NCBI RefSeq assembly: GCF_026210795.1
Contig: NC_089458.1
Location: 2,062,001-2,126,000, forward strand
Origin: Rhizophagus irregularis
Taxonomy: Eukaryota > Glomeromycota > Glomeromycetes > Glomerales > Glomeraceae
Direction: 5' to 3'
Length of the DNA stretch: 64,000 nt
Both the position numbers and the translations under genes were made by a program. Below the pieces are notes generated by a model. The model made no database searches, was not told where the DNA came from, and was given only the letters and a program-made list of their open reading frames with translations. Below, piece after piece: positions 1 to 64,000 of this stretch (the first letter of the stretch is position 1; each line of letters begins with the position of its first letter).

Positions 1-1665
1 CCAATACCACAAGACAAAAATTTTATCTAAACTTAATGCAGCGGTTCTTTCCTTCGCCGAAGTAAAGTTTTTATTAACAAATTATATTAAGATCAACAAG
101 CTATAATCGTTTTCTTATCTATTTAACATGTGAAACCCAAAAAACTATCGCAAGAAAACCACGTTGACATTCCGCTCTTCCCAATACTCATTTGTGACAC
201 ATTAATTTCTTCTTTATTGATATGTACGATACAAAAATATCGCTGCTTTTTCTTATCACACATTTATTAAACCATTTAAGAAAAGAACCAATCAATTAAT
301 TTAATATATGCTAGTAAAGCGAGAAATACAAGAAAGAAAAGAGAGGAGAATGATATAAAAAAAATATCCGATATATCCGATATAATTATCAGTGAAACAT
401 TATGAGACACAACATAAAATTTGACACGCGAGAATTTCATATTCCGAATATATATATTTTGTGTATCATTAAATCTTCTATAGTACTATTTACCCGCGCA
501 AACTACCTACAGTCTACAATTTATCCACGTGTTAAAGAATGATGTTGATTCTTAGATTACTTTTCCAACGTGAAATGTCAAATGTCAACATAAGAATAAT
601 TTTATGATATACGAAAAAAATAAATTGATTTATAGCAAATTTCGCACTGATCATAATAACGTCAATAATGTCGGATGATACATAATTTTAGAATAAAAAA
701 AATATTTCATATTTATTACATCAGTGACCTAAATCATCATTGGGGGGATAGAGTATTTATACGCAGTAAGAATGTAAGCTCTGTTTGGCCGAACATAATG
801 AAATTATCGTGTAACATGCATTTGATCAACGTACGTTAGCAAGGGAAATACTTAATACTTTTAAGGAAATTTCATTAAACCCAAATTTTTTGATATAAAG
901 TATTAGACCGTTTTTGGTTTTTGTTATAATTAAAACTTTTCCTTGCGTCGGGATTGTATTTAAGCCGAAAATTGGTGTAATCTTTTGAGATTACCTTATC
1001 TTATTAAGTTATTGCTCTCGCTACGACTTATTATGGTCTTGTAATATGGTTCTGTAAGTTTCAGAAAGTTACATTCTTATCTATTAAGACTCATTGTTTT
1101 ACCCATTTGCTTTAATAATTTTATCATATGATAATAAACAGTATGACTTAATTAACCAATTTAAGTAAAATCCAGCCAAGTATAACCTGTCAAATTTGTA
1201 CTGTGTATATAATAATGTTTCATAAAATTTATATTTATTAAATTTATTAAATTTGTAAATGTATTATTTTTATTTATAGATACAAGAATAATACCTATAT
1301 TTTCTAAAGTTACATTTCTAAATTACTTTCATTAATTTAAATCAAAATAAAATATATTATTATTATATTATATTATTATTAATTAATTACTAATACTTTA
1401 TTAGAAAATAACTACATTTAACCAGTGGGCAGAATTATATAATTCCTAGTTAAACTTCAAAACTGGATTGTACTAGAATTAACACAATTCTTTGCCTGCT
1501 TAATTTTCCCTTCTGTTAAGATTAATAATACTTATTTTGTTAAATATCTATATTTTAGCATAATATTTACTTAATTTGGCTTAATTAAATACAATTTTCC
1601 AAATGGTAAAAAAACTAGAATAATAAAAATATTAATTACAAAATTTACTATTTTATTTTAAGGGT
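1..1665. other. Gene-free AT-rich stretch
   Basis: I see no reading frame of useful length, no family resemblance and no repeat array here. The sequence is AT-rich with many A and T runs, as in the other intergenic parts of the window. Confidence 0.6.
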
Positions 1666-1800
1666 ATTGCTAAATATCACCAGTGGTGACAGTCACCAGT
1701 GGTGGATTTATGATGTAATGCCGGTTAGTATTTTATTAAATTTTAATTCAGGCCAAAAGTGCATCTTAATGGACAATCACCACTGGTGAGCTTTAGCAAT
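1666..1800. mobile_element. Short TIR element (MITE-like), 135 bp
   Basis: The left end reads ATTGCTAAATATCACCAG and the reverse complement of the right end reads ATTGCTAAAGCTCACCAG, each followed by TGGTGA. The word CACCAGTGGTG, itself palindromic, occurs twice at the left end and once at the right. There is no coding content. Flanks on both sides are T-rich and similar, but I could not fix a target duplication. Confidence 0.6.
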
Positions 1801-1982
1801 TTTCTTATTTTTAAAAGGAGAAATAGACTTTCGAAAACTAAATATTAAAAGGAGAAATAAGATTTATCAAATCATATAACTATTATACATAAAGTTCAAA
1901 CCATGTCAAATATTATGGCACATTACATCAATTTAATATTATACTAGTATATTAAAGATATAATATGTAATTATTTTTAAAA

Positions 1983-2013
<31 letters not shown>

Positions 2014-2655
2014 TTGCAACTATTATAATATATATATACCATTTTTATTATAATTACAATACAGTATTATAATTATTATATAATATTATAATTACTTTTT
2101 TTTTATTATAATTATAAAAGTAACTAAACTAAACTTCTAAAACAAAATAAACTACAGTTAATTCCCTTTATAGTCACTTCTATTATAGTCATATTCTACT
2201 ATATAGTCACACCAGTCAGATGTTTAAAACACTTTATTATTAAAATTTATCCCATATAGTCATAATCTATTCCTATGCTAAATTTTATAATATTTTAACT
2301 ATATTATTTATGTAATACGAGTCTATACGAGTTATTTTGAGTCGCATATACGGAACATTCACTAGTTGAAATAATAAAATTTGACTTTAATAAAATTTGG
2401 CCTATATTTGACCAAATTCAAAAAAAATTCGATCTAAGTATATATTCAACATTGTTGAATTATGGTCGAATAGCATATTATAAAAAAATATGTAAAGTGT
2501 TGATCGCATCGCATTACGTATCACTCATGTACTATGTAATTAAGTATGATTAAAAGTTTAATTTAAACTTTCCTTCGTCCTTTTTTCTTTATTTTTTCTT
2601 TTTTCTTTGTCCTTCTCCTTTCTCTCGTTCCTTCTTTTACTTTTTTAAAAAACTT
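1801..2655. other. Gene-free stretch with a TA microsatellite
   Basis: A (TA)n run lies at about 1987-2013. From about 2570 the sequence turns T/C-rich and leads into the first intron-like array. No gene was recognised. Confidence 0.55.
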
Positions 2656-3394
2656 TTATAAAGTTTATTTTATTTTATTTTTTTTTTAGGAAATTAGCTC
2701 CGAAGTTTAATATTCTAATAAATATTATTAACTTTTCTTTTTTTTCGAATGCATTAGGAATGGCCTCTTGGAACGATTTCGTACTAAAAATGTGAAAAGT
2801 GCGGAAGGTTAGTATATTCATTTTTTTTTAAAAAAAATTTTATTATTGTTTTTTACTTACCTTATTCTTATTTTTTTAGGAATGGTCTCTTCTTTCGGAA
2901 TGGTAATCAGGAATAGAGGTAAATGGAAAGTAGGTCAGCAGGTGTATTGGTGTGTTTATTGTAATTAAGAAACGTTTTAACGTTTCTCTTCTTTTCATAG
3001 GATACTATTAAGCAAGCTGAAAGAACTAAGATTCATCATAAGTATTACGAATCTTATTTTTTTCATTTTTTTTAATAAAGTGTAATGGTTCACTAAACGT
3101 TCTTATTTTTTTTATTATATAGTGAGCTTTCAAGAATGGAAAAAGAACTAAAATTTGTCGTAAGTATTGCAAATTTTGGTCTTTTTGTTTTTTTTGATAT
3201 TATGGAACAGTTTACTAACTGTTTTTATTTTTTTTATAGGTTTTGGTGAGCTTCTAACGAATGAAAGAACCAAGATTTGTAAGTAAGTACAAATCTTGGT
3301 TGTTTTTCTTTTTTTTTTTTAAGATTGTGAACGATTACTAACCGTTCATTTTCTTTTTTTAGGTCTCGGGTGTCTCTGATGAATGGAAGAACTA
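2656..3394 (+). repeat. Microexon/intron-like array, subfamily 1, left part
   Basis: Seven or so units of about 120 bp. Each has an exon-like block that starts after a T-run ending in AG (acceptors near 2689, 2758, 2879, 3000, 3121, 3240 and 3362). Each block runs 30-45 nt, often with a GAATGGAAGAAC-like core, and ends at a GTAAG-type donor. The donor sits in an inverted repeat: at 3269-3300, ACCAAGATTTGTA and its exact reverse complement flank a 6-nt loop AGTAAG. A second inverted repeat (GAACGATTACTAACCGTTC near 3328) holds a CTAAC branch-like motif before the T-run. The array is cut at 3394 by the TA-flanked element and resumes at 7154. No continuous protein can be read, so splicing is inferred from the signals only. 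Confidence 0.6.
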
Positions 3395-3419
3395 CATCGG
3401 AAAATTTTTTAAGATGCAG

Positions 3420-3690
3420 AACTGCAAAGATCTGTAAAATTAGCAGATCTCTGCATTTTTTTTTGTGAATTTATGCGAAAGTCTGCGATTTTGCAGATTT
3501 CTGCTTTTTATTTTTTACAAAGTTGTGCAATAATCTGCAATTTTGCAAGTTTCTGATTTTTTATATATGAATTTCTGCGGTAATCTGTGATTTTGCAGAT
3601 TTCTGCTTTTTTTTATGTGAAATTTATGCGGAAGTCTGCAATTTTGCAGATTTTTGCTTTTTTTTTTATTAAAATATCAGTTCGATCTGC
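3420..3690 (+). repeat. Subterminal GCAGATTT repeat of the TA element
   Basis: About five imperfect units of roughly 60 bp, each with a CTGCGATTTTGCAGATTTCTG-like core (split here from longer sequence) and a T-run. Related words (CTGCGCAGATCTGC, AAATCTGCACAG) occur at 6950-7135 next to the other end. Such subterminal repeats are typical transposase-binding regions; the binding role is inference. Confidence 0.55.
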
Positions 3691-4049
3691 AATTTCATCA
3701 TTAATTTAATATTTAAATTTTGATTAACTCTAACTTGATTTAATACCTAAATGATTTTTTCTACAATACTCTTTAAAAAAAAAAACTTTACAAGACTTTA
3801 AAAAAATAATTTTTTCTACAACACCTTTTAGGAAATAATCTGTTAAAGATTCCAAAGAAAAAATATTTCTATTATTTTTTAAACTTTGAAGCTTATCAGA
3901 GAAATTTTTTTTTTAAAAAAAAATTCATTTGCAAAGTTCAGAATCTTTAAGGCAAATTTGTCCAACATTCGGCACATAATCTGCAACATGCAGAAGTTTC
4001 AGACTAAAAAGATGTCAGACTCCTTTATCTCCTTTTAAAAAATACATTT

Positions 4050-6660
4050 TACAGAACGCTGAAGGTACTCTATTTCGAAGGTATTTATTACTTTAATATT
4101 AATATTATTTAACGAACATTAGAAAATGTTTGTTTTATTAGTTTTATTAGTCCAGAACACAAAAGGTACATCCTGGACTCCATTTCAAAAAAAAAAAATT
4201 TAATGAAACATTAGCTAAAGTTCATTTTATTTTTTTTTTGTAAGTCAGAACACTGAAAGTATCAGTTCTGAACTCTATTTTGAAGGTAGAGCTTCGAAAC
4301 TAATATTTTTTATATACCAGATATTGTCCAACGTTCAGTTTTATTATTTTCTTGTCCTGGACACCAAAGAACAGCTCTAGACTCTTATTTCGAAGGTAAA
4401 ACCTTTACCTTTGAAATTTTTTTATATTTTGTTTAACAAACGTCGCTAATATTCGTTTTTCATGTTTTTAGATCCTGGCGCCAAAAAACAGCTCCAGACG
4501 TTTATTTTGAAGGTAAAATTTACCTCCGAATTTTTTTTATTTTATTTATACCTACGAACGTTAATTTACGTTCATTTTTATATTTTATAGGTTCTGGACG
4601 CTAAAGAATAGCTCCAGACATTAATTTCGAAGGTAAAACATTACCTTCGATTTTTTTATATTTATATTTAACAAATGTCGCTAAACGTTCATTTTTATAT
4701 TTTATTTAGGTCCTGGACGCCAAATAATGGCTCCAGACTTTTATTTATATTTAACGAATATTATTAACGTTCATTTTTTTGACTTTTTAAGTCCTAGATA
4801 CCGAAGAACGGCTCCAGACTTATTTTCGTTTACCTTCAAATTTATTTTTAATTTAACGAACAGCAGTAATATTCGTTTTTTTTTATATTTTAACTTTAAC
4901 GAACATTACTTACGTTCATTTTTTCAAATTTTTAGGTCCTGGACGCTGAAGAATGGCTCTGAACTCTTATTTCGAAGATAAATCTTCAAAATTTTTTTTT
5001 TTATATTTATATTTAGTGAACGTTACAAACCGTTCATTATTTTTATTTTTTTTAGGTCCAGAACGCCAAAGGTATATTCTGGACCCATTTGAAGGTTTTT
5101 ATTTGAAGGTAAAACCTTCAAATTATTTCTTTTAATTAATTTATTGATAAAACGATTTTAAAGTTTCATTTTTCTTTTTTTAGGTAAAGGAAGCCGAAAC
5201 AAATTCCAGACGAAGGTAAAACCTTCGAAAATTTTGTTATTATTTTATTTAATAAAACATTTTCTAACATTTCATCTTTGTATTTTGTAGGAACACGGCT
5301 TTCTGAATGTTTTCTGGACAGTATTTCAAAGGTAAACTTCGAAATTCTGTTTTTTTTTTATTTTTATTTAAACGAAACGTTAGTTAATGTTTTAGTTTTC
5401 TTTTTTTTTTGTAGATTTCAGTACTCCAAAGGTTCCCAAAACTTTAAAACAGTAAGTTTCGTAAGTTCGTTACGAATCTTATGTTTTTTTTTATTTTTAT
5501 AAAAGAACGTTTCTAACGTTCTTATCTTTTTTTTGTAGGTTTCGGTACTCAAGATCTCTGAAACTTCAACATGGTAAGTTTTGTAACAAACTTTTCATTA
5601 CGAAACTTATTTTTTTTTATTTTTATAAAAGAACGTTTCTGACGTTCTTTATTTTTTTTTTAGATTTTTGGCTCTTCAATTCTGTCTGGACGGAATTTTG
5701 AAGGTAAAACTTTAAAATTCTATTAGTTTTTTTTTTTATTTAATGAAACATAGATTAATATTTCATTTTTCCTTTTATTTGTAGGTTGACGGCTTCCCAG
5801 AGGCTCTGGACGGAATTTCGAAGGTAAAATTCCTTTGAAATTTTTTTTATGTTTTTTATTTAACGAAACGTTTCCTAACGTTTCTTTTTTTTTTGTAGGT
5901 CTTCGTCATTCCAGATACTTCCTGGAAAGAATTTCGAAGGTAAAACTCCAAAATTCTTCATATTTTTTTTTTGTTGCTTTTAATTTACAAAACGTTTACT
6001 AACATTTCAATTGTTTTTTTTGTAGAATTTTTGCTCTTCGACTCCTGAACAAAAGAATTTCGAAGGTATACTTTGAAAAAATGTGGGGTTTTTTTATTTT
6101 TATTTAACGAACATTAATTAATGTTCATTTTCTTTTTTATTGTAAGGCCCTAAGGCATTTACTTCAAAGATAAAAACCTTCAAATTTTTATATTAATTTT
6201 TATTTAACGAATGGTATTAACGTTCGTTTTATTAATTTTTTTAGGTCCCAGATGCTGAAACCAGTTCTGGACTTTACTTCGAAGGTAAACCTTTCGAAAA
6301 TTTTATTTTTTTTAATATTTTTATTAACGAACGTTAACTAACGTTCGTGTTTCTTGTTTTTTAGGTAAAGGAATCTGAAAACAAGTTCCAGGCTTTCATA
6401 TTGAAGGTAAGACCTTTGAAATTTTCTTTTTTTTTTATTTTTATTTAGTAAACGTTAATTAACATTCGTACTTCTTTTTTTTTTAGGCAAAGGAAGCCAA
6501 AAATGAGTTCAGGCTCCCATATTAAAGGTAAAACCTTTGAAAGTTTTTATTTCTTTAATGAATTATTTGATGAACGTTAACTAACGTTCAATTTTTTTTA
6601 GGTCTACGGCTTCTAGACAAGTTTTTGAATAAGATTTTAAAGTAATCTTTGAGGTAATTA
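4050..6660 (+). repeat. Microexon/intron-like array, subfamily 2, about 23 units
   Basis: About 23 units with a mean spacing near 116 bp. Well-preserved exon-like blocks are 4472-4512, 4591-4632, 5184-5215, 5291-5331, 5415-5451, 5539-5573, 5664-5703, 5785-5823, 5899-5939, 6026-6065, 6245-6284, 6365-6406 and 6487-6527. Almost all are 32-42 nt, start after T-run-AG with G, and end AAG followed by GTAAAA. The donor lies in an inverted repeat (TCGAAGGTAA / TTACCTTCGA at 4627-4650; ATTTGAAGGT / ACCTTCAAAT at 5101-5123). A second inverted repeat (ACGAACGTT-AACT-AACGTTCGT at 6327-6348) contains CTAAC and precedes the T-run. Some units have lost the donor (4978) or the acceptor (4350). Exon lengths vary, so no long protein is encoded as it stands. 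Confidence 0.65.
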
Positions 6661-7153
6661 CTTTGAAATTCTTTTACCTTTTTTAAACAAACTTTATACT
6701 AATGTTCGTTTTTCTTTTTATTTTATATAGATTTTTTTTTCATTTTGCTAGTTGTTTGTTGGAATTGAACCAACTGGAACAATGTCCAAACCATTAACAA
6801 CATGTAAATATGCAGTAAAGAGATGATGAATAGCAATGACTAGTAATAGATTTCAATTGTATTTGTAAACTTGTTAATATATAATAAAAAAGTAATTTTG
6901 ATTATATAAATAAATTAGTAATTAATGCAATAAATTAATTTGTATTATTGTAACGCAGATTTTTACTGAAAAAAATTGCTAAGGTATTTCGAAGATTTTT
7001 TATTTAAAAATCTGCACAGAACTTTGTTATTTATAAAATCTGCGCAGTTTTTTATTGGATTTTTCTCTAATGTTTTGCGCCAGGGTATAAGATCTGTGCA
7101 GATATAATTTCTGAAAATCTGCGCAGATCTGCTTCCCAAAAAATTTCCTGATG

Positions 7154-7280
7154 TAAGATTCGTAAGTAAGTATGAATCTTGGTTGTATTTTTGTTTTTTT
7201 TATAATTATAGAACAGTTTACTAACCGTTCTTTTTTTTTAGGTCTTGGGTGGACTTCTAATGGATTTTGTGAGTATGAGT
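7154..7280 (+). repeat. Microexon/intron-like array, subfamily 1, right part
   Basis: This continues the unit interrupted at 3394: AAGATTC and GAATCTT flank a GTAAGTAAG donor. GAACAGTTTACTAACCGTTC follows near 7211-7230, then a T-run and AG at 7230-7231. The exon-like block after it (GTCTTGGGTGGACTTC...) closely matches the block at 3363. The SAM-like pseudogene begins shortly downstream, so these blocks may be its 5' exons. Confidence 0.55.
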
Positions 7281-7442
7281 GAAGATGATGCAGATTATGT
7301 TATTATATGGAAAACCTATTTGTGTCAATAAAGTAAGCGGAAACATTTATTTGATAGAGAAGAAGAATCTAATTGAGAAGTTAGTTTGGTTTTATTGTTT
7401 GCTATATAGCATTAATGTTTTGTTGTATTATTATTATGCAAA

Positions 7443-8790
7443 CCAGATAATCAACAAAAGTTAATTATCAAATCTGAAAAAGTCTCAAGTTCTATTATAG
7501 TCTTAGCAGACGAAATCAAAAAATATAAAACAGATGCTCTTATCAAATTTTTAAAGAGAGAAGAGAACTTGGAGCTTAATGACGATGACTTGAAAGGTAT
7601 TCGCGAAGAAAAAGTTAATGGGTGTGACTTTCTCAAGTTAACTGAAAAAAAGCTTAAGCGGCATAAAATAAAACTGAGATCTGCATCAAGGCTTGCAGAC
7701 TTCATTAAGGAGTGTAAGAAGAGAAAGAAGCGCTTATTTTTCTCGTATAAGACTCAGAAAGACTTAAAAGAGATATTAGCAAAGTATGGGATTGATGGTA
7801 ATGGGATAGATGCAATCTGTCAATTTCCATCAAATGAGTCCTATCTTCTCAGTTTATTATTCACAAACTATTATGTGAGTTAATGGGCTAATTTTAATGT
7901 TTCACTTTCTAGAAACAAATACACTCAAAGATGATGATGAGGAATTGGAACAATGTATAAGGGAAATAAAATACAGGTTGGAAAATATGGGGACTATTCT
8001 TGCCGATGGCAATGAAGCCATGCAGTGCAAATATATTTTGGTTATTTTTCATACTTTGCTATATTGTCAAAAGAATAACAAATAAAGAAATTACTTTGGC
8101 TTTCCAGTTAGAAATTGTTGGTAAAGAAAATACCGGTTGAGTAGAATCATGCTTACTCATAATAAAGGTCACTATAAAAAATTAGCCTTTTACTAATAGT
8201 TTTTACCTTACTTTTTTCTTAAATTCTATTGGTTAATTAGCTAAAAAGGAAAAAAATCATAATAATGTAACATAAAATTTCCTTTTATAGTAGAATCTGC
8301 AAAGAATTTTATATATGATTTTTACGCTAGCCCGCAGGGTGCCTATCTTATAAGTAAGTGGAGTTCTGGTTGAGTCGATTATACAATCAAGGCTTTTAAG
8401 GAACTTATTTGCATTACAGAAAGGAAATTATATCAAGTGGTCATTGGCTTTGCTCAGAATCTGGTCCAATGCGAAAGTGTGTTACAAGTAAATAAAAATA
8501 AGAGAAAACGTAAGTCAGGTGATGCATTCAAAGATGACTTCAACTATATCTATCATAGAGTCGTTATAATAGCTACGGACTGGTATTTCATCCTTTATGC
8601 TTCAGACAAAATATACTGTACAAGTAAAAATCCTTTTAATATCTGATTTACTGAGTCTACTTTAAAAGAGAATTCAGAGAAATAAAAAGAGTTGTGTAAA
8701 AATGTGAAGCGAGTGATGGAAGTTATTATTAGGTTATTGAAGGATAGGGTAGATGTTGAGAAGAAACCAGTGATGTGATGAAGAAATAAC
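7443..8790 (+). pseudogene. SAM-domain-like gene, multicopy Rhizophagus family, broken
   Basis: The frame 7443-7883 reads as a helical SAM-like domain, with LNDDDLKGIREEKVNGCDF then LTEKKLKRHKIKL and SRLADFIKECKKRK, followed by the motif KYGIDGNGIDAI. The frame shifts near 7875-7912 and continues as ETNTLKDDDEELEQCIREIK and ADGNEAMQCKY. It shifts again near 8030 (VKRITNKEITLAFQLEIVG) and meets a TGA at about 8137. After an intron-like gap the match resumes at about 8337 and runs through VIGFAQNLVQCESVLQVNKN and ATDWYFILYASDKIYC to KNVKRVMEVIIRLLKDRV near 8760, with more stops. I know this arrangement from a large Rhizophagus family of unknown function. SAM domains generally mediate protein-protein or RNA contacts. 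With at least two frameshifts and several stops it is not functional. The 5' exon is not resolved. Confidence 0.7.
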
Positions 8791-9049
8791 GAGTTTAAGA
8801 GTATTTTGAAAGAAAAATAATCATATATATATATTAGATAGAAATTTTATGTATACGGGTTGCTTGTAATTTATTTTTGAGATGCTTTATTAATAATTTA
8901 TCATTGACTCATTGTAATAAATTAATAAAAAATTTGTTTTTCATTATAGAACAATTATAATAATTCTTTATTTTTACTTCCCTTTTTCTTGTCTTTTTCT
9001 CTCTATTTTTTTTCCTTTTCTTTTCCTTTTCCTTTTATGGTTGGTTCTT

Positions 9050-9930
9050 TGGTTTTTACTACTTGGTCACGAAATTTTGGTAAGTCATTTTTTTTTTTTA
9101 ACTTTTTTTAATGAATTGTTTCTAAAAGTTCATTTTTTTCTTTTTAGGTAGTTTTCTCAATCTCTTTAAAGTTTAGACTCAGATCTTAATAGGTGAAAAA
9201 ATTATTTTTTACTTTTAATTTTATTTTAACGAACTTTATACTAACAGCTTGTTTTTTCTTTTATAGACAACTTGTTTTTCAGGATACTTGGATGCATGGG
9301 AATTTGGTAAGGGGGTTATTTTTTTAATTACTTTGTTTTTCTCTTTCTTTAGTCAGTTTTTTTTCTTCAAGGTCTTTGCCTTTTTGAACACGCAGGCTAC
9401 AACTTCGTTTTTTAGGTATTAGTTCAGCTAGATTATTTTCAAGTTTTTGAAAATTAGTTAGTATTCTTGAATTATTTTGTGAGGCTTTTTTTGCTTTAAT
9501 ATTTAACGAATTACTAACAATTCTTTTTTTAGGCAATTTTTTTCCAGATATTATATCAGTGTGTAATAAAAAATGTATTTTTTCTTTAGTTTTTATATTT
9601 AAACAATTATTAATTGTTCATTTTTTTGTTTATTTTTTTCAGACGATTTTTTGAATATTTAGACATGGGATATCGGCAAGTAAAAAACAAAAAAAAAATA
9701 TTTCAATTTTTTTTATATTTTAATGAACATTAACGACTTTTTTTTTCCTTTTTTAGACACATTTTTCGGGTATTTGAACATGGAATATCATGTAGGTAAA
9801 AAAGAAACAATATTTTCATTTTTTTTAATTTTAAAATACATTATTATTAATTGTTCTTTTTTTTCCTTTTTTAGACAGTCAATTCTTGATTTTTTTTGTA
9901 AACCTCAATTTCAGTACTTGGTAATTTAAC
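9050..9930 (+). repeat. Microexon/intron-like array, subfamily 3
   Basis: Six or seven units with acceptors near 9147, 9266, 9531, 9642, 9756 and 9875, all T-run-AG, and exon-like blocks such as the one starting ACACATTTTTCGGGTATT at 9757. Donors follow as GTAAGT or GTAAAAAA. The mid-spacer inverted repeat is AACAATT...AATTGTT at 9602-9618, differing from the AACGTT type of subfamily 2 by paired changes. Reading frames through the blocks are short and inconsistent. I see the same module here as at 2.7-6.7 kb, with diverged exon sequence. Confidence 0.55.
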
Positions 9931-10213
9931 ATAACCTGACTTTGACTTCTTAATGAACTTGAAATTTGTGAGTATTTGTCTTCTTAAACATGAATCTCAT
10001 ATGCGCTAATCTACACCGTAACCCTAAATTTTTGAGATAACCCCAAATTTTTATAGCCAATAATAATGATGGTCAATCATCTGACACATTTAGCGTCACC
10101 AAAAGTTACTATGCAGTATTTTTCAGATTTTCCGTTATTCATAGTACTAAAGCGATCTGTTGCACAATTTTTTAACGTCAACTTTTTTATTTTACGCGTT
10201 TTACTGTATTTCA

Positions 10214-13200
10214 ATGTCAAATTCTAAGCAAAGACCTTATGAGCAGGAAAACTATCTTGCTTCACCTGAAATAATATATTATGGTGACCGGAAATTTAAC
10301 TATACTGTTATTCAAGAAGGTGTCTACCCACCAGTTGCGCAATTGAAGTTTACAGAAGCGCCTAATTATTTTCCTGTGCCTGACAATTATATTATTAAAA
10401 CTACCTGGGGCTGGTCTAATAACTGTCAAATTATTCAATGTTCCATATATTATATAGAAGGTAATCCACATTACTTAATTTGTTTTGGAAATAATTTTCA
10501 GCACCAAGTTGTTTCAGTTCAATCTACATTTGATTATAGTTGTTTCCGAAATTCAATTGGCAAATCCGAAATCCGAAATTACGAAATCGTAATTAATTAC
10601 GTATTCCGAAATTCTGAAATTTGCATAATAGTGCGAAATTGCGAATATCTCGGGATCTAGTGATCAGATTTTGATGATCTTACTACCATTCGATTCGTCT
10701 CATCGAGACGAATCTAATAATATGTGTTTCATTTCTATAGCACCGATATTGATGGAGTTAATTTACTATAAACATTTAATGAATTTTTGTGTCGGAGCAC
10801 GATCTAGTGATTAGATTTGAATGAATTTACCACCATTCGATTCGTCATGACGAGACGATTCTAATGGCGGTAAGATCATCTTTCTAGCATTGAAATTGAC
10901 GGAGCTATTATGCTATAAATATTTAAAAGTTATTGGTATCGGAGCGCGATCTAGTGATTGGATTTAAATGATCTTACTACCATTAGAATCGCCTTATCGA
11001 GACGAATCAAATGGTAGTAAGATCATCCAAAACGGATCACTGGGTGCCGAGTTATTATTTATTAAAGTTTTTATATATAAATCGGCAAAAATTAAGGCTA
11101 ATTCTGGCCAAATATTTTCGTAATACGAAATTAATTACGGAGTCCGAAATTAATTACGGAATACGGAGTTTTTCTAATGAATTACTTAATAATTACAGAA
11201 TTACGTAATTACGTATTTCCGTAATACTAAAATAATTTCGGACACAAGTATACATTTGATGCTTCTGTTGAATTACATAATGTAAGTTTTAATTCAATTA
11301 TATTTTTATTTTTTGTATAAGCTCGCAAAGAAAATGATTTAATATGTAATTATTTTATCAGATAATAACTCCAAATAAGAAAATTGCAGTTTCTGGAGTT
11401 CATCTCTATGGACTTCAATTAAAATGTATTGATAGAAATCGCAAAAGCAAACCTAAAACTACATGATGAATCAAGTAAAACTACACAAATCAGACATACT
11501 AAAGGTCTTGCAAAATGTGCACAAATAAACTTTGAAAATTCAATTCAAAATTACTACAATTTTAAAGACCGCGTTGTCTTAAAGACATTGGAATTTACTG
11601 TACAAAATAAGGATTATTATACAACATTTGGAGAAAAAACCCCTAATAAGCAAAAACAAAAATTGCAATCAGTGGTTTGTATACAAGATGTAGAAAATGT
11701 TCCACGCGATGCATATCGCTATTTTGCAGCTATGGAATCAAAATTACCTTGGAAGTATGCTGTTTCTCAAACTCGTCGAGATTGATGCACGATAGGAACA
11801 ATTAATACCAATTAATTTTGTTGACTTAACTCCTACTATTACACCCGATTTTTCAGAAGAACCTGATATAACTGATCCGATAATTGTTGAGCAAGTTAAC
11901 AGTGCAATTGGTAAAGGTGCATATCGGAGTATTAAAAAAATTCTTAAATATATAGTACCAGCATATATTCAAAATGAAAAATTAGATCCAGCATCGCCAA
12001 TTATTCATCTTCGTATCTCTGGTGATGGTCGTAACGTTGGATGAAAGGTAAAACACGTTATGATCACTGTAGCATTATTAGATGATTCAGCAAAACTTTT
12101 TGAGCCAAATTACCATTATACAGTTGTTCTTTTTCCAGGAACTGAAAATTATTCAACCTTAAAAACTAAATTGCAGCAGATACTCTTATTCGAGAATTGC
12201 AAGAGCTGAGTAGTATTAGAATGGTCATTGATAATATAGTTTGGAACTTTAAGCTTTATTTTAGCTCTGATTGGAAGTTTCTTGCCACCTGCTTGGGTTT
12301 TAATGTGGCAAACTCCAATTATTTTTGTCCATGGTGTGAGATAGCTAAGAATCAACGTGGAGATAGGCAAACTGAATGGATAATTAGTAAAAAGATGAGT
12401 ATTTTGAATGAAAATCCAAAAGCATATCCAGGTCATCACTCACCTCCACTTTTTAATATGATTCCACTTGACCATTATGTGCCAGATAAACTCCATATTA
12501 TATTGCATATTACTGTTTGTTTATGGGAATTAGTGCTACAAGAAATCAAAAATGAGGGATTATTTAATGATATAACTCGAAATATTATAATTAAAGAGAT
12601 GGAAATTTTAAAAATCCGTTTTGAATTTTGGAAGATTCGTAATACTGATAATTGGTGTTATACTTCCTTGATGGGAAATGATAAGCTTTGTGTTCTTCGA
12701 AAATTTAATTTGGCTAAGCTTTTTGATCCAAAACGTGCTGCATTAATTAGAAGCTTATGGAATGGATTTGCTGAATTGTATGACCTTTTGGGAGAAAGAG
12801 AAACAAATTCACACTATTTTCGCTTAAAAGCAAAAGAATGGTATGAGTTATTTTTAAAAAAAACTGTGGTGAATCCTGAGACTAATATTATTTTAGTACA
12901 AGGACTTTACCGATCCTTAGATTTAACTCCTTATATTCATATCTTAGTGTCGCATATTTGGGAATTTATGCTTAAACATCAAAGGTGGGGATTAAATTCT
13001 TTTTCGTGCAGTGCTGTCGAAAAGAAAAATCATAATCATGTTTCTTATTTTTTCGTAAAACTCTTAAAAATGGTGGAAAGTTTTAAAATAAAACTTCAGC
13101 TATTCGAGAGATTATGGAACATGAAAATCGGCTTTTTTTTTATACTCAAAATAATATTCCTCTTTCATATCCTAAACCTCAATATATTCATATTTTATAG
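10214..13200 (+). pseudogene. Uncharacterised multicopy Rhizophagus family, broken by insertion and frameshifts
   Basis: The N-terminal part starts at ATG 10214 (MSNSKQRPYEQENY) and runs to an inserted element at 10535. It resumes at 11261 (ASVELHN), with an intron-like GTAAGT..CAG to about 11361. The frame then continues through 11429-11785 (DAYRYFAAMESKLPW) to a TGA. Downstream are further stops or shifts (IHLRISGDGRNVG near 12030). The best-kept part is 12197-13045, with a CPWCEIAKNQRGD zinc-like motif, PLDHYVPDKLH, and SFSCSAVEKKNH near the end. A last frameshift near 13045 lets the natural end be read at 13200. I remember the same order of motifs in many Rhizophagus proteins of unknown function. 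The copy number and the Cys-x2-Cys motif suggest a mobile-element origin, but I cannot name a domain. Confidence 0.65.
10535..11250. mobile_element. 716-bp TIR element (MULE-type MITE)
   Basis: It is flanked by the direct repeat TACATTTGAT (10525-10534 and 11251-11260). The ends are inverted repeats: TTGTTTCCGAAATT on the left against TTGTGTCCGAAATT from the reverse complement of the right. Joining the flanks restores the host reading frame as QSTFDASVELHN. Inside are three tandem units of about 150 bp (10655-11050), each with GATCTAGTGAT, a hairpin around CGATTCGTC/GACGAATC, and TAGTAAGATCAT-like words. The 9-10-bp duplication fits Mutator-like elements. There is no coding content. Confidence 0.75.
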
Positions 13201-13535
13201 ATTTTAATGTTTTATATAGAATATTTTTGTAAATATATTAATATTTTTTGGCAATTATTGCGATAAAAAAAAAATATTGTGTATTTATTTATAAATCAGT
13301 ATGACAAAATTCGCATCACTCTATAATAAGTTTAAATTTATTTTTGCCGTTGTACTTAAAATATATTTAGAAATCAATTTTTATTTATTATATATACATA
13401 CGTGTGATAAAAAATTTTAATAAATTTTCCACTAATAAAACAATTTAAAAATTCTATAAAAATATCTATTTAAATTTGTTTTACCCAAAAATGCATATAT
13501 ATAAAACCCGCTTCACAATAATTTTCTTTTGCATT

Positions 13536-14153
13536 CTTTTTAGCTTTAATCTTCCATTCAATATATAGTAACTTCTCCAGGATTATATTTTAATTTGCAC
13601 CTTTTAGTGGTTATACCTTCAGCACAATTAGCTGCAATAGCTAATGGATTATTTTTTAAATGTTGAGGCAGATCATCAAACAAGATAACGTAGGTTTATT
13701 GTTCTTCATCATAAAATCTTTGACCCCATAATGGATTATTCAAGATTTCACTTAATGTTTGATATCCAATAGTGCCTTAGAAAATACATTTGTAAATATT
13801 TTTATTGCTACGATGGTGAATATATCCTTTGAAAATATCAAAAAACTGATGCTCAGTACAAAAGCATAAGAGATACTAATTGGCGACCTCCCTTTTTAAA
13901 CCCATTTGGAAGTTTGCAATGAATTAAATAAACTAGGATATTTTTAAAAATTCTTATTATTTGTTTCTGACAAATTATCTAAATTATTTCGCGGAATGTT
14001 ATATTTTTTCACAATAGTCAAATGCCGTGAAAGTCCGCTTTGCTTCTTGAATATTTTTTGACAAGCGGAATAGGAAAATTCTGATGTAGTTATGAGTGGA
14101 ATAGTGCTTGACATATTAATATTACCACTACAATAATCTGAAAAGTTAAGCAT
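13536..14153 (-). pseudogene. C2H2-like zinc-finger gene remnant
   Basis: The 5' end, read on the minus strand from ATG 14153, gives SACQKIFKKQSGLSRHLT, a degenerate Cys...Phe...Leu-His finger, then YNIPRNNLDNL. Downstream, in shifting frames, one reads CKLPNGFKKGGRQ (near 13900), FKGYIHHRSNKNIYKCIF (near 13820), LSEILNNPLWGQRFYDEEQ (near 13740) and LKNNPLAIAANCAEGITTK (near 13640), interrupted by stops. I know this order from a Rhizophagus family with an N-terminal zinc finger and a conserved region of unknown function. It is clearly dead. The second Cys of the finger is missing or changed. Confidence 0.55.
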
Positions 14154-14289
14154 AACGATAAGAATACTTTTTAAATACTTTATAAATATTATTTTATAAA
14201 TTTTTAAAAGTTACCATTAGTAATAGTCAACATTGAAATCGCGAGACGCCAGTTACCTTCTGCTACTCGAGCTCATTGGGTTTTGGCTC

Positions 14290-14630
14290 TGCTCATCGGT
14301 TTGACGCATTTTTTCATATGTTTTTTTTTATTTTAGGGTAAGTTCGCTAAATTTGATCATTTGATTTTTTTTTTTACTAATTGGTGTAGTGTAACGTTGA
14401 TCAAAATTATTATGATTTGGGGTTTAAAATTTGATCCAATTTCGATAATTAGCTGATATGTTGGGATTTTTTTTTGTTTTTTTAATTCATTTATGAGGGA
14501 AGTTATTTTATTTTATTTTTTTCATTTCAACAAACTGTTATTAACAGTCCAGTTTTTTTCTTTTATAAATGATTTTCTGGTCTTTTGAGTATACGGACTC
14601 GGTTGGTATTATTATTCAGGTTAATCTATA
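14290..14630 (+). repeat. Isolated intron-like units
   Basis: A T-run ending in AG at about 14336-14337 is followed by GTAAGTTCG. Farther on, near 14531-14543, ACTGTT-ATT-AACAGT forms the mid-spacer inverted repeat before a T-run. This looks like one or two leftover units of the array module seen at 2.7-9.9 kb. Confidence 0.4.
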
Positions 14631-15103
14631 AGCATGGCTATTAATTATTCTTTAATGAATCGAGTTAGAGCGGATAATTGATTTATGTTAGATTGTTAGA
14701 ATATCAATTATATTACTGGTAAATAAAATATAGTATTTCAGTTTAATAAATAAATTGACAATCAGAAAATTTTATAATAAAAATTAATAATAATTGGAGA
14801 TTCTAATATAAATAAATTGAAAAATTAATAACAATCAGAAGATTATATATAAAAGTAGTTTTTAGATTGGAAATTATTTTCGATAAAGCTGATATGTAGA
14901 ATTTGGCCGAAATTATGTTAATTCCAGCTAGAAAATAAAATCGTGTCAAATTACATTATTTTAGTCACACATACTTTTTAAGATACCATATTATATATTC
15001 TTTAATTATACAATATTTTGTGTAACAAAATTTGATATGTTCGGGTAATGAACGATATGTAAATAATATATAATAACTTATTAAGAATAGGCTAAGATGA
15101 TAA

Positions 15104-18008
15104 CAACTCTAGCATCGCCCAGAAAAAATGGTAGCCAGATTAATTTGCAGGGCCACACGTGACTTTCAGATGCTGATTATTGGGTAAAATCACATTTTTT
15201 TTTCCAATAAAAATCATAGAATTTATAATAAATAATTTGTAATTATGATTCCAATTTTAAATATAAAAGAATGCAAATAGTTTGAATATATTTTATTTCA
15301 CTTATAGAATTTATTATTCCCAATACATTGTATTATTATTAAAATTTTGCTATGTTTTTGGCATCGTTCTTCTATTTTCTAGCGCTATAATGTCATTGTT
15401 CATTCGTTCTAATGATCTAAAATTTGGGCAAACATTTTTCAACCATAAATGTCTTTTTGGTTTGTTACGTGAATTTTCTAACAACTCTTTGGCCTTAAAT
15501 GCAATTAGAAAATATGAATTAATAAAGATTAATATGCAATTAGAACTACATACAAAATTCTCATTATATATAAAATTATAATTACTTTGTCCAAGATTCC
15601 ATGCAAATAAGTTAAATCTGCTTCATACATATCTTCTTCTTCATCACTTTCAATAATATAATCATTTTCATGCTCAACAATTGAATCTTGGATTAATGGA
15701 ATGCTTATTTTGTGATTTTGGGAATCTTCCAAGCAAAATACATTCACAAATTTACCTTCATAAGACGAAATTAATGGATAATTTCCATTTCGTTGTACCT
15801 GTAATGTAAAATAATATTTTTAATTCATAATCTATCATACACATATATATATTAAAATGAATTACATCTTACTTACTTTTTTAAAGAATATTGCATCAGC
15901 CTTCTCAACAGAGTTGATCAAATGTTTACATAAAAAAAAATGACTATGGATGTATGCAAGACATGCACATATCCATTTTATTGAATCAGTAAAATAATTG
16001 TTATTTGATCTTATTTCTTTTTTTTCATGTTGTTTCCATTCTTTTTTAAACTCTTTTCTCCATGGTACTGAATATCGGCCTTGTTGAAGTAATTGAATCC
16101 GATATAATTGTTGAACAAGAACTTTTTTAATGAGAATGTAACATAAATGATCAACTCAGGGCTTGTAAAATTTATACAAATAATCATGTTTAATATGTCG
16201 CCAATGTGATTCAATGATCATTGTTGTTTTGATATGGCTAATATTTTCATTAATCGAACGTGCCCACAAAGTCCATTTTTCTTTTGTATACTACTCTTTC
16301 CAGAGGTATATCCACAGTTGAAGCAAATTATTGTTTTTGCAGAACTGAAACATTTCACTAATACATTCCTTCCAAATTTCATTTGCATCAATAATGAAGG
16401 TACCATTAGATTTTGGTAGTAACATATGCCGACTTGAATGATTTTCTACAAGTTTAATTACTGTTTTTCGCAAATCTAAGAGGCAAAATATGGTTGAATT
16501 TGAATTATTTACAATTTCCCAATTAGGATCTATTAATGAACATTCTTCATGTGCAATTTTGGGATTGTAAGAATAATATACACCTTTTTTATTTGATGCT
16601 AACCGCTGTTTAATAGCACGTTGTACATGTCACATACATAATTGTAAATGAGCTTCAGGCCATACTGTTTTTGATGCATTTATTTCTGAAAAATCTTTAT
16701 CGGTTAAAATAAAGGGAAAATATCTTAAATTTCGTTCTTTTAAAGCTTGCATCCAATATGTAAGGATTTCTGTTATATTTCTATTTTTTCCAGCCGAAAT
16801 TAAGAGATAGCTGAGAGGAAATCCAGTGCCATCAATTACACCCATGATTGCATACAATTCCCATGACAAATTATTAGTTCCATAGGTTGTATCAATTACA
16901 ATAGCATCAAATTTATTATAAATCAATCGATCAAATAATGTTGTCAGAAATCCAAGAGCAGGTAAAGAAGAATCAAGACTATTCACTATGATTTCCAAGT
17001 TGGATTCTTCCAATAAAATTTTTGTTGATAATAAAGGATCTGAATGTCGACAATATATCTTGTGAGACTCAATTGACCACCAATAATAGATTTGTTGAAT
17101 AGTTATACTCTCATATCCATTAATTTGACATTCACGAACCTGGTGGCAAATCTCAGAAGCAGAACAATTAATATTCTCTTAAATAAATTTTTTGATTTCT
17201 GGATAAGTTTTAATGTGATTTGGTCATGGATGTAATATTTTATGAGAATATTTAACCATGATTAAATCTGACTCAGAAAAAATTTCTATATTTATTATTC
17301 CTTCACAATTGTATCGTTCTTAAAAGGTAGGTGTATCCCTCTGTTTCAGTTATCTACTATAGGATGTTTGGCCTGTCGTTTTCCAAGTTCAATTCGGCAA
17401 TTGCAATAATATATTAAGAGTACAGAATTTTTTTTTTTGATTTTTATCCCGGTAAACCCATGAATATTCATCACCCTCTGAGATAGATGTAATTATGTGA
17501 TGGGCCATTTCTATTTCATGATTTTCTTTGTTTGACGATCCATCTTTTTCTAAAATAAAATCAAGAAAAGACGAAAGTTCAATATAAAAACTCATATTTA
17601 ATTTCTCATTTTCTCCTTCATAAAATTCATTTGTATTATTTAAAGAAATTAGAAAGTTATATATGGTTTCAGTAATATCAGTATAGCAAATTATCTTATC
17701 CAGCTCAAGTTTTTTATTTTTTGATCGAGTTATTTTAAGCTTATTTCGGCATTTTAAGCACTTTTTTAAGACAACACCATTTTCATTTAGAAATTCTTCA
17801 TATTTTTGAGAAACATGACACCCTTTGCAAGTTTTATTTTGTTGGTTTGACATTGTGGCGTAGTAAAAGGAGTAGAGGGAATAAATAATTTAACGAAAGC
17901 CTTGATTGAAATCATGATGTACACAATGTAACAACCGGAAATCAGTATCCGAAAGTCACGTGCGACCCTGCAAATTAATCCGGCTACCATTTTTTCTATG
18001 TAAGTTCG
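15104..18008 (-). mobile_element. MULE DNA transposon, about 2.9 kb
   Basis: Clear 58-bp terminal inverted repeats lie at 15121-15178 and 17940-17997, both beginning AGAAAAAATGGTAGCC when read inward. They match at 53 of 58 positions. All five differences are transitions. Weaker similarity continues outward. AGATGATAA (15095-15103) and AGATGATGA (18009-18017) may be a 9-bp target duplication, which sets the outer limits given here. The element holds one transposase pseudogene on the minus strand. Confidence 0.75.
15529..17853 (-). pseudogene. MULE transposase (zinc ribbon, DDE, SWIM), inactivated
   Basis: The start is at 17853 (MSNQQNKTCKGCHVSQKYEE). A CxxC...CxxC zinc-ribbon-like pair lies in the first 45 residues. 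The DDE core of the MULE family is at 17013-16630, with DAIVIDTTYGTN as the first Asp block and PFILTDKDFSEINA as the second. A SWIM-type finger follows near 15980, WICAC then FFLCKHL. The C-terminal acidic tail is at 15747-15529 behind an intron-like gap. Premature stops are visible: a TGA in place of Trp just after QLCM (16630), a TAA near 17178 (KKFI-stop), a TGA near 17230, and a frame break near 17320-17400. MULE transposases cut and rejoin DNA at the element ends. This copy cannot make a full protein. The family assignment is strong. Confidence 0.8.
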
Positions 18009-18318
18009 AGATGATGAAAAAATCACGTGCGCGTTCTGTTTTGGAACGCTAATCACTTCATGCAATCATAACCATTTTTATTTTTTCCTATGCAAATTTT
18101 ACACCCACCACTACACCGCATACGCGTTAAAAGATAAAGCCCAATGTGGACGAAACTTTATTAAAATACATTTTCATTATTTTTACGAAAAATAGGTATA
18201 TACTTAGTACTGTGCAATTCAAATGTTTATTACCAACTTTTGATTGAATCACGCAGAAAACTGACTTTATATTGTACAAAAAAACATAAATAAGAAAAAT
18301 ACAAACATTTTTCTGCTA

Positions 18319-21130
18319 TTATAATTTAGATCGAATGGGAAAGCTACCTGGATCGCTATCTGCATAAGTAGCTGTGATGCCTTTTTTGTGTTTTTCTTTT
18401 TGCGGAGTAAATGGGTGTGATGGGAGAATACCAGAAAGATTGGACACATTCGTATCTGAATCGTTGTGTTCTTCTTGTAGTTTATAAATAACTTCGGCAA
18501 CTTCCAGCAACCAACACTATGGATTGAGAAGACAAGTTAATGACAAAGCATAGTAGAACAAAACAGTCGAAAGAAGGATATATTACCCTGAGATCCCACA
18601 AGACAATAACAAAATCAAAGAAGCACTTTCGCTCCTCCTCAAAGCAGATAGGAACGACTGTCTTATGTGTCCGTTCGTATTGTAGGACTCCGCAGGACGG
18701 AACATGCATTCTCCACAATTCAATCCGGTTTGCTATGAAACGCAAAGGTTAGAATAACAAATTATAGAAGCAATGCACTTTAAAAGAAACACGCTTTAAA
18801 CACCCACCATAGGTGTGTATAGAAAAGACGCTTAATTTCGAGAATGTTTCAGTCGAAGCTTCTCGAAATCGCTCTCCAATCTCTTCCAACATGTAAGAAT
18901 TTCCGATCGGCAACTTACAACATCCGTCCCACGTTGATCTAGGAAGATCTTTGTGTGCGTACCCACCGCTCATTTCTAAATGTCCAACCTCAATAATAGA
19001 TTTCTTTAGCCGCACAAGGAAGACTCCATCTGCCTTCTGCTCAAATGATGTGATGCATTGCGTCTCTCGCGACATGACTTAACTGAAGAGAGTATTATCT
19101 CTCCTCTTATGTAAAAAGTACAAATGCGTAAGTAACAATCAATAGAATCTCTAGAAAATTAATGAAAATCGAAGCTACTACTTACACATGATAGTGTATG
19201 CTCTTCTCTAAACCGAAAATCACAGCTTGCATTGAAGGATGTATAGCGTAACCTCCGTAGTCTGATTCCGATACATCTGATTGTTGCATCACAGAAAACT
19301 CCGGAAACACTTTTTGATGACTATGAGAAAAGGAAAAAGTTTAGCGGATGAAAACTGGCAAGTTGTAACAAAAGATGCTTACAATATAGACAAAATGTTA
19401 ATATAAAAACTTGTGAAAGCATCTTGCAGAGGAAACATAACGCAAGGTATTTTGAGCCCCTCCAAGAGAAGTTTTCTAACATTTTCATCTTTAACTGTTT
19501 CATGAATATTATTCAGAAGTCGAATTTCCTCTATGCTTTGTCCTAAAGATTCAAGTGACTTCTATTGCAAAAGTGTAAGTTTTAGAATTCTTCAAGAATA
19601 AAGTAAGGAACTAGCATAAAAAGAAAGGCATACTTGTCTTTGAAGCCAAGATATTGCTTCCGTACGATTATAAATAGTTGCACGTCTTGTATATCTTTGG
19701 ATTTCCGAATAATCCTCGCTGCTACACCATTTCGGTTTCGCAATTTTATAACCACACCGAACGATTCTCCAAGCTTCAGGTCTAAAATTAAATAATTAGA
19801 ATTGGCACAGTCACAAATACTAGTTAATAATCTTAATAATCCACAATCTACCTAAGAGGATGTCCTTTTTTACGAGCAAATTTATCCAAAAGATCAGCCA
19901 TAACCGCACCAGATTTTAGTGTCCATTTCTTCCAAATATCCTCGTTAAAGAGACGCATCTGTTTCTTGAAGGGCCAGCTCAGAATCAATAATTATTCCCT
20001 CTTCGTAATTTCTGAGCCCGTAATCAAAATTCACACTCTGAAAATAATTTAACTTTTGAAAAAATGGTTGAAAAGACAAAAACGGTCCAGTAATTGTTTA
20101 TTGTCTCTAACCTCATTTAAACTAGATACAGTATCTGAAGTTGTATCTTCATTTAATTTTGTCTGGAAGTTCACAGCAAACATGTATGTTAGTAAATGAC
20201 TTGCTATCAAGAAGTAATTTAAAGGTCTCATAATCTCACCCGTTTGGCTGATGGGGTTTCTTCGTCGCTATTCAACTTACGAGCTGACTTTGTGACCTTT
20301 GTTTCTTCACAGGACGAAGATGGGCTATAAACATAATCAGGGTCATTAGGATCATCTTCATTATTATCATTAACGGATTCATCGGAATCGGAATAATCTT
20401 CTTCGGTATTATTCATCTCTTTCATAAACTCGTCGTAAAGTGGTGAATTGCTCCCTGGTTCTTTAATACTTTCTTCGTCACTATTCAACTTACGAGCTGA
20501 CTTTGTAACCATTGTTTCTTCACAGGACGAAGATTCCGAACTATAAGCATAGTCAGAGTCGTCATCGTTATCGTCAACTGTATCAGATGGATCAAACTCG
20601 TCATGATTTGGTGAATTGTTTTCCGATTCTTTAATACTTTTGTTACAGATCTAAGAAAAAGTTAATTTATTGCGCGTGATGGCTTTGTTGTAGTACCTCC
20701 GAAAGGTGAGTAGACATTTTTATTACGCGTTACCAAATACCTTATTTTCCGGAGTTCGTGTCTCTTGTCCACGTGATGCTAGTTCATCGATTTCTTTGGT
20801 AACTAAGTTAATAGCAGAAACAGTGGTTCGTTGTTGCTGAATAATTTCTTTCTGTTGAATTTCAGCGTTGTTAGCTGTAATCTTCTCATCGTCACGTTTA
20901 CGCTGGATGGCTTTTTTTGCGAGATCAAGCCAGTGTTGTTTTTCAGAACCTTTCCATTTTGAAAGTAACGCGGAGGCGTATTTGGAAACACTGTTTGGCC
21001 AATTCGAAACCTGATTTGATAACGAACTCAAGCTCCGACAACAAATTGCGAAACAATCATTTGCTGATAATCCTAGACTATCCTCCAGTAACTTGCAGAC
21101 ATAAGAATCTATGTTATGCCACTCTTTCAT
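18319..21130 (-). CDS. Multi-exon gene of unknown function (Rhizophagus family)
   Basis: Minus-strand exons can be joined in phase. Exon 1 is 21130-20741, MKEWHNIDSYVCKLLEDSLG onward, with a basic coiled stretch. Exon 2 is 20650-20240: acidic, with an internal duplication of about 45 residues ending in TKSARKLNSDEE. Exon 3 is 20162-20112. Exon 4 starts at 20037 (SVNFDYGLRNYEEG). Then come exons reading PEAWRIVRCGYKIAKPKWC (near 19795), SLESLGQSIEEIRLL (near 19560), HQKVFPEFSVMQQSD (near 19315), DGVFLVRLKKSIIEVGHLEM (near 19040), ELWRMHVPSCGVLQYERTH (near 18720), and a last exon 18518-18319 ending FPIRSKL-stop. There are two problems: a one-base shift in exon 4 near 19975, and no clean splice joining the 19200 exon to the 19060 exon. 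Base use is less AT-rich than the surroundings. No known domain was recognised. It may be functional with an alternative splice, or slightly decayed. Confidence 0.55.
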
Positions 21131-21321
21131 TGGACTTTAAGTGATATAGACATCATGCAGATGACTTTTTGGTGCCACGAAATCCTTTACATCCATAACT
21201 TGTAGCAATTAACAATATCCGAATGTCAAGAGTTAAATTTTAGTAGTCAGTACGCGTTTCGAAGTTCAGACGATCATTTAAGAAAAATATATTCACACAC
21301 ATGACTCGGCAGCAAATGTGT

Positions 21322-21722
21322 CACAGAGACCCGGATTTATTCCGATATTAAAATCGCAAATTTTTATCACGATAACGAAAAAAATTCCGATTTTATTCCG
21401 ATAAAAAATTACCAATTATAGTAAGAAACATTTGATAATTCTAGCCGGCCTACATCTTAATGCAGGCCAACTTAGGTTGCGCTAGTGACACGACAATAAT
21501 TTTTAGTCAAAAACTGTATAGATATTACAAAATTGCAAAATCACATTTTTTAGTTAGACTTCTATCACGATATAGTCAATAAAATATGCAATAATGATTG
21601 GCTAGTTGTCACGTGCCGGAATAAAATTGTTAAAAATCATAAAAATTCCGTTTTATTCCATAATACAGCAAAAATTCTGATTTATTCATTTATTATAAAA
21701 ATGGAATTTTCCCGGGTCTCTG
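21322..21722. mobile_element. hAT-like MITE, about 400 bp
   Basis: Inverted ends begin CAGAGACCCGG (left, from 21324) and CAGAGACCCGGG (right, reverse complement from 21722). CAGAG fits the hAT end consensus YARNG. The flanks AAATGTGT (21314-21321) and AAATGTGA (21723-21730) agree at 7 of 8 positions, with a 2-base offset on the left. The interior is rich in ATTCCG words and has no gene. Confidence 0.5.
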
Positions 21723-22003
21723 AAATGTGACTTGTATCGGAAATATCGGAAAGGTGTGATGCCTAACCGTCACCGTACACGTAACTGCCGCGTTCGCGTT
21801 GTTTATATTTATCTCAGCGACTTTGAATTTTTTTGTAGTCTGATCTCTATTTGTCACCCGCATAATATGTCACCTGTGTTACCATAAACATATAGCCGAG
21901 GGAGTGGTAAGATGATCCCATACTGTATATTAAATTAAAATACGAGATAATACGATAATACAGTAACGAACATCGCTACATAGCCCTTTTGTCGAGGGAC
22001 ACG

Positions 22004-22320
22004 TAACTTTTGTATCTTGAGGGCTTTTGCTTGCTTGATAACCTCCGCTCTTGAAGTGGTTGTGGTTGCGATGTCTTTCACACTTTCCCTACGCCAACAG
22101 ACCTTCGGCTCCAAGGCTTATGGACTTTCGACTCCGGGAGGTGTATCGATGAAAGGAGATTGACGAGGGGCACTGTAACTTTTGTATCTTGAGGGCTTTT
22201 GCTTGCTTGATAACCTCCGCTCTTGAAGTGGTTGTGGTTGCGATGTCTTTCACACTTTCCCTACGCCAACAGACCTTCGGCTCCAAGGCTTATGGACTTT
22301 CGACTCCGGGAGGTGTATCG
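22004..22320. repeat. 145-bp direct duplication
   Basis: The segment 22004-22148 recurs at 22176-22320, apparently without change, separated by 27 bp. It is richer in G and C than its surroundings. Read on the minus strand it is open in one frame (SVKDIATTTTSRAEVIKQAK), so it may derive from an exon. I do not recognise the protein. Confidence 0.65.
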
Positions 22321-22329
22321 TCACTCGTC

Positions 22330-23950
22330 TGCTGTAGCTAACAAAAAACAGTAGTCTACACACACACATACCCCCATACTACAGCGCATTCGCGTTCCAT
22401 GAAATTAAAAAATAAATGCCTGATGTTGGTAACAAAACACTTTATTATTTATTCACTTGCACGTTCAAGAAGTTAACACAATATCAATTAATATGAGCAT
22501 TTTCAGAAAAAAAATTTCCGGAAGCGATTAGGCCATTTAATGCGAGTCCCAGCATCAAATTATTTCTTTGCTCTCTCAGATTTCAGATAAATTTCTATAG
22601 CAAATTTGTTTCTATTGCTAATATTTCTAACTATGAGATTCTCATCCCTATACTCTTTTTCTACACTAGATTTTCGAAATAAATGAATTTTTGTCTATCT
22701 ATATCTCTCCCAAACACACAGTTTATGTAAAATAATATTCCCCGAATAATATTCCCCGTAATGAAACTTCTCCGAAATTAAGTAATTTCGAATCTACGGC
22801 ATAAGTTCTGGAGATTAGCAACTGAGGTAAAAAAATTATTTCCGATTCACACTAACCATTACTATTAACAATTCCGCCTGAAATTTATTACTTAATGCAT
22901 TACAATAAAGGTAATTCTGTTTTTTTATTGCGCCAAATTCATTAGACACACTGCGCCAAATGAGCGTGATGTTAAGGCATGTGACGAGATTTATGTGAGT
23001 GATTTCACTGCGCCTATTATACGCGTGATGATGGTCAGTGATTTTCTCGGCGAAGATCAAAATGGCTGATATATAGTAAGAAATGTAATATGTCCGTTTT
23101 ATTTTGGGACATCTATAGAGGAGGAAAAATAGATTAACATCGTGATGACATGTTTCAAGAAGCTAACCGCCAACCTACCTTATTATAACTTGGCGGAATA
23201 TGCGAGTTCGTTTGATTGTTGATTTTGATGATGTTAATAATGGTAAGTTTTATTTTTCGTTTGATTTTTGCTTTAGTTGCGCAAGACAGATAAAAGAGTT
23301 CATTAACCAGGACATCACCTTTTTATATGATTCGCAGGATCGATTTTTGAATAGGCTTTTGGAGCAAATTACGTTAATGTGATAGGGACCATGAACAATA
23401 TAAAATTATGTAAAATATTGTGCAAAACTTAAGAATATTGTATATATTTATATATTAAAAATAATATAAATTTACACTTTTAATTATAAAATATTTTATT
23501 TCAAAATACACAAAATTACACTTTTAATCACTAAATATTTCATTTTAAAATACGTAAAATTACACTTTCAATTATAAATATTTTTATTTAAAAATATATA
23601 AAATCGCAAATAATTTTATTTAAAAATACAAATTTAATTAGCACCACTATACATTTTTCTATATATTCTTATATAATAATTTTCTATTATACCTAATCTT
23701 TCTGCATACCATTCTATGATAATATAACAATAATGAAATAAGTTAAGAATTAAGCGCAAATTCAAAATACAATATTTATTAAAATATTAAATAAGATACC
23801 TGAAGTTGATTAAAATAGACTTCTTTTCTATTTTGATTCCACTTGAATTTTCATTCAGACCAACTTAACTTATAAATAGATAACTTACTGCTGAAAGTAT
23901 ACCGTTCTCAAATAATAAATCCCACTCATTAGATATCATTATTAGTTTAA
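22330..23950. other. No gene recognised
   Basis: Only short unremarkable frames occur here, for example 23200-23382 (60 codons on the plus strand), with no family resemblance. The AT content rises after 23400, with long A/T-only stretches. Confidence 0.5.
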
Positions 23951-24904
23951 TTTTTGAAATTTTGTCAATATACGCAAGGAAGCCTTTTTAACTTGTTCTT
24001 TTGTTGGATATTTGTATAGTCTTCAGTAATATATGAAATATAAACCTAACAAATAAAATGTTTATTAATGAGAAAACGTATATGCATTATGATAATCATT
24101 TAGTATTACTTACATCAATCCAACCGTGCCCTTTTTTGTTTGATGATACTGCTTTTAAACTTTTATCACTTGACCAAATAGCATCTTTAATTTCACTTAA
24201 TTCTTTTTGGAAAGTTTTGTTATCATTTTCTAATCCCGTTACCTTGGTTGATAGAAATTTAAGGTCTTTTTGGTTCTGCATCACAACTTCAAGGATTTTC
24301 ATTAATATGCGAGAATCTGATGCTAAAAAAATTAATTTCTAATATAATACATATACACAAATATAAAAAAAATAAAGAGTTGTAAATAAAAATACTTGTA
24401 TTTGTGTGTAATAAGGTTGAATCCTTTTCATTTGCAGAAACTTGAGAAGATTTGTTGGAATCATCAGTTTGGTTACCATCATTCTCTTCAAACTTATCAT
24501 TAGAACATAATGAATTAAAGTTTTTTTAGTAGTATTTTTACATTGAATTGATGAAAAAAGTAACTTAGGAAAAGAAGTTGATTTTGGAGTGAAAATTAAT
24601 GTATTTTTTTGTAAAGTAGGAGTAGAAAGTGACAAATGAAAAGGTCCAGTATTATTTCGCTCTAATAATGGTAATCATGATGATTTTTCTTTTTGGTTTT
24701 CTCATCCTTACTACTATCATCTGAACTTGATGCTATTGACCTTTTATGTTTATCATTCAAAGTCTCATCATTTATTGTTTTATCCACTACCTCTATTAAA
24801 TCAGGATTTTTACTTTGACTATGACTTTTACACTGAATTTTACTGAAATTTTTATTTCAACTTTGGCCTCTAACTCTGCCTCGACCTTGATTTCGACTAG
24901 CCAT
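23930..24904 (-). pseudogene. Coiled-coil gene remnant of a Rhizophagus family
   Basis: It starts at ATG 24904 with an Arg/Gly-rich N-terminus (MASRNQGRGRVRGQS), then an in-frame TGA. The frame goes on through a Lys/Ser-rich stretch (SIASSSDDSSKDEKTKKK). A second part near 24630 reads NNTGPFHLSLSTPTLQKNT. A coiled-coil block lies at 24302-24096 (ILEVVMQNQKDLKFLSTKVT and KELSEIKDAIWSSDKSLKA). After an in-phase GTAAGT..TTAG intron, about 24114-24047, the protein continues in a shifted frame as YPTKEQVKKASLRILTKFQK to about 23960. Stops and shifts show it is inactive. I remember similar proteins in Rhizophagus but know no function. Confidence 0.5.
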
Positions 24905-25330
24905 GTAAAAATTTATTATATATTATGATATATAAATTAAAGAGATTATATTGAAGAATATTAATATATATACAAGCAGTAAAACTTTTATGAAGTAAAA
25001 AAAAAAGAAAAATATAAACGCAATCAGTTAATAATGGTCATATTTAAACTTTTAGTCTATAAAGTTACACTAAAGTCTAAATTAAGCTTTAAAAGTTTAA
25101 TAACTGCCGGATAATTTAGTGTGTTGCAGATCATCCATTAAATTATTCGGCAGATTATTGAATATTTTACGTCATTAATATCTACATCATTATCTAAACA
25201 GTACGTCTTACTTTATAATATGCTACCATACTAAAAAATATAAAGAATAAAAATAAAAATTATATATACATGGATGTAAAAAATAAGTAAAAATTCTATA
25301 ACTAATTTAGTTGGATCTAATTTTATCAAC
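24905..25330. other. No gene recognised
   Basis: AT-rich sequence without a recognisable frame. AAATTATTCGGCAGAT-like and CTGCCGGATAATTT-like words near 25106-25156 form an inverted pair. Confidence 0.4.
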
Positions 25331-25766
25331 AATGTTATAAATTTCCTACTTATTACTACGCCTTCTTAACATGAATTACATATCCTACAAAAATTTCTTT
25401 TGACTTCGCATGTCCTTCAGGTACCTGGACTTGAATTCAACCTTTCTTGTTATTGGTTTTACCATCATCTGCCTGCTTCAATCTTCTCTCGAAGGTTTTA
25501 GTTCATTCAAAAGTCTAACAACCTGAAAAAATATTAAGAAATAGTTCCCTTCTCTTTAATTTACATTCAAAGTCCAGTTCATCTTAGCCTAAAGAAAAAA
25601 AAAGAAAAGAAAAGTTAGTATGTTTCTTTATAGATTAAAATATGTAACAGTCAGTAACACATCTTTACCTGAAAATAAAATACTGCACACTCCATTTCAA
25701 GAGAAAGCCAGAAATCTAAAAAATGCAAGAAGAATGCCGTTAGTTGTTATTTCATAATGCCATTAC
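25330..25766 (-). repeat. Minus-strand microexon/intron-like array, segment 1
   Basis: Read on the minus strand, T-runs ending in TTTAG or TTTCAG (for example near 25590 and 25523) precede exon-like blocks, and ACTAAC branch-like motifs lie upstream of the T-runs. The same array continues at 33606-33720, 46941-47235, 48422-48474 and after 49050, with large elements inserted between. The last 8 bases here, GCCATTAC, are the target duplication of the hAT element. Confidence 0.5.
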
Positions 25767-25789
25767 TAAAGATGGGTCCTCAATTGATT

Positions 25790-26020
25790 TCCAAAATCCA
25801 CAATATTGCGGGTTTTGAAAATCAATTGCGCTTAGTAATTCGCAAACCTGCAAATAATTTATAGTACCGCAAATAACCTGCAAACTCACAAACCCGCAAA
25901 TAATCTGCAAACCTGCAAATAATTTATAGTATCGCAAATAACCTGCAAACCCGCAAATAATCTGCAAATCCGTATAGTATCGCAAATAATTCACAAATCC
26001 GCAAATAATTTACATTATCG
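25790..26020. repeat. hAT left subterminal repeats
   Basis: Runs of GCAAATAATCTGCAAACC-like words about 20 bp apart. The inverted counterpart (GCGGATTATTTGCGGATT) is at 33460-33600. They are probably transposase-binding sites, by analogy with other hAT and CACTA elements. Confidence 0.65.
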
Positions 26021-26036
26021 CAAATTTAAATCAAGT

Positions 26037-26400
26037 ACAAAATTGTCCACTTTTAAGATATAAATAAATTTGGTTATATTTAATTGCGAAGATTAAATTA
26101 ATACGATTCATGAGTTTACAAAATGGACAAAATTGTCCACTTTTTAGTATATAAATAAATTTCGTTATATTTAATTGCGAAGATTAAATTAACATAATTC
26201 ATGAACTTTACAAAATTGATAAAATTGTCCACTTTTTAAGATATAAATAAATTTCGTTATATTTAATTGCAAAGATTAAATTAACATAATTCATGAGTTT
26301 ACAAAATGGACAAAATTGTCCACTTTTTAGTATATAAATAAATTTGGTTATATTTAAATTAACATGATTCAAAATGGACAAAATTGTCCACTTTTTATTA
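26037..26400. repeat. GGACAAAATTGTCC cluster A (about 91-bp units)
   Basis: Five copies of the near-palindrome (G)GACAAAATTGTCCAC are centred near 26043, 26133, 26225, 26316 and 26384. Each is followed by a T-run and a GATATAAATAAATTT-like segment. Cluster B at 30010-30316 is the inverted counterpart on the other side of the transposase gene. Confidence 0.7.
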
Positions 26401-27483
26401 TTTATCGAGTAGAGGATCATCATTATTTTTATTTTATTAGTAATTACAAAATAAAATTGTTTTTATTACAATTTATTATTACTAAACAATCTCTTCTGGA
26501 TTCCAGTCGTCGTCATTTTCACTATCATATTTATTATTAAACATGAATGGAATCTCGGAAGATTCAATATACACCCACGGTCCCAAATCTATCACTTGTT
26601 TGATATTTAACATCTCGTCAACACTTTCTTTTTGTATATTGGGTGGCTCTTCATATTCCTCCTCTTCATCTTCATTCTCATTTAATATGTCTCCCTCTTC
26701 AAATAAATTATCTATCATTTTTTGAACATCGTCATTTGATATGCTATTTCCAATGTGATTCAAGGATCTTTTACTATTTGCAAGTGAATAAATATTATGA
26801 GTATAAATTTTGGACATACATTCGATGGTTTGCACATTTAAATTTGTTCTCCTTTTACCAAACATCCATCCAAGGGCTGAAAAAAGGCATTCGCAGCTGG
26901 CTGAATGTGGCGTTATTGAAAAAACAATTTTTGCAAGACGAGATAATGAGCTGCGCCCATCAATTATTAAGTTTCACCACTGAAAAGGCCCATCATTATT
27001 TGAATATGGTGCGCTATAAGGGTTATCTTGGTCCAAATACTTGCGAAGCTGTGCCTTAAGTTCTAAACCAGAAGTTTTCTTATGACCCAAATTCTTCCAA
27101 ATATTAAGCGCAGTTTTTTGAATATGTTCAAATTGAGTATTGTGAATACCCGCTCCTACAATATTTATAAAGAATAAATTATTTATCTTATTTAATTATT
27201 TTTTCTTATATTAGTAATACCTTTATATTGCGGATGGAGAAAGAAAGCCAATAAGTAAATATCTTTGTCAAATTCTTTGTATCTATTAAAGAAATTTGAT
27301 TACTTACTTCAGTTATTTAGTTTTTATTAAACTAAAATTATTTTGAATATTACCACTCATTAAAGGCTTTAATACAAGAATTCTTTAATGAGCGGTAATC
27401 ATTCATTGGCATTTGTTTAAAAAAGGTTGCAATTCTAAGGAGATAAAGGTAACAATCTGCCAATGTAGTATACGTTCTTTCAA

Positions 27484-28089
27484 TGAGCTTGGTATGTGGG
27501 ATATTGGACGCTTATATAATTTTACATTTTTAATAAAAAATCAAGTTAGTTGTCAGTTAATAGAATTATTAAGGTGCTATAAAATAACTGAAGAAAAATT
27601 GTTGTATAAGGTACTGAAACAAATAACTGGGAGAGTTTTATTAGAATTCAAAGTGCTTATTTGGGAACCAAGGAATGAGTTACAAATAAAGGAAGAAAAG
27701 CGGTGTGGTATTAGCGTTAAAGATAAAAAAGCTAAGTCACATAGTAAACGCACTGAAGTGGGTGTTAAAAATGTTGGCTGTAATATGTTAAAAAGTAATT
27801 GGAATAAATGGAATGATTTGGCATTCCATCGTGGTGGTCATTGGGCAAATTTTTAGGTAGATCATGACAGTCACCTTTGAATTTGTGGTCGCATCATGGT
27901 TTTTAACAACGATGTGATCGTTTAGGTGACAGGTCGACTTGTTCTTTATGAAAAGTAGTCTTGTTTCATAATGCTTAATTCTTATATGTATTTGTTTATC
28001 TTATATTTTGTAAGTTTATATATGTAAGTAAGCGTGATTATAATAAGACATGATCGCATCTATAATAAAGTTTTAAAAAAAAAAAAAAA
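27484..28089 (+). mobile_element. Retroposed fragment with poly(A), probably a 5'-truncated LINE
   Basis: A direct repeat of 18 bp, TAGTATACGTTCTTTCAA, occurs at 27466-27483 and 28090-28107. The inserted 606 bp carry an open frame ending at 27856 (NWNKWNDLAFHRGGHWANF), a 3' tail, the signal AATAAA at 28064-28069, and 15 A at 28075-28089. This is the signature of target-primed reverse transcription. The last protein motif looks like the C-terminus of Rhizophagus non-LTR elements as I remember them; that identity is moderate. The insertion lies between the codons for LERTYTTLADC of the hAT transposase. Confidence 0.8.
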
Positions 28090-29125
28090 TAGTATACGTT
28101 CTTTCAAGCATAAGAATTGCTTCTTTTATCGGTTTAAAAATATCCGATATTACGTGAACATCATCAAAAAACCCTTGTTTTTTCAAAATAGTTTTAATAG
28201 CTTGATTTGAAATTTCGTGTTCGTGATTTTCCAGAACCTAATTTAAATAAAATTAAATTTTTTTTTTTTAAAAAAAAAATAATTCATCTTATTAACATAC
28301 GTGCTGTAAAGCATCTTTTAATCTCCACACAGAATGTACATATTCATAGACAGTCGTCCATCTTGTTTCTACGTAAGTCTTCAGCCCTCCGCCTTCAATA
28401 TTTTTACTTTTGATTGCTTCATTGAGCCATGATGATCCAAGGGTAGAATTTTTAAAATATTTTGTGAGAATGTTTGCACATCTCACTATATATTTAACTT
28501 CATCTATTTTTACAATAGACGTGCTTATCAGGTTTACGCAATGCGCGATACATCGCACATTAATGATATTTGGGTAATTGTTAGCAATTATCTTACGTGC
28601 TGCTGCAACATTCAAGCCATTATCTGACACAATAGCAACAAACTTTTTGGCTTCCACTTTATTGATAACTTCCTCAATAACGTTAGATAAATACTCTCCT
28701 GTATGGCGAATATTTAAAAGATCCTCAAGACTTACTAAAAGATATTCTTTCCTTGACCCAGTCATTAACATGAATGCCTAAAGGCTATTCCCATGTAGAT
28801 CGGTCCAACCATCCATCGCTAATGAATATAAATACATATCAAAACTGTCAATATTTTACAAAAATTTCTTCATTTTAATTTAAATTAAAAATCTTACCAA
28901 TAGTAAAGTTATTGTCAGCACTTAATTCATTCATAATGCGTATATTTACGCGAGATGTTTCAGATTCTAATAAAGTACCACTCAAAACTTGCCTTGAGGG
29001 AGGATCATATCCTGGTTGTAAAGTTTTGATCAAATCGATAAACTAAGGATTTTCAATTATGCTAAAAGGAATATTGCACATTACGAATGCTTTCGTTATT
29101 GAACGATATATTTCATCACTATATC

Positions 29126-29354
29126 AGGAGTTCAGGACCCCAAAAAATACATAAAAAGGTCACATTTGAGTTTGCTTAAAAAGAACCTAAATTTTCATGA
29201 AAATCTTGCCTTTTTTAGATAGTGCTGGCCTAAATTTTATTGTCCGTTTTGATACTGGCCAGCATTATCATAATTCTGGCCCTGAAAAGTTGCTTATTTT
29301 AGGCCAAAATCTTGCCGATCATTTATGACTTCCATATGTATTTTTCGGGGTCCT
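29126..29354. mobile_element. 229-bp TIR element inside the hAT transposase gene
   Basis: It is flanked by the 8-bp direct repeat ACTATATC (29118-29125 and 29355-29362). Inverted ends read AGGACCCCAAAAAATACATA (left, from 29134) and AGGACCCCGAAAAATACATA (right, reverse complement). The left end has 8 extra bases, AGGAGTTC. The interior has an inverted pair around CTGGCC/GGCCAG. Removing it restores the transposase reading frame (KGYSDEIYRSI). Confidence 0.75.
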
Positions 29355-30009
29355 ACTATATCCTTTTTCTAACTCTTTATTCTTGTAAAAAGATCGGATG
29401 GATGTTTGGCCATCATTGAGCCTTTGTTTTTTAGTTGTTAATTCTGAGTCGCTTTCATCATCATCTTCGTTCTCTGCTATTTCATTACCTACAATTTTTG
29501 CGAACTGTAATGACACTTCTTGCGGATATTTTCGGCAATGATTTGCTAAGTGCTCATGTAAAACGTGAGGTTTCCCATCCTTCCAATAAAAGTTACAATA
29601 GCTACATGTTGCAGTGTAGTGTCCTCTTGTCTTCTGTACTCCTTTTATCATATGTCCATTCCACACCTCCGTAAAATGACGTTCTTTTCTTGGATTTTCT
29701 GAAGGTTCTGAACTTGTCATTTATCAAAGAAAAATTAGGAACCTAAAATATTAAAATAAATGACTAACGAAAAATGAAATGATGAAAATAAGCGTGAAAT
29801 ATTTCGTCAACAATAATTCAGTTTTAAATTTAGGAGTATTCAGGGATGTTGAGTCACGTACTTACATAGTTACATTTTGAGAATATTAATGAATTTTGGT
29901 TAACCAGAAAAAGTAAGTTAAAGTATTTTCAAAAAAAAAAAAATAGATAAAGTTTGAACTTTGAAAATACGTACGTTTTATACTAAATATTATAAAGTCG
30001 ATCTATCTT

Positions 30010-30316
30010 TTTGGACAATTTTGTCCACTTATTTATCTCAACTCGCATAAATATCAATTTTATCCAACTTATTTATCCCAACTCGCGTAATATATCTTTT
30101 TGGACAATTTTGTCCACTTATTTCGTAATATATCTTTTTGGACAATTTTATCTACTTATTTCGTAATATACCTTTTTGGACAATTTTGTCCACTTATCAA
30201 CTCGCGTAATATATCTTTTTATTTTTTAGAATTAAATCATTTGTTATATCTTATATGCTGCGTACAATTATTTATCCCAACTTACGTAATATATCTTTTG
30301 GACAATTTTGTCCACT
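30010..30316. repeat. GGACAATTTTGTCC cluster B
   Basis: Copies at about 30013, 30102, 30140, 30178 and 30299 of the inverse of cluster A, separated by AACTCGCGTAATATATC-like words. It lies just upstream of the transposase start, a position that would suit regulation by the transposase. Confidence 0.65.
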
Positions 30317-30492
30317 TTACATAATATTAAAAAAGAATTATAAATCCCAAAATAAAACTTTTTAATTGTAATAAAAATTTTGCAATTTGCATTTCATAAT
30401 CTACTGCGTATACCTAATTTTACGTTCTGCAATTTAATCTAAATAATAAAAATAATAATCTGTATTATAATTAATAAAAACAATAATCTGTA

Positions 30493-32974
30493 TTATGCCC
30501 ATTCGATATACTCACTTCCTTTAAACTTCTCCCTTAAATCTCTGAATTCTTCGCTTAAACTCAATTTAAATACAACATCACTTTTTCTTTCTAGTATGGT
30601 GAAATCTTGATTCAACATAATTTCAGAAATACGTTCATCTGGTTGGCTTAAAGTAATTGATTGATGAGTGGGAATTTGAGACAAAAATATATCATAATAT
30701 TTTTGCTTTACAAAAAAATCATACTTGCGACAACCTGCTTGCGCAAACTGCGCAGGTGTTATTCCATCATTAAATAACTTGCACAATATGTCGCATCCCA
30801 ACCTATTTCTTTGTTCGGCTTTTTGATCGATATTAAGCTTACTTCGCATAAAAGAGATCACCCAGGATTTTGTATTTTTAATTTCTAATCTTTCAGCAAG
30901 CATTGAAAGATCATTATAAATTTGAACTAATGATGCTAAATGTAGCAAATTGAAAGATTCTGCCGCTATCACAAGGCTTTCACAACATAACTCCAGTTTT
31001 TTCCATTGATTAATTCTGTCCATAGCGGACTTTTCGTCGACAACTGTAATTTTTTCAGCCATTGACAATTCAGCCAAGGCGTTGAATATCTTGAAGTTTT
31101 TGATAGTTCTAAGGTAACGAGTTACTCATCATTTGATGCTAACAAAATATCACGTAGTTTCTTTCTCTTTTTAAACAAAAGCATTTGGGCAGAATTCAAC
31201 TTTTCTTTCATAATAGTTTTATCATCATGGTCACTTTCATCAACATCCTCATCCAAGGAAATTTCAACACAGTTAAGTTTACGTTTTTTTACTAATGATG
31301 TTGATGTAGATACTAGTTCTTGAGATTCTTCTGACACTTCTAAAACTAATGCTTGTGATTCCACCGGCATTTTCATTTTTGAAGTTTGTATTTCTACTAC
31401 TACAAACACTTCTGCACCGTGTACTTTTTCTGCTAATTTTAATGTGGGTGATCTTACTGGTGCCTTTGTTGTCGGTGCTTCTACTGATACTTTTTCTGGT
31501 ACTGCTACCGGCAGAGCTTGTATAGATGAATTCAATTTGGTACTTTCATTATCAGCGCTTTTATTAGCCATCGGTAACGCTTGTGAAGGTGAATTCAATT
31601 CATTATTTTCATTAGCTACTGGAGGCGTATTCAGTTCATCACTTTTATTAGCTACAGGTAACGCTTGTGGAGGAGAATTTGATTCGGCACTTTTATTAGC
31701 TACCGGTAGCGATTGCGAAAGTGAATTCAATTTGGCACTTTCATTAGTTACTTGTGGCGCTTGCGTAGAGGTGAATTCAATTCAGTACTTTTATGGTAGC
31801 TTCGATTCTCCTATTATAGAGTCTGAATTTGAAATATCAGCAGTCTGAGAATTATTATTACCTATAAAATTAAGATGTAAATTATTATAAAGTTTTGTAA
31901 TCAAAAATAATTCTATGATTGACAAATATGACTTACAGAAATTATTAATTTTTGTCATCCAGTTATCAATATAATAAAAATAATCTTTCATCGCATTCCA
32001 GCTGCGATAAGCTGGTAATGTCATGCTGGTCCACGTAATATCTGAAATAGTATATTATTTTTTATGTGATTTTGGTTACCAAATTTTTCAATACATCGCA
32101 GATTTAAATTTGCCCAAATATTTTCTGCTGTATCAAAAGTTGTGAGATTGTTCATTGCCAAATCACAGTTTATAATGCAGGCAAGTTCTGAGTTATTAGA
32201 CTCGCGATATAATGATGAGTGAGAAGTTGATGTTGAAGATTCAAAGGGGGCATGTTCGGGTATTGAATAATTTAACAATTGTTTTAAGGATTCATCAATA
32301 TTAGAATCAGTATTAGCTGTACCAGCTGTGTCACTTGAACGCGTATTTTCTGCCATTACTGGAGTAGAGTACTTTTGCAATTTGTTTTATTATTAGAAAT
32401 TAATAAAGAAAAGGTAAGATATAAATTTTATAAATTAAAAATTAATATCATTTTTATACTTTACCTCTAAGCTAACATTATGATTCAAAACTAATTCATA
32501 TTTACTTTTATATAATTCATATAGAGACTTGTAATGCTTAAGTTCAGCCAGATTATCCTGAAAAAACAAAAATAAAATTAAAATTAAAATTACAGTTGTC
32601 CAGAGATGAAAAAAAAAGTGAAAAAAAAGTGGACAAAGTTGTCTACGAAAAAAAAAAGTGGACAAAACACGGAAAAAAAAAGTGAACAAAGTTGTCCGTA
32701 CAAAAAAAAAAAGCTGAAGTAAAAATGGACAAAGTTGTCCAGTACGAAAAAAAAAGGACAAAGTCAAAAAAAAAAGTGGACAAAGTTGTCCAAAACTGAA
32801 AAATGGACAGAAACAAAATAAAGGGGAAGGGAACAAAATTATCATATACCTTATCGATAAATGTAAAATTTGACAACGATTCCTCCAGATCAAAATATAT
32901 ACAACCTTCTTTTTTTTATATAACATTCTTACTCTATCTTGCTCAAAAGTACACGAATCAATTTTTTTATCCAT
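30493..32974 (-). pseudogene. Second gene of the hAT element, function unknown
   Basis: Minus-strand exons: exon 1 32974-32933 (MDKKIDSCTFEQDR), exon 2 32557-32465 (coiled-coil-like, DNLAELKHYKSLYELYKSKY), exon 3 32371-32080 (PVMAENTRSSDTAGTANTD), exon 4 32041-31937 and exon 5 from 31861. The exon 3-4 intron would be only 38 nt but is in phase. Exon 5 leads, with two shifts near 31790-31750, into Ala/Pro/Ser-rich repeats (units like ALPVANKSAELNSP, 31730-31500). A basic segment follows (KERKK-type), then a one-base shift near 31125, then the C-terminal domain (31115-30493; [20 protein letters not shown] ... [16 protein letters not shown]). I recall close relatives in Rhizophagus but know no function. 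Its place inside the hAT element, co-oriented with the transposase, suggests an accessory transposition protein or a captured gene. Confidence 0.6.
32590..32815. repeat. GGACAAAGTTGTCC cluster C, inside intron 1 of the second hAT gene
   Basis: Five or six copies of GTGGACAAAGTTGTCC, some degenerate, separated by A-runs, fill the intron between 32932 and 32558. The word differs from clusters A and B by one or two bases in the middle. Confidence 0.65.
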
Positions 32975-33459
32975 CTTTGTCCAAACAAGAGAAAGTGCTG
33001 TTGAAATTAAGCTTTAGTAAGATAGGTAAATAAACTTTTTTACGAATTTTTGAATTGAGAACTGAACAGGGTGTTTTTGACATTTCTAATATATTTATTC
33101 AATATTTTAAAAGCTGATACTTTATTTTTTATTTTTAAAATGAAGAGGGAAGAAAGCAATTGGAGTACTAAAAACTGTAAAAACTGATATTTATTTAATT
33201 GATCAAATAATAGCGATTGTTTTGATACGTAATTGTATATTGTGATACGTTTGATAGAATGAGTTTTGATACAATGATATATATAATTGTTAAAATAATG
33301 TATTGATTATGGCTGAATAATCTGATATATTATTATTATTTTAATTGGATTTTGGAAATAATATTCCCGTATTCTGGCGAGAACATTTTTTTTCGCTTCA
33401 GTGGGAATATTTTACAAAAAAAATGATCATGTGAAAATGATCTACAGTCAATCATAATT

Positions 33460-33600
33460 TTTGAGATTATTTGCAGATTTGCGGATTATTTGCGGATTAT
33501 TTGCGATTGCGGATTTGTGAATAATTATTCTTCAAAATCTGCAATGTTCCGCAATATCGCAAATCGCAATTAATCCGCAATTAGGGTATTGCTGACACAT
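33460..33600. repeat. hAT right subterminal repeats
   Basis: GCGGATTATTTGCGGATTAT words and TCTGCAATGTTCCGCAATAT words, inverted relative to 25790-26020, next to the right hAT end. Confidence 0.65.
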
Positions 33601-33605
33601 CTTTA

Positions 33606-33720
33606 GCCATTACACAACTATCCATCCAAACAATACTTACCATATTCCACTTCAAGAGAATGCTAAAAATCTAAAAAATAAAAGAAAATAGCATTATTAT
33701 TGTTTCATAACACCATTACA
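33606..33720 (-). repeat. Minus-strand microexon/intron-like array, segment 2
   Basis: This is the stretch between the hAT and CACTA elements. On the minus strand TTTTATTTTTTAG precedes a 30-nt exon-like block at 33670-33641 (ATTTTTAGCATTCTC... ending GAATATG), followed by donor GTAAGTATTG. It is closely related to the sequences at 25640-25766 and 46941-47060. Confidence 0.55.
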
Positions 33721-33739
33721 CACAGGTCAAAAAACGATC

Positions 33740-33960
33740 TATCTCACACATATCGGGTACCTATATATCGGTGACTAATTAGGTACATATCGGGCATTTT
33801 TACATATTAACAATATATCGGGTACCCGATTTGTCACATAATGCGCAAATTTCAAATATGGTTAAAAAAATGTAAATTACCAAGTGTCCGATATCCAAAC
33901 TATTAGTCACCGATCCGTTATCTAATATATATCGGTCACCGATATTTGTACGATCTTTAA
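33740..33960. repeat. CACTA left subterminal repeats
   Basis: Several ATATCGGGTACC, CCGATAT and ATCGGTCACCGAT words, many palindromic. The same vocabulary occurs at the other end of the element. Confidence 0.65.
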
Positions 33961-34569
33961 AAAAATTTGTGTGTTTATTTAATATTATCGTAGTATAGAA
34001 AACAGCTACTGATTTCTGTCTATTTGGTATTGGCTTTGTACGCTTTGTATTTTGTAAAAATGTAATACAGTGTACGAAAAAAGATAATTGCTATGGAGTG
34101 CTTGATCCAAGTATCATTTATCTTCACAACTTCATACGGAGTTTTTCCAAATCATGAATACTTATAAATAGATGATGTTTATTTACTTTTTTAGGAAATA
34201 TTGAATGATAAGATTATTATATAAGCCAACTCTCAGTGATCATAGTAATACAAGAGTGCGGCCAGAGAATACCTAAACTTCAAACCCGTTATCAAAAGCA
34301 TATACAAATTATTCAAATTACCGCGATTTTCTGAAATCCACTTATTGTAATTAAATTTCTCATGGCAAAAAAATAAATACGTTCCCCTTTTTTTCTTTGT
34401 AAACTATTACACTGAATTTGCAAAATGGCGTATAAGGTGTATTGTCCTATTACCATATTAGGAATCTTTCCATATAGCCAGGATACCTGAAAAAAAATAA
34501 ATTTTAAGGAGATATTTTTTTTACCCAAATCGTAATAAAATTGTAATACAAACTAATTCCATATAAATG

Positions 34570-35300
34570 ACGGATTTTATTTCTCTAACATCTTTAGTTC
34601 GATCGTTACTGATAAGGGTGATTATTGGTATCTTTGATTCTAGCGATCACTTCTGATGGAAGTTTGATAACCGGAGGCGATCGATTCAGTCATATTGAAT
34701 TTGGATCTTATCTTTCAATTTAATTAATCTTTAAAGAGATACGTAAGCCAAAATGCCTGCGCTGATCCCTGTCCTTTTGGAGTTTATAGGGTGACGATGA
34801 AGATCGGCTATTGCCCAAGTATACTCTTTATTGATTAATTTCTTTGAGAGACGTTTTCGTCGATGTGCTTTGTACGATAACAATGTTGCCTCTATAATTC
34901 CGGGCTGGATTAGAGGAAAAATCCTGATTGCACCTCACCCATTTTGTCGTCAGGCACAGTCTGAAACTTCCGTTTGTAAACTTTTATTTCCATACCAACT
35001 GCATGGGTTTAGGGTGTATTTTATTCCCTAACCGCTTAGACCTACTTGTTAGGTTAGGTAGGTTGCATTGCACTCTGTAGCCTACCTTTTTAATGAGTTT
35101 TATGGCCACGTTTGCTCATTTAAAAATGAATTAAACAGGTTGCCATATCATTAAACACATCGCAGCCATTTGGTGATGAAGCTATAATTGTCTAATAAGG
35201 GTTCGCCCTGTCTGGCAATTTATGGTGGATTCAAATGGATCAAATTACAAACAATAATAATTTAGTCAAATGAGAATTCCAGGAAGGAACGAGGATGCTT
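34570..35300. other. Unidentified GC-richer block within the CACTA element
   Basis: Less AT-rich than its surroundings. On the minus strand it reads NSKRTGISAGILAYVSL (near 34780), a phrase I recall from dispersed Rhizophagus repeats. It also contains ACCTACTTGTTAGGTTAGGTAGG-like words (35040). I cannot tell whether this is an old coding or a noncoding repeat. The T-rich tail at 35310-35390 would suit a retroposed element read on the minus strand as A-rich. Confidence 0.3.
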
Positions 35301-35969
35301 TGTCTAATTGAAAATATTTTTTTTATTTTATTTTATTTTTTATATTTTTATTTTATTTTATTTTATTTTTTTATTTTTTATTTTTCTATTTGAGATTATT
35401 CATCGTATCCTATGTTTATTCATATCTGGTATTTTCGAATATACTTATCCTTATTATCATAGCGAGTTTTCTTAAAGCGTACCTGTGGCACCTCATCTGA
35501 CTTGGGAAGTGTCGCTGAATCTAAAGCAAGTACCCGGTTAATCCTCAACTTTGGGTTATGAGTTATGATTTAAGCGTATAGTAATTTAATTTGACTTACA
35601 TACCAAAAACAAAAATTTGTGTATATTTTCATTTTAATTTTTTTGAAAAAATAATATTATCGTATTTAGCTTATTAATCTAATTTATCGTATGTTAATAT
35701 AGAAAATTTTATTAATCAGTTTTTGATATCTTATTAAATACCTTATCCGTAATTAAATTGTTACTGTAATAAAGTAATCAATACCGTAACTTGTTTATTA
35801 ATAAAAATAAACTGTAATCTATAGCTTTATCAAACCATGATATTTTTAATTTAATCAATCAATTTTTAAAAAAATTAAATGAAAATGTTTGAATTCTGAT
35901 TTTTATTAAAGTCTGATTAGTATTTTTGACGATAAACCTATTTAGGCAAAAGTGTAATAATTGTAAAAT

Positions 35970-37143
35970 TTATTTTTTTGATTTTTTATTTTTTGATTTA
36001 GATTTATTTTTTCTTTTTTTCCTTTTGTTGTTATTTTTGTTATTTACGACGTTATTATCAACATCATCATCGGCACCATTGTTGTCTTGAATGATGCTTT
36101 CATCAGTATCATATCATAAATCCGGGATATTTTTGGTTAAACGGTTGAATTTTTCAAGTGCTTCTCTATTCAAACACCAGCTTGGTGCGCCGGCAGGTGG
36201 CACACTAACTGTTTCTGTTTTGTCTAGAACTCTTTTACATTTTAAGTTTGGTGGTTTTTTCCTTAATAACTCTACCGTTGGATCAATACGATTATGTAAT
36301 AAACGTTGAAGCTTAAATAAAGAAATTAAACTATAAATTAGTGTTTATACTTTTGATAAAAAATAATAAAATATACATACAGCAGGAGATCTCCACCATC
36401 TTTCATAAATATATATCGAATTTTTTTGTGACTACTTCTTCTTCATCATTTTCATCATCTTCATCATCTTCGTCGGTTTCCTCCCATTCTTCGGAATGGT
36501 AGCCTGAATCTTTTAAAATTTGAACTAGATCCTTTTCAGGATATCGGCAAATGTACTTATCTTTGTTTTGTATTAGGTAATTGGCCGCGTTTGTTCTTCT
36601 TTTTTTTTCTAACAATGTTAATTATAAAGCACAATATAATTAATTTAAAAAAAAAACTAAATTTAATAGCTTCTGTTAATTAAATAATTTACATCCTGCA
36701 TCCTTGAATTCTTCATTGCTCTTCTTTTGTTACGTTTTATTTGGGCTTCCCCTTGCTTTCTAATATTACTAACGCGATGGCGAGATCGCCAACGTCCATA
36801 TAACATCTTTAATAAATCACTATTTCGAGACTTTATATTTTTTATTTACGAGTTTGTAAAGTGGTGGAAGCAACTTGGTGACTATGTTATCTTTTTGCTC
36901 AGCCCATGTGAGCTCATAGTTAATACTGTATACGTCTTTTAGCTCGGAGTCGCTCCAAATAAACACTTCTTTCTGTAAAATAATAGATAAATGTAAATAG
37001 GATAAAAGCAGAAATAATATATAAAATAATCAAATACTTGCTTTTATCGTGTTATAAGAACTTTTAGAAAAGGAAGAAGAAGAAGAGGAGGAGGAGGAGG
37101 AGGAGGATGATTCATCACTAGATGATACATTATCACTATTCAT
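35970..37143 (-). pseudogene. Accessory gene in the CACTA element, Ser-rich N-terminus
   Basis: It starts at ATG 37143 with MNSDNVSSSDESS and a run of Ser encoded by TCC/TCT repeats (37085-37130). Next, after an intron-like gap, comes EVFIWSDSELKDVYSINYEL and AEQKDNIVTKLLPPLYKL (36970-36840). A one-base shift near 36825 leads to LLKMLYGRWRSRHRVSNIRK and KRNKRRAMKNSRMQD (36815-36690). The next exon, at 36610-36403, reads KKRRTNAANYLIQNKDKY, DLVQILKDSGYHSEEWE and an acidic run. A last exon, from about 36310, reads LQRLLHNRIDPTVELLRKKP and has an in-frame TGA at about 36110, with a Lys-rich end at 35970. I know the family as multicopy in Rhizophagus without assigned function. In a CACTA element it could play the part of the DNA-binding TnpA-type protein, which is inference. 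Confidence 0.55.
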
Positions 37144-37457
37144 TGTTACGAAGTATAAAATCTTTTTGTTATTTTGTAAAATAAAAAAATCCCGTATAAA
37201 GTAGAGATTTCAGAACGCGAGAAAAGTTGTTTGTGTGCAAATTTATAATGATTTCAGAGATTTCAGGATGCAGATCAAGGGCTCAGAGGTAGCAACGCGT
37301 TTGCGCAATTCTCACCAGGTAAAAGTAACGCGCTCATAAAATTCTTGTGCAATTCTTATGTATGATAAGAATTATTAAAAGCTCGTTTCTGAACGTCTTG
37401 ATTACTAACTATTAAAAGTGATAGAATAAAAAATATACTTTATACATTTTAATAAAA

Positions 37458-40400
37458 ATGAGTAATAAAAAATGTAACTCTGTATCTGGATTAATAAAGA
37501 GTAATAAAAAACGTAAAGTTGAAAGCCTCTGAAACCTTTGTGGCTGATTTAATAAAGCCCAAAAAAAAGTATTTGTATATTTGCAATTGTGCTCGTTGCA
37601 AAGGTGCAGAAGTTGATTCTCGCACTCAAGAGAAACATACGTATGATGATAGTTTGTGGGAATCGAGATCAAAAGATTCTAGAAAAATCAGGAAAATACC
37701 ATCATGATAAGAAGAAAAAACATCATCTGTTAATAATACATATATAAATACAGAAATAAAATTGAATATATCAAAAAAGCGAAAGAAATAATTACTCCGG
37801 TACATCTAGTCCAGATCAGGATCTTCCCATCCTGGTCCTTCTTTCCAATATATTGAAGAAAATATAACATTATTTTCATCAAAACCTTCATGTTTTCGTA
37901 TTCCAGCACTACATTGAATCGAAAATTGAAAATAATGATGAAATCAATTATTTTGGTGAGAATTATAATGTAGATAATATAAATGAGGGGGAAGAGAATG
38001 ATGATGTAAATAATATGGATGAGGAAGAGAATGATGATGTGGATGAGGGAGAGGAGAATGATGATGTAAATAATATGGATGAGGAAGAGAATGATGATGT
38101 GAATGAAGGAGAGGAGAATGATGATGTAGATAATATGGATGAGGAAGAGAATGATGATGTGGATGAAGGAGAGGAGAATGATGATGTAGAAGATTTTTTC
38201 GCATCTCCTAAGATTGACAATGACAATGAAGAAGCATTTATAGTGGAAAGCTTAAGTGATTCTATTAATACTGAGATTATAATATGGCTATTTAAATTTC
38301 AACAAAGATTTCGATTGCCTGATATTGCACTTCGAATCCTTAATAAAATTTTTTCATATAATTCTTATGCGCTTTGATAAGTTGCAATTTGAAAATTTTC
38401 CTACCTCATTATATATGGCAAAAATATGGTTAAACATTTTTCAACCGAAAATGCAATTAGCTGCATGTACCGATTGCCATAAATTGCATAATGTTAAAGA
38501 TATTATTGCATATAAGGAAGAAGGAAAAGTTGCTATAATGAATTGCCCGTATAAAGAGTATCCAAATAATCCAATATCAAGTCGTAATCACCAATGCAAT
38601 AATCCACTTTCCATTCTCAAAAAAAATAAAGATGCAACAATTGCGTACTTCGCATGTTTTATCCTAAGCCAAACATTCGTCAGCAATTGAGCATTTTATA
38701 TCAACGACCAGATTTTGAGAACATGTTAAAATTATCAGACTCAAAGAAATGAAAATAATATCTATTCAGATATTTACGATGGTAAGGTATGGAAAAATTT
38801 TCCATTTGATAGTAGTACCTTTTTACAAAGCACTGCCACAACCCATCTGAGTCTTCTTCTCCTTAATCTTGATTGGTTCCAACCATTCTCCTACACGCAG
38901 CATAGTACTGGCGCTATTTATGCGTCTATTTGCAATCTTCCAAGGTCAGAAAGGAATAAGCCCGAAAATATTATATATTTGGGCTTCTTACAGGACCAAA
39001 AGAAAGAGGGTTGAACGCATTAATCATTATCTAGCTCCACATTGTAGATGAGTTATTAGAACTTTGGAAGGGGTGGAAAGTACCAAAAACTCACAATTTT
39101 CCAATGGTTTAGAAATAAAAGTTGCGTTAATTGTTGGATCATCTGATACTCCAGCTACACGAAAGTTATTTGGTCGTGGATCTGCAGTAATGAAATGCTA
39201 TAGGTGTGATAAACGTACCACTTATAGCGAGGAATTTAGAAAAACTCATTACGGAGGAATGCAAGACTATAATGAATGGGTAACAAAGCCTGCAGATCTT
39301 TTATTACGCATGACAATATGCTCATGAATGGTTGCAATGTAAGCTCGAAAGTCCTACCAGAAGCGCATTTTAAAGTACGTGGTATAAGATGGACTGAAGT
39401 GCTTCGCTCATACATGGATCCTATACGATTTGCTGTAGTGGATCCTATGCATTGTCTTTTTCTCGGTGTTGCAAAATGGATAATCAAATCCATTTTTGTA
39501 AACCAAAAAAAATTAACTATGGAACAACTTCGTGTAGCACAAAACAGAATGGATAATATTGATTTACCTTCTGACATTGGTAGAATTCCTCCAAAGATTG
39601 CAATCGGAAATGATGGGTTTTCTAACTTAACTGCTGATCAATGGAAGACCTTTATTATGATTTATTCTACATCTATATTATGGGATATGCTAGATGATAA
39701 TGATAGAAAGATCTTAGGGCATTTTGTTCGAGCTTGTAATCTTTTAGTAGCAAGATTTATTACAGATGATGATTTGAAGGAGGCGCAAGAGAGGTTAAAA
39801 GATATGGCCTACCTTATAGAATATACATATGGACCAGAATTTATAACAAGCAATATACATCTCGCACTTCATATCCCTGATTGCTGTCGTGATTATGGTC
39901 CTATATATAGTTTTTGGCTTTTCCCGTTTGAAAGACTTAATGAATATATAGGTAAATTTACTTCAGTGTCTTTCAATTGTCTTTAGTACCTTTATTAAAA
40001 AAATTCCTGTTATTTAGGATCATATCCTAATAGTAACCGACAAATAGAACCCGAATTAATGAAAATTGTTCTTAAAAACACTTTGGTGGATTATCACTTA
40101 TCACGTAAATGGACATCTGGCCTTCTAGATGAATCTCTCCATCTTCTTGTACCAAAAAAAGCTGTAAGAAGTTTAGCAATCGCAGCAGAAAGGGAGGAAC
40201 TGCAGCATTTTCTATTCATGAGACATAATACGTCTATGGTTTCCAAAATATATGGCACTGAACCATTACCTCAAGCCAAATGCTTAACCCATCATATATC
40301 AATGTCGTTATGCCTTTGGAGTTGCGAGGATTTCTATGTGAATGGTATGCAATATTATATGAAAAGGAAAAAGAAGATGTGTTAGGATTTATGGATTTGC

Positions 40401-40839
40401 ATATGAATCAGCATGCGAGACTACAAATTGGCGCCGAAATATTTGGATCTATGATTTCTGGTCGCCATGAAAAAAATGCGAATATATTTGCAAAATGGAA
40501 AGCAGCTAATGATGATTCAGTTGACGCTTATCCGGGTGAAGTCCAATATTATTTCGAGCATGCTTCCCTTAGATTTCCAGAAGGAACGAAAACTCACCTC
40601 CTAGCATATATCAAGTGGTATAAACCTGCACCTTCTTTTAGTATTCGGTTTAAACATAGTTTTATGGAGCCAGAAATATCAAATACCGAATTATGGAAAG
40701 CTGAATACTTTCAAGAAGGTTGTGATTCCTGTTAGCGGTTCATAGGATATTATGTCGAGCTACAAAATTTAGAAATATTACGGTAGGAAAACAAAAATAT
40801 TTGTCGATTATACCTTTGAATAGAAGATTTAACTTGTAG
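37458..40839 (+). pseudogene. Tnp2-type CACTA transposase, broken
   Basis: A short N-terminus at 37458 (MSNKKCNSVSGLIK) is followed in another frame by a Cys-rich motif, YICNCARCKGAEVDSRTQEK. An acidic minisatellite lies at 37983-38190. The conserved region then runs through FQPKMQLAACTDCHKLHN (38430), ALIVGSSDTPATRKLFGRGS with MKCYRCDKRTTYS (39130-39220), RFAVVDPMHCLFLGVAKWI (39430) and NIHLALHIPDCCRDYGPIY (39850). An in-phase intron at 39952-40017 joins NEYIG to SYPNSNRQIEPEL. The C-terminal part (QHARLQIGAEIFGSMISGRH, YPGEVQYYFEHASLRFPEG) ends, after a one-base shift near 40730, at RRFNL-stop, 40839. Frameshifts also occur near 38340, 38660, 38860, 39310 and 40280. The DPMHCLFLG motif is a hallmark of fungal Tnp2 proteins. 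It is not functional. Confidence 0.85.
37983..38190 (+). repeat. 60-bp coding minisatellite in the Tnp2 gene
   Basis: About 3.5 near-identical 60-bp units, each 20 codons of Asp/Glu/Asn (EEENDDVDEGEENDDVNNMD). The period is exact, so copy number can change without breaking the frame. Confidence 0.8.
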
Positions 40840-41554
40840 TATGCCACACTAAATAAAGAAAATGATGACACATTTGATTTCCATTTCAAGCTTAGTGATA
40901 ATCGTGTATAATATAAGCAAGAAGATAGTATGTCTCGTGATTTTCATCAAATGAAAAATTATTAATCGCGTATTACATAAGCATAATTTTTTGCTCAACG
41001 AATTCGTTTAACGCGCTCAACATTAATTCAACTTTTGAAAATTAACATTAAATCAATCCAAGATGTAAAATTAATAAAATTAATTAATTTTTTTTCGCAT
41101 TAGTAAGTCGTAATAAATAAATGTTAATTTTTACGTAAGAATAATACCGGGCCTAATTTACAAAATTTTTAATCACTTTTAATGGCTAATTTTTTTTTTT
41201 TGTACGATGGAAAACAATGGAAGATCGACATTTTAATCACTTTTAATGGACAAGAGACGGAGTTTTACGAATTCTCTGTTTTGTGAATTTTATGATATAA
41301 TATCATGAATCAACAAAATCATTTTGAAATGGTGTTACATTAAAAATTGTACTAATAATTAAAAAATGAAATGATGTAATATCATGATAATTGAATGGCA
41401 TAATTAGAATTGTTACAAGAACTTTCTCGCATTTTTTTGATAATCAATACTAATTAATAATCAATACATATTTTTTTTTATAATCAATACATATTTTTTT
41501 TTATCAAATATGTTTCCAAATATTCTAAACAATTTTTTAACAAAATTTCAAACA

Positions 41555-42426
41555 ATGTCCTCATCTTCAACTGATTCAACCACCGTCAATGATACCAATA
41601 CCATCAATGTCAATACTACCTCCATTTTCGACACTATAACTTATTCTTCCGGCCGGGTGGAGTGGGTCGGATGACCAAATCGCAGTTTTGATTGAGCAGC
41701 GGAGGTCAAGAAACTTCGAGTACCATTATCAAATTGCAGGAAGAAGTAGAAAAAGATTCTGGAATTCCGTTGCGAATAAAGTAAATGAGAGGTGTGGAAG
41801 CAATTATTCGGGCAAACAGTGCCAAACAAAATTCAATGGATTAGTGACCAGTTATCACGTGAGTTAAATATTAATAAAAATTTGTTGTAATAGTAATTTT
41901 AATACTTATTTAACACTTAATACTTTAGGATCAATTATTAGTGATTGCAAACGATCCGAGAGGGGCAAGAAGCCGTGCTGGTGCCATTTATTTTGAAGTC
42001 ATTTGAATACACGGTTTTGGGAAAAACCAGGTAAGCTAACTTTTAAATCTAACAACATTACATAATCAACAAAATGATTATATTAAAGAGGTAAATTGTT
42101 TTATTTAATATGATTTAATATGTTTCTAGATGATCAGTTTGTACAGGCTTCAATTGGTGTTAATAAAACTCAACACAGACGAAACAATAGAAGGAATGGT
42201 ATGTAAAGTATAAAAGTTTAATCAAATTATAAATTTTTATTGATTTTCTTAATATTTTATAGCACGTGGAAGCCAGAATACTCAAAATACGAATACGAAT
42301 ACTCAAAATACAGAAGATCGAAATGGTAAGTACAAAATTTATTAATTTTTTTTTCTTTTTTAGTCGTAAATACAAAATTTATTAATTTCTTTTCCTTTTT
42401 TAGTCGATGATGATAATAATGAATGA
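41555..42426 (+). pseudogene. Myb/SANT-like gene in the CACTA element
   Basis: It starts at ATG 41555 with a Ser/Thr/Asn-rich leader (MSSSSTDSTTVNDTNT). A one-base shift near 41650 is needed to reach the SANT-like trihelix, WSGSDDQIAVLIEQRRSRNF, GRSRKRFWNSVANKVNERCG and CQTKFNGLVTSYH. Intron 1 is about 41859-41930. The second exon (DQLLVIANDPRGARSRAGAI) needs another shift near 41997 to read NTRFWEKP. Later exons read DDQFVQASIGVNKTQHRRNN, RGSQNTQNTNTNTQNTEDRN and DDDNNE-stop at 42424-42426, with GT..AG introns between. This domain organisation is abundant in Rhizophagus and is typical of transposon-linked DNA-binding proteins. The two shifts argue for a pseudogene. Confidence 0.65.
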
Positions 42427-43080
42427 GTTTTTATTTTCTATCATTTTTTCACAATTGTTTATTATCATTTATTATCATTATCATTTTATTATCATTTGTT
42501 AGCTTTTTGTTATACACCATTGATTATAATATCACTAATACACACACCACCCGATCAACCCTCAATCTATCATATCACTTATTATTGTTCACAATCGTTT
42601 ATTATCGTTTATGAAAGTGGCGAGGAAAAGTTAAGGGAGGGTATTACCAAATAAAAAAGTCTTCAAATAATGCTAAACTTAATGCGGAATATTTTTAAAA
42701 TGTATAATTATTAATAATTTGAGCTCTATTAGCAACTGTAACTTTGATAAGAATTACAAGCAAAAAATATTTGTGGTAATTCTAAAATTTTGAATATCTT
42801 GTATTTTGGTACTTACGTCCCATTCAAATGTTAATACATTAGCTTTAATAGGTACGCACCATTCCGGAGCTTCAAAATCTTCCCAACAAATCTCTGTAAT
42901 TATATAAAATTAGTATGATTTGATGCAAGAATCAAATAATACTTAATAATTCGATAACACGACTATTCATCAAAATTTTCAGCGCCGCTAAAAATTAAAG
43001 CCTTTTCTATAAGATCCTTAAATGATATCCAATGCTCTTAAAAATTGTTTTCGTTATGCTAATTAATTTATTGGTCCCTT
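42427..43080. other. No gene recognised
   Basis: ATCATT/TTATTATC-rich sequence just after the Myb/SANT-like gene (42430-42610), possibly its 3' region, then AT-rich sequence without features. Confidence 0.4.
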
Positions 43081-43084
43081 TCAA

Positions 43085-43430
43085 TTACTGATCATCTGGC
43101 AGACTGCCATACACCAATTTTTTTGTTCGTTCGTCCAGATCGCTAAAAAAAAGAAAAGGGAACGTTAATTACGTTCCCTTGAAGTAAAAACTAAAAAAGA
43201 ACGAAATATACCTTTGTTTCGTTCAAGTTCCTGGGTGTTCGGCTTGTTCGTTCGTCCAGGTCACTAAAAAAGAAAAGGGAACGTTAATTACGTTCCCCTG
43301 GAAGTAAAAACAAAGAAAAAGAACGAACTTTATTTTGGTTCGTTCGTTTAAGATCCTGGTCGTTCAAATTACCAATCCAAAAAGCCGATATCTACAAAAA
43401 AAAGAAGTAAAAAAGAAAAAAGTTAAAAAA
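43085..43430 (-). repeat. Minus-strand two-hairpin intron-like units
   Basis: Two units read on the minus strand. Each has GGGAACGT-loop-ACGTTCCC (43158-43178 and 43277-43297), then a T-run and AG. Blocks such as TGACCTGGACGAACGAACAA follow. The donors lie in a loop closed by GAACGAAA/TTTCGTTC near 43201-43226 and GAACGAAC/GTTCGTTC near 43321-43347. This is the same architecture as the plus-strand arrays at 2.7-9.9 kb but inside the CACTA element. Confidence 0.6.
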
Positions 43431-44083
43431 GATTATCATTTGGCACACAAACCATAATTGACTAGTCCGATCAGCCGATTCTTCGTTACCGTTGGTCAAT
43501 AGTGTGACGATTCATGACCAATATTAACAATATTCTTCAACCGGTATTATTGATAATATTTTTACAAAAAAATATCAAAATGATATTATTGTATAAATAT
43601 ATATATATTATTAAGATATAAAAATTTCTTATAAAAAACCTATTTCTCCTATAGAGAAACAAACCATTTGGTTAAATATTAAGCCGAGTATTTAGTAAGT
43701 TTTTTTTTTAATTATATTTAAAAAAAAAGAAATTATCTTTAATATTTTGTGTATATTTCTTATTTGGTTTTTTTTATTATTTGAAATTTTTCTCATATAA
43801 TATCTATTATTTTACTGTCTACTCCAATTTTACCAACAAATCTAAGTAGTGTTGATATCTTCCAATGTTTTACATGTAAAGGTTTAAATTAGCGTAATAC
43901 AATAATACGTATATATAATATTTTTTGTAAAGATTTGTATAAACTCCCAAAAATGTTTATAAATGAATTCAAAAAAATATTGGTTTTTTTTCAAATTCAT
44001 CACTTCACCAAAACCAGATCAAAAGCTGTTGCTGTAACTTGTACAGAAAGCCAGTTTTTTGCCACATTTGGCAGTAGCTGTGA

Positions 44084-44288
44084 ATGAGTACTGGCCAAAA
44101 ATATTATTATGAATTTAGAACAAGATTTTGGAAGAGGCCAGGTAATTATATTATAATAAAATTTTATAATTAATATTACATTCTATTTTACGTTCACATT
44201 TTAAATTTGATAAATTTGATCAATTTTAGTTACGCGTGACAATCGTAGGAGAAGGAGAAACTTACCTACGTATCGTAGAAGAAGATAA
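44084..44288 (+). pseudogene. C-terminal fragment of a second Myb/SANT-like gene
   Basis: The frame at 44084-44141 reads MSTGQKYYYEFRTRFWKRP, the conserved end of the SANT-like region. A GT..AG intron at 44142-44229 joins in phase to an Arg-rich tail, VTRDNRRRRRNLPTYRRRR-stop at 44286-44288. The upstream trihelix is missing or too degraded to see. Confidence 0.6.
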
Positions 44289-44642
44289 TTATTTTTATTT
44301 TTTTATTTATTAAGTGAATAGCTAGGCCCAGTCCGTACCAAATATCAGCTGGAGACTTACGTTTTTTTGGGCTGTAACTGATACTGACGTTCATGCCGTA
44401 CAGCCTGGATACTATTTTATAGTAAAATAGTAGCGAACAAGTATCAAATGTGTATTTTTTATTAAGTTATAATAAAAATTAGAATTTACTTTAATTTTTA
44501 ACATAAAAATTGTAAATAATAAAAAAATCTGCTTTCCCAAACTTAAAAGAAAAGGTGTTAATATTATTTTTGATTATTCAATAGTATCACATGCCCTTGT
44601 ATACGTTCTACTGCATACGCAGCTTTAACGATCAAATAGTAA

Positions 44643-44772
44643 TAATATTACGCAGGTTTACAGTCTCGTAAATTTTCAAAATATTTTAACCGTAATATTA
44701 CGCAGGTTTACAGTCTCGTAAATTTTTGAAATATTTTAACCGTAATATTACGCAGGTTTACAGTTTCGTCAC
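44643..44772. repeat. 50-bp tandem repeat, about 2.6 copies
   Basis: TATTACGCAGGTTTACAG begins each unit at about 44647, 44697 and 44747, with nearly identical interiors. Confidence 0.75.
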
Positions 44773-45212
44773 TAAAATCACATGACATTTATGCATGTAT
44801 ATTAATAACCAATTAAAATCGCTTTGATTACATGTGATATCTAAAATTAATGCGCGATTTTTTTTGTTTATTTTCAAAAATACACTTTTCTCTTCTTACT
44901 TATCTTTTATTAACGCTTTACGGTTCGTCTCTTCTTTCTCTTTTATCCAAGTATACTTTACTTATCTTTTACAATATTAACAATACTTTGGCACTTTAGT
45001 TTATATATTTAATATAGTAAGACATACTCATCTACTATATACAAAAGAAAAGAATAAAAAAAGGAAAAAATGTACCCCTACCCACATACAAAAAAGAGAA
45101 AATTCTCTTTTAAATAAATAGTGGAACTGTTAAGCAAGGTATGAAAATAGGATATACGCGTATTTTTCATATTTTTCTTTACAATAGTGGTTTGAGTCTT
45201 TCTTTGTGGTAT

Positions 45213-45374
45213 AAGTGTGAATATATTTTTCAACGGCCACGTATCTATTGCTTGTTAAATATATTTGCAATTTCTTGTCTTTCTTTGTTAGACTGTGGTA
45301 TTACAATATGAAGTGTGAATATATTTTTCAACGGCCATGTATCTATTGCTTGTTAAATATATTTGCAATTTCTT
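45213..45374. repeat. 98-bp spaced duplication
   Basis: The block 45213-45276 (AAGTGTGAATATATTTTTCA... ending TTTGCAATTTCTT) recurs at 45311-45374 with one visible change. Confidence 0.7.
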
Positions 45375-45809
45375 TTGTAATATTTGCTTTAGCCTGGAGG
45401 AAAATGTTATGAAATAGGGCTGGATATTTTATGACATTTTACTGCCTTCCAATTATTCTTTGTCGGGGTAGCCTGACAATTTGTCGTTGTCCGTCAGTTG
45501 TAGCAACCAGCATTTTTTTACGATTTTAAGAAACAAAACTTTTTCAAAAATTTAATAAAGAAAGAACTAACTTAAAAATATTATTTTATTATTCTTTACA
45601 AAACGCTAAGGCGAGTATTTTTTCTCACTTATCAAATCCCAACCCAAATACGTCCAAAGACTAATCACGTAGTACGCGTCTGGAACCACCTGAGATTTTT
45701 GACTACCTAGGGATGAAGTTGTAGAGTACTTGTACCCGATAGGCTAGCTTTCCTCTGACTTTAGTGGTCTCATTAATCGGGAGATGAGGTGGTTCCTAAG
45801 TACCTTCCA

Positions 45810-46150
45810 CATCAAGGGCGGACATTTTTTGATACTGTGCGTCAAGGTGGTAATCCTATATCTGCGAATTCAAGAAAAAAACTCTAAATCAAAAGAATTT
45901 GGAAGCAACACATATCAAGGTAATCTAAGCATTCTTTTTAAAAAAATTTAATCAAAAATTAATTTGGTTTATATATAGTAAACTCAAGAAAAAGAAGATC
46001 TAATCATATATCTTCAGAAGAATACGAGAGTAACGCACATCAAGGTAATTTAAATATTTATTTTTTTTATTTATTAAAGAAAAATAATTAACAAAATCTA
46101 TTTTCTCTTTAAACAGCAAACTTCAAAAAAGAGGTGAAATAAATACAAAG
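45810..46150 (+). repeat. Duplicated exon/intron-like units
   Basis: Exon-like blocks end CAACACATATCAAG (about 45920) and TAACGCACATCAAG (about 46045), each followed by GTAAT donors. Acceptors end TATATAG (45980) and AAACAG (46118). The frame through the blocks reads NSKSKEFGSNTYQ and NSRKRRSNHISSEEYESNAH, so one exon appears duplicated. It may be the 3' end of an unrecognised gene in the CACTA element. Confidence 0.4.
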
Positions 46151-46619
46151 GTATATTTTTTTACTAATTTTTATTTATATTTTCTTTTTTTCTAACCTAC
46201 TAACGTTTGTTTTTACTAATATATTTTACTACTAAACATACTAATAACATTTTCTATTACTAACCATTTTTTACTAACATTTTTTTAATACTATTCTTTT
46301 TCTTTTACGAATACATTATTCATACTAATATCTTTATTACTAAAATACTATTTCTTTCTTTTTAAATATTAAACAGATAAAAATAAGCGCCATTTGTAGA
46401 TAACAGATATCTAATTATTTATATAGCTATATAGAATAATATATTTTTTTGTAATCTTTTTTATTATTAATTAAAAAACAATAAAACTTTTAATTTAATT
46501 GAAAATAAGAATAAAATTTGTGTAATAAAATTTTACTTTAGCCCGAATTAAAATTAAAAATTAATCTGAAATTATAATTTTGCCCAGATTAAATTATAAT
46601 ATTATATGAAAAAATTATC

Positions 46620-46925
46620 TATCGTATTGTCGATAAATGTACGATACGTATCCTATATTTACCCGATATCTATATAACACGCGTCCGATATTATACCGAC
46701 CAATATCTATATGATATTTATACGACATGTATAAGATATGCGCCCGATATTATACTACCCGATATATGTGTAATATGTGCACGATATCTATAATATATAT
46801 CACCGAACTTCTGCATAAACATTACAGATATCAGGTACCCGATATGTGTGTAATTGTTGCATATCGTATACATATCATATACATATCCTACATATATCTG
46901 GTACCCGATATGCAACCGATAGCCT
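46620..46925. repeat. CACTA right subterminal repeats
   Basis: Dense CCCGATAT, GTACGATAC, GGTACCCGATATG words, matching those at 33740-33960. Confidence 0.65.
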
Positions 46926-46940
46926 CGATTTTGACCTGTG

Positions 46941-47235
46941 ACACAACCACCTACCCAAACAACGCTTACCGTATATTCAACTTCAAGAGAATTTAAAAAA
47001 TAAAAGAAAAATGGTGTTAGTTTGTTTCATAATACCATTTCATAACCATACATTCACCTATTAAAACTCCTCTTATCATATATTACACTACTCTGAGAGG
47101 CCAAAAACCTAAAAAATATAAAAAAAAAGAATGTCAATAACGTTTCCAGATAAAACAATAAAGAACAAACTCAGCTTACCTAATTTTGCTGAAATCTAAG
47201 TCCAGAAGGCCGTCTTTACTTCATTCTAATGGAAT
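46941..47235 (-). repeat. Minus-strand microexon/intron-like array, segment 3
   Basis: This continues the array outside the CACTA element. ATTTTTTAG with an exon-like block from 47108 reads GTTTTTGGCCTCTCAGAG on the minus strand. A donor GTAAGCTGAG lies near 47181. ACTTCAAGAGAATTTAAAAAAT at 46978 is the relative of 33649. Confidence 0.5.
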
Positions 47236-48421
47236 AGGACCCCGAATAATACTGATATAACTCACAAATGGGTTTGCGTAGAGTTTATATGAAATTACTT
47301 TTTAAACCCATAAATTGAGTTTGCGTAGATCGGTCAATTTTGGGATAACTCACATATCACGTTTGCGTAGAGTTTATAAATATATTGCATTATATGTTGA
47401 TCAATTGTATAATATTGATAAAAATTAAGTTGCGCAAAACCATTAAGGATGGGTCAGTAATATATTTATGAAATTTGCAATATTACGGATTTTGGTAATT
47501 AATTGTATATAGTAACAAAAAGTAATGCATTTCGCATTATTTTAATATTTTTTAATAAAAAAAAAGTGCGAAATGCACTACTTTAACAAAAAATGGTGAA
47601 TTTCGCACCATTTTATTAACATTTTAATAGAAAAAAGTGCGAAACACACAATTTTAATAAATAATTGGTGAGTTTCGCACCATTTAATTAATATTTTAAT
47701 ATAAAAAAGTGCGAAACGTACCATTTTATTAATATTTTAATAGAAAAAGTGCGAAACGCACCATTTTATTAATAATTTAATAGAAAAGTGCGAAACACAC
47801 CATTTTAACAAAAAAATCGGGAGTTTCGCACATTTTATTAATATTTTAATATAAAAAAGTGCGAAACGCACCATTTTAACAAAAAAATGGAGAGTTTCGC
47901 ACCATTTTATTAATATTTTAATATAAAAAAGTGCGAAACGCACCATTTTGACAAATAAATGGAGAGTTTCGCACTATTTTATTAATATTTTAATATAAAA
48001 AAGTGCGAAACGCACCATTTTGACAGAGTTTCGCACCATTTTATTAATATTTTATTATAAAAAAGTGCGAAACGCACTATTTTAACAAATAAAAGGTGAG
48101 TTTCGCATGATATTATTAATATTTTAATAGAAAAAGTGCGAAACGCACCATTTTAACAAATAAATGGTGATTTTCGCACCATTTTATTAATATTTTAATA
48201 GAAAAAAGTGCGAAACACACTATTTTAATATAAAATGGTGAGGTTTGCATGATTTTATTAATATTTTAATAGAAAAAATGTGAAATGAATTATATTAGTA
48301 ACAAAAATTTTTTTGAACTAAGATTTGGATTTGCGTAGCGTTACTATGAAAAAAAAGTTGCATAGAGTTAATAGTAAATGCATGCTGATCATTTGTGAGT
48401 TATATTAGTATTATTCGGGTC
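47236..48421. mobile_element. 1.19-kb TIR element filled with a palindromic satellite
   Basis: Direct repeat CTAATGGAAT at 47226-47235 and 48422-48431. Inverted ends are AGGACCCCGAATAATACT on the left and GACCCGAATAATACT from the right; both continue as RATATAACTCACAAATG. The 9-10-bp duplication suggests a Mutator-like element. A related end is seen at 51730 and at 63892. The core is the satellite at 47520-48290. A TAAGGATGGGTCAGTAAT word at 47447, like the hAT end, suggests a further nested piece. Confidence 0.7.
47520..48290. repeat. GTGCGAAACGCACC satellite
   Basis: About ten units of 75-80 bp alternate AAAGTGCGAAACGCACCATT and its partial inverse AATGGTGAGTTTCGCACCAT, separated by TATTAATATTTTAATA. 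Each unit can fold on itself. The inverted pair GTGCG/CGCAC is retained throughout. Confidence 0.75.
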
Positions 48422-48474
48422 CTAATGGAATCCACAACCAGAAGAATGTCCCTAAAGAAAAAAAAAGATAGGAA

Positions 48475-49049
48475 TAAAGCTGCCGCCTGAAATTATTTCC
48501 TAATTCCAAAATAATTTCAGCCAGAATTTTGTTTCCAAAACTAATTCTGAAATCTGAAATTCTTCCAAAATTCCGAAATCTTTCCAAAACTTCCGAAATT
48601 GTCCAAAACTTCTGATTGGCCTATTATAAAATCACATGACTTTATAAATTTGCTAAAATTTTATCTGTATTCTAATTCCGTAATTCTGGCTCTGTAGCGA
48701 TCTTTCTGACACATGTAGCTAGCTTCGTTTTAAGCCTATATTCATTTTGTGTAATATTAGTGCATAAAGACGCATAATTTCATTATATAGTATATAAGTT
48801 ACACAAAGTGAACATAGGCTTAAATCGAAGTTACACATATCAGGAAGATCGCTACGAAGCCAGAATTATGGTATTAGAATATAGTTATAATTTTGGTAAA
48901 AATTTTAATTTTGGTCACGTGATATTATAACAGCCAATCAGAATTTCGGAATAGTTTTGGCATTTCAGAATTAAATATTTTTCCTAAATTAATTTTACCA
49001 TTTTGGTTTCAGCAAATGGTAAAATTCCCTAATTTTGGGCGGCAGCTTT
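48475..49049. mobile_element. 575-bp foldback element
   Basis: Direct repeat AGATAGGAA at 48466-48474 and 49050-49058 (9 bp). Inverted ends are TAAAGCTGCCGCC and AAAGCTGCCGCCC. Similarity between the arms continues almost to the centre: ATTCTAATTCCGTAATTCTGG in the left arm against ATTCTAATACCATAATTCTG from the right, and AGCGATCTTTCTGACA against AGCGATCTTCCTGATA. The whole element is thus one long imperfect palindrome without a gene. Confidence 0.75.
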
Positions 49050-49058
49050 AGATAGGAA

Positions 49059-50500
49059 CGTTAGTAATATTCTTAAATTAAAGAACCAAATACTCTCCAG
49101 TCTAACTTACAATCCTGGAATTTCTGGCCGAAATTCAAATTTAATTTGGTTATATCTTTAATATTAAATGTAATTTTATTATTTTATTTAAAAAGAATAA
49201 TTTAAAAAAAAAGATTGAATTTATCAACCGATCAGATCAGTAGATCAGCATCATAAATAGAAAATTTGAAACTTACATGTATATCATATGATATACTACG
49301 CTAATTCAATTTAATTTTTTAAAATCTATAACCGTAAATTGTGTCGAATATAATGGTGTAATTAAATTAATTACGCTGGGAAGTATAGTTAAAATAAAAT
49401 CTGTATTTTTTGTATGAGAATTTAACATATTTAATGATACGATTATAAAGAAGCAGATCTTTGGAATGCGATTGAGTAATTTTTCCTGTAAATTTTCCTG
49501 AACTGTTTGCTAGGTATGACTTTTTGTAATTGGCTGAGTAAAATTGAGATACAAATTTTTTTGTTTGGAAACTTTGTTTGTGGAATTTTAAGTATATTTT
49601 ACAACGTATACTTTGTTGAACAACGTGTATCCAGTTTCTCACGTGGAATTTCTCTGATTGGACAGCAATAAGAAAATTTTTTTTTACGATTTTTTGCAAG
49701 ATTTTAATAGTGCTATAATATCGGAAGAGGGGAGAAAATTTTTTCTTGACTAGGTGTAATATATTAAAAAATTTATTTGAGTTATCAGTTAAAGAAAAGT
49801 GTTTAAGTATAGTGCAACAAGCAAAGAAAAAAGTTGGTAATTAAATTTCTAAAAAAGTGCTTGAAACCTTGAAAGAAACTCTTTAACATGTATAGAGGAA
49901 GTGTAAAAGGTCTTTCAGCAATGCCCTAAGGCGAAAATGTGTCTTTAGTATATGGAAAATATATATCAAAAAATTTGGTTTGGTGAGAAAGAGTTTATTG
50001 TTTGTATAATTATAAATACCAAACTGAAAGCAAGTTTTTGAGATTTGGATATTCATATATTAAATTTATTAATGAATTTTATATTGTGCCAATTGAAGTA
50101 CTGATAAAAACTATACATATTGTTCAATAATTTGACCATAATAATACATATTTTGTAAACAGATATATCAGCTGGTAAGAATAATTTTATAAATTAATAA
50201 CTAGTTAAAAATATGTAAAATATTGCATAATAATTTTAAAAATTATACTCATTTTTACAAAATTTTATACATACATTTTTATGTAAAATTATGTAATTTT
50301 CTACTTATTCTTCAAAATAAAATTATGAATTATTATAATCTTTATATAGGTTTATAAATATGCAATTTTACATAAAAAAATAAGTAACTTTTATATTAAA
50401 AAATATTATTATTTATATATTTTTATAAATATATAAATTTTATATAAAAAATTATATTAACTTTATATAAAAGTTATAAATTTATATAATTTTATCAATC
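49059..50500. other. No gene recognised
   Basis: The start (49059-49140) still resembles the array. The frame 49367-49699 on the minus strand (110 codons) has no resemblance to a family I know and is probably chance. The rest is A/T-rich with TTATATAAA-type simple sequence. Confidence 0.4.
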
Positions 50501-50507
50501 TTTAAAT

Positions 50508-51730
50508 TTCCTGATAAATATAACTCACAAATGATCAGCAAGCATTTACTATTAACTCTACACATCTTTTTTTACATATAAACTCTACACAAATCAAACT
50601 TTTAATTCAAAAAAAATTATTTATCAATTGTTATCCATTGTATTGATTGTATTAAAATTTTATTTATAAACTTTTAAAAATGCTTTTATTTTTTATTATA
50701 TTAAAACTTTATTTTTTTTTAATTGTATTAATATTTTATTTATTGCCAAACTTTGAGACATAATTTCTCATCAACCATCCAACCAAAATATGCAGTTTTT
50801 ATATTATTGGATAGAGCAAATCAAAGGCTTTTCAACAAGCCCAAAATCGCATAAATTCAACCATTACATCCTAATAAACTTGTCAAAATTCATCATCCTA
50901 TAATTACTAATTTTTTTTTTTAAAAAAAGAATAAAAATAAAATAAATTATAAATATAATAATGTTTTATAAATTAAATATATAATAAATAAGGGTTTTGT
51001 TTTTTATCGCCATGGCGATGCATCGCCAGTGTCACGTGATTTTATAATTCCGGCCGGAATTAAAAGATCGTCAAATAAAGTTCCTTTTTTGGAAGTTTGT
51101 GTAACAAAAACTTGAATTTTGCTGAAAAATAGAATTTCCTTTTTGGATTGTATAACGTTACCTAAAGCTCCAAAAAAGGATATTTTGGCCAGCGTTATAA
51201 AATTTGGCTGAAATTAAGCATGTAATGTATAGGGAGTGACAAATAGTATTTTTTGCACTGAAAAATTCTAAGTTCCCAGAATAAATAATAAAAATGGAAA
51301 ACTAGAGGATGTGACGCGGGATGACAAATTATTCACATATGTAAAGTCACGTGACACTTGCGACACATTGCTATGGCGATTTTTTATAAAATCCAATAAA
51401 TAAAAATAAATTGATTATAAACAAAAAGTAAAATTTACTTTTATTAAATTATAAAAAACATAAATTATGGAAAATATTTAAAAAAAAGAAATTTGCCACA
51501 ACATGAAAAATTTTTTATAATGTAAAATACTTTGCATTTACCCCAAAAAATGATCATCTTTATACATATAAAAACTCTTAGTCTGAATTTAGAATTAATC
51601 TATACAAATCAAAATTATGAGTTCATAGATTTTTAATTGATCTATGCAAATTCAATTTGCTAGTTCAAATTTTTTTTTCATATAAACTCTACGCAACTCC
51701 TTATATGAGTTATATCAGTATTATTAGGGG
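50508..51730. mobile_element. TIR element related to 47236-48421
   Basis: The right end, reverse-complemented, reads CCCCTAATAATACTGATATA followed by ACTCATATAAGG. The left end reads CCTGATAAATATAACTCACA. Both are followed by ACTCTAC..AA words, as in the 47236 element. The exact left limit and the duplication are uncertain. The right end interrupts a FAR1-type gene fragment. A second element lies inside. Confidence 0.45.
50992..51394. mobile_element. 403-bp TIR element (MULE-type MITE)
   Basis: Direct repeat AATAAATAA at 50983-50991 and 51395-51403 (9 bp). Inverted ends run about 50 bp: GGGTTTTGTTTTTTATCGCC against GGATTTTATAAAAAATCGCC, continuing to AGTGTCACGTGA in both. No coding content. 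It sits within the larger element 50508-51730. Confidence 0.75.
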
Positions 51731-51732
51731 TT

Positions 51733-52121
51733 TTGTTAAGATAGGTTAACATGCCATTTACAGTTAGTTCGTTGTGATTTTGATGGTTTAAATTTATTTT
51801 TCTTTGATTTATTAATGTATACACCTTTACAACGACACACTATTATTTAGTTTCTTCGTTTAGTGTCTACTTTTTCTGATCTTCCTTTGCGAATAAAAAA
51901 CCTTGATGATATGCCTACTGTTTGATGTAGCTAAACGCAGCCTTCCAGGAGAAAAAAGTTTGGCTAACTTTTAATTTTAAAGTTGAATTTGATTCTGCAG
52001 TATCTTCAAAACAATCATCATCACTTGATAAGTAACTATTATCAGGAATATTTTGAAGAAATTCTTTATTAAAAAGTTCAGTATTAGAGTCATCACTTGA
52101 CATGGATTCATTATCACTCAT
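51733..52121 (-). pseudogene. FAR1-type MULE N-terminal fragment
   Basis: The start at 52121 reads MSDNESMSSDDSNTELFNKE, an acidic leader, then LKVSQTFFSWKAAFSYIKQ before a TAG. In shifted frames YHQGFLFAKEDQKK and CRCKGVYINKSKKNKF with QRTNCKWHVN follow. These are the Cys and His positions of the FAR1/WRKY-GCM1 DNA-binding fold that starts many MULE-derived proteins. The sequence stops at the junction with the element ending at 51730. The transposase core is not found nearby. It is a dead fragment. Confidence 0.6.
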
Positions 52122-52414
52122 ATTGTAAATATTGTAAATAATTAATGAAAAAAGAAAAGTAAAGAAAGAAGTGTAAGAAAAGAAAAGGTAAATATAAATA
52201 AGTTTATATGTAACTGTGGGTAAAAAGCTTGATGAAAGCTTAAATCATGTGATCAATATTGGGATCACAAAAAAAAATAAAATTTATCAATTTAAAATCA
52301 CATGCATATAAAATTAACTATGCCGGGGTGCATAAAATGCATCATGCATAAAATCCAATTTTTCTTATTTTAATTATTAAAAATTTATATAAATTAGTAT
52401 TAAATTTTACTAAA

Positions 52415-52551
52415 TACCATATACTTCCGATATTAAGCACCTCCCAAAAATAAGCACTCTGGCCAGAATTATGAAAATTTTGGCTTACATTATGCTGTTG
52501 CTAGCCAGCATTACGGTCAAAAAGGGTGCTTAATTTTGGAAGTATATGGTA
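52415..52551. mobile_element. 137-bp MITE-like element
   Basis: Inverted ends TACCATATACTTCC followed by ATTAAGCACC on both sides. The interior has CTGGCCAGAATTATG and CTAGCCAGCATTACG, which suggests an internal repeat. Target duplication not resolved. Confidence 0.6.
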
Positions 52552-55500
52552 CTTTAAATATAAATTAATCATTATTACAGTTATTTGTAATAATAATGAA
52601 TTAAAATTTAAAAATATTAATTAATTAAAATAAAGTTAAATTTAGAACTTAAAATAATTATCCAAACCAAATTTCTTAATGCAATTACATAAATAAGCTT
52701 TTAAATATATTATCAAATATTAATGCAATTGATAATGTTTATATATATATATTATTTTAAATTCTATTATTTATTAATATTGAATATAGTTTAAATATTT
52801 GTATTATACAGTATATATATATATATATATTATTTTTTTTTGTAAATAAGTTTAATATATTAAAAATGGAAATTATGCTTAATAGTAGTAATAATAATTT
52901 ATAATATTACATAATAATTATTATAATACAGTGAAATAATTTATATATATATATTATTAATAAATCTAATTACTAATAAATTTATAAATTTTTTATAGAA
53001 TAATATTATCTTTGGTTTTTTTAGTTAACAATTTTTTGTAATTCAAAAATACAATGATTTGCATAGAAAATATTTGGTTATCGTATGAACTTTTTACTAT
53101 CAATACGACAATACCTCAAACAAAATCAAATAACTTTAGAGAAATCGGCCATTTTAACAAACAGGGATTTTTATAAAAAAAAATTATTCCGAATATTAAT
53201 ATTTGAAATTTCAAATTCAAATTTGGCTAGAGTTAGTTTATGAAATTGTCCAGATTCGAATATGGAATTACAAATATCCAGAACGGCTGAAACTCCAACG
53301 TGAAATTTTCTTTAGTAATTTGATTTCATAATATGGAAGACTAGAAATTATATTAGGACCAGGCATTCTATGATTTCCCTTTTTTAACTTACGTTATAAT
53401 TATTTTTTTTTTTACGGAATTGACAAGGGATGGACCGACATATTACATCATCTAATTCTTTAATATTACATAATATAAACCTTTTGGACTCTACACAATC
53501 AAAGATAAGATATTTTATCATTTAAATTTGGTTACTGTATATTATATAATAACAATCATCTTTGATAAAGTTTTATGGTTTTGCATGAACAATAGTAATG
53601 GAATAACGCAATCTTGATGGTGTATTTAAAAATTCTTTGTACTATTTGTACTATTGTACCATCACATAATTTGAATAATTTGATATTTGGGAATTTTAAT
53701 CAAAAAATCGGAAAAACAATAACAAAATCAATCCAATCGAAATAATCGAAAAAAAAATTACTTTTTTTTTCGTATCCAATTACCAACCAAGTGTCGATCA
53801 TTTTTACCAAAATTAGAAATGATTTTTTTAAAAAGAAAAAAAAAAGGAATCGGGAAAGAGAAAAAAAAGGAAATTGCGAAGGAAAAAATTTTAAGGAATT
53901 GTGAAGGAAAAAAAATAGGATCCGATTTTCAATTTCTAGTCCCTTAATCCCTTGATTCCCAAGTAAAAAATGTGCAAGTTCATCCCAAGAGTGTCAAGGG
54001 TGCAAGGGTTCGTTGATATGCGGTAACACGATATTCTAAAATTTACAACCAAACAAATAAATAAATATTAAGTAAATAAATAAATAAATAAAAAAAAAAA
54101 AAAAGTCAAATTGAAAGAAAAGAAGTAAATTTTATATTAAGATAAACTTCAAAAATTAAAAGAATTTTAACTTTAATTTTATTAAATATAAAATGAATAA
54201 TCAAAAATTTTCATCTTAAAAAAGATTTTTTTTGATTTTACCTGTATTTAGTTAAAAAAAGGGAATATATAAGTAAAAAAACTTCAAAAGATAAAAAAAT
54301 GTTAGGTAGATTGTAATGCAGCGATAACTGATTATGATCATTACAGTCATTCAAATTTGAAATTCTTATCGTGAAGAAAATTTTATTATTATAATAATAC
54401 ATGAAACTAGTATATTAATAAAGAATATGCAGAGTCACGTCAAATTATCAGGAGTTTCGGTAGATGTCGAAGGGATTTACAACATTGACGTAATAACTCG
54501 TGCTATTGAACCTGGAGAATAGGAGGAATTAGGAAAAGATTTTTGAAATAACATGGTTAACATGGTCAACACTGTTATCATGGATTTCATTAATTCAATA
54601 ACGAAACATAAAGTTGAAATAAAAATAAAAAGAAGAAGAAAAAAAAAAGAAAATCGGAAACAAATATTAAGATAACAAATCGGGAAGATGAAATAAAAAG
54701 GGAATTAGAATGTTTTACTCATTGTTAATTACTTGGAAAGGGGATTTTAATAATCTTGAAACCAAATTACTAAATATTTGAATACTAATAATGGAAAATA
54801 AAAAATATAATAAGAGTAAATATGAAACTTATTAAAATGAATTTTTTTTCGAATATTCCAATTAAAATGATTATCACTAATTCAAATACCCTTTATCATG
54901 GATCTTTGCGAAACATACCAATTATTATGTTGCATGAATCGCTATTATTGGTTCATTAAATAATCAATCGCCGAACCGCCGTTACCCTTCAAAAGTTGTT
55001 GATCATTATAACCAAATTTGGGGTTTTTAAGGGGGGGACTAGTAATAGATTGTACATCTATTTATTTAAATACGCCCTGAAAAGAGTCATTTTGTTAAAA
55101 AGAGACTAATCTTTATTTGTTTTCTTTTTATTTTTCTTTAATATTTTTCCAGAGTTCGATGATCAAATCGATACTAACTTAATAAAATAATTTTATTACC
55201 AAATACCGAGGAATTAATTTACCTATTAAAATGTTTGAAAAAATTTTATAATTTAAAAAATATAAAAATATTTTTTTATACATAAAAAATATTTTTTTTA
55301 TTTTTTATCTCTTTAATAAAGAGAAAAATAATTATCAAACAAATCTGGAATAAATTTTCGAAGATCATGCAGAAAAAATATGTTTCACGATTTTATTATT
55401 TACATTTTACATGATTAAATTCAACTTTGAGATATCAAGATATTTGCATGCCAAGACAAATTGTTACATGACAACATAATTTAACTGGGAAAGGATTTCC

Positions 55501-57030
55501 AAACAGGCCAATCAAATAATTTATATGGATAATACTTGGTCTGGATTTTTTATTCCATGTATAAAAAATGGTATTATTAAAAATTTGATCCCGAGTCTCG
55601 TGGATGTCTTGGCATTTTTCTTTTTGAATATTTACTCAGTGATTAGATACACATTTTCTTTTAACTTTATTTATATAAAATTTGGGCGCAATTGATCCTT
55701 TCCTTGATAAATCATAGGCATTTTGTTCATCCATACCAATTGGATGAATGGCCACGCGAGAAATAAAATAAATAATTCGATTAAATCGATTAAGAAAAAC
55801 AAATAAATATTGTTTTTCGGGTTTAGTCGTAAAACGGCGAAATACTAAATCTTTATCCGTATATCATGTAAGAAAATGAGATCCGATAAAAAAGAAAAAA
55901 AAAAATTTTTTTTTTTATTTTTTTTATTTTTTATTATTAAATAATAAAACTAATCAAAAAATAGATATGAGAGAAAGCATCTTTTTCTAAAGTTTCCATC
56001 TAATAACTCAATTCATTGTTCTTTTTTACTCCTTTTTACGAATATTTTTTTTTTGATAATTTTTGAAAATTTTTAAACACTGATTGGAAAGATTGTACTT
56101 TTATTCGTATCGGATTATTAAAATTCCGATACTTCAATATTTAAGTCATTTGATTTCGAAACATGACGCTTTATAAAAGCTGTAATATATGTAATAACGA
56201 AACGCTGCGTTTTATGGGAAGACTATTTTTAGTAAGATGGGATTATATTTACAGTAAACGCATAAAATTATATATATATAAAATATTTTATTTTGAAATG
56301 TTTGTTATCTAATAAAACATTAACCAAAAGGAGATTTTGTTACGACACGTGCATAGCATTTCTTTGGAGAAGATCAGATAAAATCCATCTCTAAATAGTA
56401 AAAAATTTCCACAAAGAAGGTATTTGAGTAAGGCGTTTTTTTTTTTTTTTTATCTATATAATCCAATTAATTACTTTAAAAGATTCACAAAATATATTGG
56501 CGTTATACATTTTATAAATTTATGAAATTACTTTAATATTTCATTACAATATTTTAATTATTTTTAACGTTGTACCATAATATAAATTATAATATAAACA
56601 CTAATTTATATATAATATCTTTATTTTATCATGTATAAAAAAATTCTTATAAAAATCTGTTATTCCGCGTCTCTCTCAAGTTTTTAAAAAAAAATAATTT
56701 TTTTTCAATTTTTTTTTTCAATTAATTAGATAATGTTCTTGTGAAGCACAAAACATCTTTAAAAAAACAATTCTCCAAAGTTTCTCTTTAAAAAAAATTA
56801 ATTAAAAAAAAAATTTTTATCATTCCCCCAATTATACCTTTTTTAATAAGTTAATGAGTCATAATCTCTCTTAAAAAAAAAAAAAATTAAGATAAAAAAA
56901 GTAATATTTTTTTAAGTAAATATTTTTTTGTTAAATATAAAATTTTTAGATTAATTATAGATTGTAAAAAACAAAAAAAAAAGAAAAAAAAATTTTTATC
57001 AAAAATTAATTATATTAAATACCTTTAATA
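52552..57030. other. Long gene-free region upstream of the H+-ATPase
   Basis: About 4.5 kb of A/T-rich DNA with a (TA)n run at about 52812-52831 and many homopolymer runs. No reading frame, TIR element or array module was recognised. The part just before 57031 is A-rich and probably the 5' leader and promoter; no single promoter element stands out. Confidence 0.5.
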
Positions 57031-58939
57031 ATGTCGTCGGAAAAAATCGAAGAAATTACGGTTTCTTCTGCACCCTCGAATAATGCGGGAATAAGTGAAA
57101 AATCTGAAAAGAAAGGTGCCGAAATCATTGAACACGAACATGTTGAAATGAAGGAAGATGTTCCACCTGAATTAGAAGCTTTGCTTCATACCGATCCTGC
57201 TGTTGGTTTAACTACTGCTGAAGTTCAAAAACGTATGGCTGACTTTGGTAGAAATGAATTGGCCGAAGTTAAAAGGAATCCCATTCTTAAATTTTTATCT
57301 TTCTTCACTGGTGCAATTGCTTATTTGATCGAATTGGCCTGTATTTTTGCTGCTGTCGTAAAACATTGGGTAATTATTATTTTATTTTATTTTATTATAA
57401 AATTATAAAAAAAAGTAATTTATATTCAAACTTTTTCAATTTTTTATATAGCTCGACTTTGGTATTATTTTGGCTTTATTGTTCGTTAATGCCTTTATCG
57501 GTTTCATTGAAGAAGCACGTGCTGAATCAGCTTTAGATGCTTTAAAACAAACTCTCGCTTTAAAAGCAAAAGCTTGGCGTGATGGTCAATTCATTGAAGT
57601 TGATGTTGGCGATCTCGTCCCTGGTGACGTCATTGGTCTTCGTCTTGGTGACATCATTCCAGCTGATGCTCGTCTTCTTGGAATTTCTGTTATGGGTGGT
57701 GAAACTGAAGGAACTCTTTCAGTAGATCAATCTGCTTTAACTGGTGAATCTCTTCCAATTGAGAAAAAGAAAGGCGATACTGTTTATTCTTCTTCTGTCG
57801 TAAAACAAGGTCAAATGTTGGCTGTAGTTACAAAAACTGGTTCAAATACTTTTATCGGTCGTGCTGCCAATTTAATTTCAATCACTGTTGAACAAGGTCA
57901 TTTTCAAAAAATTGTTAATGCTATTGGAAATTTTTTGATTTTAATTACTACCGTTTTGGTCTCTATCATTTTCATTTATCAAATGGTTAAATTCCGTCAT
58001 ACTCCTGATGGTGAATTCCTTACAGTTCTTGGTCATGTATTAGTATTAACAGTTGCTGCTATTCCTGTTGGTTTACCAACAGTTTTATCTGTAACTATGG
58101 CTGTTGGTGCTAAACAATTAGCTGCTAAAAAAGTTATTGTTAAACGTCTCACAGCAGTTGAAGAAATGGCTTCAGTTTCAGTTCTTTGCTCTGATAAAAC
58201 TGGTACTTTAACTCTTAATGAATTGACTTTTGATGAACCTTACCTTTGTGATGGATATACAAAGAATGATATTCTATTATTATCTTACCTTTCTGCTGAA
58301 CCTGGTGCAAATGATCCAATTGAATCTGCTGTTCGTTTTGCTGCTGAAACTGATTTGGAAATTCTTAAATCACGTCCAAACAAACATGAAGTTCCAGGGT
58401 ATAAAGTAACAGGATTTGTTCCTTTTAATCCAAACACAAAAATGTCAAATGCAACAGTTGTTATTAATGAAACAAATGAAGTTTTTAGAGTAGCAAAAGG
58501 TGCTCCACAAGTTATTATTAAACTTGTTGGTGGTAATGATGATGCAGTTCATGCTGTTAATACTTTAGCTGGAAGAGGTTTACGTGCTCTTGGTGTTGCT
58601 CGTACTATTCCTGGTGATCTTGAAACTTATGAATTAGTTGGTATGATTACACTTCTTGATCCTCCACGTCCTGATTCAGCTGAAACTATTAGACGTTGTA
58701 ATGAATATGGTGTTGAAGTTAAAATGATTACTGGTGATCAATTGATTATTGCTAAGGAAGTAGCTCATCGTCTTGGAATGAGTAGAGTAATTTTAGATGC
58801 AGGACATCTTGTTGATCCTGATAAATCTGATGAAGAAGTAACACAACATTGTGAACGTGCTGATGGTTTCGCTCAAGTTATTCCAGAACATAAATATCGT
58901 GTTGTAGAACTTTTACAAAAACGTGGACTTCTTGTTGGT

Positions 58940-58972
<33 letters not shown>

Positions 58973-59866
58973 TTAAAGAAAGCAAATGTTGGTATTGCCG
59001 TACATGGATGTACAGATGCTGCTAGATCAGCAGCTGATATCGTTTTATTAGCACCAGGACTTTCTACTATTGTTGATGGTATCACCACATCTCGAGCAAT
59101 CTTTCAACGTATGAGATCTTATGCTCTTTATCGTATCACATCAACTGTTCACTTTTTAATGTTCTTTTTCTGTATCACATTGATTGAGGATTGGCAAATG
59201 AGTGCTATTTTACTTATTTTAATCGCCTTATTGAATGATGCAGCCACTCTCGTAATCGCAGTTGATAATGCTAAAATTTCACAAAAACCTGATAAATGGC
59301 GTCTTGGACAGTTAATCACATTATCATTAGTTTTGGGTACTTTGTTAACAGCGGCTTCATTCGCACATTATTATATTGCAAAAGATGTATTCCATTTTGA
59401 TTCCGAAAAAATAGCAACTGTCATGTATCTTCACATTTCATCATGCCCTCATTTCGTCATTTTCTCAACACGTCTTTCAGGATACTTTTGGGAAAATATT
59501 CCATCAATTACATTCATAATTGCAGTCTTAGGTACACAAGTATTTGCTATGCTTATTTCAATTTACGGATTACTTACACCAAAAATTGGATGGGGTTGGG
59601 GAGTTACCATCATCTGTATTTCATTAGGATACTTTGTATTCTTAGATTTCGTTAAAGTACAATTATTCAGATATTGGTCATTTGAACTTACAGCCAAATT
59701 ATGGCCATCAAAAACAAGAAGAACCAAATTACAAGATCGTAAAGCTTATGCAATTAATCATGCAAGAATTGTTGGTAATATTTCAAAAGTTCGTAAAGTT
59801 GTGATCATGTCAAGAGTTTTATTGGCTTTTAAGAAGAAGTCATCAACAAAGGCAATTGAAGTTTAA
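57031..59866 (+). CDS. Plasma-membrane H+-transporting P-type ATPase (P3A)
   Basis: Pumps protons out of the cell using ATP, energising uptake at the plasma membrane. There are two exons: 57031-57369 and 57452-59866, with a GT..AG intron that joins VVKHW to L-DFGIILALLF. The protein is about 917 residues, the usual fungal length. Visible motifs: SALTGESLPI (actuator TGES at 210-213), PVGLP in M4 (318-322), CSDKTGTLT with the phosphorylated Asp361, KGAPQ (462), MITGD, and TGDGVNDAPALK (611 on). M5 has YALYRIT, and M6 has LNDAATLVIAVDNA, where Asp709 corresponds to the proton-binding Asp of yeast Pma1 and plant AHA2. The N-terminus is acidic and Ser/Glu-rich. The C-terminal tail is basic (KLWPSKTRRTKLQ) and lacks the plant 14-3-3 site. 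Codon use is regular and the frame intact, so it is the one clearly live gene here. It resembles the PMA/HA genes known from arbuscular mycorrhizal fungi; which paralogue it is cannot be said. Confidence 0.97.
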
Positions 59867-62700
59867 ATAGAATGGTTAAAAAGGCATTTTGTATATTTAT
59901 TAATCATTTTTTAAAAAAAAAAAATCATTTTTCCTGTGAATCAAAAAAGAAAAAAAGTTTTATAAGAATAATTTAATATTTTAATTTTTTTTTGTATATG
60001 TATATTTTTAACTCACTTTTAATATAGAAAATGTCAAATGTATTTTTTACTTTATTAAAAAAATAAAAAAAAAACTTGAATTAAAAAATCAATTTATTAA
60101 AAAAAAAAACAAAATTTTGAATTTTTAAATTTTGAATTTGTTTGTTTTTTATTTTTTTATTTTAATCATTTTAATCGATGTTGTAAACAAAAAAAAATAG
60201 GCATAGAAAGTTCTGAAGAGATGAACATCCTATCCTTTACATTAAAGTTTTTTTAGTTATCTAAGTGCCGGAAAGACAAAACATTAAAGTTTTTAATTGT
60301 GGAAGTGATATATATATAATATATATACCGGTAAAGACATTAAAATTATTAATTGTGGGAGTGCCGGAAAGATGAACAGCTTTTTTTACATAATCATTTT
60401 TTCTTTTTCTTTCATTTCTTTTTTTTTTAAAAAAAAATTCATTTAGTAATGAGCTTTTGTTTTTTGCGATCCATGAGAACTTTTTTTAATGAATGTAACT
60501 GTATTTTGAATGTAGTTTGAATGTACCATGTACCGTAATTTGAATGTACTGGTAATCATGACCTTTTGCATTATCTTTGCATTTTTAATGTAACGATTGA
60601 CTGTACAATTTTTATTACATGAAACGTTCATGCATATAAATTTACCAGTTTCATAAAATTTTTTTTAAAAAAAACTTTGAGAATTAATAATTTTTCGATC
60701 ACGACATAATTCCAATTAAATTATTTCTACCTTTTTTTATTTAATAAAATTAAATCCAATTATTTCCCATAATTTTTTTTTTTAAAATAAAATAATTATC
60801 GAATGCAGCAGTACTTGCATGATTTTGTCGTGTGGATTGAAAAAAATACTCTAAAATCTGATACTTTTTTCCCGTATGACTTGACCCCTTTAACAAGTCA
60901 GTCTGCCCCATGATCAAATGATCAATCATATCTTTAACCTATTATAATTATTATACCTTTATATGTTAAATTAAATGCAAAACCTTGTAAATTCGTTTTT
61001 TTAATGGTTAAAAAAAAATAAAAATAAAAATAATTTAAATTCTTCTTATCATAAAAAAAAAAACCTGTATGATGTCCACTAATAAATCAATTAATTAAAA
61101 AATCCAAAACCTGATTTATGAATATTTTTTCGGATTAAATGGACTAAATCCGGTTAGTTATCTGGTAATATAAAAAAAAAAATTTTTTTTTTTCTTCTTT
61201 TCTTCTTTTAATACAACTTTGATAAAAAAAGTTATTTATAATTTTAATATAATAAATAATAAATAATTTATGTAGTTTTTTATCCTTTTTTTATTTTGTC
61301 ATTTATTTTGTCATTTGATCCCATCAATTATTTAATTATTTACCGCAATGATATTATTATTATTCCTCAATCCGGATTTGAATGGGTTATAAAAATAACT
61401 TACCTTCTATGAAATGTGGTATTACTTTGGTATACTGCGCGTTAATTGTCAATGATGTCATCAATAAAAAATGCGGTGACACACTTAATCTCTTTAAAAT
61501 CGCAATACAATTGATATTGATTACTTAATAAGTAATTACGGTAAATTTCATTTTTAGAAAACGAGAATAAAAAATATTACCAGAATATTTACATGCCCGA
61601 ATAATGTGCCAAGTATTTCCCTGAAAAGAGCGACTATTTAGGATAATTTCGTTATTATCCCGTTATTATCCTAAATAGGACTTCGCAATTATAATGAGCA
61701 ATTTTTTAGTTATTATGATATATTGCCTTCCTAAATAGGACTTTACATGATTAATTGATTATTGTGATTGTATTTTTCTTCAATGATTTAAAAAAAGAAT
61801 TTTGTTAGAAAAAAGATTCTAATCAACAAACAAAAATATTGTAAAAGCTTTTATTAAATCGATTTTTAGACATATAAAGATTGGAATACTATTGACGGAC
61901 AGGATAATAGAGACACTAAAAAAATACGCTCCATGATTTTATGAAGATAACGATGAAGATGAATGAAGATGAAGATGAAGATGTCGATGTCGATGTCGAT
62001 GATAGTGATGATGAAGATGACATTCTTTAAAAATTAATTAAATCTTTAAATCGATAGGTGTTACAAATATGTTTAACGAAAAATCTTCCTCCATTCTTGA
62101 AAATGCTTCTTTAAAAATAAATATAATAGGTTAGAATCACGTGATTTTTCAAATTTTTCTTAGATTAGCCAATCAGAAGATATATATATATCCTTTCTCC
62201 CGGTCTAATTTCAAATTTATTGATTGGAATTCTTACATTAAATTAGCTTCTTTTCACATACAAACTAATATGATGGGCAAAATTCGCATATTGAATGAGT
62301 TTCATATACATGTTGCACATAATGCGACATAAGGTCTCACGCCAGGATTTTTTAAAAAATGGGAAATCTTAACGAAGTCACGTGATAAAAATGACCGACA
62401 AAGCGACATATCGCAAAACATATTCCTTTATTTTATTTATTTATTTTTTTTTTAATTAGTAAAATTAGTTTAATAACTTTAATTAATTAAATATACATAA
62501 AGATGATGATGAATTTAAAGATATTATAATACAAACAATTTTTTCTTTTAATAATAATAAAAAGAATTATAATTAATTAATTTGATCTGATGATAAATTT
62601 GATTATAAATTTGATGATAATAAATTTAATTACTTGTTATTTTTTTTTTGAAATATAATTAAGATACATTTAAAATATCAAAATACTTTTATCATACTTT
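59867..62700. other. Gene-free region downstream of the H+-ATPase
   Basis: A/T-rich, with repeated GTGCCGGAAAGA...ACATTAAAGTTTTTAATTGTG words at 60210-60375 and an inverted pair CTATTTAGGATAA/TTATCCTAAATAG at 61636-61680. A GATGAAGATGATGTCGATGTC simple repeat lies at 61945-62020. TCACGTGA occurs at 62136 and 62378. No gene was recognised. Confidence 0.5.
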
Positions 62701-62704
62701 ATTA

Positions 62705-62803
62705 TAGTGATCCGATATTCATCCTATAATTTTCAAGAGGATTGATCCGTTGATAAATCCTCTTGAAAATTATAGGTTGAACAAAAATAGGATCGGATCA
62801 CTA
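62705..62803. repeat. Foldback repeat, about 98 bp
   Basis: TAGTGATCCGAT at the left pairs with ATCGGATCACTA at the right, and CCTATAATTTTCAAGAGGAT pairs with ATCCTCTTGAAAATTATAGG in the middle. Together they form a long hairpin with a short loop. It may be a tiny MITE. Confidence 0.65.
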
Positions 62804-63175
62804 TTTTATTTATGGGAAAAAATAATAATTTATTCTCAAACTTTTTCTAAATTCTTACGTATTTATTACTAAAAAGAGGCCAGATTTTCGTGATGCGATC
62901 AATTTAACCCTAAAAGTGTATTCTCTGAGAATTATATAAAAAGGTGGGTATCCCCTAGATAAAAGTATCTTAAACTACAATCACATGATATGACGTTTGA
63001 TGACGGGCATTTCTCTGTTGATTTAAAAAAATCAATCACTTCCAATCACTTCCTTCTCACTTCCTTAACGTTAACCTCAATCATATCTTATAAACCAACT
63101 AGCTAAGCAAAATTAAGTTTATTCAACTTGAAAATTTATAAGCTAACTCTAATATAATATTTTTAATTAAACGAT

Positions 63176-63889
63176 ATGGATGGTAAGATCTAGGGAATGT
63201 ATAGAGTTTATTTAATTTGCTAATAACAATATTCTGTCATTTCAGATATACAATTAGAAAAAGGTTTTGCGACTAATGCAAATAAAAATGCAGAACCGGA
63301 AGGCTCTGCAACTAATGCAAATAAAAATGTAAAAAGTTCTGCAAAAACACCTGCTCCAACTGGACCATCAGATGATTCAACTGGACCAGATTTGACAGAT
63401 GATTTATGAGTGACTCTTAATAATTTGAGTGATTATTCGCGTCTGTTTTACAATAATCTTAATAATAATGAAGACAAGGTAGCTTATCTAAAATCGATCC
63501 AAGAATGTAATTTGCAAGCTCGTAGAAAAGGAGTATGATTTGTTTTGTTTTTCTATAATTTGCTTTTGTTTATATTCATCGCAAAGATTTTTCACTTAAA
63601 TAACTTATAGATTCTACGTATTCTCAATTTTTTACATCTTATTTAATAGAGTATTGTCATGAAACTACTTGGAAATACAATTGTATTCGCCATTGTTGTT
63701 GGTATGTTCGTGGGTAACCTAAAATCAAAAAATGAATTATATCAAGCAATTTCATATGGCATCATTTATTTCTCACAATATACTTCCACTATTCTGGATT
63801 TGTATTGGAATTTGGGTATCAATAAAAATTTTTTTCGTTTTGCAAGTTATACATCAGTACCAGAAGGTTGTTTTCTCGTACAGTTATAG
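63176..63889 (+). pseudogene. Small gene with a short repeat and a possible membrane segment, broken
   Basis: Exon 1 is 63176-63182 (ATG GAT G). The intron is 63183-63245. Exon 2 is 63246-63532, with a repeated KGFATNANKN/EGSATNANKN motif, then a Pro/Ser/Thr stretch (SSAKTPAPTGPSDDSTGP) and an in-frame TGA at 63407. After it the frame goes on (NNLSDYSRLFYNNLNNNEDK). An intron at 63533-63649 leads to exon 3 (SIVMKLLGNTIVFAIVVGMF), a hydrophobic segment. Downstream the more hydrophobic frame (ILPLFWICIGIWVSIKIFFV) is shifted by one base. The single stop and the shift suggest decay. The family is not recognised. Confidence 0.4.
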
Positions 63890-63891
63890 TA

Positions 63892-64000
63892 GGTCCCCGG
63901 ACATCACATATATAACTCACATTTGAGTTTTAGCAAATTCAATCAAAATTAGGTTAAACTCATAATTTTAGATAGAGCAAATTGATTGAAAATTAATTAA
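63892..64000. mobile_element. Left end of a TIR element, cut by the window end
   Basis: GGTCCCCGGACATCAC then ATATATAACTCACATTTGAG resembles the end of the element at 47236 (GGACCCCGAATAATACT then ATATAACTCACAAATG). The other end lies outside the window. Confidence 0.4.

Follow-up and report, generated by a model that had tools for sequence, protein, structure and literature searches.

Arrays of intron- and microexon-like modules inside non-autonomous DNA transposons of Rhizophagus irregularis

Between positions 2,656 and 9,930 of a 64,000-nucleotide stretch of Rhizophagus irregularis DNA (hereafter the window; forward strand of NC_089458.1), short exon-like blocks alternate in tandem with intron-like segments, which raises the question of what these modules are and what has multiplied them. 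The original prediction, made from the letters alone, had proposed an amplified intron–exon module defined by RNA structure as well as by splice signals. Its repeat plan is borne out: on the plus strand, an exon-like block is followed by a donor within a palindrome, a CTAAC-like branch site within a second palindrome, a T-run and AG. A strict caller that asks for a branch-like pentamer in a hairpin of at least 5 bp, with a T-run and AG downstream, detects 15 plus-strand sites and one minus-strand site in 2600–10000, and first-order Markov resamples of the same interval (n = 30) yield a mean of 1.6 and a maximum of 3. With a relaxed 3'-splice-site caller, the plus strand of 2640–9930 contains 40 sites (5.5 per kb); outside this interval the density is 1.4 per kb on either strand, and within it the minus strand has 0.8 per kb. 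These calls include 7 + 1 in the two parts of array 1, 23 in array 2 and six in array 3, so that the predicted count of more than 30 units in three arrays is roughly right if degenerate units are included; some of these calls may be false. A profile built from 15 array-2 units retrieves 21 units from the piece 1501–12000, two of them in array 1 (3265 and 7131); since an array-2 profile also picks up array-1 units, the arrays are related. Genome-wide, the modules number in the hundreds. An Rfam search of 1500–11000 gave no match above the gathering score, and the flanking open reading frames gave nothing above the Pfam cut-off.

The layout departs from the earlier three-array picture in that array 1 is cut in two by a 3759-bp transposon, and arrays 1 and 3 are separated by other sequence. 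The features are as follows (numbers prefixed with L designate loci).

2360–2375, plus strand: left end of a CACTA-type element, CACTAGTTGAAATAAT, matching the left end of L019 and L020 (CACTAGT..ACTAGTG, GAA flanks)
2690–3394, plus strand: array 1, first part, 86–88% identical to L019 and L020
3393–3394, no strand: TSD TA, left copy
3395–7153, plus strand: nested non-autonomous Plavaka-type element, 3759 bp, identified by TIRs, TSD, the empty site in L019 and L020, and end identity with L039
3395–3410, plus strand: left TIR, CATCGGAAAATTTTTT; in several other copies CATCGGGAAATTTTTT
3443–3669, plus strand: subterminal tandem repeat of about 50 bp, GCAGATTTCTGC
4050–6740, plus strand: array 2, intron and microexon modules, with 19 profile-matched units from 4354 to 6720 plus degenerate ones
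6731–6950, plus strand: presumed terminal exon with AATAAA-like signals, by analogy with L023 and L026
7138–7153, plus strand: right TIR, AAAAAATTTCCTGATG; in several other copies AAAAAATTTCCCGATG
7154–7155, no strand: TSD TA, right copy
7154–7290, plus strand: array 1, second part, with what is left of the split unit, then an intron and the exon after it
9080–9880, plus strand: array 3, weaker intron and microexon modules

Array 2 is the body of a TIR transposon (3395–7153) with a 2-bp TSD, which had been missed. The insertion point is a microexon of array 1, and L019 and L020 align across both flanks of the insertion without 3395–7153. Forty left and 40 right ends scored in the genome form 27 credible pairs of 3.3–10.3 kb; of the 28 pairs present initially, C27 (13.4 kb) was dropped, L041 having a right end of its own. 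Among the 12 two-ended elements of the CATCGGG type, nine have equal 2-bp flanks, and the flanks are unequal in L005, L015 and L018. The termini, CATCG..CGATG, share four of five bases with those of Plavaka-B, CATCA..TGATG (PMC12730594). The ends of L039 are 91–96% identical to those of the array-2 element over ~270 and ~170 bp, and its flanks are AA. A match to the Plavaka transposase lies in this locus (E = 2.9e-20); it contains a single in-frame stop, and one piece of it, taken alone, falls below the Pfam cut-off. None of the 123 Plavaka matches listed falls inside the 27 array-type pairs (compared by eye; for six elements the open reading frames were listed). Because the array-2 element shows no transposase and its partner L039 has the match, it is at most a non-autonomous relative of Plavaka. 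L039 and L041 also contain another palindromic tandem repeat.

Relatives of array 1 lie in a different type of element, five of them within CACTAGT termini and 3-bp TSDs. Eight CACTA-type loci were examined, and the five whose two ends both lie in the piece all show equal 3-bp flanks (CTA in L021, GTA in L023, TAT in L026, and GAA in L019 and L020). The right end of the element that starts at 2360 was not found within the window. The genome holds at least 155 Transposase_21 matches, and L042, a candidate partner of the CACTA family, contains neither terminus within three mismatches. The element borders of array 3 were likewise not found within the window; its relative L029 has termini of the CATCAGT type (CATCA..TGATG).

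The GT donor, branch site, T-tract and AG follow one another in the order proper to spliceosomal introns and in a single orientation. In the 357 units selected by the profile, the donor GT columns stand at 93 and 97% and the branch TAA columns at 94, 94 and 98%, compared with a column mean of 73%, and 353 of the 357 matches lie on one strand. The splice signals of the CACTA family are near-consensus, GT and YTAAY being required by the caller itself. The array caller detects 21 units in 8 kb of L015 versus five in 29 kb of chaperonin-gene loci, and the last exons of L023 and L026 carry AATAAA. Some copies no longer have GT or AG, and between copies the exons differ by 8.6% and the introns by 5.8%, on an annotation whose early branch-site matrix had settled on CGAAC, which is the palindrome's 5' arm. 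Because exons diverge more than introns and some GT or AG have been lost, the present copies look unconstrained; the lower rate of gap openings in exons (3.3 per kb, versus 8.6 in introns) is a point against wholly unconstrained copies. A 14-bp stem covering the donor should hinder splicing, and we counted this against a spliced unit.

In a test by permutation of arms, both palindromes change together between units, so the lack of covariation that was to count against the prediction was not observed. In the branch palindrome, the units' own arms pair better than all 500 permutations in three families. The same holds for the donor palindrome in two families; the array-3 relatives fail, so that the predicted donor inside a palindrome stands for the relatives of arrays 1 and 2 and not for those of array 3, which have no donor palindrome. 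The rows of the test were units with at least one neighbor (209 of 256, 87 of 92 and 27 of 38), and a first version with 200 of 256, 92 and 38 units had the same outcome; alignment rows came from units with neighbors on both sides (119 of 256, 65 of 92 and 15 of 38). An earlier choice of rows, the most divergent calls, was discarded, there being non-array sites among them, and column-based covariation in a MAFFT alignment of 42 branch hairpins was set aside, the loops differing in length and the 3' arms being out of register; the permutation of arms took its place.

RNA structure as what defines the module fares less well. A G:T mismatch is tolerated only by the plus-strand RNA, and G:T is not significantly commoner than its mirror A:C: 62 versus 73 (branch) and 76 versus 81 (donor) in array 2, 6 versus 5 and 19 versus 19, respectively, in the CACTA family, and 3 versus 8 and 14 versus 12 in a four-copy majority. 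The nearest approach to a wobble bias is the array-3 donor (20 versus 9, p = 0.06). The two mismatches are about equally frequent, which is what palindromes at the DNA level would give, and an RNA structure is therefore not demonstrated; the amplified intron–exon module that had been proposed retains its good spliceosomal signals and co-varying palindromes. Ordinary-intron calls in the chaperonin loci also show better pairing of their own donor arms than of swapped ones (−3.95 versus −2.96, n = 24, some of these calls probably not being introns), and the array caller gives no such effect there (n = 5, z = −0.5). The weak control signals are partly a caller effect, because the 24 sites were called more laxly than the arrays.

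We consider it probable, at roughly 0.68, that the arrays are noncoding, gene-like and probably spliced transcription units that were amplified inside non-autonomous DNA transposons, a reading drawn from sequence features. A Plavaka-type family (CATCRG termini, 2-bp TSD) would carry array 2 and at least one array-3 relative, and a CACTA-type family (CACTAGT termini, 3-bp TSD) the array-1 relatives. Each element would house a gene-like noncoding unit, which in the clearest copies appears to open with a pyrimidine-rich leader, to continue with up to about 20 putative introns of ~80 nt between microexons of about 22–57 nt, and to close with a last exon holding AATAAA. Tandem duplication inside the elements may have multiplied the modules, and transposase from partners without an array may have dispersed the elements; that the modules are cargo of TIR transposons explains their dispersal. 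The units would be transcribed and spliced, and splice competence would have been favored while the elements were active; ready splicing might make an element harder for RNA silencing to detect, or milder in its effect on transcripts that contain it. More doubtful, though possible, is a transposon class with a body of amplified, optimized intron–microexon modules, kept because splicing of a noncoding transcript protects the element (by camouflage from RNA silencing or harmlessness in genes) or occupies the spliceosome, with at least two families carrying related modules.

Other readings have to be weighed against such spliced noncoding units. Transposons may have captured and multiplied a gene of the host, or an effector gene, made up of numerous small exons, the source of which still encodes a repeat protein. 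The 42-nt exons (type A) are exactly 14 codons long and mostly open in frame 0, with 6 stops in 1050 versus 44 and 27 in 975 in the other frames; in array-2 exons, TAA and TAG are reduced by about half; and L023, L025 and L026 have open spliced frames of 257, 194 and 183 aa. However, no frame is kept across exons in the array-2 chains or the CACTA copies, as exon lengths vary and break it. The longest frame exceeds the 95th percentile of base shuffles in 6 of 14 array-2 chains and that of exon-order shuffles in none (L005 and L016 equal it), and of six CACTA copies one equals that exon-order percentile and two are below the median. Moreover, reverse-complement stop triplets are depleted nearly as much, and the third codon position shows a slight excess in one type of exon and the opposite in the other; the array-2 shuffles, the array-2 half of the stop-triplet counts and the third-position test all use the CGAAC-based annotation. 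We ascribe the few frame-0 stops and long frames to shared descent and composition; they could be a trace of coding ancestry, and a captured coding gene is improbable. An origin from the SP7-like effectors of Rhizophagus, whose genes are known to contain tandem repeats, hardly deserves credence. SP7-like proteins do contain repeat units, yet the available text describes a conserved intron ahead of the first repeat, with no mention of an intron in each repeat (PMC11333574). A search for the family motif Y[KR]Rx[AP]x[AP] had no hit in the 11,507 residues obtained by translating spliced array-2-type chains in three frames, on the same annotation (CACTA exons excluded).

An unlikely, though more serious, competitor is a palindromic minisatellite at the DNA level, in which an ancestral exon–intron segment was copied in tandem within transposons, template switching or cruciform processing made or kept the palindromes, and splicing is irrelevant. 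The near-equality of G:T and A:C, also in the four-copy majority, agrees with it, as do the missing reading frame and the second palindromic repeat of L039 and L041. It sits poorly with donor GT and branch TAA columns above the column mean, the near-consensus CACTA signals (with the caller's requirement), the strand uniformity of the profile matches and the AATAAA exons that terminate L023 and L026. The hairpins could instead be precursors of silencing small RNAs, which we regard as very improbable: the stems are only about 6–16 bp, short for a Dicer substrate, and show no wobble bias. In its favor, of the 356 two-state columns in a comparison of four copies, 129 are CpG-type transitions, and small RNAs and DNA methylation at transposons have been reported in this species (PMC8647823).

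Among known systems, Plavaka-B (CMC class) shares with the array-2 elements CATC..GATG termini, a TSD of 2 bp (2 or 3 bp in Plavaka-B) and ends common to an element with a Plavaka transposase match. The array elements differ in showing no transposase, in having G rather than A as the fifth terminal base of the array-2 type, and in a body of intron–microexon arrays, unmentioned in the accessible part of the Plavaka-B description (PMC12730594). Non-autonomous CACTA/EnSpm elements have the same CACTA termini and 3-bp TSD; unlike them, the array-1 relatives have a body of up to about 20 tandem splice modules, and no transposase-bearing partner was delimited for the CACTAGT elements (one candidate, L042, examined). 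Introners, which also exist in fungi, are a further comparison. Those of Micromonas and Amoebophrya are repeated introns with inverted repeats and a resemblance to TIR transposons, the repeated unit being, in the available account, a single intron in host genes with the inverted repeats at the intron ends (PMC7789003). Here, in contrast, the mobile unit is the whole element, with a multi-intron and microexon interior, and the palindromes lie on donor and branch site. The sister stwintrons of Hypoxylaceae are sequence-similar introns multiplying in a fungal genome; as far as the consulted text goes, they are nested twin introns at new gene positions, with no mention of tandem microexon arrays. 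Schistosome micro-exon genes and aphid bicycle genes have many tiny exons in tandem and are protein-coding, unlike the present arrays, in which no frame is kept. Bicycle genes of aphids are named in PMC11333574. We found no description of transposon-borne intron–microexon arrays in the literature searched.

If the modules are spliced, these transposons hold hundreds of ready-made introns and microexons and multiply them, so that new introns and exons might arise from them, and they offer a naturally occurring set of multi-intron substrates whose donors and branch sites lie in palindromes. The array elements may also form part of the repeats reported as unclassified in this symbiont (PMC11075540). 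If the modules are not spliced, they are striking DNA palindromes that preserve unused splice signals, and a caution for searches that look for RNA genes by structure.

Reading of 2000-10600 bears out the unit plan of the original prediction, in which a microexon, a donor palindrome, a branch-site palindrome, a T-run and AG recur in tandem, and the site calls are strand-biased. Under strict calling, 2600-10000 holds 15 sites on its plus strand and one on its minus strand, against a background mean of 1.6 sites over 30 first-order Markov resamples. Acceptor density by a relaxed caller is 5.5 per kb for the plus strand of 2640-9930 versus 0.8 for its minus strand, and 1.4 per kb on either strand outside it. 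The genome searched comprises 146.7 Mb in 32 contigs, with the window at C30:2062001-2126000. A profile of the array-2 unit, built from 15 units and run on 22 loci plus the window piece, matches 353 units on the plus strand and 4 on the minus strand, with 16-26 units each in 17 of the 23 sequences.

Comparison of the loci places the onset of likeness at ~3395 and its stop at ~7153, and this array-2 element is bordered on both sides by inverted repeats, which in several copies read CATCGGGAAATTTTTT / AAAAAATTTCCCGATG. Both ends are present in 12 array-2-type elements, nine of which have equal 2-bp flanks; the other three (L005, L015 and L018) lack them.

Equal 2-bp flanks of array-2-type elements
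Window, TA
L001, AT
L003, AT
L009, TA
L010, TG
L012, TT
L014, AA
L016, TT
L017, AG

Two loci, L019 and L020, carry array 1 with no array-2 element inside it, and the element therefore jumped into an array-1 microexon. Window 3142-3392 aligns to L019 1457-1705, and window 7155-7497 to L019 1707-2047. Upstream of the insertion point, array 1 of the window is by eye one unit longer than that of L019, and an alternative alignment of the array-1 repeats extends to 3372, so that the match is one of sequence and not of unit number. Genome-wide, scoring the best 40 of 96 left-end candidates and the best 40 of 199 right-end candidates gave 28 pairs, one of them false, leaving 27 of 3.3-10.3 kb; all 12 two-ended elements examined among these pairs match the unit profile. 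The module structure and the transposon nature are both well supported. We note a further sub-array type in the left halves of L016, L017 and L010, with exon GTTCCGGATGGAACC..TTCGGAG and donor palindrome TTCGGAGGTATGCTTACCTCCGAA.

An element with a transposase match shares the ends of the array-2 elements:

C6:2508101-2515276, element L039, ends common with array-2 elements, flanks AA

Against L015, one of its ends is 91.8% identical across 269 bp and the other 94.2% across 172 bp. Its minus strand matches the Plavaka transposase at E 2.9e-20 with a single internal stop, and one translated piece of this match falls under the Pfam cut-off when scored alone. L041 has the same kind of ends, flanked by GA, with no Plavaka match among the matches listed. 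The array caller finds three hairpin-bearing sites each in L039 and L041 versus 14 each in L015 and L010, and the inspected stretches of the former two contain no visible array, their content being gene-like sequence plus a palindromic repeat rich in A and T. This tandem repeat (TTCTTTGAAATAC) lies in the 3' part (L039 ~6710-7080, L041 ~6390-6820). Plavaka-B is assigned the termini CATCA..TGATG and 2-3-bp duplications (PMC12730594), whereas the array-2 elements begin with CATCG. Plavaka is described as particularly prevalent in several R. irregularis strains (PMC11075540).

The array-1 relatives L019, L020, L021, L023 and L026 have CACTAGT termini and equal 3-bp flanks; in the fetched pieces, L024, L025 and L027 show the right end alone and L022 neither end. 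Of 91 left-end candidates for this family, 40 were scored. By eye, L023 has the clearest design: a CT-rich leader, a purine-rich exon, GTAAGT donors inside palindromes of up to 14 bp, a 9-bp palindrome tipped by the branch site TACTAAT and followed by a T-run and AG, and an AATAAA-containing last exon. Its called exons number 18, of 22-51 nt. One array-2-like unit (by eye) within L023, together with two matches of the array-2 profile in array 1 of the window (E 6.8e-5 and 8.5e-6), indicates modules common to both families. The long early exon of L023 and L021 contains purine-rich repeats such as GAAAGGGGAAGC, which we take to resemble splicing-enhancer sequence. In L022 (C4:2978800-2982000), positions 900-1800 hold tandem units with exon GGAACGGGTCTCTTCTCTTGGAACGG..GCGGAAG, kin to array-1 first exons (72-76%). 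A Transposase_21 match (C6:4406211-4406657, minus strand) starts ~130 bp past the right end of L026. In L019, the sequence downstream of array 1 includes, by eye, a kinase-like fragment. Among array-3 relatives, L029 has termini CATCAGTAAATTTTTT with flanks AT, and L028 and L030 yielded the left end alone. Across the genome, CGTAAGTACGAATCTTGG occurs at 101 sites and TTACTAAYNNNCGTTCTTT at 442, with none for reversed-pattern controls.

Across 357 profile-selected units (column mean 73%), the donor GT columns are conserved at 93 and 97% and the branch C-T-A-A-C columns at 72, 94, 94, 98 and 82%; some stretches within the palindromes are conserved too. The CACTA family has GTAAGT at 69 of 92 donors and TACTAAC or TACTAAT at 85 of 92 branch sites, the caller itself demanding GT and YTAAY. 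Control introns from chaperonin-gene loci (n=24), called by laxer rules, have weaker splice signals than the array units and lack a branch hairpin (-1.47 kcal/mol for own arms, -1.48 for swapped and -1.47 for shuffled ones); at the donor, however, own arms have some pairing advantage over swapped arms (-3.95 vs -2.96). The array caller finds only five sites in ~29 kb of these loci, which overlap one another in part, versus 21 in 8 kb of L015, and at those five the branch value is -1.58 vs -0.80 permuted (12/500; donor, 169/500). Splicing of the array modules, as predicted from their sequence, is likely.

The arms of the palindromes were compared with permuted arms, relatedness between units being left unmodelled: own arms pair better in array 2 (n=209; branch -6.46 vs -5.13, z -10.5; donor -6.05 vs -4.53, z -11.8), in CACTA elements (n=87; branch -9.94 vs -8.73, z -9.0; donor -11.78 vs -9.43, z -10.6) and at the branch of array 3 (n=27; -5.57 vs -3.63, z -5.5). 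Array-3 donor arms pair more poorly than in all permutations (own -1.47 vs -2.44), and swaps restricted to one locus gave the same outcome as permutation. Plus-strand RNA tolerates G:T pairs but not A:C, and this mirror test, weak if mismatches mostly post-date insertion, found no clear excess of G:T: 62 vs 73 (branch) and 76 vs 81 (donor) in array 2, 6 vs 5 and 19 vs 19 in CACTA, 6 vs 5 and 20 vs 9 (p 0.06) in array 3, and 3 vs 8 and 14 vs 12 in the four-copy majority. Thus the arms co-vary between units, yet nothing points to RNA, and our finding differs from the proposed module defined by RNA structure. The arrays are more than an ordinary minisatellite.

Exon lengths are variable and the reading frame is not kept. 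In none of 14 array-2-type chains does the longest frame exceed the 95th percentile of exon-order shuffles (L005 and L016 equal it); six of 14 exceed that of base shuffles. Among six CACTA copies, L026 equals the same percentile, L023 and L025 come close, and L024 and L027 fall under the median. Stop triplets are depleted relative to dinucleotide shuffles (CACTA 37 vs 61.6; array 2 281 vs 407.6), likewise on the reverse complement (25 vs 47.3; 274 vs 358.3). Of the three stops, array 2 has TAA and TAG roughly halved and TGA not lowered. With CpG-type dinucleotides excluded, variation at codon positions 1/2/3 is 0.030/0.049/0.065 across the 43 exons of one type and 0.148/0.125/0.085 across the 32 of the other. 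Among four copies of the same unit order, exons diverge by 8.6% (79% transitions, 3.3 gap openings per kb) and introns by 5.8% (63% transitions, 8.6 gap openings per kb); CpG-type transitions make up 129 of 356 two-state columns.

Titles and abstract openings yielded no description of such arrays, most subscription papers lying outside the search, and by word search two Rhizophagus transposon papers (PMC8647823, PMC11075540) contain 'intron' 0 times in their main text. The nearest published idea found is the Amoebophrya introners (PMC7789003). The schistosome CACTA-superfamily element SmTRC1 is described as having 2-bp flanks at 7 of 14 copies and transcripts that undergo alternative splicing (PMC1636069). 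Any putative function of the arrays is a guess.

Elsewhere in the window, the open stretches 7416-7883 and 8374-8646 between arrays 1 and 3 have no Pfam match above cut-off. The open frame at 12170-13207 (345 aa, with FCPWCEI), transposase-like to the eye, has none at E 0.1. A 40-bp, minimal-intron-like unit (GTAAATAC...TTTTTTAGTC) stands in two tandem copies at 42326-42406, and another palindromic array at 47530-48285 consists of ~10 copies of a ~72-bp repeat with inverted repeats GCACCATTTT and AAAGTGCGAAA.
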